The notes under the pieces were generated by a model. It did no database searches, was not told the origin of the DNA, and saw only the letters and a program-made list of their open reading frames with translations. The position numbers and the translations under genes are program-made. From positions 62,001 through 126,000 of the forward strand of contig CAIOSI010000037.1 in assembly GCA_903860975.1 (NCBI GenBank): a DNA stretch of 64,000 bases. The letters are read 5' to 3'. The DNA comes from an uncultured Alphaproteobacteria bacterium. GTDB taxonomy: Bacteria > Pseudomonadota > Alphaproteobacteria > Caulobacterales > Caulobacteraceae. Shown piece by piece: positions 1-64,000 of this stretch; positions within the stretch are counted from its first letter, which is position 1, and every line of letters starts with the position of its first letter.

Positions 1-282
1 GTCGGTCAGGCCATTCTTGACGCAGGTATCCTTGCAGGCCTGATCGATCTGGGCCACCGTGAACGGGATTTCGAAGTCGAGGATCTCGGCGGACTTAAAG
101 AGACGCTCAGTGTGCGCCGTCAGCTCGTAGATTTCACCCCCATACATCCGCTCTCCCTCGAACACCGCCGAGGCATAGTGCAAACCATGTGTCAGTACGT
201 GCACCGTCGCCTCGCGCCAGGGCACGAACTGACCGTCCAGCCAGATCCATCCATCGCGGTCGTCAAAGGGAACGAGAGACAT
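1..282 (-). CDS. ilvE: Branched-chain amino acid aminotransferase, N-terminal part
   Basis: This is the first 94 residues of a fold-type IV PLP aminotransferase, which transfers the amino group between glutamate and the branched-chain 2-oxo acids in the cytoplasm. The frame runs off the left edge of the window. The opening residues (MSLVPFDDRDGWIWLDGQ, then VLTHGLHYASAVFEGER and LTAHTERLFKSAEIL) match the start of IlvE: the H-G-L-H-Y-A-S-A-V-F-E-G stretch is the N-terminal substrate-loop signature of the family. The ATG at 280-282 gives the expected N-terminus. It is divergent from the two-component pair to its right. The PLP lysine lies outside the window, so activity cannot be judged. Confidence 0.9.
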   Translation of the reverse strand, partial: MSLVPFDDRDGWIWLDGQFVPWREATVHVLTHGLHYASAVFEGERMYGGEIYELTAHTERLFKSAEILDFEIPFTVAQIDQACKDTCVKNGLTD

Positions 283-374
283 TTGAGGGTGACCACCTTT
301 CGTGAACGTTCTGTAGAAGCCTCCCAAGGCCGCGGCGTCAAACAAAATGGGTCTTGGGCCCGGGAGAACTGGCC

Positions 375-1073
375 ATGAGCCCGCCGGCGCGAGCCCGTCA
401 CCTGCTGATCGTCGATGACGATGACCGGATCCGTGAATTGCTCAAAGAGTACCTGGCTCGGTCTGGCTTTCGGGTAACCGCCGCGAGCGGTGGCGCAGCG
501 GCGCGCAAATTGGTCGGGATGCTTGATTTCGACCTCGCCGTCTTTGACGTGATGATGCCTGGCGAAGACGGTTTTTCTCTGACCCGCTGGCTGCGTGAAC
601 AGAAAGGCCCGGCTGGCCGCACGCCCGTCCTGATGTTGACCGCGATGGGCGAAGCTTCAAACCGGATTGAAGGCTTCAAGCTTGGCGCCGATGACTATCT
701 GGCCAAGCCCTTCGAGCCTGAGGAACTCCTCCTGCGCATTGAGGCCATTCTGCGCCGCGCTCAGGACAGGCCAGCACAAGGCGGGCCCCTTTTACTTGGC
801 CGTTGCCGGTTCGATCCTGATCGCGGCGAACTGACCAGCGATGGTGAGCTCGTAAAACTGACAGAGGCGGAAGTCGCCCTGCTGCGCCAGCTCGCGCGCA
901 CGCCGGACGAGCCGGTTGACCGACTGGAGCTGGCCCGCGATAGCGTCGACCCTTCCGGTCGAGCCGTGGATGTGCAGGTGACCCGGCTTCGGCGGAAGAT
1001 CGAGTTCGACCCCAAGGTGCCGCGCTACCTGCAGACTGTGCGCGGCATAGGCTACCGATTGGCGCCCGACTGA
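375..1073 (+). CDS. OmpR-family response regulator
   Basis: A cytoplasmic DNA-binding response regulator of 232 residues. The N-terminal receiver domain (about residues 9-125) has the acidic pocket VDDDD at 13-17, the phosphoacceptor Asp58 in FDVMMPGEDG, Thr89 and Lys111 in LAKPF. The C-terminal winged helix (about 135-230) ends in the typical TVRGIGYRL. I chose ATG 375 because GGGAGA lies about seven bases upstream; a TTG 21 bases earlier would add seven residues. The stop is followed one base later by the ATG of the sensor kinase, so the two are co-transcribed. The pair resembles the PetR/PetP and FeuP/FeuQ type of alphaproteobacterial regulators next to ilvE, but I cannot assign a signal. 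Confidence 0.92.
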   Translation: MSPPARARHLLIVDDDDRIRELLKEYLARSGFRVTAASGGAAARKLVGMLDFDLAVFDVMMPGEDGFSLTRWLREQKGPAGRTPVLMLTAMGEASNRIEGFKLGADDYLAKPFEPEELLLRIEAILRRAQDRPAQGGPLLLGRCRFDPDRGELTSDGELVKLTEAEVALLRQLARTPDEPVDRLELARDSVDPSGRAVDVQVTRLRRKIEFDPKVPRYLQTVRGIGYRLAPD

Positions 1074-1074
1074 C

Positions 1075-2433
1075 ATGGCTCGCCGACCGCGTGTAATCGG
1101 CCGCTGGATCAAGCGGCAAATGCCGAAGACGCTTTTCGGCCGCTCGCTGCTGATTATCGTACTGCCGGTGGCGATCATGCAGATCGCTGTCACCTACGTC
1201 TTCTTCAATGCGCACTGGGAAACGGTGACCAGCCGCCTTTCTGAGGGGCTTGCTGGCGACATCGCCTGGGCCGTCGAGAGCTATCGCGACGATCCAAGCC
1301 CTGGAGCCTTCGCCAAGCTTTCCAAACGCGCGGAGGATTCCATGAGCCTGTCGATCGCGCTCCAGCCTGGCCGCAAACTGCCAGCCGCGCGGCGCGACGC
1401 GCCGGTACTGATCGAACCCTTCCTTGCGCCCATCGACCAGTCGTTGCAGCGCGCCTTATCCGAGCGCTTAGACCAACCCTTCTGGTTCGACACCACCCGC
1501 TATCCCGCTTACGTCGATATCCGTGTCGCGGTTCCTGGCGGCGTGATGCGGGTGCTGGCCCCGCGCGACAGGGCGTTCGCGACCCAGGGCCACATCTTCG
1601 TGCTTTGGATGACGGTGGCAACGATCCTTTTGACCACTGTCGCTATCTTCTTCATCCGCAATCAGGTCCGCTCGATCGAACGTCTGGCTAATGCGGCGGA
1701 GGCCTTCGGGCGAGGCGCCGACGTCGAGGCTTTCAAGCCGCAGGGCGCGCGGGAAGTTCGCCGCGCCGCCAGAGCCTTCCTCGACATGCGCGCCCGCATC
1801 CAGCGCTACATCGACCAGCGCACGACCCTTTTGGCTTCGGTCAGCCATGATCTGCGCACGCCGCTGACCCGCCTAAAACTGTCACTCGCCCTGGCTGAAC
1901 CTTCGAAGCGCAATGACGCGATGAAGCACGATCTCGCCGAGATGGAGCACATGATCGATGAGTATCTGGCTTTCGCCCGCGGCGAGGGCGGCGAGGCGGT
2001 GGAGACGGTAAATCTGCATGACCTGCTGGAACAGGTCAGCGAGGGCGCCCTGCGCACTGGGACTCAGGTGATGATCGCTGTCGATCCGACGCTGAGCATT
2101 GCGGTGCGGCCCAATGCACTGAAGCGGGCACTCTCCAACTTGGTCATGAACGCCGCCGTCCATGGCGAGCACGTCGAAATCGCCGCAACGACCCGCAACC
2201 AGGGCGGGGTCGAGATCGCCGTAGACGACGACGGTCCGGGCATTCCGGAAACACAATACGAGGAGGCCTTCAAAGCCTTTGGGCGGCTGGACGAGGCGCG
2301 CAACCAGAACACCAAAGGCGTGGGCCTGGGCTTGGCCATCGCCCGCGACGTCGCGCGCGGCCATGGCGGCGACATAACCTTGTCCCGCTCCTCTCTCGGG
2401 GGCCTGAGGGCGGTTATCCGACTGCCTGGCTAA
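1075..2433 (+). CDS. Sensor histidine kinase, EnvZ-like
   Basis: A 452-residue inner-membrane histidine kinase, the partner of the response regulator just upstream. Two membrane segments (about 23-44 and 174-195) flank a periplasmic sensor region of some 130 residues without a recognised domain. A HAMP linker follows, then the H-box ASVSHDLRTPLTRLK with His258, an N-box (NLVMNAAVHG), and G-boxes DDDGPGIP and GVGLGLAIARD. All catalytic motifs are intact. The H-box and domain order are of the EnvZ/OmpR type. A GC-rich palindrome followed by a T run about 65 bases downstream probably ends the transcript. The stimulus is unknown. Confidence 0.92.
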   Translation: MARRPRVIGRWIKRQMPKTLFGRSLLIIVLPVAIMQIAVTYVFFNAHWETVTSRLSEGLAGDIAWAVESYRDDPSPGAFAKLSKRAEDSMSLSIALQPGRKLPAARRDAPVLIEPFLAPIDQSLQRALSERLDQPFWFDTTRYPAYVDIRVAVPGGVMRVLAPRDRAFATQGHIFVLWMTVATILLTTVAIFFIRNQVRSIERLANAAEAFGRGADVEAFKPQGAREVRRAARAFLDMRARIQRYIDQRTTLLASVSHDLRTPLTRLKLSLALAEPSKRNDAMKHDLAEMEHMIDEYLAFARGEGGEAVETVNLHDLLEQVSEGALRTGTQVMIAVDPTLSIAVRPNALKRALSNLVMNAAVHGEHVEIAATTRNQGGVEIAVDDDGPGIPETQYEEAFKAFGRLDEARNQNTKGVGLGLAIARDVARGHGGDITLSRSSLGGLRAVIRLPG

Positions 2434-2498
2434 CAGGTCGGTATCCGATCAGCGGCCTTGCCGTCAGGAAGGGCATGTGGTTGCCGATCTGCGAATAG

Positions 2499-2523
2499 AA
2501 GGCCGCCGGCGGCCGGCTTTTTT
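2499..2523 (+). terminator. Rho-independent terminator candidate after the two-component operon
   Basis: The perfect 14-base palindrome GGCCGCCGGCGGCC (2501-2514) is followed by GGC and six T residues (2518-2523). It lies 66 bases after the stop of the sensor kinase, on the strand that would end that transcript. Confidence 0.6.
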
Positions 2524-2534
2524 AGGATGCCCGA

Positions 2535-2803
2535 TCACACGATGGCTTTAAGGTCGTTGGATTCCAGGCGCTGCAGCCTCGCCTCATCCGCTTCAGGAAG
2601 GGCTCCGCGGTTGAGGCTGGCCGTTATTTTGAATGCGTTCAACAAACCGCGGCGCAGCGGATCGTCGACCCGATCGCCGATGTTTTCCCAATTAGATCGT
2701 CTGCAGAGGCCCGGTCTGAACAGGCAATAGTTTGAGGATAGGTTTGAGCGCCTCCATCACCGGGCTCAAATCACCGGAACGGCGAACCGCCTGAACGATC
2801 GCA
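2535..2803 (-). pseudogene. Possible decayed gene downstream of proC
   Basis: The gap between the kinase gene and proC has no intact gene, but on the minus strand two neighbouring frames look protein-like. One, just after the proC stop, contains SGDLSPVMEALKPILKLLPV and ends at a TAA (2693-2695). The other, shifted by one base, starts at WENIGDRVDDPLRR near 2691 and continues through LLNAFKITASLNRG to a TGA at 2535-2537. Joined by a single-base frameshift they would make one protein of about 85-90 residues. I do not recognise the family. The evidence is only amino-acid composition and the shared strand with proC, so a non-coding spacer is also possible. Confidence 0.2.
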
Positions 2804-2809
2804 GGCCGC

Positions 2810-3607
2810 CTATCCGCCGAGTTCCTTAGATCGTCGCATCGCGTTCGATATGGCTTCTCGCAACAGCTGGGGCAGGCCGTGCGCGCCTAGCAGCACGTTC
2901 AGCGCCGCCTCTGTTGTACCCGCAGGTGAGGTCACTTGGCGGCGTAGCTCAGCAGGCTCCACACCGCTTTGCGCGAGCAGGGCGGCGGCCCCGATTATGG
3001 TCGCCCGGGCCAGTCTATTGGCATCAGCAGGCGTGAGCCCGGCCGCCGCCCCGGCCGCCTCCAGGGACTCCACAAAGGCGTAAAGGTAGGCTGGAGCCGA
3101 GCCGGAAACCGCAGTTGCGGCATGCATCTGGTGCTCATCGAAAAGGTCGACGACCGTCCCGAGCGGTTCGAATAGGATATGAGCCCGGGCCGCTGCGGAG
3201 GGATCTCCCGCATAGAGACTGGCGGTTCCCTGGTTGATGGCGACCGCTGTCGTCGGCATAACGCGGGCCACGGCTCGATCTCCAAACGCCTGGGCAAGAT
3301 CGCGCGCGCCCACGCCTGCAACGACAGAAACGATCACGGCGTCGGCTGCGAGTGAGGCGGCATAGAACGCCGCTGCGTCGCGCCACATCTGGGGTTTCAC
3401 ACAGACCACCACCGTTTTTGCAGCCGCCAGATCGCTGTTGGGCGGGTTGAGCACGGCGCCGGCGGCCTGCGCCTTCAAGGCAGCCGGTCCCGGCCGAGGG
3501 TCTACAATCATAAGATCGGATGGCGCAAAGGTGCCGGCCTTGAGCCAGCCGTCGATAATAGCGCCGCCCATGTTTCCGGCACCAAGGAGGAGAATAGGGG
3601 TGATCAT
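2810..3607 (-). CDS. proC: Pyrroline-5-carboxylate reductase
   Basis: A 265-residue cytoplasmic enzyme that reduces 1-pyrroline-5-carboxylate to L-proline with NAD(P)H, the last step of proline synthesis. The N-terminal Rossmann fold starts MITPILLLGAGNMG, with the dinucleotide motif G-A-G-N-M-G at residues 8-13. The C-terminal part carries SGSAPAYLYAFVE and the P5CR signature TSPAGTTEAALNVL. The length matches the family. The ATG at 3605-3607 is the only good start. It is separated by about 80 bases from the YbjN gene on the same strand and may share its promoter. Confidence 0.95.
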   Translation of the reverse strand: MITPILLLGAGNMGGAIIDGWLKAGTFAPSDLMIVDPRPGPAALKAQAAGAVLNPPNSDLAAAKTVVVCVKPQMWRDAAAFYAASLAADAVIVSVVAGVGARDLAQAFGDRAVARVMPTTAVAINQGTASLYAGDPSAAARAHILFEPLGTVVDLFDEHQMHAATAVSGSAPAYLYAFVESLEAAGAAAGLTPADANRLARATIIGAAALLAQSGVEPAELRRQVTSPAGTTEAALNVLLGAHGLPQLLREAISNAMRRSKELGG

Positions 3608-3686
3608 TGCGACACCCTAGCTATCCACGCTTCAATCGTCATCCACGCTCGGTTTGGGGCCTATCCGTTGAACCGGTAGAAAGGCC

Positions 3687-4199
3687 TCAGGCCTCGCCGA
3701 CAGTCTCGAACATGCAGGCCGCGATGGCCTCCGCCGGAGACTTGGAGCCCTGCACGAGGAAATCAAAGGCGGGATAGAAGCGATCCGCGCCTTCGACAGC
3801 CACATCGATCATGGCGGCGGCTTGGGCGAGGCTCGGTTGTTCCCCCGACATCAGGGCCATGCCGTGACGGAAGATGACTTCGCCATCCTCCCAAAGCTCA
3901 AAATGGCCCAGCCACACACGTGGGTTCACCTGGGCGATGAGATCCTGAGCAGCGGCGCGATTCTCCACTGCGACGTTCAGGTCCATCGACAGGCAAAGTT
4001 GCAGGCAATCACCTTCGGGTCGCCAGGCGAACCAAAGTTCGTAGTCCTTCCAATCGCCAGCAAGGGTGAAGGCCAGATCACCTTCTTCGGTGCGGTCGAA
4101 GGGAAGGTTCTCTGCGGCGAGCACATGCTCGACCACATCGAGCGGATCGGCGCCAAGCTGGACGCTGTCGTCAGACGGGCTGATGTCCATAAGACCCAT
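3687..4199 (-). CDS. YbjN domain-containing protein
   Basis: A 170-residue soluble acidic protein of the YbjN family (once called putative sensory transduction regulator, DUF1790). The stretch DVVEHVLAAENLPFDRT, then the LCLSMDLNV strand and NPRVWLGHFEL, follow the family pattern, which resembles a type III secretion chaperone fold. There is no signal peptide or membrane segment. The biochemical role of the family is not settled. ATG 4199 or a second ATG at 4190 could be the start. It lies between ubiK and proC on the same strand, an arrangement I believe is common in Caulobacterales. Confidence 0.8.
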   Translation of the reverse strand: MGLMDISPSDDSVQLGADPLDVVEHVLAAENLPFDRTEEGDLAFTLAGDWKDYELWFAWRPEGDCLQLCLSMDLNVAVENRAAAQDLIAQVNPRVWLGHFELWEDGEVIFRHGMALMSGEQPSLAQAAAMIDVAVEGADRFYPAFDFLVQGSKSPAEAIAACMFETVGEA

Positions 4200-4334
4200 G
4201 ATCCTTTCGCAGCGGGCGGGGAGCAGATGGCCACCCCCGAATCGCCTGCGACTCTAAAACTAATCTGCTTCGCGCCTGTGGCGTCACGCGGATCTTCCGC
4301 GCGTCTGACCACATTCGCGTGTGTTTGTGCGTTT

Positions 4335-4610
4335 TCAGGCTCCGACGCCAGTCTGGGCTTTGGACACCTTGGCCTTGGTCGCTTTCGGGGCTTTCGAAGT
4401 GCGCAGCGCCTCAACCTCGGCGCGCAACCCGGCCACCTCGGATTTCAGCGCTTCAAAGTCGTCGCGGCGGATCAGGTCGAATTCCGCAGCCATTCGATCG
4501 GCCTGGGAACGGAACGCCGCCTTGGCCTCCTCGCTAGCCGCCTGCGCCAGGCCAACGGCCGCCGTCGTAAGCTTGGCGATTTCGTCGAGGAACGGGTTTT
4601 GTGTCTGCAT
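4335..4610 (-). CDS. ubiK: Ubiquinone biosynthesis accessory factor, UbiK/BMFP family
   Basis: A small (91-residue) protein of the YqiC/UbiK family. In enterobacteria UbiK helps the soluble Ubi complex make ubiquinone under aerobic conditions and has membrane-fusogenic behaviour in vitro. The N-terminus MQTQNPFLDEIAKLTTAAVG is the family hallmark. The second half is a heptad-patterned coiled coil (DDFEALKSEVAGLRAEVEAL), followed by a Lys/Ala-rich tail. I start at ATG 4610, where homologues start; a GTG at 4640 would add ten residues. It is divergent from lgt. Confidence 0.85.
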   Translation of the reverse strand: MQTQNPFLDEIAKLTTAAVGLAQAASEEAKAAFRSQADRMAAEFDLIRRDDFEALKSEVAGLRAEVEALRTSKAPKATKAKVSKAQTGVGA

Positions 4611-4728
4611 TGGTTGCTCATGGGCGGACGCCGTGCCCACCTTCGGAACCTTTATATGGGTCCAATGGGGTGAAAGCGAAGAGGTTCTCCTCTAAAGCGA
4701 CAGTCAACCTTAACGCTGGAGCGGTCTG

Positions 4729-5565
4729 GTGCTGCATTTCCCGAATATCAACCCGGTGCTGGTGCAGATCGGCCCGTTCGCGATCCGTTGGTATGCTCTC
4801 GCCTATGTCGCGACCATCCTTTTGGGCTGGCGCTACGTGGTTGGCATGGTCCGCAACACCAAGCTCTGGACCCACCGAGCGCCGCCCGCCACGGCCCTGG
4901 AAGTCGACGATCTGATCTTATGGCTGACCCTTGGCGTCATCGTCGGGGGCAGGATGGGCCATGTCCTATTCTACACGCCCTCACTGATCTGGACCGATCC
5001 GGTCGAAATCCTCAAGACTTGGCACGGCGGCATGAGCTTCCATGGCGGAGCGATCGGCGTGCTCGTCGCGGGCTTGGCCTTCGCACGCGCGAAAAAGATC
5101 GACCCCCTCAGGCTGGGAGACATCATCGTGGCGGCCGAGCCGATCGGTGGTTTTCTGGTCCGCATCGCCAATTTCATCAACGGCGAGCTCTGGGGCCGTC
5201 CGACCAGGGTTCCATGGGGCATGGTGTTCCCAGACGCTGGCCCGCTGCCGCGCCATCCCAGCCAGCTCTACGAGGCCGCGCTTGAGGGCGCGTTGCTATT
5301 TCTCGTCCTGCGCTGGGCGACTCACAAAAAGCTGTGGCTGAACCGTCGAGGCGTTGTGATGGGAATGTTCCTTACAGGCTACGGTCTCATCCGCATTAGC
5401 CTGGAGAATGTTCGCGAGCCGGACAGCTATATGCCGAACTTCCCGCTTGGCCTGACGATGGGGATGATGCTGTCGGCGCCGATGGTGCTGATCGGTCTGT
5501 TCCTGATCTGGAGGGGCTTACGCGAACCCCTGCCGCCCGCGATGGCAAGCGAAGGAACCCGATGA
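4729..5565 (+). CDS. lgt: Prolipoprotein diacylglyceryl transferase
   Basis: A 278-residue polytopic inner-membrane enzyme that moves diacylglycerol from phosphatidylglycerol to the lipobox cysteine of prolipoproteins. Conserved blocks are HGGMSFHGG, the Lgt signature RIANFINGELWGRPT beginning at Arg145, and RHPSQLYEA around Arg175-His176. About seven membrane segments can be seen. The start is GTG 4729 with CTGGAG 8 bases upstream; the following MLHFPNINPVLVQIGPF fits the family N-terminus. The 3' end overlaps midA by four bases (ATGA), so it is the first gene of an lgt-midA-pgeF operon. Confidence 0.95.
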   Translation: MLHFPNINPVLVQIGPFAIRWYALAYVATILLGWRYVVGMVRNTKLWTHRAPPATALEVDDLILWLTLGVIVGGRMGHVLFYTPSLIWTDPVEILKTWHGGMSFHGGAIGVLVAGLAFARAKKIDPLRLGDIIVAAEPIGGFLVRIANFINGELWGRPTRVPWGMVFPDAGPLPRHPSQLYEAALEGALLFLVLRWATHKKLWLNRRGVVMGMFLTGYGLIRISLENVREPDSYMPNFPLGLTMGMMLSAPMVLIGLFLIWRGLREPLPPAMASEGTR

Positions 5566-6620
5566 GCCTGCGCGATCGGCTGACCGCGCAGATTTCCGCC
5601 CAGGGGCCGATCAGCGTCGCCCAGTACATGACGGCCTGTCTGCACGATCCAGATTTCGGCTACTACGCCACAAGGCCTGCGATCGGCGAAGGTGGCGACT
5701 TCATCACCGCCCCGATGATCAGCCAGATGTTCGGCGAGATGCTCGGTGTCTGGGCCGCCTCGGCCTGGGAGTTGATGGGTCGGCCGGATACGTTTCGACT
5801 GATCGAAATGGGTCCAGGTGATGGGACGCTGATGGGTGACATCCTTAAGACCGTCCGCCACGCCGCGGGCTTTCTTGAGGCTGCCGATGTCTGGCTGGTG
5901 GAGACCTCAAAGCCCCTTATGGCTCTGCAGCAGGCTCGACTGGGAGAGGTCGCGCAATGGGCGTCGAGCCTGAGCCAAGTGCCCACCGGGGCTCCGATCA
6001 TTCTGATCGCCAACGAACTCCTCGATTGCCTGCCCGTCCGCCAGTTCGTGCGCACAGCCATCGGCTGGGCTGAGCAGGTCGTAGGCCTGGACGCCGACGG
6101 CGAGCTTGCCTTTGGCCTGACCTCGACACCGATCGGCGGCCTGCTTGCGCAGGCGGCGCCGGGCCAAGTCTTCGAACAATCTGCGGCGCAAGCGTGCCTG
6201 GGCGTGGAACTCGGCCGCCGAATTGCGATCGAGCGCGGCGCAGCCTTGCTGATCGACTACGGGCGCGCTGAGCCCGGCTTTGGAGACACGCTTCAGGCCC
6301 TTTGTCGGCACGAAAAAGTCGATCCGCTGCTGACGCCTGGCCAAGCCGATCTCACCGTACACGCCGACTTCCCGGCCGTCATGGAGGCCGCGCGAGCTGA
6401 AGGGTCCAAGACCGCGATCCTAAGTCAAGCCAGCTTTCTCGCCCGGATGGGCATCGGCCAGCGCGCGGAGGCGCTGGTCGGCACCTCACCAGGCCAGAGC
6501 GCCACGATCGGCCGTCAGCTTAATCGCCTGCTCAGCGCCGAAGAAATGGGCGAGTTGTTCAAGGTCTGCGTAATCCACTCACCCGATTGGACCGCGCCCG
6601 CCTTCGAGGATGCGCCATGA
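5562..6620 (+). CDS. SAM-dependent methyltransferase, MidA/NDUFAF7 family
   Basis: A 352-residue protein of the MidA (DUF185) family. The eukaryotic member NDUFAF7 dimethylates an arginine of a complex I subunit during assembly; the bacterial substrate is not established. Visible blocks are YYATRPAIGEGGDFITAP, the SAM-binding glycine motif IEMGPGDGTLMGDIL, and IANELLDCLPVRQF. It overlaps lgt by ATGA at its start and pgeF by ATGA at its end, so all three are translationally coupled. The same order occurs widely in alphaproteobacteria. Confidence 0.9.
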   Translation: MSLRDRLTAQISAQGPISVAQYMTACLHDPDFGYYATRPAIGEGGDFITAPMISQMFGEMLGVWAASAWELMGRPDTFRLIEMGPGDGTLMGDILKTVRHAAGFLEAADVWLVETSKPLMALQQARLGEVAQWASSLSQVPTGAPIILIANELLDCLPVRQFVRTAIGWAEQVVGLDADGELAFGLTSTPIGGLLAQAAPGQVFEQSAAQACLGVELGRRIAIERGAALLIDYGRAEPGFGDTLQALCRHEKVDPLLTPGQADLTVHADFPAVMEAARAEGSKTAILSQASFLARMGIGQRAEALVGTSPGQSATIGRQLNRLLSAEEMGELFKVCVIHSPDWTAPAFEDAP

Positions 6621-7384
6621 CTGCGCTGCCTGTTTTCACCTCCAAGTTGCTGGATGTGGACGGCATTCGGCACGCCTTCTTTACCCGGCAGGGCGGCATT
6701 TCGACGGGACTCTATGCCAGCCTCAATATCGGTCTCGGTTCGAACGACGACCCAAAGTCCGTGCGTGCGAATCGCCAATCGTGTGCCGCATATTTCGGGG
6801 CTGAAAGCCTGGTGACGACATACCAGGTTCATTCGGCCATCGCGGTGGCCGCTGATGGGTCATGGCCAGGGGACCCACCGCAGGCCGACGGGGTTGTCAG
6901 CGCCACCGCAGGCGTCGTCTGTGGGGCCTTGGCCGCCGACTGCGCCCCGATCCTGTTTGCGGATCCTCAAGCCAGAGTTGTGGCCGCTGCGCATGCCGGT
7001 TGGAAGGGTGCGCTCACAGGGATCGTTGAGGCCACCGTGGCGCAGATGGAAACACTTGGCGCCCGTCGCAACCGATTGCGCGCGGCCGTCGGCCCCTGCA
7101 TCGGCCCCAAATCCTACGAGGTTGGCCTGGAATTCTTTGATCGTTTCGTCGCTGAGGCGCCGGGTTTCGCCGATTTCTTCGCGCCAGGCGCCTCGCCCAA
7201 CAAGCGCATGTTTGACCTGCCGGGTTTCGTGCTCGATCGGCTAGGTGCCGCCGGAGTCGGCGCCTGCCATTGGGTGGGCTACGACACCTGCGCCGAACCA
7301 GACCTCTTCTTCTCCAACCGCTGGGCGTTCAAACAAGGTGAGCCTGATTTTGGCCGACTGCTTTCGGCGATTGTGCTGACCTGA
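6617..7384 (+). CDS. pgeF: Peptidoglycan editing factor PgeF (LACC1/YfiH family)
   Basis: A 255-residue multicopper-oxidase-like protein of the YfiH/LACC1 family. Members are purine nucleoside phosphorylases and adenosine deaminases; in E. coli, loss of PgeF lets wrong amino acids into peptidoglycan. The zinc/catalytic ligands appear in order: His in TTYQVHSAIAV, Cys in AADCAPILFAD, and His in AAAHAGWKGALTG, followed by VGPCIGPKSYEVG. ATG 6617 overlaps the midA stop (ATGA). Length and motifs are complete. Confidence 0.92.
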   Translation: MTALPVFTSKLLDVDGIRHAFFTRQGGISTGLYASLNIGLGSNDDPKSVRANRQSCAAYFGAESLVTTYQVHSAIAVAADGSWPGDPPQADGVVSATAGVVCGALAADCAPILFADPQARVVAAAHAGWKGALTGIVEATVAQMETLGARRNRLRAAVGPCIGPKSYEVGLEFFDRFVAEAPGFADFFAPGASPNKRMFDLPGFVLDRLGAAGVGACHWVGYDTCAEPDLFFSNRWAFKQGEPDFGRLLSAIVLT

Positions 7385-7468
7385 CCTCGCTTGTTGGGGA
7401 GGGATAGACTCAAGCCCAACCCCTGCTACAAGCCCCGCCCATTAACGCACTCGTCTCGTGAGGCCCCG

Positions 7469-8404
7469 ATGAAGCTGCTGGCCGGCAACTCCAATCGAAC
7501 ACTGGCGGAGGCCGTCGCCACGCACCTCGACCTGCCGCTGACCAAGGCGCAGGTAAAGCGCTTCGCCGATAATGAGGTCTGGGTGACGATCGACGAGAAT
7601 GTCCGAGGCGAGGACGTCTTCGTAATCCAGTCCACCAGCTACCCGGCCAACGACAATCTGATGGAGCTGTTGATCTGCATCGACGCGCTGAAACGCGCCT
7701 CGGCCAAGCGGATCACCGCAGTGATGCCTTACTTCGGCTATGCCCGCCAGGACCGGAAGACCGGCGGGCGCACGCCGATCTCGGCCAAGCTGGTGGCCAA
7801 CCTGATCACCCGGGCAGGTGCTGACCGGGTGCTGACAATGGATCTGCACTCCGGCCAGATCCAGGGCTTCTTCGATATCCCCACCGACAACCTGTTGTCC
7901 GCGCCGATCCTGGCGGCCGACATCAAAGAAAACCACAAGAAGACCAATGAGCTGATGATCGTATCGCCCGACGTGGGCGGCGTGGTCCGCGCACTGGCTG
8001 TAGCGACGCGCCTCAATGCCGAGCTCTCGATCGTCGACAAGCGTCGGTCTGGACCCGGCAAAAGCGAAGTGGCCAACATCATTGGCGACGTGTCAGGGCG
8101 CCGTTGCATCCTTTTCGATGATATGATCGACGGCGGAGGCACGCTGACCAACGCCGCTCAGGCGCTAATCGAAAATGGCGCTTCAGAAGTCTCAGCCTAT
8201 GTCACACATGGCGTGATGTCGGGCGCGGCCGTCGAGCGGGTGAACAACTCCATCCTTAAAGAATTGGTGATGACGGATTCCATCGCACCGCCAGATCGGG
8301 CGACAGAGGCTGGCAAGATCCGCTACGTCAGCTGCGCCAAGCTGATCGGCGAGGCGATCCGCCGCATCGCCAACGAAGAGAGCGTGTCGAAACTCTTCGA
8401 CTGA
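7469..8404 (+). CDS. prs: Ribose-phosphate pyrophosphokinase
   Basis: A 311-residue cytoplasmic enzyme that makes PRPP from ribose 5-phosphate and ATP, feeding nucleotide, histidine and tryptophan synthesis. Motifs are complete: the N-terminal [34 protein letters not shown], the divalent-cation loop [12 protein letters not shown], and the PRPP loop [19 protein letters not shown] 7469 gives the family N-terminus (MKLLAGN). It follows pgeF by 84 bases and probably has its own promoter. PRPP is also the end product of the C-P lyase pathway encoded later in this window. Confidence 0.95.
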
Positions 8405-8523
8405 CTTGCGCGTCTTCCCTCTGCGGCAACGCTTGCTCATCAGGCGTTTACTGTGCGAGGCCACAATCTCGTCGGGGGACGACGGCAAACGTGAACCCAC
8501 ACGTCTGTGGAGAAGGCCCTTCC

Positions 8524-9594
8524 ATGATCTCCGTCAAGTTCATCCCTTTATCGCAGAGGGCGGCCGCGATCGCTTTGGCCTTGATCCTCGCCGCTTGCGC
8601 AGCACCCGCGCCGCAGCCTGTCGCACCCGCTCCGCCCAAACCGATCGCAGCCGTCGTGCCGCCCATCAGTCTGTCGCCGCGGGTCGTCGAGCAGGCGAGT
8701 GCCTATCGCGCCTATGTGGCGCGAGCAGGCGCCATTTCCCCCAATTTCTCCAGTGGCGCCGACGTCGCTGAAAGCCTGAAAACAGGCACAGCCTATGAGC
8801 CGCGCCAGTTCCTCCAAGGCGCCATCGCCTACGGCGCTGTTGTGGCCCTGCAGGACCCTGCCTATGTCGCGGGCGTTCGAAAGTACGCCAGCGATTCAGA
8901 GATGCGTCGTACGGTCGCCTACGAGATCATGAAGGATCCGGCCTATGCCGTCGGCTTCACGGGCGCGGCGAGCGCCGCAGGCCTGGTGATGACCGCACTT
9001 GGAGAAGATGGCCGCAAGCTGCTCGAGCTTGGGCGCTCGGTACGCCAAGCCGCCTATGATGTTCAGCATCAGCCCTGGTCCAAGGCTGAGGTCTCCGGCC
9101 GCGAAAGTCGTATGCAGCTGGCCAAGGAATTGTCCGCGACGCCAGGTCTTGGCGAAGTCACCGAAACCTCGCGCCTCCAGATGGCGGTGTCGGGCCCCGG
9201 CCAGATGAGCGTGACCGGCCAGAGCGTCGAGCCGCCCTATACGCCCGCGGTGGTCCACAGCCTGGCGGTCGCTGCGCTGGCCGCGCTAGGTTACGCCGAC
9301 GACAACAGCCTTGCGCAAGTGATGCCGATTCTCGCCGACCCGCCCTCGGCGACCTGTCTCAGCATGTCCAAGCTCAACCTCTACCAGTGCCTGGCTGTGG
9401 CGAAACCGCACTACGAGGATGTGTTTTGTCTGGGTCAGCATGTGCTGACCGACACTGGGCATTGCCTGATGAAGAGCGCTGGCGTTACGGAACCCGTCGA
9501 CGCCCGCGCCCAAGCGGCGGCTCAGGCGGCGCTCGAAAAGGCCTCGACGTCCTCAAAGGTGCGCCCCCAGGGGAAGAAGCATTCATCGAATTAA
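8524..9594 (+). CDS. Conserved hypothetical lipoprotein
   Basis: A 356-residue predicted outer-membrane or periplasmic lipoprotein of unknown function. The N-terminus has basic residues, a hydrophobic stretch (AAAIALALILAAC) and a lipobox L-A-A-C, followed by a Pro/Ala linker (APAPQPVAPAPPKP). The mature part is mostly alpha-helical by composition. Four cysteines occur near the C-terminus (CLSMSKLNLYQC, then CLGQHVLTDTGHC) and could form disulfides in the periplasm. ATG 8524 is preferred over an in-frame GTG at 8491 because it puts the signal at the N-terminus. I do not recognise a named domain. It ends in a Lys-rich tail. Confidence 0.75.
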   Translation: MISVKFIPLSQRAAAIALALILAACAAPAPQPVAPAPPKPIAAVVPPISLSPRVVEQASAYRAYVARAGAISPNFSSGADVAESLKTGTAYEPRQFLQGAIAYGAVVALQDPAYVAGVRKYASDSEMRRTVAYEIMKDPAYAVGFTGAASAAGLVMTALGEDGRKLLELGRSVRQAAYDVQHQPWSKAEVSGRESRMQLAKELSATPGLGEVTETSRLQMAVSGPGQMSVTGQSVEPPYTPAVVHSLAVAALAALGYADDNSLAQVMPILADPPSATCLSMSKLNLYQCLAVAKPHYEDVFCLGQHVLTDTGHCLMKSAGVTEPVDARAQAAAQAALEKASTSSKVRPQGKKHSSN

Positions 9595-9606
9595 GCCCTG
9601 CGCCCG

Positions 9607-9705
9607 TTGCGCGGACGGAGGCTTTTGTGTATCTACGCGCACCTTTCGGCCCTACGGGGTCATACACTGTGTCGCCGCGCACCCTTCGCGCGGCGGTTTC
9701 GTTTT
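9607..9705 (+). promoter_or_regulatory. Promoter-like sequence and leader hairpin upstream of rplY
   Basis: A sigma-70-like pair TTGCGC (9607-9612) and TATCTA (9630-9635) with a 17-base spacer would start a leader of about 75 bases for rplY. The leader contains a perfect 8-base inverted repeat, CGCCGCGC (9673-9680) and GCGCGGCG (9688-9695), with a 7-base loop, followed by GTTTCGTTTT. It could be a terminator for the lipoprotein transcript, or an attenuator controlling rplY. Confidence 0.45.
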
Positions 9706-9716
9706 GAGGCATGGCC

Positions 9717-10349
9717 ATGGCCGAGATCGTTTTGAACGTTGAAGTCCGCGAGCGGACCGGCACCGGTGGTGCGCGCCTGGCCCGTCGCGAAGGCCTTGTC
9801 CCCGGCGTCCTGTACGGCGGCAACAAGGACCCGGTAGCGGTTTCAGTGAAGATGAACGAGTTCCGCAAGGCGCTCTACACCGGCAAGCTCCTTGGCCACC
9901 TGGTGACATTGAAGCACGGCTCCGAGACCCAGCCCGTGATCGCCAAGGCCATCGACATGGACCCGGTCACTGACGTGCCGGTGCACTTTGACCTCTATCG
10001 CGTCGATGCCGACCAGCAGATCAAGATCAATGTGCCTCTGCACTTCAGCCATCAGGATGAAGCGCCGGGCCTGAAACGTGGCGGTACGCTCAGCATCATA
10101 TTCCATGATGTGCAGGTCTCCTGCGCCGCCGACCACATTCCAGAAGAGTTGGTCGTCGACCTTACCGGCCTGGAGATCGGCGCCTCGATTCGGGTATCGG
10201 ACCTAAAGCTCCCAGCCAATGTGACCGCCGCCGTTCCACCCGAGACCGTGCTCGTCATCATCACCGGCGCCTCGTCGCAAGCCAGCCAAGACGAAGCGGC
10301 CGATACAGCCACCAGCGAAAGCGCTGCCGCAGAAGGTGGCGAGGCCTAA
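9717..10349 (+). CDS. rplY: 50S ribosomal protein L25/general stress protein Ctc
   Basis: A 210-residue long-form L25 (CTC/TL5 type) that binds 5S rRNA in the large ribosomal subunit. The N-terminal L25 domain begins MAEIVLNVEVRERTGTGGARLARREGLVPGVLYGG (conserved R-x-G-x-G-x-A-R and the VPGVLYG turn). The C-terminal beta domain contains VPLHFSHQDEAPGLKRGG and PEELVVDLTGLEIG. The tail is Ala/Glu/Ser rich. I chose ATG 9717 rather than ATG 9711 because GAGG at 9706-9709 is then at a normal seven-base distance. It is followed by pth 33 bases later, the usual rplY-pth pairing. Confidence 0.95.
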   Translation: MAEIVLNVEVRERTGTGGARLARREGLVPGVLYGGNKDPVAVSVKMNEFRKALYTGKLLGHLVTLKHGSETQPVIAKAIDMDPVTDVPVHFDLYRVDADQQIKINVPLHFSHQDEAPGLKRGGTLSIIFHDVQVSCAADHIPEELVVDLTGLEIGASIRVSDLKLPANVTAAVPPETVLVIITGASSQASQDEAADTATSESAAAEGGEA

Positions 10350-10360
10350 GAACCTCGCCT

Positions 10361-10378
10361 CCCCGCGTTTTCGGGGGG
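10361..10378 (+). promoter_or_regulatory. Hairpin covering the pth ribosome binding site
   Basis: CCCCG (10361-10365) can pair with CGGGG (10372-10376) across the loop CGTTTT. The right arm lies in the G run (10373-10378) that is the only Shine-Dalgarno sequence for pth, whose ATG is at 10383. There is no T run after it, so it is unlikely to be a terminator. It may couple translation of pth to rplY. Confidence 0.35.
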
Positions 10379-10382
10379 CTCC

Positions 10383-11003
10383 ATGCTGTTGATCGCCGGC
10401 CTGGGTAATCCGGGCGCGACCTACGCCAAGACGCGCCACAACATCGGCTTCATGGCCGTGGATGAGATTGCGCGTCGCTGGAACTTTGGACCCTTTCGTT
10501 CGCGTTTTGCGAGTTTCACTTCAGAGGGTTCGATTGCAACTCCCGATGGAGCCGTACGCGCACTGATCCTGAAGCCACAGACCTTCTACAATGAGAGCGG
10601 CCGCGCCGTCGGTGAGGCGCTGAAGTTCTTCAAAATCGAGCCAGAAAATCTGGTGGTCTTCTACGACGAAATTGACCTTGCCCCTGGCCGGTTTCGGATG
10701 AAGGCCGGCGGTGGAGCCGCCGGCAATAACGGCGTGCGCTCGATCACATCACACGTCGGCCCCTACTTCCGACGCGCGCGCCTGGGCACCGGTCATCCAG
10801 GCCAGAAGGAACTGGTCCATGGCCATGTGCTTTCAGAATTCCACAAGGCCGACCAGAAATGGGTCGAGCCCCTGATCGCAGCTGTCGCCGAGGCCCTACC
10901 TATTCTGGCGGCTGGCGAAGACGAGAAATATCAAACCGAAGTCATGCGCCTGGCCCCGGCTGAAAAGACCGACCCGCGCAAGGCCACCCGGGACGCGACT
11001 TAG
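10383..11003 (+). CDS. pth: Peptidyl-tRNA hydrolase
   Basis: A 206-residue cytoplasmic esterase that releases tRNA from prematurely dropped peptidyl-tRNA. The N-terminus LLIAGLGNPGATYAKTRHNIG contains the catalytic His of TRHN. Further motifs are LKPQTFYNESGRAV, VFYDEIDLAPGRFRMK and GGAAGNNGVRSI. It is slightly longer than E. coli Pth, with a charged C-terminal extension. It follows rplY on the same strand. The next gene begins six bases after its stop. Confidence 0.95.
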   Translation: MLLIAGLGNPGATYAKTRHNIGFMAVDEIARRWNFGPFRSRFASFTSEGSIATPDGAVRALILKPQTFYNESGRAVGEALKFFKIEPENLVVFYDEIDLAPGRFRMKAGGGAAGNNGVRSITSHVGPYFRRARLGTGHPGQKELVHGHVLSEFHKADQKWVEPLIAAVAEALPILAAGEDEKYQTEVMRLAPAEKTDPRKATRDAT

Positions 11004-11008
11004 ATACG

Positions 11009-11755
11009 ATGTTGGTGCCCGGCTTTCTCGTTTCCCTGGTCATCGCCGTTTTGCTCTGCTGGCATGCCGTGAAAACCGGTCGCGAGAGCATGTGGCTTTG
11101 GATCATTCTGATGTTCCAGCCGATCGGCGGCGGCGTCTATTTCTTCTTGAACGTCCTGCCCGACATCATAGGGGGCTCGACCGCCCAAAAGGTTCGACGG
11201 GCCGCCCGCGAGACCCTCGACCCGCACCGTGAATACCGGGCGGCCAAGCAGGCGTGCGACGATACGCCCACCGTGCGCAACCAGTCACGCCTTGCCGCTG
11301 CGGCCGCCCACCTCGGACACAATGCTGAGGCCGCGACGCTTTACCGAGCCGCGGCCCAGGGCGTTCACGCCGATGACCCCGTGTTGCTGTTGGGCCTGGC
11401 CAACGCCCTTTTGGAACTCCGAAGGCCTGGCGAGGCGCTAGAGGTCCTGGAGAGGTTGGGAAACGATGAGGCGCATGGCCGGACGCCGGCAGCGGCGTTG
11501 GCGCTCGGCAGAGCCTTCGAAGAGCTCGGCCGAATCGAGGAGGCCGACCAGGCCCTGCAGTGGGCAGCAGAGCGCATGCCGGGTTTCGAGGCTCTCTCCC
11601 GCTATGCCGCCTTCATGGCCCGCAACGGCCGCCGCGAAGAAGCCCGCGAGATCGTGACCGAGTTGGAAAAGCGGCTCGTCAAACTGCGGGGCCAATTCCG
11701 CAAAGAAGCCGTCGATTGGCGTGATCACGCGCTCGAGGCGCTCAGGACGCGTTGA
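11009..11755 (+). CDS. Membrane-anchored tetratricopeptide-repeat protein
   Basis: A 248-residue protein with two N-terminal hydrophobic segments (about residues 3-18 and 27-50, the second reading WLWIILMFQPIGGGVYFF, like the phospholipase-D-nuclease N-terminal membrane hairpin). A helical repeat region follows, with TPR-like units such as AAAAHLGHNAEAATLYRAA, LANALLELRRPGEALEVLER and GRAFEELGRIEEADQALQWA. It probably displays a protein-binding TPR domain in the cytoplasm or periplasm; the partner is unknown. ATG 11009 lies six bases after pth, so it may be in the same transcript. Confidence 0.75.
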   Translation: MLVPGFLVSLVIAVLLCWHAVKTGRESMWLWIILMFQPIGGGVYFFLNVLPDIIGGSTAQKVRRAARETLDPHREYRAAKQACDDTPTVRNQSRLAAAAAHLGHNAEAATLYRAAAQGVHADDPVLLLGLANALLELRRPGEALEVLERLGNDEAHGRTPAAALALGRAFEELGRIEEADQALQWAAERMPGFEALSRYAAFMARNGRREEAREIVTELEKRLVKLRGQFRKEAVDWRDHALEALRTR

Positions 11756-11779
11756 GCGCTCTACCCGCCTGAAGTCAGG

Positions 11780-13195
11780 CTACTTCGCCGAACTTAAGGC
11801 CTTCATGAGCCGATAGGCATATTCAACGTTCTCATCGAACGCGACGATCCCCACCCGCTCGTCTCGTCCATGAGCGCGGTTCTCACCAAGTTCCGACCAC
11901 ATGCCGCCAACGTCATAGGACGGGATTGCGGCGTTCCGGGTCTGGCGATCGTCGCTGAAGCCTGTGGCCATCGTCGGCACGATGGGAACACCCGGCCACA
12001 TCGAATGCACCGTGGCCGCGATGCGTCCCATGACCTCCGGCGTCGGTGGCGATTCCGGGCTGATGATCGGCGGCGCATCCTGCGTCACGGTGATTTTGGG
12101 CTCGTTCAGCACCTTGACCAGCTTGGCGCGAACGTTGGCGGCCGTGTCGCCCGGCATGAGGCGGCACTGTACGGTCGCCTTGGCCCTCTGTGGCAGAGCG
12201 TTCTCCGCATGCCCGCCCGAAATGAGGGTCGCAACGCAAGTGGTTCGCAGCTCGGCGTTGGCATAGGGCTTCGCTGAGAGTCGATCGGCTGCAGCGAGGT
12301 CTGGCGTCGCGCCGGAAACCGCCAACATGTCACCACTGTCGGGGCCCGGCTGCAGAGCGGCCATAGCCTTGAAGCTCGCTCGCGTCGTCGCCGTCATCAT
12401 GACTGGAAACTGAAACGCTTCGAGGCGCTGCAGGGCGTCGCCCAGCCGATAAATGGGATTGTCCGCGCCGGGCTGTGATCCGTGTCCGCCGGGTCCGGTC
12501 GTCTCCAGGGTGAAAGTTAAGTAGATCTTCTCGCTTGTGCCGACTTCGTAGAAAAGGCGTTGACCGTCTTTGGTCGTGCCTCCACCCCCATCAAAATTGT
12601 AGGCGATCTCGGCGTCGATAAGATCGCGATGGGTCTTCAGCAGCCATTCGGGTCCATTGGCTGCACCGCCGGCCTCTTCGTCTGCTGTGAACATGACGAT
12701 GATGTCACGTTCGGGGACATAAGCTTGGCGCTTGAGGCGTATGAGCGCATCAATCAGCGCGGCATCGCCATCCTTCATATCGATCGTGCCCCGGCCGTAG
12801 TAGAACCCCTCTTTCTCGGTGAGCTTGAAGGGTGGTGCCGTCCAATCCTCAGGCTTGGCGTCGACGACATCGAGATGGCCCATGAAGAGGATCGGCCGTA
12901 ACTTCCCCTTGCCGCGATAGCGCACGATGAGGTTGCCGCTGGCCGGCACCTCGGCAGGAGCCAGCAGCGTCAGGTCTTCGGGCGCAAACCCGGCGGCTAG
13001 CAACCGGGAACGGATCGCTTGGGCGAGCGCGGTTGAACCGTGCGAATGGCTGGTATCGGTCTCAACCAATGCCTTGAAGATCGCACGGGCCTCTATTGCG
13101 TCCGCTGGGGGCGGTGTCGGGACGCTCGCTGCCCCGGCACGCCCGGCAATCGCCAAGCCGGCCAGGACAGCCAGAACCTTGCAAACGTCGGTCAA
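11780..13195 (-). CDS. M20-family metallopeptidase, secreted
   Basis: A 471-residue zinc peptidase of the M20/M25/M40 family, predicted to be periplasmic. After a signal peptide (CKVLAVLAGLAIAGRAGA) the metal-binding motifs follow: FMGHLDVVDA with His107, GRGTIDMKDG with Asp139, and TADEEAGGA with Glu173-Glu174, the catalytic and metal glutamates. A dimerisation domain with TTGPGGHGSQPGADNP sits in the middle and the last ligand region is HGRDERVG. I start at TTG 13195 because GGGAGA lies six bases upstream and it puts the signal peptide at the N-terminus; earlier in-frame starts only add an Arg-rich stretch. Substrate (dipeptide or acyl-amino acid) is unknown. Confidence 0.85.
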   Translation of the reverse strand: MTDVCKVLAVLAGLAIAGRAGAASVPTPPPADAIEARAIFKALVETDTSHSHGSTALAQAIRSRLLAAGFAPEDLTLLAPAEVPASGNLIVRYRGKGKLRPILFMGHLDVVDAKPEDWTAPPFKLTEKEGFYYGRGTIDMKDGDAALIDALIRLKRQAYVPERDIIVMFTADEEAGGAANGPEWLLKTHRDLIDAEIAYNFDGGGGTTKDGQRLFYEVGTSEKIYLTFTLETTGPGGHGSQPGADNPIYRLGDALQRLEAFQFPVMMTATTRASFKAMAALQPGPDSGDMLAVSGATPDLAAADRLSAKPYANAELRTTCVATLISGGHAENALPQRAKATVQCRLMPGDTAANVRAKLVKVLNEPKITVTQDAPPIISPESPPTPEVMGRIAATVHSMWPGVPIVPTMATGFSDDRQTRNAAIPSYDVGGMWSELGENRAHGRDERVGIVAFDENVEYAYRLMKALSSAK

Positions 13196-13366
13196 AGTCG
13201 ATCTCCCGCAGCGGCACCTGAGATATCGGTAGGCTGTTCGACGCCGTCTCGCAAACGGCATCAAGAGGCTCGCGATTGCGAACGAAGCTAGGCTCCGGAG
13301 CGCGCCATCACCGGCCCTTCCTAGACATACAAATGGACCTTCACCGCGCTTGGCCCAACGTGGTCC

Positions 13367-14869
13367 TTAAGTGCCCGGCCAGTTCGTCGCCGCCAGAGCG
13401 CGGATCTCGGCCTGGTCGGCTGACAAGATAAACCCGGCCTTGATCGCCGCGCTCAGGGAGGCGTCGAACGCCTTGAGGTAATCGACCCTGCCGGCCGGAT
13501 AGAGCTTGCTGAGTGTCGCGGCATCGAACGGCTGGGTAGACCCCACCAGGAAGCCGTATGGCCCGCCGGTGTTGCCGAAGCCGGAGAGCTTGGCGGTGGG
13601 CGCATCGACCCAAGGCGTGCGGATGCCGCCCCGCGCGTTGCCTGTTCCGTCGAGCGCCAGCGTCGGCGCCTCGCCGGCCTTCTCCGCGGGGGTCAACTGG
13701 AGCCGTGCAGCCTTGGCAGGCGCCTTGCCGGTCACGACCCAGCGGTCGAGCGCTGCCAGCGCCGCCATGGCGACATAATGGTGCTGCGGTCCTGAGTTGA
13801 TCGGCTTCGCCATCTTAGCGCCAAAGAGGGCATCGTTAGGCTTCCAAAGCTCGGCAAGCTTGGCGCTCGAGGCATGGCCATCATCCAAAGCGCCGACGAA
13901 GAACATGTAATTGTCGACGTGTGCCGTGCCCGGCATCTCCCAGATGCGGAGTTTGTCATTGTCCGGTTGCTGGGCCGTCCAAAAGCCTGTGAGCCCCGTG
14001 CCGATAAGGTCGGTTTCGGAAATCAGCGTCATGACGGGTACGCGTAGTTTCGATCGCATCTTCACGCCGAGCGCAGGACGCGCATTTGGCCCGCCGCGCA
14101 TCGAGGCTGTCTCCGGCGCAGGCGCACCGCCAAAGCGCGAGTGGATATAGAAGCCGTCATAGACCCGTGCGATCGGGTCGATGGCGTCCACATATGTGGT
14201 CATGAAAACCGCCGACTGGGATTCGCCGGTGGCCAGCACGTGCTTGGGCTTCAGCAGCCCCAGCACCGCGCCGCTCTTCACCGCTTCGCCGGCCTGGGAG
14301 AAGATGTCGAAGGCGTAGTTGTCGCCGGGGTGTGCGAGCGCACCATAGCGCCCAGGATTTACCTTTTTCAGCGGCATGCCTGAGCCGCCCAGGCTATTGC
14401 CGCCCTCAACGCCCACCTTTTGGGCCGATACGCCCACATATACCATGCCGGCCCGCAGCATCTGGCGGTGGCTGTAGGTCCAGTCGGGGCCCGCGTCGAG
14501 ACCGCCAGTGACGTTCAGCCACTCCACAGCCGCGGTGCCGCTGAAGGCCTTGGGGTCGACTGGGCGCACCACGATGATGCGGGTGGCATAGGGCGCGGTG
14601 TCCGCAGGCTTAGCTATCCAAGCGCCGTCTGCCGTGGGCTCGCCGGTCAGTTTGTAGGAGGTGGCCGTGCCCGAAACGATGTACTCCTCCTCCACATAAC
14701 CCAGAGCTTTCAGGTCGACGGCACCTAGGCCGAAAAACGGAGAGCCGGGCGCAGTGATCGGTTTCACCTGCGGCATCGTGGCCGCCCCGGCTTGGCCTGC
14801 CAGCCCAAAGCTAAGCCCCGCCAGAATTGCCGCTACCGCCGCGCCCCATGCCCTCATTTGCTTGCCCAT
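13367..14869 (-). CDS. Secreted alpha/beta hydrolase domain protein (Abhydrolase_10-like)
   Basis: A 500-residue protein with a clear Sec signal (MGKQMRAWGAAVAAILAGL to GQAGA). The mature part looks like the large alpha/beta hydrolase-domain family found often in Caulobacterales and sphingomonads: EEYIVSGTATSYKLTGEP near the start, IIVVRPVDPKAFSGTAAVEW, a nucleophile elbow VLATGESQSA (G-x-S-x-S in place of G-x-S-x-G), and a likely His in WEMPGTAHVDNYMF. An esterase or lactonase role is plausible but the substrate is unknown. The ATG at 14869 has AGGGGACATC just upstream. It is divergent from ychF. Confidence 0.8.
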   Translation of the reverse strand: MGKQMRAWGAAVAAILAGLSFGLAGQAGAATMPQVKPITAPGSPFFGLGAVDLKALGYVEEEYIVSGTATSYKLTGEPTADGAWIAKPADTAPYATRIIVVRPVDPKAFSGTAAVEWLNVTGGLDAGPDWTYSHRQMLRAGMVYVGVSAQKVGVEGGNSLGGSGMPLKKVNPGRYGALAHPGDNYAFDIFSQAGEAVKSGAVLGLLKPKHVLATGESQSAVFMTTYVDAIDPIARVYDGFYIHSRFGGAPAPETASMRGGPNARPALGVKMRSKLRVPVMTLISETDLIGTGLTGFWTAQQPDNDKLRIWEMPGTAHVDNYMFFVGALDDGHASSAKLAELWKPNDALFGAKMAKPINSGPQHHYVAMAALAALDRWVVTGKAPAKAARLQLTPAEKAGEAPTLALDGTGNARGGIRTPWVDAPTAKLSGFGNTGGPYGFLVGSTQPFDAATLSKLYPAGRVDYLKAFDASLSAAIKAGFILSADQAEIRALAATNWPGT

Positions 14870-15047
14870 GATGTCCCCTGCCCTTTTTCGGTTCGTCAAC
14901 GTTGTGGTCGGCCCCTCGGTGGAGCCTAGGCCCGACCCGCTGGCGCTGCTAGGTCGAACAGCGCGCGAGGTGCACACGCCCTGTCGCAAACACCACGCCC
15001 GTGCTAGTTCGCCCGACCGTTCGCTTCAAGCTGTCTCGAAAGACCCC

Positions 15048-16145
15048 ATGGCCCTGAAAGTCGCCATCGTCGGCCTGCCCAATGTCGGCAAATCGACCTT
15101 GTTCAATGCCCTCACCCAGACGGCAGCAGCCCAGGCTGCGAATTATCCGTTCTGTACGATCGAGCCCAACACCGGCGACGTCGCAGTACCGGAGCCTCGC
15201 TTGGATGCGCTGGCCGCAATCATCCCTTCAAAAGAGATTATTCCGGCGCGGATCAACTTTGTGGACATCGCAGGTTTGGTGCGAGGCGCATCGAAGGGCG
15301 AGGGCTTGGGCAACCAGTTTCTGGCCAACATCCGCGACTGCGATGCCGTAGCCTTCGTGGCCCGCTGCTTTGTCGACGACGACATCACCCATGTGGAAGG
15401 AAGGGTCGATCCGCTATCGGACCTCGATACGATCGAGACCGAGCTGATGTTGGCTGACCTCGAGAGCCTGGAAAAGCGGGTTAGCAACCTCGAGAAACGG
15501 GCCAAGGCCGGCGACAAGGACAGTGCCCAGACCCTGAGATTGGTGCAGCTCGCCCTCGCCGAGATCAACGCTGGTCGCCCGGCGCGCAAGGCAATCGTCG
15601 CCATAGAGGACGCTAAGGCCTGGCAGATGCTGCAGCTTTTGACCTCGAAGCCTGCGCTCTACGTCTCCAATGTCGATGAAACCTCTGCCGCTGATGGCAA
15701 CGACATGTCACGCTCGGTCGCCGGACGCGCGGCCAGCGACGGCGCTGACCACGTCGCCATCTCCGCTCAGATCGAGAGCGAGATCGCCATGCTGGACCCT
15801 AGCGAGCGCAAGGATTTCTTGGAAACGCTGGGCTTGTCCGAGCCCGGTCTGAATAAGCTGATCCGCGAGGCCTATCATCTGCTGGGGCTGCAGACCTATT
15901 TCACGGTCGGCCCCAAGGAGGCGCGTGCCTGGACGATCCACAAGGGTGATACCGCGCCACAAGCCGCCGGGGTGATCCACACGGACTTTGAGAAAGGTTT
16001 CATCCGTGCCGAGACGATCGCCTTTGATGATTATGTCCGCTTAAAGGGCGAAGCCGGTGCGCGCGACGCCGGCAAGCTTCGCCAAGAGGGCAAGGAATAT
16101 GTCGTTCGGGACGGCGACGTGATGAACTTCAGGTTCAATGTCTAA
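15048..16145 (+). CDS. ychF: Redox-regulated ATPase/GTPase YchF (Obg-like)
   Basis: A 365-residue cytoplasmic Obg-family P-loop protein that binds ribosomes and hydrolyses ATP in preference to GTP. The N-terminal G domain has G1 GLPNVGKSTLFNALT and G3 DIAGLVRGASKGEGLGNQFL. A coiled-coil insert (LADLESLEKRVSNLEKRAK) follows, then the C-terminal TGS domain (ARAWTIHKGDTAPQAAGVIH) ending in FRFNV. ATG 15048 gives the conserved N-terminus MALKVAIVGLPN. The next gene starts 13 bases downstream. Confidence 0.95.
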   Translation: MALKVAIVGLPNVGKSTLFNALTQTAAAQAANYPFCTIEPNTGDVAVPEPRLDALAAIIPSKEIIPARINFVDIAGLVRGASKGEGLGNQFLANIRDCDAVAFVARCFVDDDITHVEGRVDPLSDLDTIETELMLADLESLEKRVSNLEKRAKAGDKDSAQTLRLVQLALAEINAGRPARKAIVAIEDAKAWQMLQLLTSKPALYVSNVDETSAADGNDMSRSVAGRAASDGADHVAISAQIESEIAMLDPSERKDFLETLGLSEPGLNKLIREAYHLLGLQTYFTVGPKEARAWTIHKGDTAPQAAGVIHTDFEKGFIRAETIAFDDYVRLKGEAGARDAGKLRQEGKEYVVRDGDVMNFRFNV

Positions 16146-16158
16146 CGGGGAGTCCAAG

Positions 16159-16830
16159 ATGGCCGAGACGATCAAAATCGCGGGAGCAGACGGCTTTGAA
16201 TTCGCCGCCTACCACGAACCGGCGTTCACCCCTCGCAAGGGCGGGGTGATCGTTATCCAAGAAATCTTCGGCATAGATGAATATGTTCGCGCCGACGTCG
16301 GGCGCTGGGCGAAGATGGGCTACGAGGCGATCGCGCCGTCGATGTACGATCGCCGCCAGCCGGGTTTCGTGGCTCACCATGATCCGGACGGGATCAAAGC
16401 AGGCGTGGCCCACGCTATGGGCACGCCACTCGACCAGGCCATGGGCGATATCGCCGCCTGCCGCGACTTCCTCAAGACCCGAGGCGAGAAGGTCTGTGTC
16501 GTCGGCTATTGCTATGGCGGCTCGTTGGCCTGGCTGGCGGCAGGCAAGGTCGATGGCTTGGCCGCAGCGTCGAGCTACTACGGCAGCATGGTTCTAGCCA
16601 ACGCCGCATTGCCGCGGCTTTGCGCAACGATCGTCCATCTCGGCCAGACCGACCCGGGCATCGCGGCCGACGAGGTCGCCAGGGCCGTGACGGAACACCA
16701 CGGCGATACGCCCGTCTACATCTACGAGGGCGCTGGCCACGGCTTCAACAACGAGAGCCCCGAGCGCTACAACGCAGAGGCCGTCGACCTTGCCCGCCAT
16801 CGCACGCTTGAGTTGTTCGACCAGGCCTGA
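16159..16830 (+). CDS. Dienelactone hydrolase family protein
   Basis: A 223-residue cytoplasmic alpha/beta hydrolase of the dienelactone hydrolase family, which opens dienelactones in aromatic degradation, though many members have other ester substrates. The catalytic triad residues are visible: nucleophile Cys118 in VGYCYGGSLAW, the His in GAGHGFNNES, and the conserved Glu36 in VIQEIFGID that activates the Cys. I start at ATG 16159 because GGGGAG lies six bases upstream; an ATG at 16138 overlaps the end of ychF. The next gene is a diverged copy. Confidence 0.88.
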   Translation: MAETIKIAGADGFEFAAYHEPAFTPRKGGVIVIQEIFGIDEYVRADVGRWAKMGYEAIAPSMYDRRQPGFVAHHDPDGIKAGVAHAMGTPLDQAMGDIAACRDFLKTRGEKVCVVGYCYGGSLAWLAAGKVDGLAAASSYYGSMVLANAALPRLCATIVHLGQTDPGIAADEVARAVTEHHGDTPVYIYEGAGHGFNNESPERYNAEAVDLARHRTLELFDQA

Positions 16831-16835
16831 TCTCG

Positions 16836-17516
16836 GTGAGCCAGATCGTCCAGTTGACCAGTGCGAAGGACGGCTTTCAATTCGACGCCTATCGCGTCGC
16901 GGTCACCGACGCGCGGCGAGGCGGCCTGGTCATCCTGCACGCCATCTGGGGCGTCACACCTCACCTGCGCGCATTGGCCCACAACTATGCGGAACTCGGC
17001 TACGAGACCCTCGTTCCGAGCCTGTTTGACCGCTTCCACCGCGGCTTCCCCGAGCGAGATACTGACCCAACGCTCTTGGCTCAGCAGATGGCGTTCGGCC
17101 AGCGCTCGCATTGGGGTGCCGACGTCCTTGACGCAGTCCAGGCTGCGATAGGCGCGCTGAAGCCGCCTGTCTTTGGCATGGGTTTCTGCTTCGGTGGGAC
17201 CACCGCTTGGCTCGCAGCTGCGCGGTGCTCGGGCCTGTCTGCCGTTTCGTCGTTCTATGGCGGCCAGATTGTGGAACATTTGAGCGAGCCCCCTAAGGTC
17301 CCGACCATCCTGCACTTGGGTAAAAAAGACGCCCTGATCCCACGCGCGGCCGTGGACGCAATCTGCTCCGCTTACCCTGACGTACCAGTCTATAAGTACG
17401 AAGCTGGCCACGCCTTTGTCGCGCCCAACGGCTACAATGACGATTGTGCCCGCCTCTCGAAGCTCCGCACGCTGGCCCATTTCAGCCGCAACAGCGGCGT
17501 GCGCACAGAGGTTTAG
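16836..17516 (+). CDS. Dienelactone hydrolase-like paralogue lacking the conserved Glu
   Basis: A 226-residue protein similar in length and layout to the preceding gene (both have the nucleophile at Cys118, here in MGFCFGGTTAWLAA, and a C-terminal His in YEAGHAFVAP). The segment that should hold the activating glutamate reads VILHAIWGV instead of VIQEIFGID, so Glu36 is replaced by Ala. It may therefore have altered or no hydrolase activity. GTG 16836 is the most likely start and begins five bases after the upstream stop. Its last four bases overlap the convergent membrane-protein gene. Confidence 0.82.
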   Translation: MSQIVQLTSAKDGFQFDAYRVAVTDARRGGLVILHAIWGVTPHLRALAHNYAELGYETLVPSLFDRFHRGFPERDTDPTLLAQQMAFGQRSHWGADVLDAVQAAIGALKPPVFGMGFCFGGTTAWLAAARCSGLSAVSSFYGGQIVEHLSEPPKVPTILHLGKKDALIPRAAVDAICSAYPDVPVYKYEAGHAFVAPNGYNDDCARLSKLRTLAHFSRNSGVRTEV

Positions 17517-18028
17517 GCGCGCGCCTCAATCTCGGCGCGAAGCTCTGGGACACGCTCAAGCGTGCGCACCAAAACCGCTTGGACGGCCAGAATACCGATG
17601 CCGGCGGCATAAGCGGAAAAGACGTTGGCCCCGGCGGGGCCTCTTGCGACGGCTCGGCCCACTTCCTCATGGATGAACAGGCCCGCGCCAAGTAGCAGGG
17701 CCATGCCGATCACCACCGAGGCGGGTGTCTGGCCAAAACCTGCGCGGAAGCTCAACCAAACATATTTTGCGAGTAACCGCCTGGCTGCAGGCACAACCAG
17801 CAGGATAACCAATGAAAAGCCGAGGTAGGCTGCCGGGAAGAGCACCGTCCATTGCATGACAGCCGCCTGGCCGCCGGGCAGGCGCCTCATGGCGTCGACC
17901 ACTGCTGCAGCATAAATCAGGCAAGACGCGGCCACCGTCAGGTCCTGCATTCGTTTGAAATTGCGCCAGGCGGAGGTGAAAGCCATATCGCAATCATAGA
18001 GCAGCTTTGGGCGGATATAAGGTGCCAT
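17513..18028 (-). CDS. Hypothetical membrane protein
   Basis: A 171-residue protein with about four hydrophobic segments: LTVAASCLIYAAAVVDAM, TVLFPAAYLGFSLVILLVV, VVIGMALLLGAGLFI and AYAAGIGILAVQAVLV. The N-terminus is short and basic, suggesting an inner-membrane protein with cytosolic ends. I do not recognise the family. ATG 18028 is chosen; an in-frame GTG at 18040 is possible. It converges on the dienelactone hydrolase-like gene with a four-base overlap and is divergent from the aspartyl-protease-like gene. Confidence 0.6.
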   Translation of the reverse strand: MAPYIRPKLLYDCDMAFTSAWRNFKRMQDLTVAASCLIYAAAVVDAMRRLPGGQAAVMQWTVLFPAAYLGFSLVILLVVPAARRLLAKYVWLSFRAGFGQTPASVVIGMALLLGAGLFIHEEVGRAVARGPAGANVFSAYAAGIGILAVQAVLVRTLERVPELRAEIEARA

Positions 18029-18073
18029 CGCTGGACTCACCGGGCTTGGTTATGTTGCTTGGGTGATCTGCAC

Positions 18074-18862
18074 GTGACCCACCTTGCGCTTACCATTTCC
18101 GCGCTCCTGGCGCTCGCCGCGACCCCGGCCGTCGCAGGAGAGGCGGCCTGTTGGTTTGAAAACGGCGTGGTCGTGGTCGGCGCCGAAGTGATGGGCGTGC
18201 CAGGCGACTATATCCTGGATACGGCAACCCCTCACACTCAGTTGGCCGATAGCCAGGCGCAGACTGCTGGCTTCGCGCAGACAGCTCTGACAGGCGAGGT
18301 CAGGCTTGCTGGCATCGTTGCCAAAGACCGCGCCGTGGCGGTCGCTGTGCTCGATCTTCGGACCGGCGCGCTGCCCACACCCATTGCCGGCGTCATCGGG
18401 GCTGACGTGCTGCGCGACTACGTGGTCGATGTGAGCTTCACGCCCTGCCGGGTGGCGCTTCGGCTTGCGGGTCAGGCCCCGCACTTTCCTTTGGGACCGA
18501 CATTGACGATGCGCTGGGTCGCCGAACGACCGGTGGTGAGCGCAGGGGTCGCCGACGGGCCCCATGCCCTGATCGGGACTTTTGCGCCGGCGACCGGCGG
18601 CGACACGGCCGTGCGCCTGAGCGATGCCATGGCCGCAGCGCCGGGCGCCGGCAAGCCTAGGGAGCTTTACCCTTACGGCGTTCTATTCCCACGCCTGCGG
18701 GCTCTGTCCTTCGCGGGCTCGCTTTTGGAGAACCTGAAGGCCGGTCTCCTGAAGGCCGAAAATCCTGATCTGACCGGCGAAATCGGCGCGCCTGTGCTGT
18801 CACGTTACCGCCTACGTTTCGACTTCCCCTCTGGACGTCTCCAGTTGGCGCCGGCCGGCTAG
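18074..18862 (+). CDS. Secreted retropepsin-like protein
   Basis: A 262-residue protein with a signal peptide (LALTISALLALAATPAVAG) and a fold pattern like single-domain retropepsins: DYILDTATPHTQLAD where the active-site D-T/S-G would be, then GVIGADVLRDYVVDVSF and, in the second half, GEIGAPVLSRYRLRFDF, which repeat the typical I-G-x-D-x-L pattern. The catalytic motif reads D-T-A rather than D-T-G, so it may be a non-catalytic relative. GTG 18074 is preferred because GGGTGA lies seven bases upstream and the signal peptide then starts properly. It overlaps the convergent MBL gene by four bases. Confidence 0.6.
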   Translation: MTHLALTISALLALAATPAVAGEAACWFENGVVVVGAEVMGVPGDYILDTATPHTQLADSQAQTAGFAQTALTGEVRLAGIVAKDRAVAVAVLDLRTGALPTPIAGVIGADVLRDYVVDVSFTPCRVALRLAGQAPHFPLGPTLTMRWVAERPVVSAGVADGPHALIGTFAPATGGDTAVRLSDAMAAAPGAGKPRELYPYGVLFPRLRALSFAGSLLENLKAGLLKAENPDLTGEIGAPVLSRYRLRFDFPSGRLQLAPAG

Positions 18863-19803
18863 AGCTCCAGCAGATCGTGGCCAACGATCAGGTTACCCGC
18901 AAAATAGGGGCGCACCGCGTCAAACCAGGCCTGATCGGGAATGATGGGCGGCCCCCCGGGCACAAAGTGCGACAATACGAGCGTTTTCACCCCGGCCTCG
19001 GTCGCCACGCGCCCGACCTGCTCGGCGGTCGAATGACTGCCCAAAAGGTGCGCGCGAAGCGCCTTGGGATTGGTGCCGGCGCTTGCGAGCTTCTCTACGG
19101 CTGGGAGGTACATCACCTCGTGGACGAGCACGTCGGCTCCACGCGCCAGAGTGACCAGATTGGGCGATGGGCGTGTATCACCCGATATGACGATCGACCG
19201 GTCAGGGCAGTCAAAACGGTAGGCGAATGAGGGGCGGACCGGTGGATGATCGACGAGCGCAGCCGTTACCTTCACGTTCTCGTCCTGCATAACCAAGCCC
19301 CCCTCAGTGATCTCATGGGGTGCAATCAGCGGCCTTAGGGGTGAAAGGCCCTCATCTCGGATCCGGGTTTGGATGTCGTCGTCGTTCAGCTGCAAGAACA
19401 GACGCGTCATCTGCGCCATTGGTGGCGGGCCATAGCTATCGACACGTGTCTTCAGACTTGCTGACCAACTCAACAGGAGCAGGTTGCCATAGTCGGCGTT
19501 GTGGTCAGAGTGTTGGTGGGTGATGAAAACCTTTCGGATCGCCCCCAGAGACACGCCAGCCAATACCATCTGACGCGCCACGCCGTTGCCGCAGTCAACA
19601 ACATAGGCCGCGCCGTTGACGACGATCACCTGGGCCGGCGCCGAGCGGTTGGGCTTCGGGGTTGGACCGCCCCCAGTCCCCAGCAAAATCAGACGTGACC
19701 TCGCCTCAGCGACCCGTCCAGCGGACGCCGACAAGGCCAGCGCCGCACCACCGCCCAATACACCGCGCCGCGTCGACGCTCGTTCGGAGCCCAAATCGCC
19801 CAT
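18859..19803 (-). CDS. MBL-fold metallohydrolase, exported
   Basis: A 314-residue metallo-beta-lactamase-fold enzyme of the RNase Z/arylsulfatase-like branch. The N-terminus has twin arginines and a hydrophobic stretch (RRGVLGGGAALALSASAG), suggesting Tat export. The zinc motif is THQHSDHNADYG (H-x-H-x-D-H), with further ligands His in LVDHPPVRPSFAY, Asp in ISGDTRPSPN, and a late His in VLSHFVPGG. The HEVMYLP stretch is also typical. Substrate is unknown. It lies just downstream of the bc1 operon on the same strand, beyond a terminator. Confidence 0.82.
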   Translation of the reverse strand: MGDLGSERASTRRGVLGGGAALALSASAGRVAEARSRLILLGTGGGPTPKPNRSAPAQVIVVNGAAYVVDCGNGVARQMVLAGVSLGAIRKVFITHQHSDHNADYGNLLLLSWSASLKTRVDSYGPPPMAQMTRLFLQLNDDDIQTRIRDEGLSPLRPLIAPHEITEGGLVMQDENVKVTAALVDHPPVRPSFAYRFDCPDRSIVISGDTRPSPNLVTLARGADVLVHEVMYLPAVEKLASAGTNPKALRAHLLGSHSTAEQVGRVATEAGVKTLVLSHFVPGGPPIIPDQAWFDAVRPYFAGNLIVGHDLLEL

Positions 19804-19843
19804 CCGTCAAAGTGCTCAAATCGCAGAGGCGGTCGCAACCAGA

Positions 19844-19874
19844 GAAAAGGGGCCCCGCTTTCGCCAAGGCCCCT
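19844..19874 (-). terminator. Terminator of the petABC operon
   Basis: Read on the minus strand, AGGGGCC (19874-19868) pairs with GGCCCCT (19854-19848), and is followed by TTTTCT. It begins 27 bases after the petC stop codon, as expected for a rho-independent terminator. Confidence 0.7.
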
Positions 19875-19900
19875 GATCGTATCTTTGACGTGGGGCCTCG

Positions 19901-20698
19901 TTAGTGAGCGACGTTGCGCCAAATCCGGCGATAGCTCGCATAGAGTAGGCCAGAGAAGATCAGCAGGTAGATCATAGCGCCAAAGCCGAACGCCTTGCGC
20001 TCTTCCGCCTTAGGATCAGATGCCCAGGCCAAGAACACGGCCACATCTTTGGCTTCCTGCTTGATTGTCGAGGCTGTGCCGTCGTCAAACGTCACTTTGC
20101 CGTCCGTCAGCGGCGGCGGCATGCCGATGGCCCCGCCCGGGAAGTAGGCGTTGTAATATTTGCCCGGAGGAACCGTCACGCCACGCGGTGTGTTCGAAAA
20201 GCCGGTCAGCAGAGAATAAACATAATCCGACCCGCCTTCACGTGCCTTGGACATGACCGACAAGTCCGGAGGAAGAGCGCCGCCATTTGAGGCGCGTGCC
20301 GCCGGTTCATTCGGGAACGGGGGCGCGAACTTGTCGGCCGGCGTGGCCGGACGGGAAATCACATCACCCGTGTCAGGGTCGATATCCTTAACCTGGATAT
20401 CGTGGGCCAGGGACTTCACAATCGGATTGTCGTTCGGGTTTTGGTATTTCGGATCATAGAAGGGCCCGCCCGTCTGACCGAGGTTGCGGAAGTACATCAG
20501 GTTCATCGAGTGGCAGGCCGAACAGACCTCCCGATAAACCTTGTAACCCCGTTGGACCTGTTGCTTGTCGAACTTCCCGAACGGGCCGTCGAATGACCAC
20601 TCGAGGTGCTTCGGCTCTTCCTGAGTCGTCGCCGCCAGCGCCGGGCCGGCAAGCAGGACTAGCCCGAGCGCCGCGAACGCGAAACCTTTGCGCAGCAT
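19901..20698 (-). CDS. petC: Ubiquinol-cytochrome c reductase, cytochrome c1 subunit
   Basis: A 265-residue subunit of the cytochrome bc1 complex that takes electrons from the Rieske protein and passes them to soluble cytochrome c. A cleavable signal (MLRKGFAFAALGLVLLAGPALA) is followed by the haem-binding motif CSACHSMNLM. A Met ligand is likely in the GGAIGMPPPL region. A single C-terminal anchor helix (FGAMIYLLIFSGLLYASY) holds it to the inner membrane. I chose ATG 20698 because GGGG lies about nine bases upstream; a TTG at 20707 overlaps the petB stop. It is the last gene of the operon. Confidence 0.95.
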   Translation of the reverse strand: MLRKGFAFAALGLVLLAGPALAATTQEEPKHLEWSFDGPFGKFDKQQVQRGYKVYREVCSACHSMNLMYFRNLGQTGGPFYDPKYQNPNDNPIVKSLAHDIQVKDIDPDTGDVISRPATPADKFAPPFPNEPAARASNGGALPPDLSVMSKAREGGSDYVYSLLTGFSNTPRGVTVPPGKYYNAYFPGGAIGMPPPLTDGKVTFDDGTASTIKQEAKDVAVFLAWASDPKAEERKAFGFGAMIYLLIFSGLLYASYRRIWRNVAH

Positions 20699-20703
20699 CA
20701 GGC

Positions 20704-22023
20704 TCAACCCCTCTTTTCAGGCGACGCCACAGCGCCAACAGGCGCGGAGGCGGGATGCGACAGGACGGGTGAGGAGATCGACTCCGGCACCGGCAGGGGC
20801 GTCTCAGTGAGGCCCAGCAGAGGCGTGATCACCCAGAAGTAGGCAAAGTAGTACAGGGCTGCAATCCGTGACAACCACACGAAACTGTTGAGGTTTGCGT
20901 CAAGCAATTGCGGCCCGGAGATGGCCGGGATCACCGGATCATCCGGCGAGTGAGCGCCGCAGAAACCCAGCACGATGCAGGTCAGGAAGAAGATGCCGTA
21001 ATACAGTCGTGCGGTCGGGCGATAACGTAGCGAGCGCACTTTGGAGGTGTCCAGCCAAGGCAGCACGAACAAGGTCGCGATCGCGCCGAACATCAAGATC
21101 ACGCCCATTAGCTTGTTCGGAACAGCCCGCAGGATGGCGTAGAAGGGCAGCAGATACCATTCCGGCACGATGTGCTGTGGCGTGACCAACGGGTTTGCCT
21201 GAACGTAGTTCGCAGCATCACCCAGAGCGTCCGGCATGAAGAACACGAACACCGCGTACATGATCAGGAAGACCGAAATCGCAAAGCCGTCCTTCACCGT
21301 GTAGTACGGGTGGAAGGATACCGTGTCTTCGGCCGACTTCACATTGACGCCGGTCGGGTTGTTGTTGCCCGGCACATGCAGCGCCCAGATATGCAGGCCA
21401 ACGACGCCCGCGATCATGAACGGCAGCAAATAATGCAGCGAGAAGAAGCGGTTCAGGGTTGCGTTATCCACCGCAAAACCACCCCACAGCCACGTGGTCA
21501 CCGAGGGCCCAATGACGGGGATAGCGCCAATAAGGTTGGTGATCACGACGGCGCCGTGGAAACTCATCTGGCCCCAGGGCAGGACGTAGCCGAAGAAGGC
21601 TGTGCCGATCATCAGCAGATAGATCACGCAGCCTAGGATCCAAAGAACCTCCCGCGGCGCTTTGTAGGAGCCGTAATAGAGGTTGCGGAACATGTGCATG
21701 TAGACCGCCAGGAAGAACATCGACGCGCCGTTGGCGTGCAGATTGCGGATCAACCACCCATAGTTCACGTCGCGCATGATGCGCTGAACGGAATTGAACG
21801 CCCCGTCGGCGCTCGGCACATAGTGCATCGCCAGGACAATCCCGGTGACGATCTGCATGCCTAACATCAGCGACAGGATGCCGCCGAAGGTCCACCAATA
21901 GTTGAGGTTCTTCGGCGTCGGGAAGGTGACAATGGTGTCGTTGGCGAAACGGATGATTGGTAGCCGGCTATCCAGCCAGCGCTCAAAACCCGATTTCGGT
22001 TCGTAGGTTGAATGTCCACTCAT
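20704..22023 (-). CDS. petB: Ubiquinol-cytochrome c reductase, cytochrome b subunit
   Basis: A 439-residue polytopic membrane subunit of the bc1 complex carrying both b haems and the Qo and Qi sites. It has about eight transmembrane helices. Conserved blocks include the first haem region ([16 protein letters not shown] and [20 protein letters not shown]), [15 protein letters not shown], the second histidine pair in FSLHYLLPF and [11 protein letters not shown], and the PEWY motif ([16 protein letters not shown]) at the Qo site. ATG 22023 lies four bases after the petA stop; a TTG at 22035 would overlap petA. The stop touches the TTG preceding petC. Confidence 0.96.
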
Positions 22024-22027
22024 CTGA

Positions 22028-22582
22028 TCAGCCAACCTTGACCTTGCTGTCCGACAGGAAACTGTAGTCCGGAACCGCCAGGTTCAGCGGCGCCGGGCCT
22101 TTGCGGATGCGCCCGGAGGTGTCGTAAACCGAGCCGTGGCAGGGGCAGAACCAACCCCCGTAGTCGCCACCGCCGAAGGTCGGCACGCAGCCCAGGTGGG
22201 TGCAGGTTCCAATCAGGATCAAAAACTGCGCCTTCCCCGGCTTATGGCGGCTCTCATCCGTCGCCGGATCGCGCAGGTCCGAATGATCGTCTTTTATCGC
22301 CGCGGCGATTTCTTTCGCTGTGCGGTAGCGGACGAATAGCGGCTTGCCGCGCCATTTCACCACCACCTGTTGCCCCTCGACGACCTTGGATAGGTCGAAC
22401 TCGATGGACGCCAGCGCAAGCGTATCGCCCGCGGGGTTCATCTGGTTGATCAACGGCCAGGCAAGGCCGCCCACAAGCCCAACCGCGGCCACGCCCGCGG
22501 CGATGTGAATGAAATCACGCCGATTCGGATCATCGCCCGAAGCATGCGGATCGGGGTTCGCGCCCACGACGGTGTCGGCCAC
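22028..22582 (-). CDS. petA: Ubiquinol-cytochrome c reductase, Rieske iron-sulfur subunit
   Basis: A 184-residue Rieske protein with an N-terminal membrane anchor ([20 protein letters not shown], with twin arginines as in Tat-inserted Rieske proteins). The 2Fe-2S ligands are in CTHLGCVP and CPCHGSVYD, and the loop between has the expected cysteines for the disulfide. It is the first gene of petA-petB-petC. It is divergent from trmL; the 191-base gap between them carries an imperfect palindrome that may be part of the promoter or leader. Confidence 0.96.
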
Positions 22583-22640
22583 CTAAAGCTACCCTTCATT
22601 TCGAGCTCCCACAGTCGATGGGGAGCGCCCAGTCTTTGGA

Positions 22641-22664
22641 CCCTACCAGATGCTCTGGTAAGGG
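22641..22664. promoter_or_regulatory. Imperfect palindrome between petA and trmL
   Basis: CCCTACCAGA (22641-22650) and TCTGGTAAGGG (22654-22664) are inverted repeats around a three-base centre, differing by one bulged base. It lies 59 bases upstream of petA and could be an operator or a hairpin in the leader. No regulator can be named. Confidence 0.35.
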
Positions 22665-22773
22665 CTTTAATGTCACAACGGGACCAAACATAACGCACGT
22701 CTTGGAAGTGCTGCCGGAGCCTCTTCCGCGATTCGTACTTTGTGCCCGGCCAACCCGTCGCGGATCGCTTAGA

Positions 22774-23247
22774 ATGCGTTTGGCCCTTTTTCAACCTGAC
22801 ATTCCGCAAAACCTCGGCGCCGCGCTCCGGCTGGGTGCCTGTTTGGACACTCCGGTGGATGTAATTGAGCCCTGCGGCTTTCCATTTTCCGACGCCGGCG
22901 TGCGTCGTGCGGCCATGGATTACGGCGCGCTCGCCGAGCTGAATCGCCACGCCAGTTGGGCCGATTTCCTGAACAGTTCCGGGAGGAAAGCAGGCCGGCT
23001 GGTGCTTTTCACCACAAAGGGAGCAGAGCCTTTGCACGGTTTCGAATTCCGCCATGGGGACACCCTGCTGTTCGGACGGGAAAGTTCCGGGGTGCCCGAA
23101 GATGTCCACGCGGCGGCCGATGCGAGAGTTTTCATTCCTTTGGCGCCCGGCGCCCGATCCCTGAACCTGACGGTCAGCGCCGCGATCGCACTGTCGGAGG
23201 CCCTTCGACAGACCAATGGCTTCCCAAAAGGCGCTCCGAGGGTCTAG
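22774..23247 (+). CDS. trmL: tRNA (cytidine(34)-2'-O)-methyltransferase
   Basis: A 157-residue SPOUT-fold enzyme that 2'-O-methylates the wobble nucleotide of certain leucine tRNAs using SAM. The N-terminus MRLALFQPDIPQNLGAALRL is diagnostic. The knot region has LLFGRESSGVPEDVH and the C-terminal PLAPGARSLNLTVSAAIALS, which binds SAM. ATG 22774 is the conserved start. Its stop at 23247 lies ten bases before hemF, and the two are likely co-transcribed. Confidence 0.93.
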   Translation: MRLALFQPDIPQNLGAALRLGACLDTPVDVIEPCGFPFSDAGVRRAAMDYGALAELNRHASWADFLNSSGRKAGRLVLFTTKGAEPLHGFEFRHGDTLLFGRESSGVPEDVHAAADARVFIPLAPGARSLNLTVSAAIALSEALRQTNGFPKGAPRV

Positions 23248-23257
23248 CAAGCTAAAT

Positions 23258-24139
23258 ATGTCCACCAACCTTCCCCCCGAAATCCTTGAGCGCCGAAATC
23301 GGGCCAAAATCTGGTTCGAGTCGCTGCAGCAGCGGATCGTTGCCGAACTCGAAGGCCTTGAAGACGAAGCCCCAGCTGACCTCTATCCCGACGAAAACGG
23401 TCGCTTCGACATGCGACCCTGGACGCGCGAGACCGGAACCGGTGGCGGGATCGGCGGGCACTTGAAGGGACGTCTGTTCGAAAAAGCTGGCGTACACACC
23501 TCAGCGGCTGCGGCCCGATTCTCGCCCGAGATGGCCGCGACGATGCCGGGCGCTGATATAGACCCGTCCTACGTCTCGGCTTCGATCAGCTTGATCATCC
23601 ATCCGCGCAGCCCGCGCGTCCCCACAGTCCATATGAACACCAGGTTCCTTTCCACCGCCGAGAGCTGGTTTGGGGGTGGAGCTGACCTGACGCCGATGTT
23701 GGACGCACAACGCACCCAAGACGCGGACGACACCGTCCTTTTCCACAAGGCCATGGAAGACGCCTGTACGCCCTTCGATCCCGATTGGTACGCAAAGTAC
23801 AAGGCCTGGTGCGAAGAATACTTTTTCCTGCCGCATCGCAACGAAATGCGTGGCGTCGGGGGGATCTTCTATGACCGCCATAACACCGGCGATTTTGAAA
23901 AAGACTTCGCCTTTACTCAGGCGGTCGGTGAAGCTTTCTTGGACGTCTATCCGAAAATTGTCCGTCACCACATGGACGAGCCCTGGACCGAGGCGGACCG
24001 TCAAGAACAGCTGGTTCGCCGCGGTCGCTACGTGGAGTTCAACCTGCTCTACGATCGCGGAACCATGTTCGGCCTTAAAGCTGGCGGCAATATCGAGACA
24101 ATCCTGAGTTCCATGCCGCCGATGGCCGCCTGGACCTAA
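23258..24139 (+). CDS. hemF: Oxygen-dependent coproporphyrinogen III oxidase
   Basis: A 293-residue enzyme that decarboxylates coproporphyrinogen III to protoporphyrinogen IX with O2 in haem synthesis. Conserved blocks are GTGGGIGGHLKGRLFEKAGV, VPTVHMNTRFL, ESWFGGGADLTPML, RGVGGIFYDR and the C-terminal FNLLYDRGTMFGLKAGGN followed by SMPPMAAW. ATG 23258 gives the usual length (E. coli HemF is 299 residues); an ATG at 23216 would overlap trmL. The last four bases overlap the convergent membrane-protein gene. Confidence 0.95.
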   Translation: MSTNLPPEILERRNRAKIWFESLQQRIVAELEGLEDEAPADLYPDENGRFDMRPWTRETGTGGGIGGHLKGRLFEKAGVHTSAAAARFSPEMAATMPGADIDPSYVSASISLIIHPRSPRVPTVHMNTRFLSTAESWFGGGADLTPMLDAQRTQDADDTVLFHKAMEDACTPFDPDWYAKYKAWCEEYFFLPHRNEMRGVGGIFYDRHNTGDFEKDFAFTQAVGEAFLDVYPKIVRHHMDEPWTEADRQEQLVRRGRYVEFNLLYDRGTMFGLKAGGNIETILSSMPPMAAWT

Positions 24140-24573
24140 CGCCGGCGCATCGGCTTCAAGGCGATCAGACAAAGCATGCATCCCAGCGCTGAGGCTGCGC
24201 CCATGCCGTAGCGTTCGCCCGCCGTCCGGGTGGCGAGGTTGGCGAGCGTGTTGAGCAAGAGCTGCGCGGCCAGCAGGATGTTGAAAATCAGGAACGGTAG
24301 GCGTGGAAGGCCGCGGCCGATATCTTCGGCTCGGACTTCCATGATGACCGCTGCGACGAGAAGGTAGACGCAGGCCCCACCGCTGGTCCAACGCAGGCTA
24401 TCAGTCAGCACTGGGCTCGAGCCGCCCCATGCGATCTGGCCGAACGGCGCGCCCAGCGCGAGCGCCAGCTGGAAGATGGCGAAAGCCAAACAGAAGATTG
24501 CCCCGCCACGGGCCGACCAACGGCGAAGCGCCGTCGCTGCCGGCGCGGGTGGAGGTATCGAAGCAGCCTCCAT
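24136..24573 (-). CDS. Hypothetical membrane protein
   Basis: A 144-residue protein with four likely transmembrane helices: GGAIFCLAFAIFQLALALG, GGACVYLLVAAVIMEV, LPFLIFNILLAAQLLLNTLA and GAASALGCMLCLIAL. The N-terminus is Pro/Ala rich and the C-terminus basic. I do not recognise the family. ATG 24573 starts four bases after the stop of the glutamine amidotransferase gene, so it is the last gene of the cca operon. Confidence 0.6.
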   Translation of the reverse strand: MEAASIPPPAPAATALRRWSARGGAIFCLAFAIFQLALALGAPFGQIAWGGSSPVLTDSLRWTSGGACVYLLVAAVIMEVRAEDIGRGLPRLPFLIFNILLAAQLLLNTLANLATRTAGERYGMGAASALGCMLCLIALKPMRRR

Positions 24574-24577
24574 GGAA

Positions 24578-25282
24578 TCAGGCCGCTGCGGACAGGAACC
24601 GAGCGATCCAGCCGCCGATCCGCGCGCGGTCATCGGTTGAGGCGAAACTCGCCACCGCCTTTGCGGCCTGATCCGACGTCAACGGGCCGTCCTTGCGGGT
24701 TTCGATCAGGGCGATAGCGTAGGCTGGAAGGAACTCTGGGTGGGGCTGCATCGATATCGCCCGCTCGCCTGGCCACACCAGGCCTGCGAAGGGGGTGAAG
24801 TCGCTTGCTGCCCAGACCTCGGCGCCTGGCGGCTTGTCCACCACCTGGTCCTGATGCGAAGCGGGCAGGCGGATGGTCTCAACTCCATCCTCGATCCAGG
24901 GCTCGCGCCGAAGGACACTGTATTCGTGCTCGCCCACGCCCCAACCTTTGGGAGACTTGATCACCGTGCCGCCGAACGCCTGCGCCATGATCTGATGCCC
25001 CAGACAAACGCCCACCAGAGCGGCATGTCCCTTGGCCGCGCGCAGGAACGCCTCGAGCGGCGCAATCCACGGCAGAGGCTCATAAGCGCCGGCGGCTCCG
25101 CCGGTAATGATGTACCCATCGCAGTCCGTGGGACTGTCTGGCAGCTCGCCGGCCTCCACGTCGAATGTCCGCCAATCGTAGGCGTCGCGGCCCAGCAGGC
25201 CTGCGAACATGTCGGAATAGGTGCCGAAGGCTGGGATACAGCTTTGCGGCGGTCGTCCAGTCTTCAGGACGCCCAGTTTCAA
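24578..25282 (-). CDS. Class I glutamine amidotransferase-like protein
   Basis: A 234-residue GATase1 domain protein. The nucleophile elbow is VGVCLGHQIMAQAFGG with the catalytic Cys, and the His-Glu pair is in ISMQPHPEF. Free-standing proteins of this kind can be gamma-glutamyl hydrolases acting on small amines or GMP-synthase-like amidotransferases; the partner is unknown. I start at TTG 25282 because it overlaps the stop of cca and AGGGGA lies seven bases upstream; the next residues, KLGVLKTGRPP, form the first beta strand of the fold. Confidence 0.82.
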   Translation of the reverse strand: MKLGVLKTGRPPQSCIPAFGTYSDMFAGLLGRDAYDWRTFDVEAGELPDSPTDCDGYIITGGAAGAYEPLPWIAPLEAFLRAAKGHAALVGVCLGHQIMAQAFGGTVIKSPKGWGVGEHEYSVLRREPWIEDGVETIRLPASHQDQVVDKPPGAEVWAASDFTPFAGLVWPGERAISMQPHPEFLPAYAIALIETRKDGPLTSDQAAKAVASFASTDDRARIGGWIARFLSAAA

Positions 25283-26529
25283 AACGCCATCCCCTGTACG
25301 ATCGCCTTCAGCTTTTCGATCGTCGACATCTTGTCGTCGATGAAATCGTGCTCCACCCACCAATCCTCAACTTCGCGCAGCACCTGGCCGACCATTGGTC
25401 CCTTGGGCGCGCCCGCGGCCAGGACATCCTGGCCCGTGAGAGGGAACGGCGGCGGGGTCCAGCCCTCGCCGAGCGCGATCATCCCGCGCCACTGTGGCGT
25501 GGTTGCCGAGCGATCCGCGCGAGCCCAGGCGAGCTTGGCGCGGTCGCGGAACGGCTGCGCGCCCAGGCGATATAGGTTTCGCCGGATCTCTCTGGGGCTC
25601 ATCCAGCTCTTGAAGATCGGCGTTGGCGCCAGGGCCGAGGCCAGACGGTCGCGTTCAGCGTTGGAGAGCCTCAGGCGTTCGGCACACTGCACGGCGCCGA
25701 GCGGATCGTCCTGCAACAGCGCAGCCAGCCGTAGGAGCGGATCTGTCTCGAATAATTGATCTTCTTCGATGGCCACCAGGCCCTCGAAGCGTTGCAGGTC
25801 GATTGGCGCAGGCACGATCTCGTCCAGCACGCCCACACGGGCCATCAAACCCATGGCCGCGCGCGGATCGGGCGCCGCCAGGAGCTTTAAGAGCTCTTTG
25901 GAGACCCTTTCCGCTGACAGGGACTTGATCCCGTCCCGCAGGGCCTCGCAGGCCGCCAGCGCCGCTGCGTTGGCAGGCGGCTGGCCATACCAGGCGAAGA
26001 AACGGAAAAAGCGCAGAATACGCAGGTAGTCTTCCCGAACCCGGTCTTCAGCTTTGCCTACGAACACGACGCGACCGGCCCGAGCATCGGCGACGCCGTG
26101 ACCCGTGGGATCGAAGATCTTGCCTTCACGGCTTGCGTAGAGACTATTGATCGTGAAGTCGCGCCTCAGGGCGTCCTCACCCCAGTTATCGCAGAAGGTC
26201 ACGACCGCGCGTCGGCCGTCAGTGACGACATCGCGGCGAAGGGTGGTAATTTCGAAGGGCTTGCCGCCGGCGACGGCGGTGACGGTACCGTGTTCAACCC
26301 CGGTCGGAATCGCTCTCAGGTTCGCCGCTTTCAAGGCAGCGATCACCGCATCGGGCAACAGCCATGTTGCGATATCGATGTCGCTAACGGGTTGACCAAG
26401 CAAGGTATTGCGAACGCAGCCGCCAACATAGCGCACGCAGTCGGCACCACCAGCCGCCTCCAGGGCATCGAGTACGGCCACCGTCTCAGGCGCGGTCATC
26501 CAGGGGCGTTGGCCGAGGGTCTCGCTCAT
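25279..26529 (-). CDS. CCA tRNA nucleotidyltransferase (class II)
   Basis: A 416-residue enzyme that adds or repairs the 3'-terminal CCA of tRNA, or only part of it in organisms with split activities. The polymerase head has YVGGCVRNTLLGQPVSDIDIA, with the catalytic Asp pair D-I-D, then EITTLRRDV, the RRDFTINSLYA motif and RILRFFRFFA, followed by a helical tRNA-binding body. ATG 26529 gives the family length and overlaps the DUF6111 stop by four bases. Gene order with DUF6111, the CoA pyrophosphatase and DUF1285 is conserved in alphaproteobacteria. Confidence 0.93.
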   Translation of the reverse strand: MSETLGQRPWMTAPETVAVLDALEAAGGADCVRYVGGCVRNTLLGQPVSDIDIATWLLPDAVIAALKAANLRAIPTGVEHGTVTAVAGGKPFEITTLRRDVVTDGRRAVVTFCDNWGEDALRRDFTINSLYASREGKIFDPTGHGVADARAGRVVFVGKAEDRVREDYLRILRFFRFFAWYGQPPANAAALAACEALRDGIKSLSAERVSKELLKLLAAPDPRAAMGLMARVGVLDEIVPAPIDLQRFEGLVAIEEDQLFETDPLLRLAALLQDDPLGAVQCAERLRLSNAERDRLASALAPTPIFKSWMSPREIRRNLYRLGAQPFRDRAKLAWARADRSATTPQWRGMIALGEGWTPPPFPLTGQDVLAAGAPKGPMVGQVLREVEDWWVEHDFIDDKMSTIEKLKAIVQGMAF

Positions 26530-26828
26530 TTCGGCGCACTCGCAGCAGGTTGGGTCGGTCTTTCGAAGTAGCCTTTCGTCACCGCTCCGCTCGCGTTGAC
26601 TTCGCCAGGGACATAGCGGTCGTGGCGGTTGTCGCTGTGGAAGATCACCTGCGCGAACAATGACAGCCCGACCAGTACCGCACCGGCTGCAACCAGCCAT
26701 GCAAAGGGTGTTGAGCCCATTTCGCGCCCGGTTCGGCGGGCCCAGGCCTGCCAGATGAACCAGACGGCGAACGGCAGGGCGAGCAGGACCGAGCGCCAGG
26801 CGATAACTTCAGGCAATGGCGGCTCCAT
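26526..26828 (-). CDS. DUF6111 family membrane protein
   Basis: A 100-residue protein with two membrane helices (VIAWRSVLLALPFAVWFIW and FAWLVAAGAVLVGLSLFAQV) and a hydrophilic tail containing NRHDRYVPGEVNASGAVTKG. It matches what I know of DUF6111 proteins, which sit between the NUDIX and cca genes in many alphaproteobacteria. The function is unknown. ATG 26828 overlaps the end of the NUDIX gene by 20 bases and the stop overlaps cca, so translation is probably coupled. Confidence 0.8.
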   Translation of the reverse strand: MEPPLPEVIAWRSVLLALPFAVWFIWQAWARRTGREMGSTPFAWLVAAGAVLVGLSLFAQVIFHSDNRHDRYVPGEVNASGAVTKGYFERPTQPAASAPK

Positions 26829-27462
26829 AAAGGTGATCATAAAGCGCGCGCAACATTCCAGCCGTTGCGCCCCAGATAAAACGGTCCTGGTGGGTGAAGG
26901 CATAGAAGCGGCGCGTTTCACCGGAGGGAAGTTCTCGCTCGTGTTCCTCCAGGTTGGCGGGATCCATCAGGAAACCGAAGGGCGTCTCGAAGATATCTGC
27001 GACCTCGTCAGGATTGGCAGCCAGGGTAAAGCCTGGCCTGACGAAGCCGACAACGGGCGTAATTAAGTAGCCGGTGCCGGTGCGGTAGGGTGTGGAAAGC
27101 CCGACGAGACTCACGAATTGCGGTTCGAGCCCGATCTCTTCGTGAGCCTCGCGCAGCGCCGTCTGCCAGAGCGTCTCGCCTGGGTCGCGCCGCCCGCCCG
27201 GCAGCGCAATCTGGCCGGTGTGTCGACGAAGGGTGTCGGCCCTGCGTGTCAAAATCACGTGCAGGCCGGCCTCGCGCTCGACGAGGCCGATGAGCACCGC
27301 CGCAGGCTTTAGCGGCCCCTCGGCTTCGGTTGGTCCAAAGGCCCCGCTCAGATCGAAATCCGACGCTATCTTTCCGACGTGCGCCGGCTCGCGCGCCTCC
27401 AACGGGTCCAGGTATTCACCGATCCAATTGCGCAGATCGCCTCCGCGGCCGCGAAAGTTCAC
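26809..27462 (-). CDS. CoA pyrophosphatase, NUDIX family
   Basis: A 217-residue NUDIX hydrolase of the NudL/CoAse type, which cleaves coenzyme A and its derivatives into phosphopantetheine and 3',5'-ADP. The Nudix box G-x5-E-x7-R-E-x2-E-E-x-G is intact (ALPGGRRDPGETLWQTALRE then AHEEIGL). It is preceded by the CoAse-specific TRRADTLRRHTGQIALPGG. Upstream the start overlaps the DUF1285 stop by four bases. Probably a housekeeping role in CoA turnover. Confidence 0.9.
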   Translation of the reverse strand: MNFRGRGGDLRNWIGEYLDPLEAREPAHVGKIASDFDLSGAFGPTEAEGPLKPAAVLIGLVEREAGLHVILTRRADTLRRHTGQIALPGGRRDPGETLWQTALREAHEEIGLEPQFVSLVGLSTPYRTGTGYLITPVVGFVRPGFTLAANPDEVADIFETPFGFLMDPANLEEHERELPSGETRRFYAFTHQDRFIWGATAGMLRALYDHLYGAAIA

Positions 27463-28031
27463 AGCTGGTGCGCTCGGGCCGGGCCGAGCGGGTACCAGGC
27501 GCCATTTGAGGCCACACCCAGCGTTGGGCCCTGCGGTGTGTCGCGTTCCTCGGCCAGCTCAACCAACTCGTAGAAGACCGCCCGCGCGATCAGGGCCTCA
27601 AGACCGCGGCGGACGTGTACGTAAGGACGCGGTTCGCCGTCGGCGCCGGTATCCACTCGGATATAATTCTCCGGTCCCGCTTCAACTTCGTCCCCAACGT
27701 TGGTGAGGAACCGCAAGCTGGCACCCACCTGGTCCACTCGGGTGGCGATGAAGGGCGCATCTTCGACAGTGATCTTCATCTTCTCGACCGGCGTCACGAG
27801 ATGAATGCCGTCAGGATCCTTGCGCAACACCGTCGAAAACAAGCGAACCAAGGCCTCGCGGCCAATCGGCGTGCCCTCGTGAAACCAGACGCCATCCTTG
27901 CGGATGACGATGTCGATCTCGCCGCAATGTTGCGGATTCCATAGATGAACCGGCGGCAAGCCGCGGCCGGGCGCTTGATTCGCCGCAGCGATTAGCCCTT
28001 CAAGCCCTGGTCCCGCCTGCTCGTCTGCCAT
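27459..28031 (-). CDS. DUF1285 domain-containing protein
   Basis: A 190-residue cytosolic protein of the DUF1285 family. Family features are PPVHLWNPQHCGEIDIVIRK, DGVWFHEGTPIGREALVRLF, DPDGIHLVTPVEKMKITVED and YVHVRRGLEALI. The fold is known but the function is not. ATG 28031 is the conserved start. It is the first gene of the DUF1285 / CoA pyrophosphatase / DUF6111 / cca run; each junction overlaps by a few bases. Confidence 0.88.
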   Translation of the reverse strand: MADEQAGPGLEGLIAAANQAPGRGLPPVHLWNPQHCGEIDIVIRKDGVWFHEGTPIGREALVRLFSTVLRKDPDGIHLVTPVEKMKITVEDAPFIATRVDQVGASLRFLTNVGDEVEAGPENYIRVDTGADGEPRPYVHVRRGLEALIARAVFYELVELAEERDTPQGPTLGVASNGAWYPLGPARAHQL

Positions 28032-28063
28032 GCTTCGGAAAGTAGGCGCACCCGGACCTCGCC

Positions 28064-28576
28064 TCAAGTCGGCTCGATCAGACCTGCAAGCTCAACGGCG
28101 TCAGGCGTCAGCCTTCGAACGAGAACGCGCCGCGGGTCAACAGGACCCGGCAGAACCACCTGACGGCCCAGAGCTGCTGAAAAACCGACCCGGCTGAAGT
28201 ATGGCTCGTCGCCGACCAGGACGACATGGGTCTCACCCGCGGCCTTTGCGGCCTCGCACGCCCGCGCAACGAGACGGGCGCCGAAGCCCGCATTCCGCTC
28301 GCCTTGTTCAACGGCGAAGGGGCCAAGGAACATGGCGCGCACGCCGCCGACCTGAACATGCCACATGCGCGCTACGCCCAAGAGATTTTCGCCGCTCCAG
28401 GCGCATACGGACAGATCGGGGGCAAAGGTGGCGAGCTCACGCACCCGCTCGGAAGCCTTGGCGTAGCGGCCGGGCCCAAAAGCGCGCTCGATAAGGGCGT
28501 CGACCAGGGCGGCGTCCTGTGGGTGTTCGGCTTGAAGCGTGAGCGTCGGGATCGGCGGGACGGGTTGAACGGTCAT
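28064..28576 (-). CDS. GNAT N-acetyltransferase
   Basis: A 170-residue acetyltransferase with the GNAT fold. The acetyl-CoA motif reads GFGARLVARACEAAKAAG after the strand MFLGPFAVEQGERNAG, and the later part (VVLVGDEPYFSRVGFSAA) resembles the YhbS-like branch. The substrate is unknown. ATG 28576 gives the family length; upstream in-frame sequence has a Pro/Ser-rich, unlikely composition. It is 32 bases upstream of the DUF1285 gene on the same strand. Confidence 0.85.
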   Translation of the reverse strand: MTVQPVPPIPTLTLQAEHPQDAALVDALIERAFGPGRYAKASERVRELATFAPDLSVCAWSGENLLGVARMWHVQVGGVRAMFLGPFAVEQGERNAGFGARLVARACEAAKAAGETHVVLVGDEPYFSRVGFSAALGRQVVLPGPVDPRRVLVRRLTPDAVELAGLIEPT

Positions 28577-28794
28577 GAGATCGAACTTCGACTTGGAACC
28601 AGGAGAAGCCGGGCTGCGCCAAGGCGCAGTCGCAGGCAGATCAGACGGCGCAAATAGCCCATCTGGTTCGTCGCAGTCGTCGCATGTCGGCGGGACCCCA
28701 TGATCAAGGCCGGCGCAAATAGGCGCAAAGGTCGGCGAGGTCAACGACGACGCCTAGACGAGCTGGCCGACAAAGGGCAGGTTCGCGTCCATCC

Positions 28795-30066
28795 ATGGCC
28801 GAGAGCACTTCCGACATTGTCCCCTCGGCCCGCGCGCTCCTGAAGGAGCGCGACTATCTATGCTTCTGGATCTCGCGATGGACGGGCAGTTTCGCCGCCC
28901 AAATCCAGAGTGTGGCTATGGGCTGGCAGATGTATGCCATCGCCCGGCAAACGCGCTCGGTACAGGAGAGCGCCTTCCTGGTCGGCATGATCGGTCTTGC
29001 GGCCTTTATTCCCGTCTTCCTACTGACCCTCCCCGCTGGCGAGACAGCGGACCGTCATAATCGCAAGACGGTCTTGCTGGTCTGTTTCGCAGGCGAGATC
29101 GCCACTGTGCTCACCCTTGCTATCGCCACCTGGCAAGGCTGGACATCGGTGCAGATGCTTCTCATCGTGGGCTTCCTGTTCGGTGCGGCCAGAGCTTTCT
29201 TTGCGCCGGCCAACACCGCGCTTGGACCGATGCTTGTGCCGCGTGCGCTGCTGCCGCGCGCCATTGCTTGGAATTCTCTCGCCTGGCAGACCGCCTCAAT
29301 CATCGGGCCAGCCGCTGGCGGCCTCCTGGTCGCCAAATCTCCGACCTATGCCTATTTCACGACCTTCGGCCTCTATCTGGTGGCCGCCTTCGCCACCTTC
29401 CTAATCCGCAAGAACGCCCAGCCGACCGTCAATCCCGGTTCCCGCTGGACCCTGATGAAAGAAGGTCTGGCCTACGTCTGGAACCAGAAGATCGTGTTTG
29501 GCGCGATCTCCCTTGACCTCTTTGCCGTTCTGCTCGGCGGCGCCACCGCCCTGCTACCGGTCTTCGCGCGCGACATTCTGCACGTCGGTCCTCAGGGCTT
29601 CGGTATTCTTCGCTCAGGACCAGCGATTGGCGCAACGGGGGTCGCGCTCCTACTGGCGGCCAATCCCATCCGGCGGCGGGCCGGTTATTTCATGTTCGCC
29701 GGCGTGGCGACTTTTGGCGTGGCGACCTGCGTCTTTGCCCTCGCCCCCCGCATCTGGCCGTCCCACGTCCTTTGGCTGTCCGTTTTGGCGCTGGCGACGC
29801 TCGGTGGCGCAGACATGCTTAGCGTTTATGTTCGTCAGACCCTTGTGCAATTGGTGACGCCGGACGCAATGCGAGGCCGCGTCGCGGCCGTTTCTTCGGT
29901 CTTCATCGGCGCCTCCAATGAACTCGGCGAGTTCGAGAGCGGCGTGGTCGCGCGCTTCCTGGGCCCCGTCGGCTCGGTCCTCTTTGGTGGGATTGGCGCA
30001 CTGATCGTAACTGGCGCGTGGGCCGAGCTTTTTCCCGCCTTGCGTAAGGCCGACCGCCTCGAATAA
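28795..30066 (+). CDS. MFS transporter, EntS-like
   Basis: A 423-residue major facilitator with about twelve transmembrane helices, of the MFS_3/EntS branch often linked to export of small molecules. The first loop has FWISRWTGSFAAQIQSVAMG and the signature between helices 2 and 3 is LPAGETADRHNRKTVLL, with the typical G-x-x-x-D-R-x-x-R/K pattern. The C-terminal half has VRQTLVQLVTPDAMRGRVAA, another MFS_3 marker. Substrate unknown. The SDR gene begins 29 bases downstream on the same strand. Confidence 0.88.
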   Translation: MAESTSDIVPSARALLKERDYLCFWISRWTGSFAAQIQSVAMGWQMYAIARQTRSVQESAFLVGMIGLAAFIPVFLLTLPAGETADRHNRKTVLLVCFAGEIATVLTLAIATWQGWTSVQMLLIVGFLFGAARAFFAPANTALGPMLVPRALLPRAIAWNSLAWQTASIIGPAAGGLLVAKSPTYAYFTTFGLYLVAAFATFLIRKNAQPTVNPGSRWTLMKEGLAYVWNQKIVFGAISLDLFAVLLGGATALLPVFARDILHVGPQGFGILRSGPAIGATGVALLLAANPIRRRAGYFMFAGVATFGVATCVFALAPRIWPSHVLWLSVLALATLGGADMLSVYVRQTLVQLVTPDAMRGRVAAVSSVFIGASNELGEFESGVVARFLGPVGSVLFGGIGALIVTGAWAELFPALRKADRLE

Positions 30067-30095
30067 CTGTCGCTCTATAATTTAGGAGAATTCAA

Positions 30096-31028
30096 ATGGG
30101 TGCGTTAGACGGCAAAGTGGTCCTGGTTACAGGCGGCGGAAATGGCATCGGGCGCGACTGCGCGCTCATTGCTGCACAGGAAGGCGCAAAGGTCGTGGTC
30201 AACGACCTGGGCGCTGGCCTCAAGGGCGAAGATGAGGGCTCTGCTGGCCCGGCAGAGAAGGTCTGCCAGGAAATCCGCGCCGCAGGCGGTGAGGCCGTCT
30301 CCAACTCCGACAGCGTCACCAGCCTGAAAGCCGTCGAAGGCATGGTCGAGCAAGCGCGTGACACCTTTGGCGGCCTCCACGCCGTGATCAACCCGGCTGG
30401 AATCCTGCGCGACGTGATGTTCCACAAGATGAGCGAGCGCGACTGGGACCAGGTCATCGAGGTTCATATGCGCGGCAGTTTCAATGTCGCCCGCGCCACG
30501 ATCGAGCTGTTTCGCGAACAGAATGACGGCGCCTACATGTTCTTCACCTCGACTTCGGGCCTCTTCGGAAACATCGGCCAGGCCAATTATGGCGCGGCCA
30601 AAATGGGCATCGCTGGCCTATCGCGGATCATCGCCATGGAAGGCGCGCGCAACAACGTGCGATCCAACTGCGTTGCGCCCGTTGCCTGGACGCGCATGAC
30701 CCAGTCGGTGCCGATCAAAGACGAAGCGGCGGCTGCGCGTCGCGCTGTGATGGCTGAGAAGGTCCGCGCCGACCAACCGGCTCGCTTCTCCGTCGCCATG
30801 GTCACACCAGCTGCGGCCAATGTTTCGGGCCAGATCTTCGGGTCCTCCGGCGAGAACATCATCCTTTACTCGCAGCCTCGGCCCATCGAGACTTGCACCA
30901 AGCCAGATGGCGAGGGCTGGACGGTGGAGACCATCCTGTCCGAAGCCATTCCGAAGATGGCACCCAAGTTCTTCGACCTCAACCGCGCACCTATGGCCGG
31001 AGCGCAGCCGGCGAAGGCACCGGCTTAA
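30096..31028 (+). CDS. SDR-family 3-hydroxyacyl-CoA dehydrogenase-like protein
   Basis: A 310-residue short-chain dehydrogenase resembling the dehydrogenase part of peroxisomal multifunctional enzyme type 2. The cofactor motif is VTGGGNGIGRD, and the catalytic Ser-Tyr-Lys is in FTSTSGLFGNIGQANYGAAK. The usual N-N-A-G structural motif reads N-P-A-G (HAVINPAGILRD), an uncommon change. The C-terminal extension beyond a 250-residue SDR core fits the hydroxyacyl-CoA dehydrogenase group. TAGGAGAA ends seven bases before ATG 30096. Probably involved in fatty-acid or steroid side-chain oxidation, inferred only. Confidence 0.87.
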   Translation: MGALDGKVVLVTGGGNGIGRDCALIAAQEGAKVVVNDLGAGLKGEDEGSAGPAEKVCQEIRAAGGEAVSNSDSVTSLKAVEGMVEQARDTFGGLHAVINPAGILRDVMFHKMSERDWDQVIEVHMRGSFNVARATIELFREQNDGAYMFFTSTSGLFGNIGQANYGAAKMGIAGLSRIIAMEGARNNVRSNCVAPVAWTRMTQSVPIKDEAAAARRAVMAEKVRADQPARFSVAMVTPAAANVSGQIFGSSGENIILYSQPRPIETCTKPDGEGWTVETILSEAIPKMAPKFFDLNRAPMAGAQPAKAPA

Positions 31029-31111
31029 ACTTGAATTTCTGATCGTCTTGGCCGCGTTCAAACGGCCATCCAGAAGCGTTGGAGCCTGATCCGGCAGATG
31101 CGTATTTGGAT

Positions 31112-31130
31112 CCCCGGGCCTTGCCCGGGG
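31112..31130. repeat. Palindromic intergenic repeat
   Basis: CCCCGGGC (31112-31119) and GCCCGGGG (31123-31130) form a perfect stem around CTT. The flanks, GGAT before and GTGACGC after, give the pattern TTGGATCCCCGGG...CCCGGGGGTGACGC, which looks like a dispersed palindromic repeat of many alphaproteobacterial genomes. It lies between convergent genes and may also act as a bidirectional terminator. Confidence 0.55.
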
Positions 31131-31156
31131 GTGACGCGCTGAAGTGATCGTCTAGG

Positions 31157-31753
31157 TTAAAGACGGTGCAGTCGTTCCCACTGCGTGCGGGTAAGCTCCC
31201 AATAGGCTGAGCGGCGAGTGGTCCCGTCCGGCTTCACGCTTTCCACCTCACCCATGCGCAGAAATCCAGCACCATCGATCGCCTTTGCCGAGCGAACATT
31301 GTCCAGTGCCGCGGTCAGGCCGATCAGACGTAAGCCCAGCGCCTCGAACATCCAGGAGATCGAGTGGGCCACGCCTTGGCGTCCCGCGCCAGAATTCTGC
31401 AGGTCGGCGCGACGGGCTCCGGCAAGCTCTCCCGACGCCCGCTCTGGCCAGATTGAGAAGCGCGAATAGCCAGAGACTTTTCCGGCCTCATCGAGACTCA
31501 CCGCCAAGATGCAGCGGCCTTCCTGCCGCAGAGCCTCGCTCTCAGCCACCCAAAGCGCGACGCTTTCAATGGTGATCGGTCTCGGAAGGTCGTAGATCGG
31601 GTCCGAGACACGCGGATCAGACAGCAGAGCCAAAAGCCCACCAACGTGATCAGGGCCCGCGACCAGCCGGCCTTCGGCACGACGCACGGCCGCACGGATC
31701 GAAGCCTCCTCGTCGGGCGTGGCGACCAGCACCGTTTTGGGCGGTGCGCTCAT
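31157..31753 (-). CDS. GNAT N-acetyltransferase
   Basis: A 198-residue protein with a GNAT layout (RimJ/RimL-like): strand CILAVSLDEAGKVSGYSRFS, a helix pair in RQGVAHSISWMFEALGLRLI, and the terminal NVRSAKAIDGAGFLRMGEVE, where N-x-x-S-x-x-x-x-x-x-x-x-G-F is the common C-terminal motif. The acetyl-CoA loop is less regular than usual. The start at ATG 31753 overlaps the next GNAT gene by four bases, so the two acetyltransferases are coupled. Substrates are unknown. Confidence 0.75.
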   Translation of the reverse strand: MSAPPKTVLVATPDEEASIRAAVRRAEGRLVAGPDHVGGLLALLSDPRVSDPIYDLPRPITIESVALWVAESEALRQEGRCILAVSLDEAGKVSGYSRFSIWPERASGELAGARRADLQNSGAGRQGVAHSISWMFEALGLRLIGLTAALDNVRSAKAIDGAGFLRMGEVESVKPDGTTRRSAYWELTRTQWERLHRL

Positions 31754-32229
31754 GACTCCGCGAGCTGGACGAGCGATTCGCCATAGAGGCGGCGCACAGT
31801 CCAGCCCTCCTTTTTCATCGCTCCCAGGCTGTCGTAGAACGCGATGGAAGGCGTATTCCAGTCCAGCACCGACCATTCCAGTCGACCAAGGTCGGCATCG
31901 ACACATCGCTGAGCCAAACGGCGCAGAAGAGCCCGTCCGGCACCTATGCCTCGCGCGCCCGGCACGACGAAGAGGTCCTCCAGGTAGATCCCTGCGCTGC
32001 CGCGAAACGTCGAGTAGCTATAAAACCAAAGCGCAAAACCGACCGGCCGGCCGTCAGCCTCGGCGATATCGCAAAAGGCTCGGGGATTCTCGCCGAAGAG
32101 ATCACGGCGGAGATCGGCGTCGCTGCATTCAACCTCGTGCAGAAGGCGTTCGTACTCCGCCAGGTCGCGGATGAATCCGAGGATGAGGGAGACATCTGCC
32201 GGTGAGGCGACGCGAACAGCGATACTCAT
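31750..32229 (-). CDS. GNAT N-acetyltransferase
   Basis: A 159-residue acetyltransferase similar to the diamine/spermidine N-acetyltransferase-like branch: VRVASPADVSLILGFIRDLA at the start, IYLEDLFVVPGARGIGAGRA containing the acetyl-CoA motif R/G-x-x-G-x-G/A, and EWSVLDWNTPSIAFYDSLGA, the N-x-x-S-I-x-F-Y signature. Complete by length. It overlaps the SDR gene upstream and the second GNAT gene downstream by four bases each, forming a three-gene operon. Confidence 0.88.
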   Translation of the reverse strand: MSIAVRVASPADVSLILGFIRDLAEYERLLHEVECSDADLRRDLFGENPRAFCDIAEADGRPVGFALWFYSYSTFRGSAGIYLEDLFVVPGARGIGAGRALLRRLAQRCVDADLGRLEWSVLDWNTPSIAFYDSLGAMKKEGWTVRRLYGESLVQLAES

Positions 32230-33104
32230 GCGCGGGCAAGGCTCCCATCACCGATGACCACTCCGGGCGGCGGCTTATTGCTGTCGGGGACGAAGAAGTC
32301 AGGCATCAGGGGCTGACTGGAATCGACGCGATACTGATCAAAGTCACGAACGCCCTCGCCATAGAGGAGGCTGTCGTCGATCAGAAAATTTCCGGTGAAC
32401 TCGCGCGACGGCTTTTCAAATATGGCATGTGCGGCGTCAGCCATGATCTCAACCGTGCGGCAGCGCCGCATCCCCTCATCGCCGGCCAACGCGAACTTGA
32501 TGGCCGCTGTGGCGATGCCCGTGCGGGGCCAAAGCGCGTTGAATGCGATCCCGTCGGCGGCGAACTCGGCGCTCATCCCAAGCACACACATGCTCATACC
32601 GAACTTGGCCATGCTGTAGGCCGTGTGACCGGCGAACCATTTGGGACTCATGTCTAAAGGCGGAGACAGCATCAGCACATGCGGATTGGCGGCCCGCTTC
32701 AGGTGCGGGATACAGGCCCTGGACGTAAGGTAGGTCCCACGCGCATTGATCTGGTTCATAAGGTCGTAGCGCTTCATATCGGTGGCCAGCGTGCCGCTCA
32801 GCGAGATCGCCGAAGCGTTGTTCACGCAGATGTCGATGCCGCCGAACTTCGCGACCGTCGCCTGGACGGCGGCCATCACGGAGGCCTCTTCGCGGACGTC
32901 GACAATGAGCGGCAGGGCCTTGCCGCCAGCAGCTTCAATCTCTTCCGCCGCCGTATAGATCGTCCCTGGCAGTTTTGGGTGCGGTTGGGCTGTCTTGGCC
33001 GCGATCGCGATGTGTGCACCATCACGGGCAGCGCGCAGAGCGATGGCCAGGCCTATGCCTCGGCTAGCGCCAGTGACGAAGAGTGTCTTGCCTTGCAGGC
33101 TCAT
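32226..33104 (-). CDS. SDR-family oxidoreductase, HSDL2-like
   Basis: A 292-residue short-chain dehydrogenase resembling hydroxysteroid dehydrogenase-like protein 2. The cofactor motif is VTGASRGIGLAIALRA, the structural motif CVNNASAISLSG, and the active-site Tyr-Lys lies in GHTAYSMAKFGM. HSDL2-like features are KTAQPHPKLPGTIYTAAEEI and the PRTGIATAAI stretch. The physiological substrate is unknown; fatty-acid-related oxidation is suggested by relatives. ATG 33104 is the start, first gene of the operon with the two GNAT genes. Confidence 0.88.
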   Translation of the reverse strand: MSLQGKTLFVTGASRGIGLAIALRAARDGAHIAIAAKTAQPHPKLPGTIYTAAEEIEAAGGKALPLIVDVREEASVMAAVQATVAKFGGIDICVNNASAISLSGTLATDMKRYDLMNQINARGTYLTSRACIPHLKRAANPHVLMLSPPLDMSPKWFAGHTAYSMAKFGMSMCVLGMSAEFAADGIAFNALWPRTGIATAAIKFALAGDEGMRRCRTVEIMADAAHAIFEKPSREFTGNFLIDDSLLYGEGVRDFDQYRVDSSQPLMPDFFVPDSNKPPPGVVIGDGSLARA

Positions 33105-33162
33105 AGCTTCAATTCCGTGGTTTCTTCGCAGAGCGCCCAGAGACGTTCAGCAGCTTAGGGCT

Positions 33163-34233
33163 TTAGGCCGCGACCCGGTACCAGTCGACACCGTTCGCAT
33201 CTCGGGTGCGGATGATCTGGCCGCGGGACATAAGGCAATTCAAGTGCGCCAGGCTTTCGCCAGTCGCCAGGCCCAAAAGATTCTGGTCGATATGCCGGCG
33301 GAATAAGACCCGGAATACATCGACGGCACGCTTGGGCTCATCAAGCATCTGGATAAGCCGCGCCAGGCCCCGTTCATGGCCGCCGATCAGGTGATCGATG
33401 CGCGCATGAAGGCCATGGAACGGGTCATTGTGAGCCGGCAGCACCAGCACGTCGTCCGGGATCTTGGTCTTGATACGCGCCAATGAGGTCAGCCACTCGG
33501 TCAGCGGATCACCGTCCGGCTCCGTCGGAAAGACGGAAACATTAGAGGATATCCTGGGCAACACCTGATCACCGGAAATCATCACCTGCAGGTCTGGGCA
33601 ATAGAGACAGGCATGCTCCGGGCTGTGGCCCGAACCGACGACGATCCGCCAAACGCGGCCGCCGATCGTGATCTCATCGCCATCGTTCAGCCTATGGAAG
33701 CTGTCGGGCAAGGCATGCAGACCACGGCCGAAGCCCCCAAAGCGGGCTTTATAGTGCTCCAGAGCGTCTTCATCCCAGCCCGCAGCCCGGAAAAACCGGA
33801 TCGCATCGTTTGGCGCTTCGCGGCCAGTATCGGCAGCAAGGGCGCGGCAGGTGGTGAACTCCAGGCGCGTGATCCAAAGCTTTGCATCGAACTTCCGCGT
33901 CAGATAGCCGGACATGCCGATGTGGTCGGGGTGCATGTGGGTAACGAACACCCGGCTCACGCCCTTTCCAGCAAGCCCGCCCTGGAATGCCGCGCGCCAG
34001 GCGTCACGGGTGGCGGCGCCGCCCATGCCAGTGTCCACGATCGCCCAACCATCAGGCTCGTCGATCGCCCAGACGTTGATGAAGGAAAGCGATCCGCCGA
34101 GCGGCATACGAAGCCACTTCACGCCGCAGACGACATCGCGCGTGTCGCCACCAACCTTCGGCGCGTCCTCGAACGGATAGACGAGCTTTGGTCGGGGATG
34201 ATCCGGATAGGTTTGTTCGACGCCGTCCCGCAA
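33163..34233 (-). CDS. MBL-fold metallohydrolase
   Basis: A 356-residue glyoxalase-II-like metallo-beta-lactamase-fold enzyme, cytosolic by lack of a signal. The metal motif is FVTHMHPDHIGMSGYL, with further ligands in VGSGHSPEHACLY, ISGDQVLPRIS and LVLPAHNDPFHGL. The C-terminal helical part (ARIDHLIGGHERGLARLIQM and later) is seen in the longer beta-lactamase-like group with a winged-helix tail. TTG 34233 is the start, with TTGGAG seven bases upstream. Substrate unknown; thioester or lactone hydrolysis is possible. Confidence 0.85.
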   Translation of the reverse strand: MRDGVEQTYPDHPRPKLVYPFEDAPKVGGDTRDVVCGVKWLRMPLGGSLSFINVWAIDEPDGWAIVDTGMGGAATRDAWRAAFQGGLAGKGVSRVFVTHMHPDHIGMSGYLTRKFDAKLWITRLEFTTCRALAADTGREAPNDAIRFFRAAGWDEDALEHYKARFGGFGRGLHALPDSFHRLNDGDEITIGGRVWRIVVGSGHSPEHACLYCPDLQVMISGDQVLPRISSNVSVFPTEPDGDPLTEWLTSLARIKTKIPDDVLVLPAHNDPFHGLHARIDHLIGGHERGLARLIQMLDEPKRAVDVFRVLFRRHIDQNLLGLATGESLAHLNCLMSRGQIIRTRDANGVDWYRVAA

Positions 34234-35213
34234 TGGCCCGCTCCAACTGACGGAGGGTCCATTGCGGCCGTCCGACGCGTTAGCGAAAACCTCTATCCGT
34301 GGTCGGACTCGATTCCAAATTTATGGATCAGGCCATCCAGCTCAAATTGTCGGCTGGCCTTGGGCTGCAACGTCAGTCAGCCGCCGTAAAATAGCAGGAC
34401 CCCCGCGCCCCAAGCTCAGCAATCCTTGCCTCCCGCGTTCCTGCCGGCAGGTTGGCGCCTGATCTTGGATTATCCCGCCTGGGCCACCGCACAGCACCCC
34501 GAAGCCCGATGGCCTGCCAGGGAATGCTGGGCGAGATCAAGGCGTACGGGACGCGTTTGGCTCAGACGGCGAACTGTGGAGGCTCTGATCGCTGGATCGA
34601 CCTGGACATCGACCACCTAATCGCCAAGTGGAGCGCAGATTGGCTAGCGTGCGGCCTTAGACCACCTCGCAAGTGCTGCGGGCGCGCCCGGCCACGACAC
34701 GGCATCTGCCGGCCACTTGGCGTCCTGCAGGCTATTTAGAACAGCTGACACCTACGACCGTGACCGGCCGACCTTCTTGCTAGGTTTCGGCTTCACAAAG
34801 CGCGACATTGTGCGGATCAGGGCAATGGCGGAGTTGACGACGTCCTAATTAGAGGCCCGCCGATCGAAACGATCTGGACGTGCCCGTCAGCACCGGTGCC
34901 TGTTGGCCGGGATCTGAGCGAGAGGGAAGCGGCCGGGTGCTCGGCGAATGAGCGGGGCGGACGCTGCTGTCTTGGGAGATAACTGGATCGAAACGGTGCC
35001 GCTTGGCCAGGTGGCGGCGCGGACCTAGGCCAGTCTGACTCGGCCCGAAGGCGGACTCTACGAGCGTCCTGCTTTGGGCGGCGGACGTTGCTTCTGGAAG
35101 GTCGCACTGTCGCGCAGGCTACTCGTTTGAGGCAATCGAGGGATCGCATCACGTTCCGATACCCCTAACGTCAGCGATATGGTGCCATGACACCAACATA
35201 TCCCTCGACAGCT
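34234..35213. other. Gene-poor stretch
   Basis: About 980 bases between the MBL hydrolase and the DUF1993 gene hold no gene I can support strongly. Composition is less regular than in the neighbours, and most open frames lack third-position GC bias. One small plus-strand frame (34509-34739) looks protein-like and is listed separately. The rest may be decayed sequence. Confidence 0.5.
34509..34739 (+). CDS. Possible small Cys-containing protein
   Basis: A 76-residue frame beginning MACQGMLGEIKAYGTRL and containing ANCGGSDRWIDLDIDHLIAK, ADWLACGLRPPRKCCGRARP and ending ICRPLGVLQAI. The layout (a short Cys-containing turn, then R-W-x-D-L-D-x-L-I-A-K, a basic Cys-rich part and a final R-P-L) resembles small conserved hypothetical proteins, perhaps zinc-ribbon-like, that I have seen in Caulobacterales. 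Cysteine spacing looks imperfect, so it could be a diverged or decayed copy. An alternative start is the ATG at 34524. Confidence 0.35.
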   Translation: MACQGMLGEIKAYGTRLAQTANCGGSDRWIDLDIDHLIAKWSADWLACGLRPPRKCCGRARPRHGICRPLGVLQAI

Positions 35214-35750
35214 TCACACCCCGACAGAGTTTGACGCTGGCGACCGCCGGGCGGGCAGGTCGCCCAGGAAATCCCGTTTGCCGATGCCCGCGCCCTCCTT
35301 CCGCAAGAGGGCGTAAGCGATGGCGGTGTGGAAGTGCACGTTGGGGAGAGCGAGCCTCAACAGATAATCGAGGCCTTCGAAGTGCCGGGCTCCCTTCGGG
35401 CTTGACAGGACGATCTCGCGAGTTTCCGCTCCGTCGAACTCGTGTGGCTTCAGGGTCTCAAGCTCGGCGATAGCCGCGGCGAGCGCCTGGCGCATGTCCG
35501 ACAATGTGACCAGCCCTTCGACCCGCGGCGCGGGTAGACCCCTTAGCCGCGCTGTCGCGCCAAGGGCGTTGTTGATGGCCGCCTCGATCTGGAATGGGAA
35601 CGCGTGCATGGTCGGCGCGAGACGAAGCGCGGTGAACTCGACCGCGTCGCGACCTTCTTCACAGAAGTGCGCTTCCGCCTTGCCCAGCAGACTGAGCAGG
35701 ACCCGTAGGCTTCGTTGGAAGCTCGGCACAGCCAGTTGATACAGGCACAT
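35214..35750 (-). CDS. DUF1993 domain-containing protein
   Basis: A 178-residue soluble helical protein of the DUF1993 family. The N-terminus CLYQLAVPSFQRSLRVLLSL, the middle LAPTMHAFPFQIEAAINNAL, and the C-terminal FHTAIAYALLRKEGAGIGKR DFLG block (with the H-x-x-x-A-Y-x-x-L-R pattern) fit the family, which has a DinB-like four-helix fold. Function is unknown. ATG 35750 matches the usual N-terminus. It stands alone between the gene-poor stretch and the IS element. Confidence 0.82.
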   Translation of the reverse strand: MCLYQLAVPSFQRSLRVLLSLLGKAEAHFCEEGRDAVEFTALRLAPTMHAFPFQIEAAINNALGATARLRGLPAPRVEGLVTLSDMRQALAAAIAELETLKPHEFDGAETREIVLSSPKGARHFEGLDYLLRLALPNVHFHTAIAYALLRKEGAGIGKRDFLGDLPARRSPASNSVGV

Positions 35751-35792
35751 CGAATTGCATAGGCCCAAGGACGATTGCGAATTCCCTAGCAA

Positions 35793-36043
35793 GGGAATGT
35801 CACGACAGGATGACCGTTCGCCGCTTCGTTAAGCGGAGGTCTAAATTCATAATTCGTTAGGACGCCCGTTCACGACTATCCTCCAATTCAACGCGACGGC
35901 ATTCAACCCTTGCACTGGATCTCGTCACGGCGGAGGTGTGTGGTCGGGACCCGCCTCTGATCCGGGCCTCGCTATACCTCTTTCAAGGGTTGGAGGAGTA
36001 TGGCGAAGGGGATTTTGGGACGTTTCGCACACCACATTGGGTG
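35793..36043. other. Intergenic sequence left of the IS element
   Basis: About 250 bases upstream of DUF1993, lower in GC than the surroundings. I see no gene. It contains GGTTGGAGGAG just before an ATG at 36000, but the frame soon enters the insertion sequence. Confidence 0.4.
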
Positions 36044-36051
36044 CGTTTATA

Positions 36052-36079
36052 GGTCGCGTCCCACCGAGTGGTGTAGCTG
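36052..36079. repeat. IS256 left terminal inverted repeat
   Basis: The 28 bases from 36052 match the inward-read right end (37454-37481) at 21 positions, with the outermost GGTCG and the inner TAGCTG identical. It lies downstream of the transposase stop codon. Confidence 0.8.
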
Positions 36080-36120
36080 CGGCGGCGTGATCGCCACGAT
36101 CTCCGGCATGGCCGGATCGA

Positions 36121-37323
36121 TCAGGCTGCCCCTATGGGCAGACTGACGAAGGGATTGTCGCTCAGCGGCGCGACACTTTCCACCGTCATGTAGCGCGAGC
36201 GCTGGACAGCCCACTCGTCGTTCTGTTCGAGCAGGATCGCGCCGACCAGGCGGGTGATGGCGGCCTCGTTGGGGAAGATGCCGACGACGTCGGTGCGTCG
36301 CTTGATCTCGCCGTTGACGCGCTCGATCGGATTGTTCGAGTGCAGCTTGGTGCGATGCTCCTTGGGGAAGGTCATGTAGGCGAGCACGTCGCTCTCGGCC
36401 TGGTCCATGAAGGCGGCGAGCTTCGGCACGCGCGGGCGCAGCTGATCGGCGACCTGGCGGATGGTTGGGCCTTGGCGGCGGCCTCGTCGTCCTGGGCGAA
36501 GGCCGTGCCGACGAAGGCCGAGACCACCCGGCGCTGGGTCTTGCCGGCGTGGGCCAGCGCATTCCTCATGAAGTGCACCTCGGCAGCGCTGCCAGGTGGC
36601 GCTGAGCACGCGGGACACCGCCGCCTTGAGGCCCTCGTGGGCGTCGGAGATCACCAGCTTCACGCCGCGCAGACCCCGCCGGGTGAGCTTGCGCAGAAAC
36701 TCGGGCCAGAAGGTCGCGGCCTCGTACGCGCCGATGTCCAGGCCCAGCACCTCACGCCGGCCGTCTGAGTTGACGCCGACGGCGAGGATCGCCGCCACCG
36801 AGACGATGCGCCCGTTCTGGCGGACCTTCAGATAGGTGGCGTCGATCCACAGATAGGGCCAGTCGCCCTCGATCGGCCGCTCCAGGAAGGTCTGCACCCG
36901 CTCGTCGATCTCCTCGCACAGCCGGCTGACCTGGCTCTTGGAGATGCCGCTCATGCCCATGGCCTTGACCAGGTCATCGACCGAGCGGGTCGAGATACAC
37001 TGAATGCAGGCCTCCTGGATCACCGCGGTCAACGCCTTCTCCGCCAGCCGCCTGGGCTCCAGGAAACCCGGAAAGTAGGAGCCTTTTCACAGCTTGGGGA
37101 TCCGCAGCCCCACCGTCCCAGCCCGGGTCTCCCAGTCGCGGTCGCGGTAGGCGTTGCGCTGCACCAGCCGCTCGGGGCTCTTTTCGCCGTGCGCGGCCCC
37201 GGTCAGGGCGCCTACTTCCAGCTCCATCAGCCGCTGGGCGCCGTACCCGATCATCTCGCGCAGCAAATCGGCGTCGGCGCTCTTTTCCATCAGCCCGCGC
37301 AGGGCCATCATGTCATCGGTCAT
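36121..37323 (-). pseudogene. IS256-family transposase, disrupted
   Basis: A mutator-type (DDE) transposase of about 400 codons with three lesions. A TGA interrupts it after RIPKL (codon just left of 37087), where relatives read R-K-G-S-Y-F; CGA to TGA would explain it. Near 36597 an extra base shifts the frame after ATWQRC, where the intact reading [18 protein letters not shown] continues in the next frame; near 36470 the frame returns before [16 protein letters not shown]. The DDE surroundings [25 protein letters not shown] and [19 protein letters not shown] are recognisable. It cannot make a full transposase. Confidence 0.92.
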
Positions 37324-37453
37324 CCTCGGTTCCTCGGTTCAGGTTGAGATCGCAACCCGACCCTACCGAAAATCGTGGATGACCACCGCTACGCCGCTCG
37401 CTCGCTACGGCGCCATGTGGAAGGCGCGCGTCGCGAGCGGCTCCGCTACCGCC

Positions 37454-37481
37454 CAGCTATACCACCAGCGGGGGCACGACC
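37454..37481. repeat. IS256 right terminal inverted repeat
   Basis: This is the partner of the left repeat. It lies upstream of the transposase start and is bordered outside by the octamer CGTTTATA that also borders the left end. Confidence 0.8.
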
Positions 37482-37518
37482 CGTTTATAGCGACGGTTGG
37501 CCGCCTGCTGTTGAACCT

Positions 37519-38046
37519 TTATCGGGTGAGCCGTTCCGCTCGATAGAACTGATCAACTTCTCTTACCGTCAGAAGACTGGTCTTGGGCAAATCGAGCTGA
37601 TCGAAAATTAGCCGGTAGCGCCGACGATTCTGAGGCGTGGTTATCGCGATATGGCGGATCATCGTCCAATTGACGCTGTCCTGCCCGCCTTCCAGGTTCC
37701 CGGCACGGACCCGCTCGAACCACGATCGGCGCAGATACCGAAGGAGGCTGACCGAGGTAGGAGCGTCCAGCAAGATGGCGCCGGTCGCCCTCGCGAACCG
37801 CTGGGGCCAGCAGCGGGAATAGTTCCCGTCCATGACCCAATTCTCGCCCAGGACGGCCTGATGATGCAGGGCGTCAAAGTCCGCCGTCGGCCTAGGGAGC
37901 CAGTTGGTGTTCGGCCAATGGGCGAATTGGTCCAGGTGGATCGTCTTAAGGCCGCGCGCCCGTCCGATGGCGGCCGCAAGGGTGGATTTTCCGCTGTTCG
38001 ATGGGCCGATGATGCAGATGCGGCATCCAAGACCATTAAGCGTCAT
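37519..38046 (-). CDS. Small P-loop ATPase/kinase, FlaR-like
   Basis: A 175-residue nucleotide-binding protein resembling adenylate-kinase-like proteins named DNA topology modulation protein FlaR. The Walker A is IIGPSNSGKSTLAAAIG, followed by KTIHLDQFAHWPNTNW and ENWVMDGNYSRCWPQRFARA, both typical of this group, then a kinase lid region RYLRRSWFERVRAGN. The name rests on weak evidence in other organisms; substrate is unknown. ATG 38046. The IS element's target duplication ends 30 bases after its stop. Confidence 0.82.
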   Translation of the reverse strand: MTLNGLGCRICIIGPSNSGKSTLAAAIGRARGLKTIHLDQFAHWPNTNWLPRPTADFDALHHQAVLGENWVMDGNYSRCWPQRFARATGAILLDAPTSVSLLRYLRRSWFERVRAGNLEGGQDSVNWTMIRHIAITTPQNRRRYRLIFDQLDLPKTSLLTVREVDQFYRAERLTR

Positions 38047-38094
38047 ATCGAGACCCAGACCTGACCCCTTGTCCGAGGCGGGTCAGTATAGGGA

Positions 38095-38133
38095 AGCCGG
38101 CGGGCGCAAAGGGGATTGCAGCGCCCGCCGGCT
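38095..38133 (-). terminator. Strong hairpin downstream of the TonB-dependent receptor
   Basis: A perfect 13-base inverted repeat, AGCCGGCGGGCGC (38095-38107) and GCGCCCGCCGGCT (38121-38133), with a 13-base loop. On the minus strand it starts about 70 bases after the receptor stop and is followed by TCCC rather than a T run, so termination is likely but not certain. Confidence 0.6.
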
Positions 38134-38200
38134 CCAGGCCTGCGTTCTATCGAGCCCAAGCTTGGCCACCCACGCTCGACCGCCCGGGTCGCCTTAGAGC

Positions 38201-40792
38201 CTAGTACCTGACCGAGACCGTGGCCCCGAAGGTGCGGGGGTCGTTGAAGGCACCCGTCACGCTGCTCGAGGCCTGAATGTAGCTGCCGCTGCGAGCGATC
38301 AGGAGATTGGCGTCGAACAGATTGCGCGCCCAGATGGCGAGCGTGAGCTTCGCGCCCGAGTCAGCGAGTTGGATATCCGTGACTGCAATGCGCGCGTTGT
38401 AGATGGTGCCGGTCTCGGTCTTGAGTTGCGGCAGATAGATGGTCTGGCCGTTCGCGTCCTTCGTGCCGGTGCTGACGTCGCCGCTCGAGGTGTATTCTCC
38501 ATCGTTCCAGTTGCCGTCGAAGTGGACGCGAAGGGTCGCCGCGTCGTCAAAGATGGGCGTGTGATAGTCGATCGACCCGGTGATCCGGTTCTTCGGCGTG
38601 TAGAGCTGGTGGTAGGTTGTCGGCGTATTCAGGGCGTAGCCCGTCACGACGCCCGCCGCGTTGATCTGCGGGCGCGCCACCGGGTCGGTGAACAGCGGCA
38701 TCGTCACATTGGCAAGGGTATAGCTTCCCGAAAGGGTCAGGCCGCTGATCGGCGCCCAATCGACTTGGGTCTCGAGGCCCGAGACCTTGCCGGTGCCCTT
38801 CATGTTGTAGGTGTCTTCGATAGTTCGGGTGGACCCGGCTATGACGACAAGCTGACCGGTCTTTGGATCGGTGGCGAACGTGTTGTAATTCGCGCCGATA
38901 CTATAATAGACGTTCTTGTATATGCCCGAATAGGCCGCAGCATTGAAGCGCAGGGTGTGGTCGAAGAATTCGCTCTTCAAGCCCAGCTCGTACATCGTGA
39001 CGTCTTCCGGATTGTAGGAAGAGTAGGTGATCGAGCGGGAGTTGTAGCCGCCGGCGCGATAGCCGGTGCTGTACTTGCCGTACAGAGAGATTGACGTCGT
39101 GAGATCGACGGCGACGTTGACCATCGGGTTGACCCGGCGCCAGCTCTCCGTGTGCTCGATCACCCCCTGGACATTCGTCAGCTGACCCGAGGCGTTCGGC
39201 AGGAACGGCAGGGCGTTGTTCACGACCAGCAGCCGGCCGTGCTTACGGTCGTCGCCCCAGCGCACGCCGCCCGTCAGGTGGAGTCGGTCGTCGAGGATCG
39301 GCGGCGTCCAGGTAGCCTGGCCGTAGATCCCGAAGCTGTCGGTGATGTTCCGGCTGGCGCGGTCCACGCCGATATTGGGATAGAGGCCTTGTACCAGGGA
39401 GGTCTGGCCGGGCTGGCCATAGAAGTTGTTGTAGGTGCTGGCGCAACTGGCCGGCGTCGTGATGCAGGCGTTCGGGCCCAGGACCGAATTGCCAAGTGGA
39501 CTGTAGGTGATCGGCGTGATGCCGGAGGCGATGCCGTTGGTGTCCCAGCGCAGGGTGTTGAAGGCCTGGGCCTGGTCGATCGTGTTTTCGTGGAAGAACA
39601 TCCCGCCTACGGTGAATTCCAGTCGATCGACGTGACCGAAGGCCTGCAACTCCTGGCTGTATTGGCTCTGCTGAAATTGCGCGATCGAATAGCGCTCGAA
39701 ATTCTGCCCGGCACCTAGGTTAACGGTTATCGGCAGACCCTCGGTTCCGCCGTTCTGATACTGGTTCTGATAGAGTTGGCGGTAGGCGGAGATCGACTTC
39801 ACCTGCAGCCAGGGCGCAGCGTCCCATTTCAGGGTGAGGCTGTGGCCCGACTGGTCGCCGAGGCTCGGCTGCAGAGGCGCGCCGATCGGCGCGTGATCGA
39901 TCCGGCTGGTGGCGATCAGCGAAAGCGGAGAGATCGTGACGTTACTCGCGGCCTTCACCGTATAGGCGAAGATGGTGGTGTCTTCGGTGTGGCTGACATC
40001 ATAGGCGTAGTCGGCGGTGAAATTGGGCGCAGGCGTCCAGTGCACCTGCGCGCGGAAACCGCGGCGGGCCGCCTCGTTCCAGTCGTGCTGGCCCGGCATC
40101 GGGTTCTTCACCCAGCCGTCATGGGACTGGATCATGCCGTCGAGTTTGACAGCGAAGTCGCGATACGTTGGCAGGTTCACGTGAAACTGGCTTTCGTAGC
40201 TGCCGTAGTTGCCGGCCCCGGCCAGCATCTCCGCGCCAAACTGGCCGGTGGGCTTCTTGGTGGTGATGTTCAGCGCGCCGCCTTCGGTGTTGCGGCCGAA
40301 CAGCGTGCCCTGCGGCCCTTTAAGGACTTCGACGGCGTCCAGGTCGTACAGGCCTGCGTCGAGGCCCTGCGGCCGGCCGAGATAGACACCATCCAGATAG
40401 ACGCCGATGCCGGATTCACCAGCCGGCTGATTGGTGTCCGACATGATTCCGACGCCACGGATGTTCAGGATCATGTTGAACGGGCGGTTAGCATAGGGCG
40501 TCACGGTCAGGCCGGGAGCAGAGCCGTCATTCAGGTCGGTGAGAGAATAGATGTGGCGGTCCTGAAGGGCCTGGGCGTTCACGACCGAAATCGAGATCGG
40601 GGTATTCTGCGCGTTGGCCTCCCGCCGCTCGGCGGTCACGACCACCTCGCTCAGCCCGATGGCCGCTGCCTTCGCGTCGGCGACCGCCGCAGCTTCCGCC
40701 AGCGCCGACGAGGCGCCACCCAGTCCTACGATCATGGCGGCAAGGGCCACCCCACTGAGCGCCACACAGCGATAGCTGTAACGAGACTTCAT
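38201..40792 (-). CDS. TonB-dependent receptor
   Basis: An 863-residue outer-membrane beta-barrel receptor that imports a substrate using the proton motive force through TonB. After a signal peptide (VALSGVALAAMIVGLGGASS region) comes the TonB box-like LSEVVVTAERRE, the plug domain (about 60-190: PISISVVNAQALQDRHIYSL, LNIRGVG, GVYLDGVYLGRP, VEVLKGPQGTLFGRN), and a long barrel ending in FGATVSVRY with the C-terminal aromatic. The type resembles the Caulobacterales/sphingomonad receptors for organic compounds. It is divergent from the phosphonate importer genes, so a role in taking up organophosphorus compounds is possible but unproven. Confidence 0.93.
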   Translation of the reverse strand: MKSRYSYRCVALSGVALAAMIVGLGGASSALAEAAAVADAKAAAIGLSEVVVTAERREANAQNTPISISVVNAQALQDRHIYSLTDLNDGSAPGLTVTPYANRPFNMILNIRGVGIMSDTNQPAGESGIGVYLDGVYLGRPQGLDAGLYDLDAVEVLKGPQGTLFGRNTEGGALNITTKKPTGQFGAEMLAGAGNYGSYESQFHVNLPTYRDFAVKLDGMIQSHDGWVKNPMPGQHDWNEAARRGFRAQVHWTPAPNFTADYAYDVSHTEDTTIFAYTVKAASNVTISPLSLIATSRIDHAPIGAPLQPSLGDQSGHSLTLKWDAAPWLQVKSISAYRQLYQNQYQNGGTEGLPITVNLGAGQNFERYSIAQFQQSQYSQELQAFGHVDRLEFTVGGMFFHENTIDQAQAFNTLRWDTNGIASGITPITYSPLGNSVLGPNACITTPASCASTYNNFYGQPGQTSLVQGLYPNIGVDRASRNITDSFGIYGQATWTPPILDDRLHLTGGVRWGDDRKHGRLLVVNNALPFLPNASGQLTNVQGVIEHTESWRRVNPMVNVAVDLTTSISLYGKYSTGYRAGGYNSRSITYSSYNPEDVTMYELGLKSEFFDHTLRFNAAAYSGIYKNVYYSIGANYNTFATDPKTGQLVVIAGSTRTIEDTYNMKGTGKVSGLETQVDWAPISGLTLSGSYTLANVTMPLFTDPVARPQINAAGVVTGYALNTPTTYHQLYTPKNRITGSIDYHTPIFDDAATLRVHFDGNWNDGEYTSSGDVSTGTKDANGQTIYLPQLKTETGTIYNARIAVTDIQLADSGAKLTLAIWARNLFDANLLIARSGSYIQASSSVTGAFNDPRTFGATVSVRY

Positions 40793-41079
40793 TCTGACCC
40801 CTCCGATTTGAGGGCACGCTAGCCGGCGACAAAAGCGGTTCCGTCACACCGCTGCGAAAATTTCGTGATGCCGGCGAAAGTTGTCGGGTAGGTCGTTGGC
40901 CGACATTTTTTGACGGGGGGTTACGATTTGTTTGCCCTGCCCTCCGCAGCCCAACGGCCGATCTGGACAAGTTCGGGTCCCGTACAAAGATCATCACCAA
41001 GACGTCATCCCTACGACACGGCGCGGTGCGATGACTGGTTGATGATGCCTCTAATGGCAGGCTCCGGCGGAATGCTCCC
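40793..41079. promoter_or_regulatory. Divergent promoter region between the receptor and phnD
   Basis: 287 bases without a gene, which must hold promoters for the receptor (left) and the phosphonate importer (right). I find no clear Pho box (two CTGTCAT repeats) and no strong palindrome. The part nearest the receptor has an AT-richer patch near 40855-40870 and a T run at 40907-40912. Confidence 0.45.
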
Positions 41080-42048
41080 ATGAGACCCTGGTTCACGAGC
41101 CTCGTCCTGATCTGCGCAGCCGCGCTCTGCGGCTGCGGCCAACACGCCGTGTCCAGGGACTCCTCGGACTGGCGTGGAAAGATGAAGCAAATCCGGTTCG
41201 CAGTGCGCGGCTCGGAGAGCGACCCGGCCATGGCGACGCGATGGAAGGCCTACGCGGCCTATCTGTCCAAAGCGTCGGGCCTGCCGGTGAAACTGTACGA
41301 AAGCTCGGACTACAACGGATCCATTCAGGCGCTGTCATCAGGTCAGGTGGATATGGCGCAGATCGCCGGCGGCGGTTACGCCAATGTTGACGCTCAGGTG
41401 GGTGACAAGGTCGCGCCGATGGTGACTGTCCGTCAGGCCGAAGGGTCGATGGGCTACTATTCCGCCCTGCTGGTGAAGCAGAGCAGCCCCGTCCACAAAC
41501 TCGCCGACATGAAGGGCCGGACCCTGGGCTATGTCGATTTCAACTCCACTTCCGGCTATCTCTATCCGCGGGCGAAGATGCGAGAGCAGGGGATCGAGCC
41601 GGACACATTCTTCGGTAAGACAAGCTTCGCCGGCGGTCACACCCAGGCGGTGATGGCCCTTGAAAACGGCCAGTTCGACGCGACTATCATCGAAGTGGGC
41701 GGCGGCGATCCCGAGCACGGCTTCACGACCGGACCGCAGTACACTATGGGCCGTCGCGGCCTCGTCGACCCGAAGGCGTTCCGCATCGTCTGGGTTGTGG
41801 GGCCGATCCCGAATGCGGTGATGGTCACCCGCACCGACCGGCCGCAACCCTTCATCGATCTCGCCCGTGGTGCAATGGCGGCCCTACCCTACGACGACCC
41901 TGACCTCTGGCGAGGCATCGGCCAGCCGGACGGAAGCGCGTTCGCCGCCGTCGACCGCAGTTTCTATGCCGAGGTGATCCGGTTGCGCGCGGCCGACATC
42001 GCTAAGCGTCGAGGTGGCGCAAACAGTCCGCCGGCCAAACCCTCATGA
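41080..42048 (+). CDS. phnD: Phosphonate/phosphite ABC transporter substrate-binding lipoprotein
   Basis: A 322-residue type II periplasmic binding protein of the PhnD family. The signal ends in a lipobox (LICAAALCGC), so it is a lipoprotein tethered to the inner membrane. The ligand-site motifs are SSDYNGSIQALSSGQVDMAQ, GYVDFNSTSGYLYPRAKM (the S-T-S-G-Y-L-x-P block that holds the phosphonate in PhnD) and AGGHTQAVMALENGQFDATI. It is the first gene of a run phnD, second binding protein, and two permeases, each overlapping the next. Ligand range (phosphonate, phosphite or ester) cannot be told from sequence. Confidence 0.93.
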   Translation: MRPWFTSLVLICAAALCGCGQHAVSRDSSDWRGKMKQIRFAVRGSESDPAMATRWKAYAAYLSKASGLPVKLYESSDYNGSIQALSSGQVDMAQIAGGGYANVDAQVGDKVAPMVTVRQAEGSMGYYSALLVKQSSPVHKLADMKGRTLGYVDFNSTSGYLYPRAKMREQGIEPDTFFGKTSFAGGHTQAVMALENGQFDATIIEVGGGDPEHGFTTGPQYTMGRRGLVDPKAFRIVWVVGPIPNAVMVTRTDRPQPFIDLARGAMAALPYDDPDLWRGIGQPDGSAFAAVDRSFYAEVIRLRAADIAKRRGGANSPPAKPS

Positions 42049-42884
42049 GACCTTGGCTGCTCCTTGCCCTCGCCCTTTCGATCGCCGCGACTTCGGCAGA
42101 CGCGGCCAGCCTGCGGATCGCGGCGATTACCGGATCAAATGGGCCGTGCCACGCCCTGGAAGCCGGCGCGCCTGCCGGGGAGATTGCCTATTTCCGCCAC
42201 CTTGAGTCCCGCCTGGGACGCGCTATCCTGACCTGCAACGTGATGGACCGGGCGGCGGCGGCCCAGGCACTTGCCCTAGGCAGGCTGGACGCAGCTGTGC
42301 TGGACCCGGCCGCCTATGCGCCGGTCCAGGCTAAGGCCCGCGCGATCCTCACCGTGCGCCCCGCCGGCCGGCTGAACCGCATTCCAATAGTGGTCGTCGT
42401 CAAAAAGACCAATGTGTCGGCGACCAATCTCGCAGCCTTGAAGGGAAAGTCCGTCGTGTTCGGCGGCTCGGTGGACGCCGCCCTGGCGGTTCCTCGTCAG
42501 GCCCTGACCGATCAGGGCGCGGGCCCAGGATTCTTCGCGCGCGAAGCCGTCTCGACCGACGGCGACAGTGCCGCAGCCAAGCTGCGGTCAGGTGCGGCAG
42601 ACGCCCTGGTGCTGAACGCGGCGGCTTGGCAAAGGCTTTGTCAGGGCCTGCGCACCCAGGACAACCGCTGCGAGGACCTCAAGGTGCTCTGGCATGGCCA
42701 CACACGCGCGACGCTTGCGCTGGTCGTTCGCCGCGACATCCCCGACGACCTGCGGTTCCGCCTTATCGGCATCCATTTGGCGATGCATCTGGAGGCCAAG
42801 GAGGCTTTTGCCTGGGCGTCATCCTGGATACCCCAGAGTGCGGAATTCGAACCGACCGAAGCCGATGCGCTTGCAACCCGCTGA
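42045..42884 (+). CDS. Second PhnD-like periplasmic binding protein
   Basis: A 279-residue protein with a Sec signal (MRPWLLLALALSIAATSADA) and no lipobox. The fold pattern is that of a truncated PhnD: LRIAAITGSNGPCHALE, AQALALGRLDAAVLDPAAYA, ATNLAALKGKSVVFGGSVDA and AAKLRSGAADALVLNAAAW. The S-T-S-G-Y motif is absent, replaced by GGSVDAALAVPR, so it may bind a different ligand or act as an accessory component. ATG 42045 overlaps the phnD stop (ATGA) and its own 3' end overlaps the permease by 20 bases. Confidence 0.8.
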   Translation: MRPWLLLALALSIAATSADAASLRIAAITGSNGPCHALEAGAPAGEIAYFRHLESRLGRAILTCNVMDRAAAAQALALGRLDAAVLDPAAYAPVQAKARAILTVRPAGRLNRIPIVVVVKKTNVSATNLAALKGKSVVFGGSVDAALAVPRQALTDQGAGPGFFAREAVSTDGDSAAAKLRSGAADALVLNAAAWQRLCQGLRTQDNRCEDLKVLWHGHTRATLALVVRRDIPDDLRFRLIGIHLAMHLEAKEAFAWASSWIPQSAEFEPTEADALATR

Positions 42885-43773
42885 GTCGGCACCCCCTTCG
42901 GCGGTCGAGGACTTCGAGCGCGACCGCCGATCGGTTCTTCGCCGGCGGCGGATCGAAGCTCTGGCAGGGATGCTGGTCTTCTCCGCCATCCTGGTGGCGT
43001 CATTCAATCACAGCCAGTTCTTCAGCGCGGACATCGGCGGGGATCCCTTGGGTCGCATCGGCGACTTCCTGGGCCGGATGAATCCGAAACTTGCGCCGCA
43101 GGCCCTACTCGCTGACCGAGCGACCAAAGGGTCGCTGGCCGCCTGGCTATATGACCTCCCCCTCTGGCTGAGGCTCGGCTGGCAAACAGTTGAGATGGCG
43201 ACCCTTGGCACGGTCGTCGGTGCCATTGGTGGGCTCGCAGCCTCTTTCCTGTGCGCCCGGAATCTGATGCCCATACCGGCCGTCCGGTTCGCGGTGCGGC
43301 GGAGCCTGGAATTGATCCGCACCCTGCCAGAAATCATCCTGGCGCTGGTTCTGGTGGCGGCCTTTGGTGTTGGCCCCCTAGCGGGAATTATCACGCTGGC
43401 GGTCTCGACCATGGGCAGTCTTGGAAAGCTGTTCTCGGAGATCAATGAGGAGGTCGATCCACGCCAGCTGGAGGCAATGGACGCCTCGGGCGCCGGCCTG
43501 ATCAACAAGATCCGCTACGGCGTCGTGCCGCAGGTGCTGCCCAACTACGCCTCCTATGCGCTCCTGCGCCTTGAGGGAAACCTGGCAGGCGCCGCGGCTC
43601 TGGGGATCGTAGGCGCGGGCGGCATCGGGATCGAACTGCAGAGGGCGATCACCTACACCGAGTTCGACACCTATCTGGCGATCCTTATGCTGATGGTCGG
43701 ACTGATCTTCGTGATCGACATCGCATCTGAAGCTATCCGCCACCGGCTTATCAGGCTCGGAGGGCCGGAATGA
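42865..43773 (+). CDS. phnE: Phosphonate ABC transporter permease
   Basis: A 302-residue inner-membrane permease of the PhnE family with about six transmembrane helices. The first helix is ALAGMLVFSAILVASF. The cytoplasmic coupling loop, where the ATPase docks, is ASGAGLINKIRYGVVPQVLP, preceded by RTLPEIILALVLVAAFGVGP, a PhnE hallmark. ATG 42865 overlaps the upstream gene and is the start that leaves a short charged N-terminus before helix 1. Its 3' end overlaps the next permease by ATGA. Confidence 0.92.
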   Translation: MRLQPAESAPPSAVEDFERDRRSVLRRRRIEALAGMLVFSAILVASFNHSQFFSADIGGDPLGRIGDFLGRMNPKLAPQALLADRATKGSLAAWLYDLPLWLRLGWQTVEMATLGTVVGAIGGLAASFLCARNLMPIPAVRFAVRRSLELIRTLPEIILALVLVAAFGVGPLAGIITLAVSTMGSLGKLFSEINEEVDPRQLEAMDASGAGLINKIRYGVVPQVLPNYASYALLRLEGNLAGAAALGIVGAGGIGIELQRAITYTEFDTYLAILMLMVGLIFVIDIASEAIRHRLIRLGGPE

Positions 43774-44591
43774 GGAGCCCCGCCTATGTTCGCGCATTGG
43801 CTGCGGCACCGGAGCTCCTGCGGCCCAATTGGTCCCGCAGGCTTGCTCATCTCGCTGCGCTGGGGCTGACGGCGGCTGTGCTGACCGCCATGGTCGTGGA
43901 CCTGCAGATTGCGCCAGGCGCGATTTTCTCCGGGGTCGACAAGCTGGGCCGGTTCGCGCGCGTCGCCTTCCCGCCCACGGACGGCGGCCAGCTGGTGCGC
44001 ATACTTCGTGCGCTCGCCGAGACCTTCGCCATGGCGTTCGCCGGCACTGTGATCGCCGCGATCGCAGCGGCGCCGCTCGGCCTGATCGGCGCGAAGACCG
44101 TGGTCAGCCAACCGGTCGTGCATTTCGCCTTTCGCCGCGCCCTCGACTGGTTCCGCGGCGTCCCGTCCCTGGTCTGGGCGCTGATCCTCGTCTCGGCCTT
44201 CGGGCTCGGCCCGTTCGGTGGCGTGATCGCCCTGGCGCTGGCCGATATTCCGAGGCTCGCGAAATTGTTCTCCGAGGCGATCGAGAACGGTGACGCGCGG
44301 CCACTGGAGGGGGTCCGCGCGGCCGGGCTTTCGCCGCTGATGGCCTTGCGCTATGGTCTCGCGCCACAGGTCGCGCCAGTGATCGCCAGCCAGTGCCTGT
44401 TCTTCCTGGAGAGCAATTTCCGCAACGCCGCGGTTCTGGGCATCGTCGGCGCCGGCGGCATCGGCTTTGAGCTTCAGGAGCGGATCCGCGTCTTCGCCTT
44501 CGACGAGGCGGCCTTCATCATCATCCTCTACATGGTCTGCGTCGCGGTCCTCGACACCGTCTCGCAACGGCTCAGGGCGAAACTGGCCTGA
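43770..44591 (+). CDS. phnE2: Phosphonate ABC transporter permease, second subunit
   Basis: A 273-residue PhnE paralogue with about six helices, including AALGLTAAVLTAMVVDL and TFAMAFAGTVIAAIAAAPLG. The PhnE-type blocks are FRGVPSLVWALILVSAFGLG and AAGLSPLMALRYGLAPQVAP (coupling loop) and the conserved NAAVLGIVGAGGIGFELQ. With phnE it probably forms a heterodimeric channel. Its last 20 bases overlap the convergent PfkB kinase gene. Confidence 0.92.
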   Translation: MRSPAYVRALAAAPELLRPNWSRRLAHLAALGLTAAVLTAMVVDLQIAPGAIFSGVDKLGRFARVAFPPTDGGQLVRILRALAETFAMAFAGTVIAAIAAAPLGLIGAKTVVSQPVVHFAFRRALDWFRGVPSLVWALILVSAFGLGPFGGVIALALADIPRLAKLFSEAIENGDARPLEGVRAAGLSPLMALRYGLAPQVAPVIASQCLFFLESNFRNAAVLGIVGAGGIGFELQERIRVFAFDEAAFIIILYMVCVAVLDTVSQRLRAKLA

Positions 44592-45435
44592 AGGCGGGGA
44601 AGTGACCGCCGGTTGGCGCCGACCCTTCGAGACCGACGGCAAGAGCTCCCCATTCGCACGCATGCGCCAGGGCCGCTTCGATCCCCGCTCCGGCCACTAG
44701 CGCCTCGAGCAAACCCGCGGCAAACACGTCGCCCGCGCCGGTGGCGTCCACGACCCTGGCTGGCTGCGGCACGACGCGGACAGATCGGGTGGGACCGTAG
44801 GCCGTGACCTCGCCCGGCCCGCAAGTCAGCACCAGCCATTGTAGCCTCGCGCCCACCTGCGCGAGGCCGGCCGCGAAGGGGGCGGCCAGGTCGGAGGCGT
44901 TACAGTCGTCGGCGGAGGCCACCAGCACGTCACAAGGGCCCTTGAATCTCCCCGCCGGCCAGTGGGCGACGACCGGCCCGCGGCAGGCCTGCGCCCACAG
45001 CTCCGCACCAGGATAAGGCCCCCTGACATAGAGGCCATCTGTGGCGACGATCGCGTCCGGGACCGACAGTTGGGGCAGCCCGGCGAAGTCGGCGTCGAGG
45101 TGTACAATCGAACGCTCACCGGCCGGATCGATAAGGACCAGGGTCTTCGGACTGGCGCCGACGCGGCGGTGGACAAGCGAGGTGTCAAGGCCCTCCGCCT
45201 GAGCCGTGGCCAGGGCGGTGTCACCGTCCGCGTCCGCCGCGACAAAGGCCGCCAGCCTGACCCTGTGGCCGGCCCGGACCAGGGCGACGCCCGCATTGGC
45301 CGCCCCGCCGCCGAGCCGTCCACTGAGCGCGCCCTCAAGAGTGCGCCCTTGCAGACGGGCGCCTGGCGATATCGGCCCGTTCAGCCGGATCGGCCGGTCC
45401 AGCGCCACGGCGCCGATCACCAGGAATTCCGCCAC
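44572..45435 (-). CDS. PfkB-family sugar kinase in the phosphonate locus
   Basis: A 287-residue ribokinase-type kinase. The N-terminal PfkB block is SGRLGGGAANAGVALVRAGH and the C-terminal one VVDATGAGDVFAAGLLEAL, with the anion hole and catalytic base in GAGD (Asp236). All hallmarks are intact. It is inserted on the opposite strand between the permeases and phnC. Because C-P lyase releases ribose phosphates, a sugar-phosphate or nucleoside substrate is a reasonable guess, but sequence alone cannot decide. GTG 45435 is the start, with GGAGG five bases upstream. Confidence 0.88.
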   Translation of the reverse strand: MAEFLVIGAVALDRPIRLNGPISPGARLQGRTLEGALSGRLGGGAANAGVALVRAGHRVRLAAFVAADADGDTALATAQAEGLDTSLVHRRVGASPKTLVLIDPAGERSIVHLDADFAGLPQLSVPDAIVATDGLYVRGPYPGAELWAQACRGPVVAHWPAGRFKGPCDVLVASADDCNASDLAAPFAAGLAQVGARLQWLVLTCGPGEVTAYGPTRSVRVVPQPARVVDATGAGDVFAAGLLEALVAGAGIEAALAHACEWGALAVGLEGSAPTGGHFPAFRPVSP

Positions 45436-45588
45436 ACCATCCTCCGCGTGGCGAGCCTTAGTCCGGCTCAATGACGCCGGTACGACAGCCACAAATCAAC
45501 CGCTTGTACGAGGCGTTCTCCTCTAACCGTCGCGGATGGGTCATGTGGAAGTGCTATCGACGAATTATGGAAAGCCCTCGGAGATCCG
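45436..45588. promoter_or_regulatory. Divergent intergenic region between the PfkB kinase and phnC
   Basis: 152 bases between two genes pointing outward, so it should carry both promoters. The segment 45560-45575 (CGACGAATTATGGAAAG) is AT-richer and could hold the phnC -10 region, but no convincing -35/-10 pair or repeat was found. Confidence 0.35.
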
Positions 45589-46368
45589 ATGCTTGAACTG
45601 CACGGCGTCACGAAACGGTTCGGCGATACGCTGGCCGTGGACAAGGTGTCTTTCGCCTGCGAACGCGGCGAATTCATCGGCGTGATCGGCCGTTCCGGCG
45701 CCGGCAAGTCCACTCTGCTGAGGCTCATCAATCGGCTCACCGACCCCAGCGAGGGCCGGATCACCTGGGATGGCGAGGATGTGAGCCTGCTGAGGGGCAA
45801 GACCCTGCGCCGCTGGCGCCGCCGCTGCGCCATGATCTTCCAGCAGTTCAACCTGTGTCCCCGCCTTGACGTGATCACCAACGTGCTGGTCGGCGTCGTC
45901 GCCGAGCGTCCTCTGGCGACCTCTCTGATCAAATACTTCCCCGCCGAGGACCGCGCGCGCGCCATCCTGGAGCTCGACGCCTTGGACATGGCCGGTGCCG
46001 CCCTCCAGCGCGCCGGTACCCTTTCTGGAGGCCAACAGCAGAGGGTGGCCATAGCCCGCGCCATGCTGCAGGAACCTGGCCTCGTGCTCGCAGACGAGCC
46101 TGTGGCGTCCCTGGATCCGGTCAACGCTGAGGTGGTGATGGAGGCACTCCAGAAGATTTGCCGGGAACGGAACCTGCCGGTGATCGTCAACCTGCACAGT
46201 CTGGAGATCGCGCGGCGCTATTGCACCCGCGTCGTCGCCATGGCCAAGGGCGCCATCGTGTTTGACGGACCGACCAGTGCGCTCACGCCGGCGGTGCTGG
46301 ACAGGGTCTACGCCGGCGGACGGACGGCGCGCACTGCCGAACCTCAGCTGATCGTCGAGGCGGCCTGA
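45589..46368 (+). CDS. phnC: Phosphonate ABC transporter ATP-binding protein
   Basis: A 259-residue ABC ATPase that powers PhnD/PhnE import. Walker A is [14 protein letters not shown], the Q-loop [20 protein letters not shown] (typical PhnC), signature [14 protein letters not shown], Walker [13 protein letters not shown] and the switch His in [13 protein letters not shown]. It begins at ATG 45589, 45 bases or so right of the nearest regulatory AT-rich patch. The last base of its stop is the A of the next gene's ATG (TGATG), so translation is coupled. Confidence 0.95.
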
Positions 46369-47057
46369 TGGGTCTCAGGCTTGCCGACCGGGCGTTGGAA
46401 CCGGGTTACCGCTACTTCGAGCGCTACGTCCATGGCGCCGACGCGCCGTTTGCTGATGCGGCTGAGCCGGCGATCCACCAGGACGCCCAGGTGCACGACA
46501 GCATCCTGGGGCCATGGACTCGCGTCGGCGCACGGACTAGTTTTTCCGAGGTGTCGATGGGTGCCTACAGCTACATCGTCAACGACTCTTCGGCGACCTA
46601 TTCGGAGATCGGAAAGTTCTGTTCGATCGCCCGCGACGCGCGGATCAATCCCGGCAACCATCCGACCTGGAAGGCCGCGCTGCACCACTTCACCTACCGG
46701 TCACGCTCCTACGACCTGGGCCCCGAAGACGATATGGACTTCTTCGAGTGGCGCCGGGCGCACCGTGTGGTGCTGGGACACGACGTCTGGATCGGCCACG
46801 GTGCCACGGTGCTGCCGGGCGTTACCATCGGCACGGGCGCGGTTGTCGGCGCGGGCGCGGTGGTGTCAAAGGACGTGCCGCCCTTCACCATCGTCGGTGG
46901 CGTTCCGGCCAAACCCATCCGCGAACGCTTCCCCCAGGAGGTGCGGGATGGTCTGCTGGCCCTTTCCTGGTGGGACTGGACCCATGACCGTCTTGCCGGC
47001 GCCCTCGAAGACTTCCGCCATCTCGACGCCGACGCCTTCGTCGAAAAGCACGCCTGA
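46368..47057 (+). CDS. Phosphonate-locus hexapeptide-repeat acyltransferase
   Basis: A 229-residue left-handed beta-helix transferase of the kind regularly found in phn clusters (chloramphenicol/DapD-like acetyltransferases of phosphonate metabolism). Repeats run from [20 protein letters not shown] to [20 protein letters not shown] and [20 protein letters not shown], followed by [10 protein letters not shown]. The catalytic His is in [15 protein letters not shown]. It may acetylate aminoalkylphosphonates, as PhnO does, although PhnO has an unrelated fold; the substrate is inferred only. It lies between phnC and phnN, overlapping the first. Confidence 0.88.
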
Positions 47058-47064
47058 GGTCGGC

Positions 47065-47598
47065 ATGCTGGTGCTCGTGGTTGGCCCATCCGGGGTCGGC
47101 AAGGACACGCTTCTGGACGGTGCCAGGATCGCGCTCGCCGACGATCGCGGCGTGCTTTTCGCACAGCGCCAGATCACCCGCCCGGCGGCGGCCGGCGGCG
47201 AGGCCCATATCCCGATCGGCGAGTCCGAGTTCGCGGCTCGCGAGGCCGCCGGTGCCTTTGCCCTGTCCTGGCGTGCTCACGGGCTTGCTTATGGCGTAGG
47301 GGTCGAGATCGATAGCCAATTGGCGGCCGGCCTTCGTGTGGTGGTGAACGTCTCGCGCCAGGTCCTGAACATCGCACGGCACCGCTATGGAGCCATTCGG
47401 GTCGTGTCGGTCACGGCGGATCCGCGGGTGCTGGCGAAGCGCCTCCGTTCCCGGGCGCGCGAGACCGAAGCCGAAATCGCAGCCCGCCTGGCGCGCGCCG
47501 CCGCGGTCGAGGTCGCCGGCGACGATGTGGTCATCGTGCGCAACGAGGGTGAGCCGCAGGAGGGCGTGGCCCAGCTGGTGGCCGCTATCAGGCGTTAG
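47065..47598 (+). CDS. phnN: Ribose 1,5-bisphosphate phosphokinase
   Basis: A 177-residue guanylate-kinase-like enzyme that phosphorylates ribose 1,5-bisphosphate to PRPP, the last step of the C-P lyase pathway. The P-loop is GPSGVGKDTLLDGA, followed by RQITRPAAAGGEAHI and SWRAHGLAYGV, both typical of PhnN. ATG 47065 follows the acyltransferase by seven bases with TGAGGT upstream. Its 3' end overlaps the convergent DUF1045 gene by 11 bases. Confidence 0.93.
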   Translation: MLVLVVGPSGVGKDTLLDGARIALADDRGVLFAQRQITRPAAAGGEAHIPIGESEFAAREAAGAFALSWRAHGLAYGVGVEIDSQLAAGLRVVVNVSRQVLNIARHRYGAIRVVSVTADPRVLAKRLRSRARETEAEIAARLARAAAVEVAGDDVVIVRNEGEPQEGVAQLVAAIRR

Positions 47599-48295
47599 CC
47601 CGGGCCGGGACCTGGAAGGCAAATCGCTCAAGGATTTCAAATGGCGCAGCGCGGTCGGCCTGTTTGAAGACGGCGATTCCGTCGAACCGGTGCGGACCGG
47701 TCTCAGCCGCGAAATAGGCGCGCAGGGCCGTAAGCACGCGCCCACGGATCGCCTCGTCACGGATCTGGCCGGTCAGGGTCATGTGGAAGCGGAAGTCTTC
47801 CAGGATGTAGGGATATCCCCGGGCCAGAAGTCTTGCATCCTGTTCGGAGGTCAGCGGTTCACGGCGGCGGCGCGCCAGGTCGTCTTCAGACAGAGGTGCG
47901 CGGAACGACTCAAAGGATTCGACACAGGCGGCATGCAAGGCCAGCATCTGCGCCTCCCCGTCCTGGAGCCGGAACGCCAGGAAGCGACCCAGCTCGGCCG
48001 GGGCGATGGCGGCCTCAAAGGGGGCCGCCTTGGCTGCGAAGGACCGCGCCGCGTCCAGAAGCTCGCTTTCAAGGCTGTCTGGCGTAAGCTCGAACGGCGC
48101 CTTCAAGGTAGCATGGAAGCCGTAGCCACGTGGATCAGCCGTTAGCGGATCCAGGTCCAGGTCGTCCAAATCCGGGAGTCGCGGACGTTCGACCACCTCT
48201 CCGGTGTAGGCGTCGCGGCTCAGCCAGGCCGAGGCCTTGCGCCACAGTGGCGTATCGGCGGGCGGCGCATAGTAGATCGCGAACCGCGCTGTCAT
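47588..48295 (-). CDS. DUF1045 phosphonate-metabolism protein, 2H phosphoesterase-like
   Basis: A 235-residue protein of the DUF1045 family linked to phn operons. It has two H-x-T motifs, HAT at 61-63 (GYGFHATLKAPF) and HMT at 171-173 (DFRFHMTLTGQI), the mark of 2H phosphoesterases, which open cyclic phosphates. No PhnP is encoded in the locus, so this protein may hydrolyse ribose 1,2-cyclic phosphate 5-phosphate in its place; this is inference. ATG 48295 overlaps the phnM stop by four bases, making it the last gene of phnGHIJKLM. Confidence 0.88.
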   Translation of the reverse strand: MTARFAIYYAPPADTPLWRKASAWLSRDAYTGEVVERPRLPDLDDLDLDPLTADPRGYGFHATLKAPFELTPDSLESELLDAARSFAAKAAPFEAAIAPAELGRFLAFRLQDGEAQMLALHAACVESFESFRAPLSEDDLARRRREPLTSEQDARLLARGYPYILEDFRFHMTLTGQIRDEAIRGRVLTALRAYFAAETGPHRFDGIAVFKQADRAAPFEILERFAFQVPARANA

Positions 48296-49431
48296 GCGAC
48301 GCGTCGGCCTTGCCGCCACACCTCCGTCGGAATGGGCCAGCCGGCGGAGCGCCGTGAGACGCGCACCAGGTCGGCGCGTTGGCCCGGCGCGATTTCCCCA
48401 CGGTCGTCGAGGCCCAGGCAGCGGGCCGGACCGGCGGCGACGGTGGCCAGAGCTTTCTGCACAGGCCAGCCGAAATCGTCGATCAGCATGAAGGCTGAAC
48501 GCAGCATGGAGAGCGGCACATAGTCCGAGGCCAGGATGTCGAGCACGTCATGTTTGGCACACTCACGGGCCGACAGATTGCCCGAATGGGACGACCCGCG
48601 CACGAAATTCGGGCCGCCCATGCAGATGCCCATGCCGTATCCGCGCGCCGCTTGGGCGGCAGCCAGGGTCACCGGGAACTCCGCGATCACACAGCCGTCG
48701 TCGTGGGCCGCGTCCACCTGCTCGGCCGTAGCATCGTCATGGGCGCAGAGTGGCACGCCATATTCACGGGCGAAGGCCACGACACTGCGTCGATTGGTGA
48801 CCGCCACCGAGGGGTCGCGGCCGCTATGGCGCACGGCCAGCAGTTCGTCGATCTCATCGTCGCTGTGACCGGATGCCATCATCCGCTCCTTCAATTTCTC
48901 GATGTTGGTCGTCTGCCGTTGACCCGGCGTGTGATCCATCACCGAAAGCAGCTTCAGGCGCGGATTGTCGACATGCGGCTCGAGCAGGCTAAGGAGCACA
49001 GGATTGGTCACCTCGCAGCGCAGGTGCAGCAGGTGTTCGGCCCGAAGAGCGCCGTCGGCCTGGGCCGCGTCGATGCCTGCGATCATCGGTCCGAGCGAGG
49101 CCTGGCGGTCGAGACCTTCCTTGCGGCCGTGCAGGCTGAGCGAGTCCAGCACCGTGGTGATCCCGGCCGAGGCGCACTGCCCGTCGTGTGCCAGCGCCGC
49201 GCCATAGGCGTCCCATAACGCGCCGGGACGGGGCTGATAATGCTTTTCTAGATTGTCGGTATGGATATCGATCAGGCCGGGGATTAGCCAGTCACCGGAC
49301 CAGTCCAGAGCCTGCGCCGACGGAGATAGTCGAGCCTCCACGGCCAGAATGGCGCCGTCCCGGATCACGGCCTCGCCACCTAAGAGGCCCTGGGGCGTGA
49401 CGATGTGCTGGGAATAGATGCGCTGTTCCAT
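48292..49431 (-). CDS. phnM: Ribosyl alkylphosphonate triphosphate diphosphatase
   Basis: A 379-residue amidohydrolase-superfamily enzyme that removes pyrophosphate from alpha-D-ribose 1-alkylphosphonate 5-triphosphate to give the 5-phosphate used by PhnJ. The metal motif is IDIHTDNLEKHYQPRPG (His57 and His64), and LSVMDHTPGQRQ and LCAHDDATAEQV are further PhnM blocks. It begins five bases after the phnL stop and overlaps the DUF1045 gene. A second PhnM is encoded 5.5 kb away (54964-56097); the two are of nearly equal length. Confidence 0.95.
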   Translation of the reverse strand: MEQRIYSQHIVTPQGLLGGEAVIRDGAILAVEARLSPSAQALDWSGDWLIPGLIDIHTDNLEKHYQPRPGALWDAYGAALAHDGQCASAGITTVLDSLSLHGRKEGLDRQASLGPMIAGIDAAQADGALRAEHLLHLRCEVTNPVLLSLLEPHVDNPRLKLLSVMDHTPGQRQTTNIEKLKERMMASGHSDDEIDELLAVRHSGRDPSVAVTNRRSVVAFAREYGVPLCAHDDATAEQVDAAHDDGCVIAEFPVTLAAAQAARGYGMGICMGGPNFVRGSSHSGNLSARECAKHDVLDILASDYVPLSMLRSAFMLIDDFGWPVQKALATVAAGPARCLGLDDRGEIAPGQRADLVRVSRRSAGWPIPTEVWRQGRRVA

Positions 49432-49436
49432 GGAGC

Positions 49437-50141
49437 TTACGCCGCGACCTTGAATTCGGAGACGTTAAAGAGGCTCGTGGCCACGGCGTCGCGGACGTCG
49501 TGGTCGTGGAAGATACCGATCATCGCTGCGCCCTCGTCCAGGGCCTGCTTGATGAGCTGGACCACGATGGCGCGGTTCTCGGCGTCGAGCGAGGCGGTAG
49601 GCTCATCCAGCAGCAGCACCGGATAGTTGCGGATGAAGCTGCGGGCGATGTTCACCCGCTGCTGCTCGCCGCCGGAGAACGTGGCGGGCGGCAGATCCCA
49701 GTGCGCCTTGGGCAGACGAAGGGCGCCGAGCAGCTTTTCCGCGCGTTCCTGCGCTTCAATTGGATCAACACCATTCTCAAGCAGCGGCTCCATCACAAGC
49801 TGCAGGGTTGAGATCCGCGGGATCACCCGCAAAAACTGGCTTACGTAGCCCAGGGTGCGGCGGCGGACGTCGAGTACCTGATGCGGCGGCGCGCCCGTGA
49901 TATCGACATAGGCCCCGTCGTGCAGGACGCGCACGGCACCGTGGGTCGGCAGGTAGTTGCCATAGATCGAACGCATCAAGGTGGACTTTCCGACCCCGGA
50001 TTCTCCGGCCAGCACAACGCATTCACCCGGCGAGACTTCCAGGCCGAGGCCATCGAAAACCGGTATCGTCGCGCCCTCGGCGTTATGCAGGATGAAGGTC
50101 TTGGCGAGGCCTTCGACCACGATCAGGGGTTGATTGCTCAT
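49437..50141 (-). CDS. phnL: C-P lyase complex ABC-type ATPase PhnL
   Basis: A 234-residue ABC ATPase that binds the C-P lyase core complex with PhnK; it is not a transporter subunit. Walker A GESGVGKSTLMRSIYGNY, Q-loop YVSQFLRVIPRISTLQLVME, signature FSGGEQQRVNIARSF and Walker B VLLLDEPTASLD are intact. PhnL-specific context is EGLAKTFILHNAEGATIPVF at the N-terminus. It follows phnK by eight bases and precedes phnM by five. Confidence 0.95.
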   Translation of the reverse strand: MSNQPLIVVEGLAKTFILHNAEGATIPVFDGLGLEVSPGECVVLAGESGVGKSTLMRSIYGNYLPTHGAVRVLHDGAYVDITGAPPHQVLDVRRRTLGYVSQFLRVIPRISTLQLVMEPLLENGVDPIEAQERAEKLLGALRLPKAHWDLPPATFSGGEQQRVNIARSFIRNYPVLLLDEPTASLDAENRAIVVQLIKQALDEGAAMIGIFHDHDVRDAVATSLFNVSEFKVAA

Positions 50142-50149
50142 AACGGAAC

Positions 50150-50956
50150 CTAAATCTGCAGGACGGAGGAGACGAGAAGCTGGCTGTAGGGATGCTGGGG
50201 ATCGTCCAGCACCTGGTCAGTGAGGCCGGTCTCCACCACGAAGCCGTCCTTCATGACGATCAGGCGATCGGCCATCAGTCGGGCCACGGCCATGTCGTGG
50301 GTGACGATGATCACGGCCAGGCCCAGGTCACGGACGAGTTCACGGAGCAGGTCGAGGAGGCGCGCCTGCACCGAGACATCGAGACCGCCGGTGGGCTCGT
50401 CCATGAACACCAGGCGTGGACCATGGATCAGGTTGCGCGCGACCTGGATGCGCTGCTGCATGCCACCAGAGAAGTTCCGCGGTTTGTCGTCGATGCGCCG
50501 GGTGTCAAGTTCCACCCGCTCCAGCCACTCGATTGTGGCCGATCGCATCTTGCCGTAGTGGCGGTTGCCGAGGTTCATCAGCGGCTCGGCGACGTTGGCA
50601 CCGCCGGAGACGCGCATGCGCAGGCCGTCGCGCGGGTTCTGGTGCACGAAACCCCACTCCTCACGCTGCATGCGCCGGCGGTCCGGCTCGTTCAGGCCAT
50701 AAATGTCGGTCAAGCCGAAACGCGAGGTGTCGAACTCCACCGCGCCGGAGGATGGCGGAAGCCGGCCGGATATGCAGTTGAGCAGTGTGGTCTTGCCCGA
50801 ACCGCTCTCCCCAACGACGCCCAGCACTTCGCCTCGACGCAATTCGAAGGATACATCGCGGCAGCCGACGACGTGGCCGTAGGACTTGGTGAGCTTGTCC
50901 ACCCTCAGCAGGGGTGCGGCCTGGGCGATCGCAATGGCTTTTGGCATTGCGTTCAT
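50150..50956 (-). CDS. phnK: C-P lyase complex ABC-type ATPase PhnK
   Basis: A 268-residue ABC ATPase that docks on PhnJ in the C-P lyase core. Walker A GESGSGKTTLLNCISGRL, Q-loop WGFVHQNPRDGLRMRVSGGA, signature FSGGMQQRIQVARN and Walker B VFMDEPTGGLDVSVQ are complete. The central part EPDRRRMQREEWGFVHQNPR is PhnK-specific. ATG 50956 overlaps the phnJ stop (TGATG); a GTG one codon earlier is also possible. Confidence 0.95.
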   Translation of the reverse strand: MNAMPKAIAIAQAAPLLRVDKLTKSYGHVVGCRDVSFELRRGEVLGVVGESGSGKTTLLNCISGRLPPSSGAVEFDTSRFGLTDIYGLNEPDRRRMQREEWGFVHQNPRDGLRMRVSGGANVAEPLMNLGNRHYGKMRSATIEWLERVELDTRRIDDKPRNFSGGMQQRIQVARNLIHGPRLVFMDEPTGGLDVSVQARLLDLLRELVRDLGLAVIIVTHDMAVARLMADRLIVMKDGFVVETGLTDQVLDDPQHPYSQLLVSSVLQI

Positions 50957-51864
50957 CACGCCGGCTCCGTTTCAAGAGCGGCGAGCTCGTGGTCGGCCAT
51001 AGGACCGATATGACCCGCGGCACGGCGATCCGCGCAGAAGTGGCTGTCGGAACAGACGAACATCCGAGTGCCCGCGTCGTCGAGCACCACCTCGTCGAGG
51101 TAGCTTTCCTCGGCACCGCACAGCGCACAGTCCTCTTCCCAGGTCTGAGTCTCGAAGGGATAGTCCTCGAAATCCAGGCTGCGTACGCTGGTGTGCGGCG
51201 GCACTGCATAGATACGTTTCTCGCGGCCGGCTCCGAACAACAGGATGGCTTCGTTGTCGCCCATCTTCGGATTGTCGAACTTTGGGATCGGCGACGGGCT
51301 CATCAGGTAGCGCTCGTCGACCATCGTCGGATAGCCCACGGTCGAGGCAATGCGGCCATAAGTGGCAACGCTCTCGTATAGTGAGACGTACTGCAGACCA
51401 TATTCCTCGTAGGCGTGCATGGCCCGGGTCTCGGTCTCGCGTGCCTCCAGGCCTCGCAGGGGTTCGGGTTGCGGCACCTGGAAGACCAGCACTTGACCGG
51501 CCTTCAAGGGCTGTTCGGGGATGCGGTGGCGGGTCTGGATGATCGTTGCCTTGCCGGTGTCCTCGGTGACCGCCACGTCGGCCACCTGGGCGAAGAAGCG
51601 GCGGATCGATACGGCGTTGGTTGTGTCGTCGGCGCCCTGATCGATGCACTTGTAGACGTCGTCGGGACCTATGATGGCGGCGGTGAGCTGGATGCCACCC
51701 GTGCCCCAGCCATAGGGCACCGGCATCTCGCGCGAACCGAAGGGCACCTGGTAGCCGGGGATGGCAAGGGCCTTCAGGATCGAGCGGCGGATCATCCGTT
51801 TCGTCTGCTCATCCAGGTAGGCGTAGTTGTAGTAGCGCTCAGGCTGGTTGGGACGGGCCGTCAT
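50956..51864 (-). CDS. phnJ: Carbon-phosphorus lyase, radical SAM catalytic subunit
   Basis: A 302-residue enzyme that cleaves the C-P bond of ribosyl alkylphosphonate 5-phosphate by radical SAM chemistry, releasing the alkane. The cysteines C246, C249, C271 and C277 have the same spacing (3, 22, 6) as E. coli C241, C244, C266 and C272, so both the iron-sulfur ligands and the radical-forming cysteine are kept. The N-terminus NYAYLDEQTKRMIRRSILKA and PYGWGTGGIQLT are family marks. ATG 51864 overlaps phnI by four bases and the stop overlaps phnK. Confidence 0.97.
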   Translation of the reverse strand: MTARPNQPERYYNYAYLDEQTKRMIRRSILKALAIPGYQVPFGSREMPVPYGWGTGGIQLTAAIIGPDDVYKCIDQGADDTTNAVSIRRFFAQVADVAVTEDTGKATIIQTRHRIPEQPLKAGQVLVFQVPQPEPLRGLEARETETRAMHAYEEYGLQYVSLYESVATYGRIASTVGYPTMVDERYLMSPSPIPKFDNPKMGDNEAILLFGAGREKRIYAVPPHTSVRSLDFEDYPFETQTWEEDCALCGAEESYLDEVVLDDAGTRMFVCSDSHFCADRRAAGHIGPMADHELAALETEPA

Positions 51865-52967
51865 TCCGCAGCTTCCTTCATTGCGGCTACCCGTTCGGCG
51901 TGCTCGCGCCGTAATCGGCGGATCAGCTGGAGGTCGGCCTGGAAGTCCACGTAGTGCGGCAGCTTCAGATGCTGCACGAACCCGGAGGCCTCGACATTGT
52001 CGGAATGGTAGAGGACGAACTCCTCGTCCTGCACCGGGGCGCTCGCCTCGCCCGCGGACGCGTCGCGCAGGGCTCGGTCGACGATGGCCATGGACATCGC
52101 CTTGCGCTCGCAGTGACCGAAGGTGAGGCCATACCCGCGGGTGAATTGAGGCGCCTTGTCGGTGCCCCCCGCGCCCGTGGAGATCATCTGGCACTCGGTG
52201 AGCGTAACCTCGCCGATCTCGATGGGGAAGCCCAACTCGTCGGGAACGAACTCAACAGCCACCTCGCCCAGGCGAATTTCGGCGCAGAGCGGATGGGTGT
52301 TGCCCCAGCCGCGCTGCGAGGAATAGGCTAGGCTGAGCAGGAACCCCTCATCTCCGCGGGCCAACGCCTGCAACCGCTGATCGCGTCCGGCCGGAAAAGC
52401 CATGGGGTCGCGGGTCAGGTCGAAGGGCTCGGGCGCATCGGGCGTCCGGGTGTCAGCCTCCAGCAGGTCCTCGTGGGAGAAGACGGACGCGATGGTCGCC
52501 ATCGGATAGGCCTGAGCCTCTTCGGCCTCGAGCGCGCCCTCGATCGGGGTCTCGCCATTGGCGGCCAGGGTGAAGTCCAGTAGGCGGTGGGTGTAGTCGA
52601 ACGTCGGGCCAAGCACCTGGCCGCCGGGGATGTCCTTGAAGGCGGCCGAGACGCGCCGGCGAACCGCCATCTGTCCTGTCTCAACCGGCAGTGACGCGCC
52701 GAACCGGGCCAGCGTGGTGCGATAAGCCCTCGTCAGGAAGATCGCTTCCGGCAGGTCGCCGCGCGCCTGCTTGACAGCCAGGGCCGCGAGGTCGCGGTCG
52801 TAGCAGGACCCTTCACTCATCACCCGGTCGATGGCCAGCGAGAGCTGCTCGCGGATCTGGGCGACTTCGACTTCCGGAACCGCAGTATCGCCGCGGCGGT
52901 CCTCAGCGAGCCAGCGGTGGGCGTTAGTGATCGCCTTCTCGCCGCCTTTTACTGCCACATAGGCCAT
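51861..52967 (-). CDS. phnI: C-P lyase core subunit PhnI
   Basis: A 368-residue core subunit that, with PhnG, PhnH and PhnL, attaches ribose triphosphate to alkylphosphonates by displacing adenine from ATP. Family blocks are MAYVAVKGGEKAITNAHRWL at the start, EGSCYDRDLAALAVKQARGD, SLAYSSQRGWGNTHPLCAEI, and FCLTFGH-like YGLTFGHCERKAMSMAIVDR. The C-terminus DFQADLQLIRRLR is characteristic. It overlaps phnJ by four bases and follows phnH by one base. Confidence 0.95.
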   Translation of the reverse strand: MAYVAVKGGEKAITNAHRWLAEDRRGDTAVPEVEVAQIREQLSLAIDRVMSEGSCYDRDLAALAVKQARGDLPEAIFLTRAYRTTLARFGASLPVETGQMAVRRRVSAAFKDIPGGQVLGPTFDYTHRLLDFTLAANGETPIEGALEAEEAQAYPMATIASVFSHEDLLEADTRTPDAPEPFDLTRDPMAFPAGRDQRLQALARGDEGFLLSLAYSSQRGWGNTHPLCAEIRLGEVAVEFVPDELGFPIEIGEVTLTECQMISTGAGGTDKAPQFTRGYGLTFGHCERKAMSMAIVDRALRDASAGEASAPVQDEEFVLYHSDNVEASGFVQHLKLPHYVDFQADLQLIRRLRREHAERVAAMKEAAE

Positions 52968-52968
52968 G

Positions 52969-53595
52969 TCAGTTTCCTTGAATGGTGGCGCGCGTGGAGC
53001 GCGGTAATGCGGTCAAACGGTCACCGGCGACGAAAATCAGATCGACGCCGAACTGGAATTTCGCCTGATTGGCGCGGACCTGGTCCCAGAAGCCTTCCGG
53101 CAGGCCGGCCAGGGCGAGCAAGGCCTCACCTTTGATCCCGGGCCCGGTGAGCGTGACCCGAGGGCCACCCTCCAGGCCCGGCAGCTGGAAGACCAGGGTA
53201 GTCGAACGGTCCGGATACTTGGCGTCGCCTTGGTTGAAAGCGGCGAGCGCCGGCGCGCCCATGACGTCGGTGATCAGGGCGAATGCGGCCTTGACCGGAT
53301 CGTCCGTCAGGGGGCAGCCACAGTGGAAGCGCATCCAGCTCTCGGCGTTCCCGCCGCGCAGGGCCGGGTCGAGCCAAGTCGGTGTCTCGAAGTCGAACAA
53401 GGTGAGCGCAACGGCGCCGGCGGCGCGGTCCAGACCATCCGGCGCTTCGGGGGCGAATGCCAGGTCCTGGATCGTGCCCGGCCGGGCGACGGCGTCCATG
53501 ACCTTTCGGAAAACCGCCTGGGACTCTCGGGTCGGGTCGTTGAAGGCCGGCGCGATCTCGGCCAAGTCCAGGACGGTGGGGGCGGAAGCGGACAT
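52969..53595 (-). CDS. phnH: C-P lyase core subunit PhnH
   Basis: A 208-residue core subunit with a PLP-transferase-like fold but no PLP. Matching blocks are APAFNDPTRESQAVFRKVMD, VALTLFDFETPTWLDP, WMRFHCGCPLT and FQLPGLEGGPRVTLTGPGIK. The ATG at 53595 overlaps the phnG stop, and phnI begins one base after its stop, so the genes are coupled. Length is close to that of E. coli PhnH. Confidence 0.94.
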   Translation of the reverse strand: MSASAPTVLDLAEIAPAFNDPTRESQAVFRKVMDAVARPGTIQDLAFAPEAPDGLDRAAGAVALTLFDFETPTWLDPALRGGNAESWMRFHCGCPLTDDPVKAAFALITDVMGAPALAAFNQGDAKYPDRSTTLVFQLPGLEGGPRVTLTGPGIKGEALLALAGLPEGFWDQVRANQAKFQFGVDLIFVAGDRLTALPRSTRATIQGN

Positions 53596-54065
53596 CAGCC
53601 GGGGCTCCGGGTACGAACCATGGTGAAGAAGTCGACCTTGGTGGCGGCAGCCTTGCGCGCAGCCGTGTTACGCCGCTCGTCTTGCCCGCGCGCCAGTCGG
53701 GCAATCACGGCGCCTTCCACGGCGGGGCGGAGATCGGATGACTGCATCATGGCGTCAACGGCCGCCGCGATCTCGGCGTGACGTCGGTCACGACCGGCGA
53801 CGTAGCCGATCCCGGTCTCACCACTCTCCAGGCGGACAGCCGCGCGGGTGACGGTCATCTCGCCAAGGTTAAAGGCGTCGCCACCGCCGCCCATGCGTCC
53901 GCGCACCAGGACCATGCCAATCTCCGGCGCGCGCAGCGCTCTGTAGTCGGGTCGCTCCGCCAAGCCTTCCCAAGCGGCGATCACATCTTTGGACGGTGCC
54001 TTGGCCAGGATCGAAAGCCAGCGTCTACGTTCAGGAGCCCCCTCGACAACCGCCTCGACCGCCAT
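53595..54065 (-). CDS. phnG: C-P lyase core subunit PhnG
   Basis: A 156-residue core subunit. The N-terminal RRRWLSILAKAPSKDVIAAW, the strand VRGRMGGGGDAFNLGEMTVT (G-G-G-x-x-F-N-L-G-E is the PhnG hallmark) and IGYVAGRDRRHAEIAAAVDA identify it. ATG 54065 has GGAGAT six bases upstream, preferred over a start at 54089. It is the first gene of the leftward operon phnGHIJKLM-DUF1045 and faces phnF across an AT-rich region. Confidence 0.94.
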   Translation of the reverse strand: MAVEAVVEGAPERRRWLSILAKAPSKDVIAAWEGLAERPDYRALRAPEIGMVLVRGRMGGGGDAFNLGEMTVTRAAVRLESGETGIGYVAGRDRRHAEIAAAVDAMMQSSDLRPAVEGAVIARLARGQDERRNTAARKAAATKVDFFTMVRTRSPG

Positions 54066-54230
54066 CTTTAATCTCCGACAACTAAGCAAATTGTTGTATT
54101 CGTGATGTTCTCAGGCTAGATTACACAAAGTTTAGTCGCAACAATAAGATGATGAAGTTTCTTTGACATTAGTAAAACTTGTCTAGTTGGGTGTCGCAAG
54201 ACTGATAAAAAAATCTGGTAGGTTCTCGGC
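54066..54230. promoter_or_regulatory. AT-rich divergent control region of phnG and phnF
   Basis: The region is far richer in A/T than anything nearby. An inverted repeat ACAAC (54078-54082) / GTTGT (54093-54097) lies just upstream of phnG, and GTCT/AGAC and GACA/TGTC pairs lie near 54167-54210. On the minus strand 54169-54152 reads ATGTCAA-AGAA-ACTTCAT, matching the Pho box (two CTGTCAT, spacing 4) at 9 of 14 positions. It probably contains promoters for both operons, a PhnF operator and perhaps PhoB control. Confidence 0.6.
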
Positions 54231-54938
54231 ATGTCGTTATGGCGAGAAATCTCCCAGACCCTCGAGCGCCGGATTCTGGCCCGCGAGCTGACCCCTGGGG
54301 ACAAATTGCCGACCGAGGACCAGCTGTCCCGTCATTTCATGGTCAACCGGCACACGGTGCGCAGAGCGTTGTCGGATTTGCAGGAAAAGGGCATCGTCGA
54401 GTCGACCCAGGGGCGAGGCAGCTTCGTACGTCGCCCGTCGGCGCCGATGCAGTTGCAGAGACGCCCACGCTTCACGGACCATGTTCGCGAGCGCGGCCGC
54501 ATCCCACGAACCGAGACCCTCGTGCTGATGACACGCCCGGCGGATGCGCGGATAGCGCGCGAGCTGGGCCTGAAACCCAACCAGCCGGTAATCTATCTGG
54601 AGCGCAGGCGTTTTATCGACGACGAGCCGACCGGTCTCAGCCAACATCATTTCAGCCACGAGCGGTTCCCGACGTTCATCGAGATGTACCGGTCACGTGG
54701 CACGATTACCCAGACCCTGATCGATTCCGGTGTGCCGGACTACACGCGTCGTCGCACCGCGATCTCGGCGCGCCTGCCCAGCGTGCAGGAAGCCGAGCAG
54801 CTGCGCATTCCGCGCCACGTGCCGTTGCTGGTGCATCGCTACCTCAACATCGATGGTCTTGGCAGGCCCCTCGAATACGGCATCTCCCGCTCCACCACCG
54901 AGGTGGAAATCGACTTTCCAGAACCCGACCGCAACTAG
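54231..54938 (+). CDS. phnF: GntR-family phosphonate regulator PhnF
   Basis: A 235-residue repressor of the GntR/HutC type. The N-terminal winged helix runs from MSLWREISQTLERRILAREL through LPTEDQLSRHFMVNRHTVRR to GRGSFVRRP. The C-terminal UTRA ligand-binding domain (about 80-230) has FTDHVRERGRIPRTETLV, GLKPNQPVIYLERRRFIDDE and VPLLVHRYLNIDGLGRPLEY. It is divergent from phnG and most likely binds the AT-rich region between them; its ligand may be a phosphonate or a pathway intermediate. The second phnM follows 25 bases later. Confidence 0.93.
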   Translation: MSLWREISQTLERRILARELTPGDKLPTEDQLSRHFMVNRHTVRRALSDLQEKGIVESTQGRGSFVRRPSAPMQLQRRPRFTDHVRERGRIPRTETLVLMTRPADARIARELGLKPNQPVIYLERRRFIDDEPTGLSQHHFSHERFPTFIEMYRSRGTITQTLIDSGVPDYTRRRTAISARLPSVQEAEQLRIPRHVPLLVHRYLNIDGLGRPLEYGISRSTTEVEIDFPEPDRN

Positions 54939-54963
54939 TGCGATCACCTATCAGGAGCTTGCC

Positions 54964-56097
54964 GTGGAACTTGTAATGAGGAACGCCATGGTCGTCGCCG
55001 GCGACGACGCTTTCCTCGGCTCAGTGAGGGTTGTCGATGGAAGGATCGCCGATATCGGCCGCGGCCCATGCGGGGTCGGCGAGGACCTCGAGGGCGACGT
55101 CCTGATGCCAGGGGTGATCGACCTCCATACCGACAACCTGGAGAAACATTTTTTCCCGCGGCCCAACATTGACTGGAGCCCGGTCTCGGCGGCCGTGACC
55201 CATGACGGCTGCTGCCTGTCTGTGGGCGTGACCACAGTGTTCGACAGCCTCAGTATCGGCTCGTTCAACGCCGCGGCCTCGCGAAACCACGACAACCTGA
55301 TCCGCCTGACCGATGGGCTGCTCGCGGCTCGCAACGCCGGCATGCTGAAGGGCGACCACAGGCTGCACTGGCGATGCGAAACGACGGCCGATGACCTGCT
55401 CGACCGCCTCGAGACCCTGGCCAGTCACCCGCTGACATCGCTCTTCTCGCTGATGGACCACACCCCGGGCCAGAGGCAATACCGCAATCTCGAAAAGCAT
55501 ATGGCCAACTGGCGCGCCAACGGCATGTCGGTCGAGGCGACGGAAACCCGGATGGCCGAGATCCGCGAACGCCAGTCACGCAACGCATCCAGGCAGCGTA
55601 AGCTGGTGGCGGCCGTCGCCCATGAACGCGGCGCGCCTCTGGCTAGCCACGACGACGAGAGCACCGCACATATCGACGAGGCCCACGAACTTGGTGCCAC
55701 CGTGGCGGAGTTTCCCGTCACCCTGGAGGCCGCCGAGCGTGCCAGAGCGCGCGGCATGATCGTGGTCATGGGCGGGCCGAACCTGATCCGCGGCGGCTCC
55801 TATTCCGGCAATGTTCCGGCTGCGGACCTGGCCCATGCTGACCTGCTCGACGCCTTTGCGTCCGACTATGTGCCGCGCAGTCTGATCGAATGCGCTTTCG
55901 CTATGACCATCGGCCAATTCGGATGGAGTCTTCCGAAGGCCGTCGCGCTTGTCACCGCCACCCCCGCTAAGGCTGCGCGGCTCGAGGATCGCGGCGCGAT
56001 CGAGCCTGGACGACGGGCGGACCTCTTGCGGGTGCGTCTGGCGGCCGGGCTGCCCGTGATACGCGGCGTGTGGGTCGAGGGCGAGCGCGCCGCCTGA
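54964..56097 (+). CDS. phnM2: Second PhnM-type diphosphatase
   Basis: A 377-residue paralogue of the phnM product. The metal motif VIDLHTDNLEKHFFPRPNID (His55, His62), FSLMDHTPGQRQYRNLEKHM, LASHDDESTAHIDEAHELGA and MGGPNLIRGGSYSGN are all kept, so it should be active. It is only moderately similar to the first copy. The GTG start at 54964 has CAGGAG six bases upstream. It follows phnF on the same strand and precedes an EEP-family enzyme; the duplicate may act on a different side chain or in a branch without the C-P lyase core. Confidence 0.9.
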   Translation: MELVMRNAMVVAGDDAFLGSVRVVDGRIADIGRGPCGVGEDLEGDVLMPGVIDLHTDNLEKHFFPRPNIDWSPVSAAVTHDGCCLSVGVTTVFDSLSIGSFNAAASRNHDNLIRLTDGLLAARNAGMLKGDHRLHWRCETTADDLLDRLETLASHPLTSLFSLMDHTPGQRQYRNLEKHMANWRANGMSVEATETRMAEIRERQSRNASRQRKLVAAVAHERGAPLASHDDESTAHIDEAHELGATVAEFPVTLEAAERARARGMIVVMGGPNLIRGGSYSGNVPAADLAHADLLDAFASDYVPRSLIECAFAMTIGQFGWSLPKAVALVTATPAKAARLEDRGAIEPGRRADLLRVRLAAGLPVIRGVWVEGERAA

Positions 56098-56106
56098 ACG
56101 GCCGCC

Positions 56107-56850
56107 ATGCGGATCGCGACCCTGAACACCTGGAAGAACGAAGGCGACTATGCTCGGCGCCTCGATCTCATGACTCGCGGCCTGGCGGAGCTTTCGCCGG
56201 ACATCATTTGCCTGCAGGAATGTTTTGCAGGCGCCGGCGCGGACACAGCCGCGGTCCTGGCGCGCCGGCTTGGACTGGTCAGCCTGACCCGTCCCTCCCG
56301 AGCCAAGCTCCGGCTACATGGCGGCGCGATGGTCCCGAGCACTTCGGGGCTGGCCATTCTTTGCCGCCTTCCGGCCCTAGCAGAGCGCGCGCGACCATTG
56401 GTCAGCCATCCTGCCGATGGCGAGCGCATCGCCCAGCGCCTGGACCTGGCACCGATCGACGGACATGCCATGCGTATCCTGAACCTGCACCTGACTCACC
56501 TTCGCGGCGAACAATCCAGCGCGCTGCGGGCGGGCCAGCTCATCCAGGCCCTAGACTGGGCCTATGAGGGTCTGGTCGGCGGACTTGTGGTGGCCGGGGA
56601 TCTCAATGCGGCGGCTTCCGATCCGGCGCTGGTCCCCTTGAATGCCCAGGTCGGGTTCGACATGACGACCTTCATCGGCGCCCGGTCCAATGGACCGCAA
56701 GGCGAAGGCCTGGCCATCGATCACCTGCTCCTGCAGCAGCCCGGTGGCTGGAGCGTGGCCTCCCGGTTTCGCGCCTTGGACCAGGGCGATGACGAGGGCT
56801 GGCGGCCGAGCGATCACGCCGCAGTGGTTATCGACCTGATCGCGACCTAG
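56107..56850 (+). CDS. Endonuclease/exonuclease/phosphatase-family enzyme
   Basis: A 247-residue Mg-dependent phosphoesterase of the EEP superfamily. Catalytic blocks in order: IATLNTWKNEGDYARRLDLM, DIICLQECFAG (Glu ligand), RILNLHLTHLRGEQ (His), VVAGDLNAAASDP (Asp-Asn) and WRPSDHAAVVIDL (Asp-His). No signal peptide. It begins nine bases after phnM2 and may hydrolyse a phosphodiester or cyclic phosphate made during phosphonate breakdown, or release phosphonates from phosphodiester conjugates. Substrate is not known. Confidence 0.88.
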   Translation: MRIATLNTWKNEGDYARRLDLMTRGLAELSPDIICLQECFAGAGADTAAVLARRLGLVSLTRPSRAKLRLHGGAMVPSTSGLAILCRLPALAERARPLVSHPADGERIAQRLDLAPIDGHAMRILNLHLTHLRGEQSSALRAGQLIQALDWAYEGLVGGLVVAGDLNAAASDPALVPLNAQVGFDMTTFIGARSNGPQGEGLAIDHLLLQQPGGWSVASRFRALDQGDDEGWRPSDHAAVVIDLIAT

Positions 56851-56948
56851 GCCCCTCGCCCTATTCTGGACCGACAAACCTGCGGGTTCTCCACTCATTC
56901 TCACCTGCCGCCGGAAGCGGAACGTCACAAAAGGCCCCATAATTATCC

Positions 56949-58826
56949 ATGGCGTTTTCGATCAGTGATTCCGGGGCTCTTGGGAACGTCCCCCCGACGC
57001 CGGTGACCGGACCTGCCAAGGTCGACGTCAGCCAGATGCGGCGGGTCCTGCCGCGGATCACGGCGCTGGCTCTGCGCTATCCCGGCGGCCTTACGCTCGC
57101 CATCGGCTGTTCCCTCGGCGCGGCGGTGGCGAACCTCACCCTGCCGAGACTGTTCGGTGCCGCGGTGGATCAGGCCCAGACCCTACTGAAAGCCGGCCCC
57201 GCCCACGCAACGCAGGCGCAGGCCGCGTTGTGGGCTACGGCGATCCTGGTGATCGGCGCCACAGTGGTCCGGGGGCTGCTGACGATGTTCGCCGGCTACA
57301 TGGGCGAATATGTCAGCCAGCAGGTGGCCTATGACCTGCGGCTCAAATACTTCCAGCAGCTCCAGCGCCTTTCCTTTGGCTTTCATGACCGGGTCCATTC
57401 CGGCGACCTGATCACCCGGGGGATGCTCGATCTGGAGGGCGCACGGGTGTTCATTCAGAACGGTGCGATGCAGGCGTTGACCCTGGTCATGCTGGTGGGC
57501 TTCGCGAGTTACATGATGCTGTCCGCCGACGTGGTCATGGGCCTGATTGGCCTGACATTCGTCCCCGTCGCCAGCATCGCCCTGGGGCGAATGGGCTTCC
57601 TTCTGCGGGTCGCCTGGCTGCGGATTCAGAAGCTGATGGCGATCCTGACCCTGACGATGGAGGAGAACCTGCAAGGAATTCGGGTGGTGCGCGCCTTCGG
57701 CGCCAAGACCTTCGAGATGAGCAAGTTCGACAAGGCCTCCATCGACGCCCTGAACCTCGCCTACCAGCGCATTCTCCTGCGGTGCCGCGGCGTGTCGGTG
57801 ATGACCATCTCCTTCTACAGCGCCATGACGATCCTGCTCTGGTACGGCGGTCACATGGTGGTCAACGGAAGCCTGACATCGGGCAGACTCACCGAATTCC
57901 TGACCTACATGAGCCTGATGCAGTCGCCGATCCGGCAGGTTGCGATGATTTTCAATTCGGCTGCGCGCGCGAGCTCGGGCGGCGAAAGGCTGTTCGAGGT
58001 GCTCGACCTGACGCCGGAGATCGCCGACGCGCCGGCCGCAAAACCATTGACGCCGAGCCAAGGCGTGCTCCGGTTCGATCATGTGGGGTTCTCCTATGTC
58101 GGCGCGGCGCCGGCGCTTTCGTGCATTTCGTTCGAGGTCCGCCCCGGCCAGACTCTTGGGATCGTCGGACCGCCAGGCAGCGGAAAATCGACGATCGCCA
58201 ACCTCGCAGCGCGTTTTTATGAGGTAACCGAAGGGTCGATCACTATCGACGGGCAGGACATTCGGAGCGTCACGCTGGACTCCCTGAGGGGCTACGTCGG
58301 CCTGATCCAACAGGAAACCTTTCTCTTCGACAGTTCCATTGGTAACAACGTGGCCTACGCCGATCCCTGGACGACGGACGAGCGGATCGCCGGTGCGGCC
58401 GCGACCGCCCAACTTCATGACCACATTGCGGGCCTGCCCGACGCCTACGAGACCCGCGTCGGAGAGCGCGGCGTGGCCCTGTCCGGCGGTCAACGTCAGC
58501 GCCTGAGCATCGCCCGAGGGGTGACGCCGGAGCCTTCCGTGATGATCTTCGACGACAGCGCAGCCGCCATCGACGCGGTGACGGAGCGTCGGGTGCGCGA
58601 TGCCCTGGCTCAGGCCACCAAGACCAAGGCGACGATTGTCATCGCCCACCGGCTGTCCTCACTGCAGCACGCCGACGAGATCATCGTTCTGGACAAGGGC
58701 AGGATCGTTGAACGCGGATCCCATCGGGACCTCGTCGCGCGCGGTGGAATCTACGCTGATCTCTATGCGATGCAGTCCCACGCTGCGACGATCGGCGCGG
58801 CTGAGCGCGAAACCGAGGAGGCCTGA
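56949..58826 (+). CDS. ABC exporter half-transporter with degenerate ATP site
   Basis: A 625-residue fused permease-ATPase. Six transmembrane helices (from about residue 35 to 310) precede the ATPase domain: Walker A GPPGSGKST from 407, Q-loop LIQQETFLFD, signature LSGGQ at 511-515, Walker B IFDDS with Asp535 followed by Asp536-Ser537 where the catalytic glutamate should be, and the switch His in IVIAHRLSS. The lost Glu makes its own site non-catalytic, a hallmark of one half of heterodimeric exporters. It is coupled to the next gene, two bases apart. Confidence 0.93.
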   Translation: MAFSISDSGALGNVPPTPVTGPAKVDVSQMRRVLPRITALALRYPGGLTLAIGCSLGAAVANLTLPRLFGAAVDQAQTLLKAGPAHATQAQAALWATAILVIGATVVRGLLTMFAGYMGEYVSQQVAYDLRLKYFQQLQRLSFGFHDRVHSGDLITRGMLDLEGARVFIQNGAMQALTLVMLVGFASYMMLSADVVMGLIGLTFVPVASIALGRMGFLLRVAWLRIQKLMAILTLTMEENLQGIRVVRAFGAKTFEMSKFDKASIDALNLAYQRILLRCRGVSVMTISFYSAMTILLWYGGHMVVNGSLTSGRLTEFLTYMSLMQSPIRQVAMIFNSAARASSGGERLFEVLDLTPEIADAPAAKPLTPSQGVLRFDHVGFSYVGAAPALSCISFEVRPGQTLGIVGPPGSGKSTIANLAARFYEVTEGSITIDGQDIRSVTLDSLRGYVGLIQQETFLFDSSIGNNVAYADPWTTDERIAGAAATAQLHDHIAGLPDAYETRVGERGVALSGGQRQRLSIARGVTPEPSVMIFDDSAAAIDAVTERRVRDALAQATKTKATIVIAHRLSSLQHADEIIVLDKGRIVERGSHRDLVARGGIYADLYAMQSHAATIGAAERETEEA

Positions 58827-58828
58827 AC

Positions 58829-60688
58829 TTGAGCGATCCGCTTGCGGGCGCCGCCTCGTCCACCGGCGTACCCCGCGCCACCCTGGGCTCCGCAGAGGGC
58901 GACGACGTCTTCGGAACCTTTGATACGAGGGTCGCGCGCCGTTTCCTGGGCTTCCTCAGACCGCATGGCCGGGACCTGGCCTGGGCGCAGATCGCCGTGC
59001 TGGCCGCGGCCGCTTGCCAGGTCGCAATACCCGCCCTGATCGGTGGCGCCGTGAACGCCGCGGTCGCCATGGACGGACACAGGCTGGACGTCGCCCTACT
59101 TGGCCTCGCGGGCCTGGGAGGCGCACTGACGCTCGCCGCCTTCCTGGAGCAATGGCTCTCCGCCAGATTAGCTCAGCGGGTGATCTTCGACATCCGCCGC
59201 CGGATGTTCGCCCATTTCCAGGACGTGTCCCTGTCCTTCATGGACAAGACCCATGTCGGTCGGATCATGTCGCGGCTGCAAGGCGACGTAAGTGCGCTTC
59301 AGGACCTCCTTGAAAGCTCCACCGGCGCGCTCGGCGACGTCGTCATGCTGATAGGTATCACCTCGGTCCTTCTCGCAATGGATTGGAAACTTGGACTTCT
59401 TACTCTAACCGTGCTGCCGTTGCTGATCGGCGCCCGGGCTATTTGGCTCCCTTACTCAAAGCGCAGCTTCCTTGTGGCCCGCGAGGCTTCATCAGCCGCC
59501 AATTCGGCCCTGGCGGAAAACATCAACGGCGTCCGCACAGTGCAGGAAACCCGGCGCGAGGCCGTCAATTTCGCACTCTACAGGGAAAAAGGCCTGGAGA
59601 ATTTCCGCGCCCAGGTGGGGGCGGCGTGGATGGGTCAGATCATGACCCCGATGGTTGATGTGCTCACGGGCCTGGCGATGGCCATCGTCATTGTCGGCGG
59701 CGGGCAGGCCGTTCTAGGCGGCCGTCTACAGGTCGGCGTGATGGTCGCCTTCATTTTCTATCTTCAGCGGTTCTTCGAGCCGGTGCGCATGCTGTCGATG
59801 CAGTACACCGTGATGCAACGCGCTATGGCCGCGGCGCATCGGATTTTCGAAGTGCTGGACGTGCCGGTGACCATCCGCGACGCCCCCGACGCGATCGTTC
59901 TCAAGAACGCGCCCGCGGCGGTAGAATTCCGCAATGTGACCTTCGGCTACGACGCGGCACGCCCGATCTTGCATGACATCAATCTGACCGTGAGGCCGCG
60001 TGAGGTTGTGGCTCTCGTCGGGCCCACAGGTTCGGGCAAGACCTCGATTATCGCCCTCGCGCGCCGCTTCTACGAGGCCGATCAAGGGCAGGTCCTTGTG
60101 GGGGGGCACGACGTGCGCGAGATCAGTCTGGACTCCTTGGGCGAGACTATCGGAATGGTCCTGCAGGATCCCTTCCTCTTCACCGGCACCATCGAGGAGA
60201 ACATCCGATACAACGCCCGTGGCGCGACCACGCACGACGTGATCGCAGCGGCGAAAGCCGTCTCAGCCCATGATTTCATCTCGGACCTGCCGGAGGGGTA
60301 CCAGACCAGACTCGGTCAGCGGGGACGCAACGTTTCCATGGGCCAAAGGCAGCTGATCTCCTTCGCCAGGGCCTTGGTGGCCGATCCGCAGATCCTGATC
60401 CTCGACGAAGCCACCGCCAACATCGACAGTTTCACCGAGCAAGCGATCCAGAAAGCATTGAAAGTTCTGTTCACCGGGCGAACCTGTATCGTGATCGCCC
60501 ACCGCCTGGCCACCATCCGCGAGGCTGACAACATCGTAGTGCTTAGGCAGGGCCGAATTCTGGAACAGGGATCGCACGGTGACCTGATCAGGCTCGGAGG
60601 CCTCTACCATCAGCTTTGCGCCTCGGCTCATGCCTCCTTTGACGACTGCGCCAAGGCGGACGATCTCGCGTTCGCGACGCGGACATGA
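58829..60688 (+). CDS. ABC exporter half-transporter with canonical ATP site
   Basis: A 619-residue partner of the preceding gene, with six helices and an ATPase domain: Walker A GPTGSGKTS from 398, Q-loop VLQDPFLFTG, signature VSMGQ from 502 (degenerate LSGGQ), Walker B LILDEATANID with Asp526-Glu527, switch His in IVIAHRLAT. Pairing its intact Walker B with the intact LSGGQ of the partner gives one full ATP site. TTG 58829 has GAGGAG eight bases upstream. Exported substrate is unknown; the position behind phnF suggests a link to phosphonate metabolism. Confidence 0.93.
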   Translation: MSDPLAGAASSTGVPRATLGSAEGDDVFGTFDTRVARRFLGFLRPHGRDLAWAQIAVLAAAACQVAIPALIGGAVNAAVAMDGHRLDVALLGLAGLGGALTLAAFLEQWLSARLAQRVIFDIRRRMFAHFQDVSLSFMDKTHVGRIMSRLQGDVSALQDLLESSTGALGDVVMLIGITSVLLAMDWKLGLLTLTVLPLLIGARAIWLPYSKRSFLVAREASSAANSALAENINGVRTVQETRREAVNFALYREKGLENFRAQVGAAWMGQIMTPMVDVLTGLAMAIVIVGGGQAVLGGRLQVGVMVAFIFYLQRFFEPVRMLSMQYTVMQRAMAAAHRIFEVLDVPVTIRDAPDAIVLKNAPAAVEFRNVTFGYDAARPILHDINLTVRPREVVALVGPTGSGKTSIIALARRFYEADQGQVLVGGHDVREISLDSLGETIGMVLQDPFLFTGTIEENIRYNARGATTHDVIAAAKAVSAHDFISDLPEGYQTRLGQRGRNVSMGQRQLISFARALVADPQILILDEATANIDSFTEQAIQKALKVLFTGRTCIVIAHRLATIREADNIVVLRQGRILEQGSHGDLIRLGGLYHQLCASAHASFDDCAKADDLAFATRT

Positions 60689-60700
60689 AAGGCGGACACG

Positions 60701-60880
60701 ATGTCTGACGGGTGGGCGGAGTCAGCGCTGGCCTGGTTGGGGCGCATAACACTGAAAGGCTTGATTGCCGACGTCGATGTTGTGCTTGTTGTCCACCAGC
60801 GTCCCAAGGGCTGGCACACCACCCATTGGACCAGGACGGACAGCCCGCAGGATCCCATCTTTCTGGCGCCCGTTCCGTAG
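60701..60880 (+). CDS. Possible small protein after the exporter
   Basis: A 59-residue frame starting MSDGWAESALAWLGRITLKG and containing ADVDVVLVVHQRPKGWHTTH. It starts 12 bases after the exporter stop and ends eight bases before the DUF6886 gene, so the spacing suits an operon member. An AAAGGCGG lies close upstream. Codon usage is less clearly biased than in neighbours. I do not recognise it, and it could be a non-coding linker. Confidence 0.4.
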   Translation: MSDGWAESALAWLGRITLKGLIADVDVVLVVHQRPKGWHTTHWTRTDSPQDPIFLAPVP

Positions 60881-60887
60881 GCCTCGC

Positions 60888-61445
60888 GTGGTGCGACTGT
60901 TCCACTTCAGCGACGATCCGGCGATCGCCCGCTTCGAGCCCAGGCCGGTCGCCAGACCGTCCCTGCGCCCGGCCGGCCAAGATTGGCTGAACGGCCCGCT
61001 GGTCTGGGCCATCGATGAGCCGCACCACCCGATGTATCTGTTCCCGCGGGACTGTCCGCGAATCCTGCTGTGGCCGCGCAATGACACCACCGCCGAGGAC
61101 CAGGACAGATGGTTCGGAGACCGTGCCTGCAGGATGATCGCCCATATCGAATGGGCCTGGCTCGACCGGCTGCAGCGCACGACCCTCTATTGCTACGAGC
61201 TGGCGCAGGACGGGTTTGAGTCCCTCGACGACGCGGGCATGTGGATCTCACGCCAGGCGGCATCGCCAGTGGGTATGGAGGCCATCACCGACCTACCCGC
61301 CGCGCTGCGGGCACAGGACGTCGAACTGCGGATCATGGAGAGCCTGACGCCCATGCGCGATGTCTGGTCGACGTCGCTCCACGTGAGCGGCATCCGACTT
61401 CGCAACGCCCTGGATTGGGCCACACCGACCGCCCAGAGCCAGTGA
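60888..61445 (+). CDS. DUF6886 family protein
   Basis: A 185-residue protein whose pattern RLFHFSDDPAIARFEPRP, WLNGPLVWAIDEPHHPMY, LFPRDCPRILLWP and SLHVSGIRLRNALDW agrees with DUF6886 proteins. These have no known function; the start resembles proteins with ADP-ribosyltransferase-like or DUF-type folds, but I see no catalytic set I can name. The start is GTG 60888 or 60891. It is the last clear member of the rightward phnF-phnM2-EEP-exporter run. Confidence 0.78.
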   Translation: MVRLFHFSDDPAIARFEPRPVARPSLRPAGQDWLNGPLVWAIDEPHHPMYLFPRDCPRILLWPRNDTTAEDQDRWFGDRACRMIAHIEWAWLDRLQRTTLYCYELAQDGFESLDDAGMWISRQAASPVGMEAITDLPAALRAQDVELRIMESLTPMRDVWSTSLHVSGIRLRNALDWATPTAQSQ

Positions 61446-61501
61446 GAATTCTGTCACGGGACCGAGCTAAAGCCGGGATCAACTCAATCGAGCGGTTCAT
61501 C

Positions 61502-61675
61502 ATGCGCCACGGCGAACTCACCCTTGAACAGATGCTTTCCGACGTCATCGTTCAACTCGTCATGCGTCGTGATGGCGTGACGGAGTCTGAGGTTCGTGAG
61601 CTGATGGCCAGCGTGGCACGTCACCGAGCCGCCACTTCCGAAGATGGGCAATACGTTCTGCCGGTTGCGGCCTGA
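61502..61675 (+). CDS. Small hypothetical protein
   Basis: A 57-residue frame: MRHGELTLEQMLSDVIVQLV, then MRRDGVTESEVRELMASVAR and a short tail. It is amphipathic and helical by composition. ATG 61502 lies 56 bases after the DUF6886 stop. Similar short proteins occur in Caulobacterales, but I cannot assign a family. Confidence 0.55.
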   Translation: MRHGELTLEQMLSDVIVQLVMRRDGVTESEVRELMASVARHRAATSEDGQYVLPVAA

Positions 61676-61757
61676 TACCGGCCACAGGTGTCTGGTTGCG
61701 CCACCTTAGGACTGCGGATGCGGCTCTTGTCGCACGTCACATGAAGGATACTTGAAG

Positions 61758-62825
61758 ATGCGCAGCAGGATTGCGGGACTACTCGCGCTGACGCTATCCC
61801 TCGCGGCCACTCAGGGAGCGCTTGCTGGCATCGTCAGCGCTCCCCTCGTGGAACGCGTGGCGCCCGACAAAGTGGTTGTTACCTGGACCGACCAAGACGC
61901 TGTCGACGTCTATTTGGCAGAGCAACCCAACCGACCGCTCAAACTGGCCAAGCGGGTGTCTGCGGGAGATCGCAACCATCGTTTCGAGAAAGTGGTTTCA
62001 CCTGATTCACGGCCGTACTTTACGCTGCGGGATTCCATAACCGGACGCAGCGTCCAGGTAGCCGAACGCCTGGTGCCCCTGGAACAGGGTTCGAATTTTC
62101 GAGATATCGGAGGATATCCCGGCTTTGGGGGCAAACACGTACGGTGGGGGCTGATCTATCGCTCCGGTGCCAGCCCGATGCTGACCGACGCCGACGTCCG
62201 GCGCGTGCAAGGCCTGGTCAGTGACATGGTCGATCTGCGTTCCAGCGAAGAACGTTTGCTCGCACCGACTCGTGTGTTTGGCGTGAATTACGCCGCCGTC
62301 GGCTATCCTATGACGAGCATTACGAACCTGACGTCTACGCCCACGGGCCCCTTGAATATGGGCAACCTGTATCGCAGGTTCCCGACGCTGCTAGCACCGC
62401 AGCTGAAGATCATCTTCAGCAAGCTGATCGTGAACCAGGGTGCGCTCGTCTTCAATTGCTCGGCCGGCCAGGATCGCACAGGTTTCGCCACGGCCATGAT
62501 CCTGAGCGCGCTCGGAGTGCCGCGCGATGTCATTCTGAGCGACTATCATTTGTCGACCACCTATCGACGACCGCAATACGAAATGCCGCGCTTGGAGGCA
62601 GCCACCCAGGCCGCCAACCCGGTGGCCGGGTACTTCGCCAACAACCAGAAGGACCCGAGCGTTTCGGCACCTCGTCCCCTCTATGACGCTAACCATCGGG
62701 CGTTTCTCGAATCCGCGTTTGACGAGATCGAAGCCAAGTGGGGCACGGTGGACAACTATCTGGCGAAGGAGATCGGCATAGGCCCGGCTCAAGTTGCCCG
62801 TCTGCGCGCCATCTATCTGCAATAG
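61758..62825 (+). CDS. Secreted tyrosine-protein phosphatase-like protein
   Basis: A 355-residue exported protein of the atypical tyrosine phosphatase family (Y_phosphatase3, related to Mycobacterium PtpB). A signal peptide (RIAGLLALTLSLAATQGALA) leads into a fibronectin-like beta part, then the phosphatase domain beginning GSNFRDIGGYPGFGGKHVRW. The active-site loop is NCSAGQDRTGFA with nucleophile Cys234 and Arg240, so it should be active. ATG 61758 is favoured over TTG 61752 by spacing from AAGGA. Substrate could be phosphotyrosine or a lipid phosphate. Confidence 0.9.
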   Translation: MRSRIAGLLALTLSLAATQGALAGIVSAPLVERVAPDKVVVTWTDQDAVDVYLAEQPNRPLKLAKRVSAGDRNHRFEKVVSPDSRPYFTLRDSITGRSVQVAERLVPLEQGSNFRDIGGYPGFGGKHVRWGLIYRSGASPMLTDADVRRVQGLVSDMVDLRSSEERLLAPTRVFGVNYAAVGYPMTSITNLTSTPTGPLNMGNLYRRFPTLLAPQLKIIFSKLIVNQGALVFNCSAGQDRTGFATAMILSALGVPRDVILSDYHLSTTYRRPQYEMPRLEAATQAANPVAGYFANNQKDPSVSAPRPLYDANHRAFLESAFDEIEAKWGTVDNYLAKEIGIGPAQVARLRAIYLQ

Positions 62826-62873
62826 GGAGTCTGCTGCCGCCAGCGCCCCGATGTCGTCTAGGAGGGATCACAA

Positions 62874-63263
62874 TTGGTCCAGATCACAGGGGTCGCTGCC
62901 CAATTCTTCGTCAATGACGTGATCGAGAGCACAGCATATTACCGAAAAGTGCCGGGCTTCCACTTTGACCGGTTCTTTGGCGATCCGCCGGCCTTCGTCG
63001 CGGCGGACCGGGGGGCGGCGAAGCTGCTGCTCAAAAACGTGCCCGAAGACCGAAATCCGCTGATGTCGAACAGCGCCGCCACAGGCGGTTTTACCGATGT
63101 CTATATCAACAGCGACGACGTGATGGCGCTCGCTGGGTAGCTTCGGGCCAAAGGCGCCGAAATCGTCGTCGAACCGACCAACCGGCCGATCTACAACAGG
63201 CGGGAACTCCACGTGCGCGGCTGCAACGGCTGGGTGCTGTGCTTCGGACAGTTGATGGATTGA
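62874..63263 (+). pseudogene. VOC-family protein gene interrupted by a stop codon
   Basis: A vicinal-oxygen-chelate (glyoxalase-like) protein of about 129 codons. It begins with a TTG at 62874 and a perfect AGGAGG six bases upstream. The text VQITGVAAQFFVNDVIEST, YYRKVPGFHFDRFFGDPP and GFTDVYINSDDVMALAG is followed by TAG (63138-63140), then LRAKGAEIVVEPTNRPIYN and CNGWVLCFGQLMD in the same frame. A single change GAG to TAG would explain it. Only the first 88 residues can be made without readthrough, so the second half of the domain is lost. Confidence 0.85.
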
Positions 63264-63390
63264 TGCACTCGTCGGAGTGTCCACCGCCACACTCCGGCGC
63301 GGTTGCCGATGTCCGCCGTCCGGTCGCCACTTTTGTACCTGCCTGGCGCTGCCCAGCAAGCCGATCGCGCGCTAGGGTAGGTTCCACGAC

Positions 63391-63680
63391 GGTGCCCATG
63401 ACCCGAGGCAGGATGTCTTTCGAGCGCACGCCTTGATTGCGATCTTGCCGCCAAGTTACGGCAAGGCGCTGACGGCGGGCGGCATTGCGACCCATGGCTT
63501 GCAGGGCCTATTCTACGAGCCCGACCTCGGGCGTATCCACGGCCTGAACGAACGGATCGGCACCAGCTCGCTCTATTAGAGCCGAGACTTCCTCTAAAAA
63601 CTGGTCAAGATCTACGCTGACCAACCCGAGGGTGGCGCACGGCGCGCTCCACGGCTCGCGAAAAGTAAAAAGGGTAAACC
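63391..63680 (+). pseudogene. Decaying gene fragment with two in-frame stops
   Basis: The frame reads ALIAILPPSYGKALTAGGIA, HGLQGLFYEPDLGRIHGLNE, RIGTSSLY, TAG (63577-63579), SRDFL, TAA (63595-63597), KLVKIYADQPEGGARRAP. The protein-like composition on both sides of the stops suggests a former gene whose beginning is missing. I do not recognise the family. It lies just before the start of the amidohydrolase gene. Confidence 0.5.
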
Positions 63681-64000
63681 ATGCCGAAGCTTGACCCAAC
63701 GCGACGCCAGGCCCTCAAGGGCATGGGCGCAGGCGCGTTAGCCGCAACGGCCCTGCCCCGACTTGCAACCGCCGATCCCGAGTTCCCACCCGGCTCGGTG
63801 ATCCGCACCTTGTCAAAGGATTATGCGCCGTCGGAACTGGCGGGCGGCGCGACCCTTTTCCACGAACATATGTCGCTGCGAAATGGCTTCATGGTCGACT
63901 GGATGCGTTACGCTGGGGAGACAAGGACTGCAAACCAGGCTCCCGGGACACCGGCAAGGCCCCCCGCCGGTGCCGGCGCCGGCGCGCCAACTGCGGCTCC
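63681..64000 (+). CDS. Exported amidohydrolase, phosphotriesterase-like, N-terminal part
   Basis: The first 106 residues of a gene cut by the right window edge. The N-terminus has twin arginines (RRQALKGMGAGALAATALPR), suggesting Tat export. GATLFHEHMSLRNGFMVDWM carries an H-x-H motif that fits the first metal-binding strand of phosphotriesterase-family amidohydrolases. A Pro/Gly/Ala-rich insert (PARPPAGAGAGAPTAA) follows, which is unusual at this place. A phosphotriesterase or lactonase is likely; the rest of the gene is needed to tell. Confidence 0.65.
   Translation, partial: MPKLDPTRRQALKGMGAGALAATALPRLATADPEFPPGSVIRTLSKDYAPSELAGGATLFHEHMSLRNGFMVDWMRYAGETRTANQAPGTPARPPAGAGAGAPTAA

Follow-up and report, generated by a model that had tools for sequence, protein, structure and literature searches.

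The C-P lyase island examined here raises the question of which enzyme opens the cyclic product of PhnJ when no phnP is encoded alongside. The window, i.e., the whole 64,000-nucleotide stretch that we analyzed, carries the predicted C-P lyase operon at 47588-54065, where open reading frames and family-profile scans arrange phnG-H-I-J-K-L-M and a DUF1045 gene head to tail, all on the minus strand. The core phnGHIJKLM is complete: phnG (53595..54065; PF06754, 177 bits, scanned as the longer frame 53595-54089), phnH (52969..53595; PF05845, 211 bits), phnI (51861..52967; PF05861, 513 bits), phnJ, which encodes the C-P bond-cleaving subunit (50956..51861; PF06007, 464 bits), and phnM (48292..49431; TIGR02318, 417.9 bits, over cut-off) are assigned by family, and phnK (50150..50959) and phnL (49437..50141), both encoding ABC proteins (PF00005), are named by their place in the operon. 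The DUF1045 gene (47588..48295, minus strand; 235 residues) ends the operon, and its ATG start codon (48295) and the phnM stop codon share a four-base overlap (ATGA), in line with the overlap originally noted. The gene for the ribose 1,5-bisphosphokinase PhnN (47065..47598; TIGR02322, 209.6 bits, over cut-off) had been noted as present; it does belong to the island, but because it lies on the plus strand and converges with the DUF1045 gene, with an 11-base overlap of their tails, it stands outside that operon. Also on the plus strand are phnC, the ABC ATPase gene of phosphonate uptake (45589..46368; named by eye from the open reading frame list and its place), a phn-associated hexapeptide transferase gene (46368..47057; TIGR03308, 292 bits, over cut-off), the regulator gene phnF, divergent from phnG (54231..54938; TIGR02325, 199 bits, over cut-off), a second phnM, phnM2 (54976..56097; TIGR02318, 417 bits, over cut-off), and, 3' of phnM2, a gene for an EEP-family phosphodiesterase/phosphatase (56107..56850; PF03372, 57.8 bits). 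The island encodes a PfkB kinase as well.

The absence of PhnP from the island extends to the genome. In the assembly (53 contigs, 99.95% complete), a search at E <= 10 found no protein over the PhnP cut-off (TIGR03307, 272.25 bits); the best match is partial and reaches 29.3 bits, and the only metallo-beta-lactamase relative spanning the profile matches in two pieces. The same search exceeded the cut-off in E. coli, one of 14 control genomes. On this search we reject a PhnP hidden elsewhere in this genome.

The DUF1045 protein scores 155 bits against PF06299 (Pfam gathering score 24.3 bits) and also passes the cut-offs of 2_5_RNA_ligase2 (32 bits) and LigT_PEase (25 bits). Its full-length match to TIGR03223 (Phn_opern_protn) reaches 228.3 bits, below the NCBIfam cut-off of 248.95, and we therefore file it under PF06299 rather than the narrower family. 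The two H-x-T motifs, HATL at 61 and HMTL at 171 (H61-x-T63 and H171-x-T173), occupy the positions originally noted when counted from the ATG at 48295; an alternative longer GTG start at 48319 would shift them to 69 and 179. They match the pair of conserved H-x-[ST] motifs that characterizes 2H phosphoesterases: H61 and H171 are invariant in 115/115 aligned DUF1045 copies, and both H-x-[TS] motifs are present in 112 of these, the other three being extra copies in genomes that each have another one. R4, Y8, Y58, K65, R132 and G160 are likewise invariant in two alignments, one of 30 and one of 65 sequences, and in the set of 115 sequences K65 is found in 106, R4 in 114 and R132 in 115. The AlphaFold model (pLDDT 96.6, pTM 0.91) adopts a bilobal 2H fold, and its best solved structural relatives are 2H proteins, with Z scores of 15.3 to 2d4g, 14.3 to the Arabidopsis CPDase 1jh6 (166 residues, 3.4 Å) and 13.2 to LigT, so that comparison with solved structures bears out the suspected kinship with 2H enzymes. 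A single-sequence search found no solved structure of any DUF1045 protein, and a profile search returned four matches (E 0.06 to 0.7), the best being the 2'-5' RNA ligase-like 2fyh. Against the LigT sequence of E. coli, taken singly, the DUF1045 profile gave no usable alignment (probability 2%) and hence no residue-level register, and the protein has no match in PHROGs.

Among 138 phnJ genomes from two draws, 115 have DUF1045, 19 have PhnP, four have neither and none has both. Ancestry strongly confounds this mutual exclusion, because PhnP exceeds its cut-off in 0/113 phnJ genomes of the class (65 + 48). Outside the class, the 25 phnJ genomes divide into 19 with PhnP, four with DUF1045 and two with neither (Fisher p 0.0012), and a single family among them contains one DUF1045 genome and one PhnP genome. 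The PhnP searches were run at E <= 10 (own genome), 0.001 (65 class genomes), 1e-15, 1e-6 and 1e-40. G259, G030 and G337, with matches over the Pfam cut-off, and G115, with a match below it, were not scored as DUF1045 genomes, nor was G414, with a phnJ fragment below cut-off, scored as a phnJ genome. The four genomes with neither enzyme are G720, where the PhnN match begins only at profile position 30, G723, where phnN and phnC are adjacent with no phnP in between, and G161 and G259, two small genomes that also lack PhnN; tblastn recognized no phnP remnant in the G720 and G723 loci. On another contig, G259 has a weak match resembling DUF1045 (50 bits), and its congeners G030 and G337 have such a match without phnJ. 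PhnN matches at E <= 1e-20 occur in 128/138 phnJ genomes, 126 of them above the family cut-off, and PhnN is present in 107 of the 115 with DUF1045. In addition, of the 114 DUF1045 copies fetched, 78 have phnM or phnN no more than 400 bp away, including some that are distant from phnJ; the fetched set covers 66/90 copies near phnJ, 34/34 away from phnJ in phnJ genomes and 14/14 in phnJ-less genomes.

A natural record of replacement is preserved in two related genomes outside both draws (L230 and L303), where an intact DUF1045 gene shares an operon with PhnP. This PhnP has lost H74, H76, D78, H79, H141 and D162 (G539 numbering), presumably six of its seven catalytic metal ligands, and its frame is still open. 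The two degenerate copies match at E 8e-34 and 3e-41, and the former would escape only the 1e-40 threshold. Collectively, the 2H fold, the conserved motifs, the mutual exclusion across 138 phnJ genomes, the adjacency to phnM and phnN and the degenerate PhnP of these two genomes support the original prediction of a non-homologous replacement, which is not a new one, and we consider it likely that the DUF1045 protein belongs to the 2H phosphoesterases, has the predicted activity and substitutes for PhnP.

In the proposed reaction, PhnJ would liberate 5-phosphoribosyl 1,2-cyclic phosphate (PRcP), the presumed substrate, to be held between the two lobes of the DUF1045 protein, with H61 and H171 placed in one putative cleft as the fold match and conservation suggest. 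By analogy with LigT, H61 may protonate the leaving oxygen and H171 may activate water, while conserved residues such as R4, K65 and R132 could grip the 5-phosphate. 2H enzymes are not known to require a metal, and the DUF1045 protein would also act without one. Ring opening would probably yield ribose 1,5-bisphosphate, which PhnN would convert into PRPP; in the eight DUF1045 phnJ genomes without a PhnN match, the product postulated here would have to be routed elsewhere. No enzyme assay of a DUF1045 protein was found in the literature searched.

These eight genomes would also suit an opening to ribose 2,5-bisphosphate, or action on an earlier cyclic intermediate, and the available text of PMC5283653 has 2H enzymes giving the 2'-phosphate from 2',3'-cyclic phosphates. 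However, the same text has them giving the 1''-phosphate from ribose 1'',2''-cyclic phosphate, and PhnN accompanies DUF1045 in the great majority of phnJ genomes as counted above, making either variant very unlikely in our view. The ring could instead be opened by another hydrolase. The EEP-family protein, an additional phosphodiesterase-type hydrolase of the island whose gene is co-directional with phnF and phnM2, contains the catalytic motifs NTW, LQE, GDLN and SDH; its gene is kept in near relatives and follows the phnF-phnM pair in 8/18 loci having that pair (10 are without it). For it to open PRcP here, leaving DUF1045 another role, appears highly improbable: all fetched EEP loci also carry DUF1045, the gene was seen in only those eight fetched loci (many loci stop short of where it would lie) against the 115/138 phnJ genomes with DUF1045, its partners are phnM2 and phnF rather than the lyase core, and the cluster that functions in E. 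coli has rcsF in its description and, in the available text of PMC3840354, no mention of an EEP gene. The housekeeping metallo-beta-lactamase by tatD might, being remotely related to PhnP, open PRcP. TIGR03307 matches of some kind (E <= 0.001) do occur in 65/65 class phnJ genomes, yet these score at most 94 bits against the cut-off of 272, the copy in the source genome (25 + 20 bits) comes after tmk, holB and tatD (gene names by eye) with no phn gene near, and similar matches are found in 11/14 control genomes, most of them without phnJ; we find this candidate barely credible.

A further alternative concerns DUF1045 itself, which can exist without the pathway, since 14/77 full-length DUF1045 genomes of the class draw lack phnJ and 0/14 of these have PhnN. 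Four of the 14 retain a phnM-DUF1045 pair and ten, the stand-alone ones, have no visible phn gene nearby; the phnJ-less copies are dispersed rather than forming a single clade in a quick tree with 39/112 inner branches drawn open. PRcP can arise by spontaneous PRPP decay, and DUF1045 might accordingly be a general ring-opening or repair enzyme, recruited by C-P lyase operons and outliving them, which would contrast with PhnP, found without phnJ in 0/19 PhnP genomes of the phylum draw. We regard this as unlikely: the difference between 14/77 and 0/19 is not significant (Fisher p 0.065), the phnJ-less copies may be relics, e.g., in one such genome (G168) DUF1045 has as neighbor a 66-codon frame similar to the phn hexapeptide transferase (40 bits), and ten neighbor proteins from 9/10 stand-alone loci share no common family, three having no Pfam match. 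Only tentatively, and with considerable doubt, do we suggest that DUF1045 is more than a component of C-P lyase, namely a free-standing PRcP ring opener that displaced PhnP in phn operons, leaving a conserved but catalytically dead PhnP within the operon in at least one gammaproteobacterial lineage, and that persists without C-P lyase and PhnN.

The most likely substitution of PhnP by DUF1045 is an idea already in print that the evidence here strengthens. PMC3840354, PMC8235418 and PMC10574752 equate 'RcsF' with the DUF1045 family and propose it as a PhnP analogue, and a review cites Podzelinska et al. 2009 for the proposal beside a 54-operon survey. Cluster B3_TF_MPn_2, which carries rcsF but lacks phnP, is described as restoring methylphosphonate growth of E. 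coli deleted for phnHIJKLMNOP (PMC3840354), although ring opening there could be the work of a host enzyme. What we add is the 138-genome survey, the complete conservation of both histidines, a confident 2H model and a degenerate PhnP beside DUF1045. The textbook enzyme is PhnP, yet most of the phnJ genomes surveyed have in its place a family still named 'domain of unknown function'.

Comparison with known systems places the locus among the alphaproteobacterial DUF1045/RcsF phn clusters (PF06299, TIGR03223), which it resembles in family, phnM/phnN neighborhood and absence of phnP; unlike these, its copy falls below the TIGR03223 cut-off (228 vs 249 bits) and its island adds phnM2-EEP and the PfkB kinase. 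E. coli PhnP, a metallo-beta-lactamase phosphoribosyl cyclic phosphodiesterase, catalyzes the reaction and pathway step proposed for DUF1045, but its fold is unrelated and its chemistry metal-dependent, and the two never share a genome among the 138 phnJ genomes of the draws. With the 2H enzymes Arabidopsis CPDase (1jh6, 1fsi), LigT/ThpR and B. subtilis YjcG (2d4g), the DUF1045 protein shares a near-full-length fold and two H-x-T motifs at 9-16% identity, whereas it is ~50-65 residues longer and is set apart from them by its conserved R4, Y8, Y58, K65, R132 and G160.

The C-P lyase operon of the window (47588-54065, minus strand) is sequentially organized as phnG, phnH, phnI, phnJ, phnK, phnL and phnM and ends, as the original prediction had it, with the DUF1045 (PF06299) gene, and the DUF1045 ATG at 48295 lies within the phnM stop (ATGA), confirming the overlap proposed for the two genes. 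Beside the operon, the plus strand carries phnD, a second phnD-like gene, phnE1, phnE2 and phnC (phnD, phnE1 and phnC named by eye), together with a phn hexapeptide transferase gene and phnN, which converges tail-to-tail with DUF1045 in an 11-base overlap. Upstream of phnG and divergent from it, phnF, a second phnM (phnM2) and an EEP-family (PF03372) gene occupy 54231-56850. A PfkB-type sugar kinase gene (44572-45492, minus strand), whose product bears a weak likeness to ribokinase, lies between phnE2 and phnC, a position also kept in the fetched neighbourhoods L133, L211, L214 and L215. The claim that PhnP, which opens the PhnJ product 5-phosphoribosyl 1,2-cyclic phosphate (PRcP) in E. coli, is missing here held in a genome-wide search: the PhnP model TIGR03307 gave six weak matches in the source genome at E ≤ 10, none above the cut-off. 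The sole gene whose matches span this model does so with two pieces, of 25 and 20 bits, and is located downstream of tmk, holB and tatD (named by eye), with no phn gene nearby.

In an even draw of 385 alphaproteobacterial genomes, phnJ is present in 65 and full-length DUF1045 in 77 (80 above the cut-off minus three weak matches of one genus), the two occur together in 63, and PhnP exceeds its cut-off in none of the 65. A second draw of 398 genomes from the phylum Pseudomonadota contains phnJ above the cut-off in 83. Across the 138 distinct phnJ genomes of both draws, 115 have DUF1045 only, 19 PhnP only, none both and 4 neither; among 14 named control genomes, phnJ and PhnP exceed their cut-offs only in E. 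coli, and DUF1045 exceeds its own in none. Ancestry explains much of this contrast, because PhnP exceeds its cut-off in none of the class's 113 phnJ genomes. Outside the class, the 25 phnJ genomes divide into 19 with PhnP, 4 with DUF1045 and 2 with neither (Fisher p = 0.0012, ignoring kinship), and one family (f193) contains one DUF1045 genome and one PhnP genome. PhnN is encoded in 128 of the 138 (55/65 plus 73/73; E ≤ 1e-20), and 8 of the 10 phnJ genomes without it have DUF1045. One genome (G161, locus L079) holds phnGHIJKLM without DUF1045, PhnN, or PhnP above the cut-off; a calcineurin-like phosphoesterase gene immediately upstream of its phnG (L079:6661-7515) could encode a third ring opener.

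DUF1045 lies within 16 kb of phnJ in 88 of the 115 genomes and only elsewhere in 27, part of which may reflect contig breaks. Copies away from phnJ are often still beside phnM or phnN, and seven genomes of family f176 show the order DUF1045-phnM-phnN. For the 114 copies fetched, phnM lies within 400 bp in 54 cases, phnN in 41 and at least one of the two in 78; 25 have no recognised phn gene within the fetched stretch. The best 80 of at least 592 confirmed named DUF1045 loci include phnJ in 57, phnM or phnN without phnJ in 17 and none of these in 6; the closest to the window DUF1045 locus among the matches listed is in a Phenylobacterium metagenome-assembled genome (67% identity), which makes an origin of the window in Caulobacterales probable. 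In one record titled Mycobacterium sp. KBS0706 (L279), the phn cluster that includes DUF1045 looks alphaproteobacterial; the record is perhaps, at a guess, mislabelled or contaminated.

Some genomes speak against a role confined to C-P lyase: of the 77 class-draw genomes with full-length DUF1045, 14 lack phnJ, and none of the 14 encodes PhnN. These copies are dispersed across a quick tree. Four form a phnM-DUF1045 mini-module (L089, L093, L085 and L092), two of them with phnF; in the other ten, no phn gene was recognised around DUF1045 in the fetched stretch, and ten neighbour proteins revealed no shared partner. Two of the fetched stretches, L092 and L094, are short. Some may be relics, because in one phnJ-less genome (G168) DUF1045 adjoins a short ORF similar to the phn hexapeptide transferase gene. 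PhnP genomes have phnJ in 19 of 19 cases; the difference from DUF1045 is not significant (p = 0.065).

Two operons contain both genes. L230, from a gammaproteobacterial metagenome-assembled genome among those best 80 loci, reads phnJ-K-L-M-DUF1045-phnN-PhnP, and L303 (genome G748, drawn as its relative) has the same order preceded by phnD, phnE and phnG-I. Their PhnPs (L230:5519-6322 and L303:9202-10005), each a 267-codon open frame whose start overlaps phnN, reach 119 and 142 bits against TIGR03307, whose cut-off is 272. Compared with 11 ordinary PhnPs, both have lost H74, H76, D78, H79, H141 and D162, which we take to supply six of PhnP's seven ligands to the catalytic metals, and have kept three cysteines, presumably the structural zinc site. 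PhnP thus looks dead in both operons and DUF1045 intact, as expected under replacement. Point estimates of dN/dS for this one pair are 0.49 for PhnP, near those of DUF1045 (0.38) and PhnN (0.41) and above that of phnM (0.20); the two PhnPs are candidate pseudoenzymes. A third sub-cut-off match among 56 genomes (G774, L304) has intact ligands and no phn genes around it, and was left uncounted.

Within the window's lineage, the main rival to DUF1045 as ring opener is the EEP protein. Of the 18 loci with a phnF-phnM pair, 8 have its gene next in line, among them loci of same-genus and same-order relatives and one Rhodospirillales locus (L241), and the window protein contains motifs that we read as catalytic; however, DUF1045 always accompanies it in those eight loci. 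A PDB sequence search (E ≤ 0.01) returned no relative, and a literature search combining the EEP family, phnM and C-P lyase returned no paper, although slashes in the family name may hide matches. Apart from its place as a rival, EEP is also a phn-linked gene that is still uncharacterised.

The DUF1045-for-PhnP idea is already in print, and the window adds one more case. In the portions available of each source, DUF1045, as RcsF, is said likely to fill PhnP's role, and cluster B3_TF_MPn_2, with rcsF and without phnP, allowed E. coli deleted for phnHIJKLMNOP to grow on methylphosphonate and other phosphonates (PMC3840354); the analogy is repeated in PMC5649143 and PMC6981132; a 54-operon survey lists PhnP in 27 and rcsF without PhnP in 16 (PMC10574752); PMC8235418 cites, for DUF1045, a 2014 review by Hove-Jensen and colleagues; and a DUF1045 protein is among those raised in a marine Phaeobacter under phosphorus stress (PMC10132767). 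A literature search to which most subscription journals were closed found no biochemical assay of DUF1045. Within the literature covered here, we have not seen described the apparently dead PhnP beside DUF1045, DUF1045 kept without C-P lyase, or the phnM2-EEP module.

The window DUF1045 protein has the claimed H-x-T pair at 61 and 171. Across all 115 aligned copies neither histidine varies, and 112 retain both H-x-[TS] motifs; a broken motif occurs in three, each an extra copy in a genome that has another. Extra copies L124, L125 and L128 (G475, G611 and G417) show altered motifs (HGV, HMP) and neighbours of similar size, with no phn gene. Pfam's 2'-5' RNA ligase family is matched by 26 of 30 DUF1045 members and LigT by 14 (E ≤ 0.001). 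With these histidines, a 2H phosphoesterase fold in the model and no genome among the 138 holding both proteins, DUF1045 in place of PhnP is well supported. The AlphaFold model (65-sequence alignment; pLDDT 96.6, pTM 0.91) finds 2H proteins as its closest solved structures, led by B. subtilis YjcG (Z 15.3), followed by Arabidopsis cyclic phosphodiesterase (Z 14.3) and human Usb1 and E. coli LigT (Z about 13). In PMC5283653, ribose 1'',2''-cyclic phosphate is a 2H enzyme substrate, on which the 1''-phosphate is left. The ring of this substrate is chemically identical to that of PRcP.
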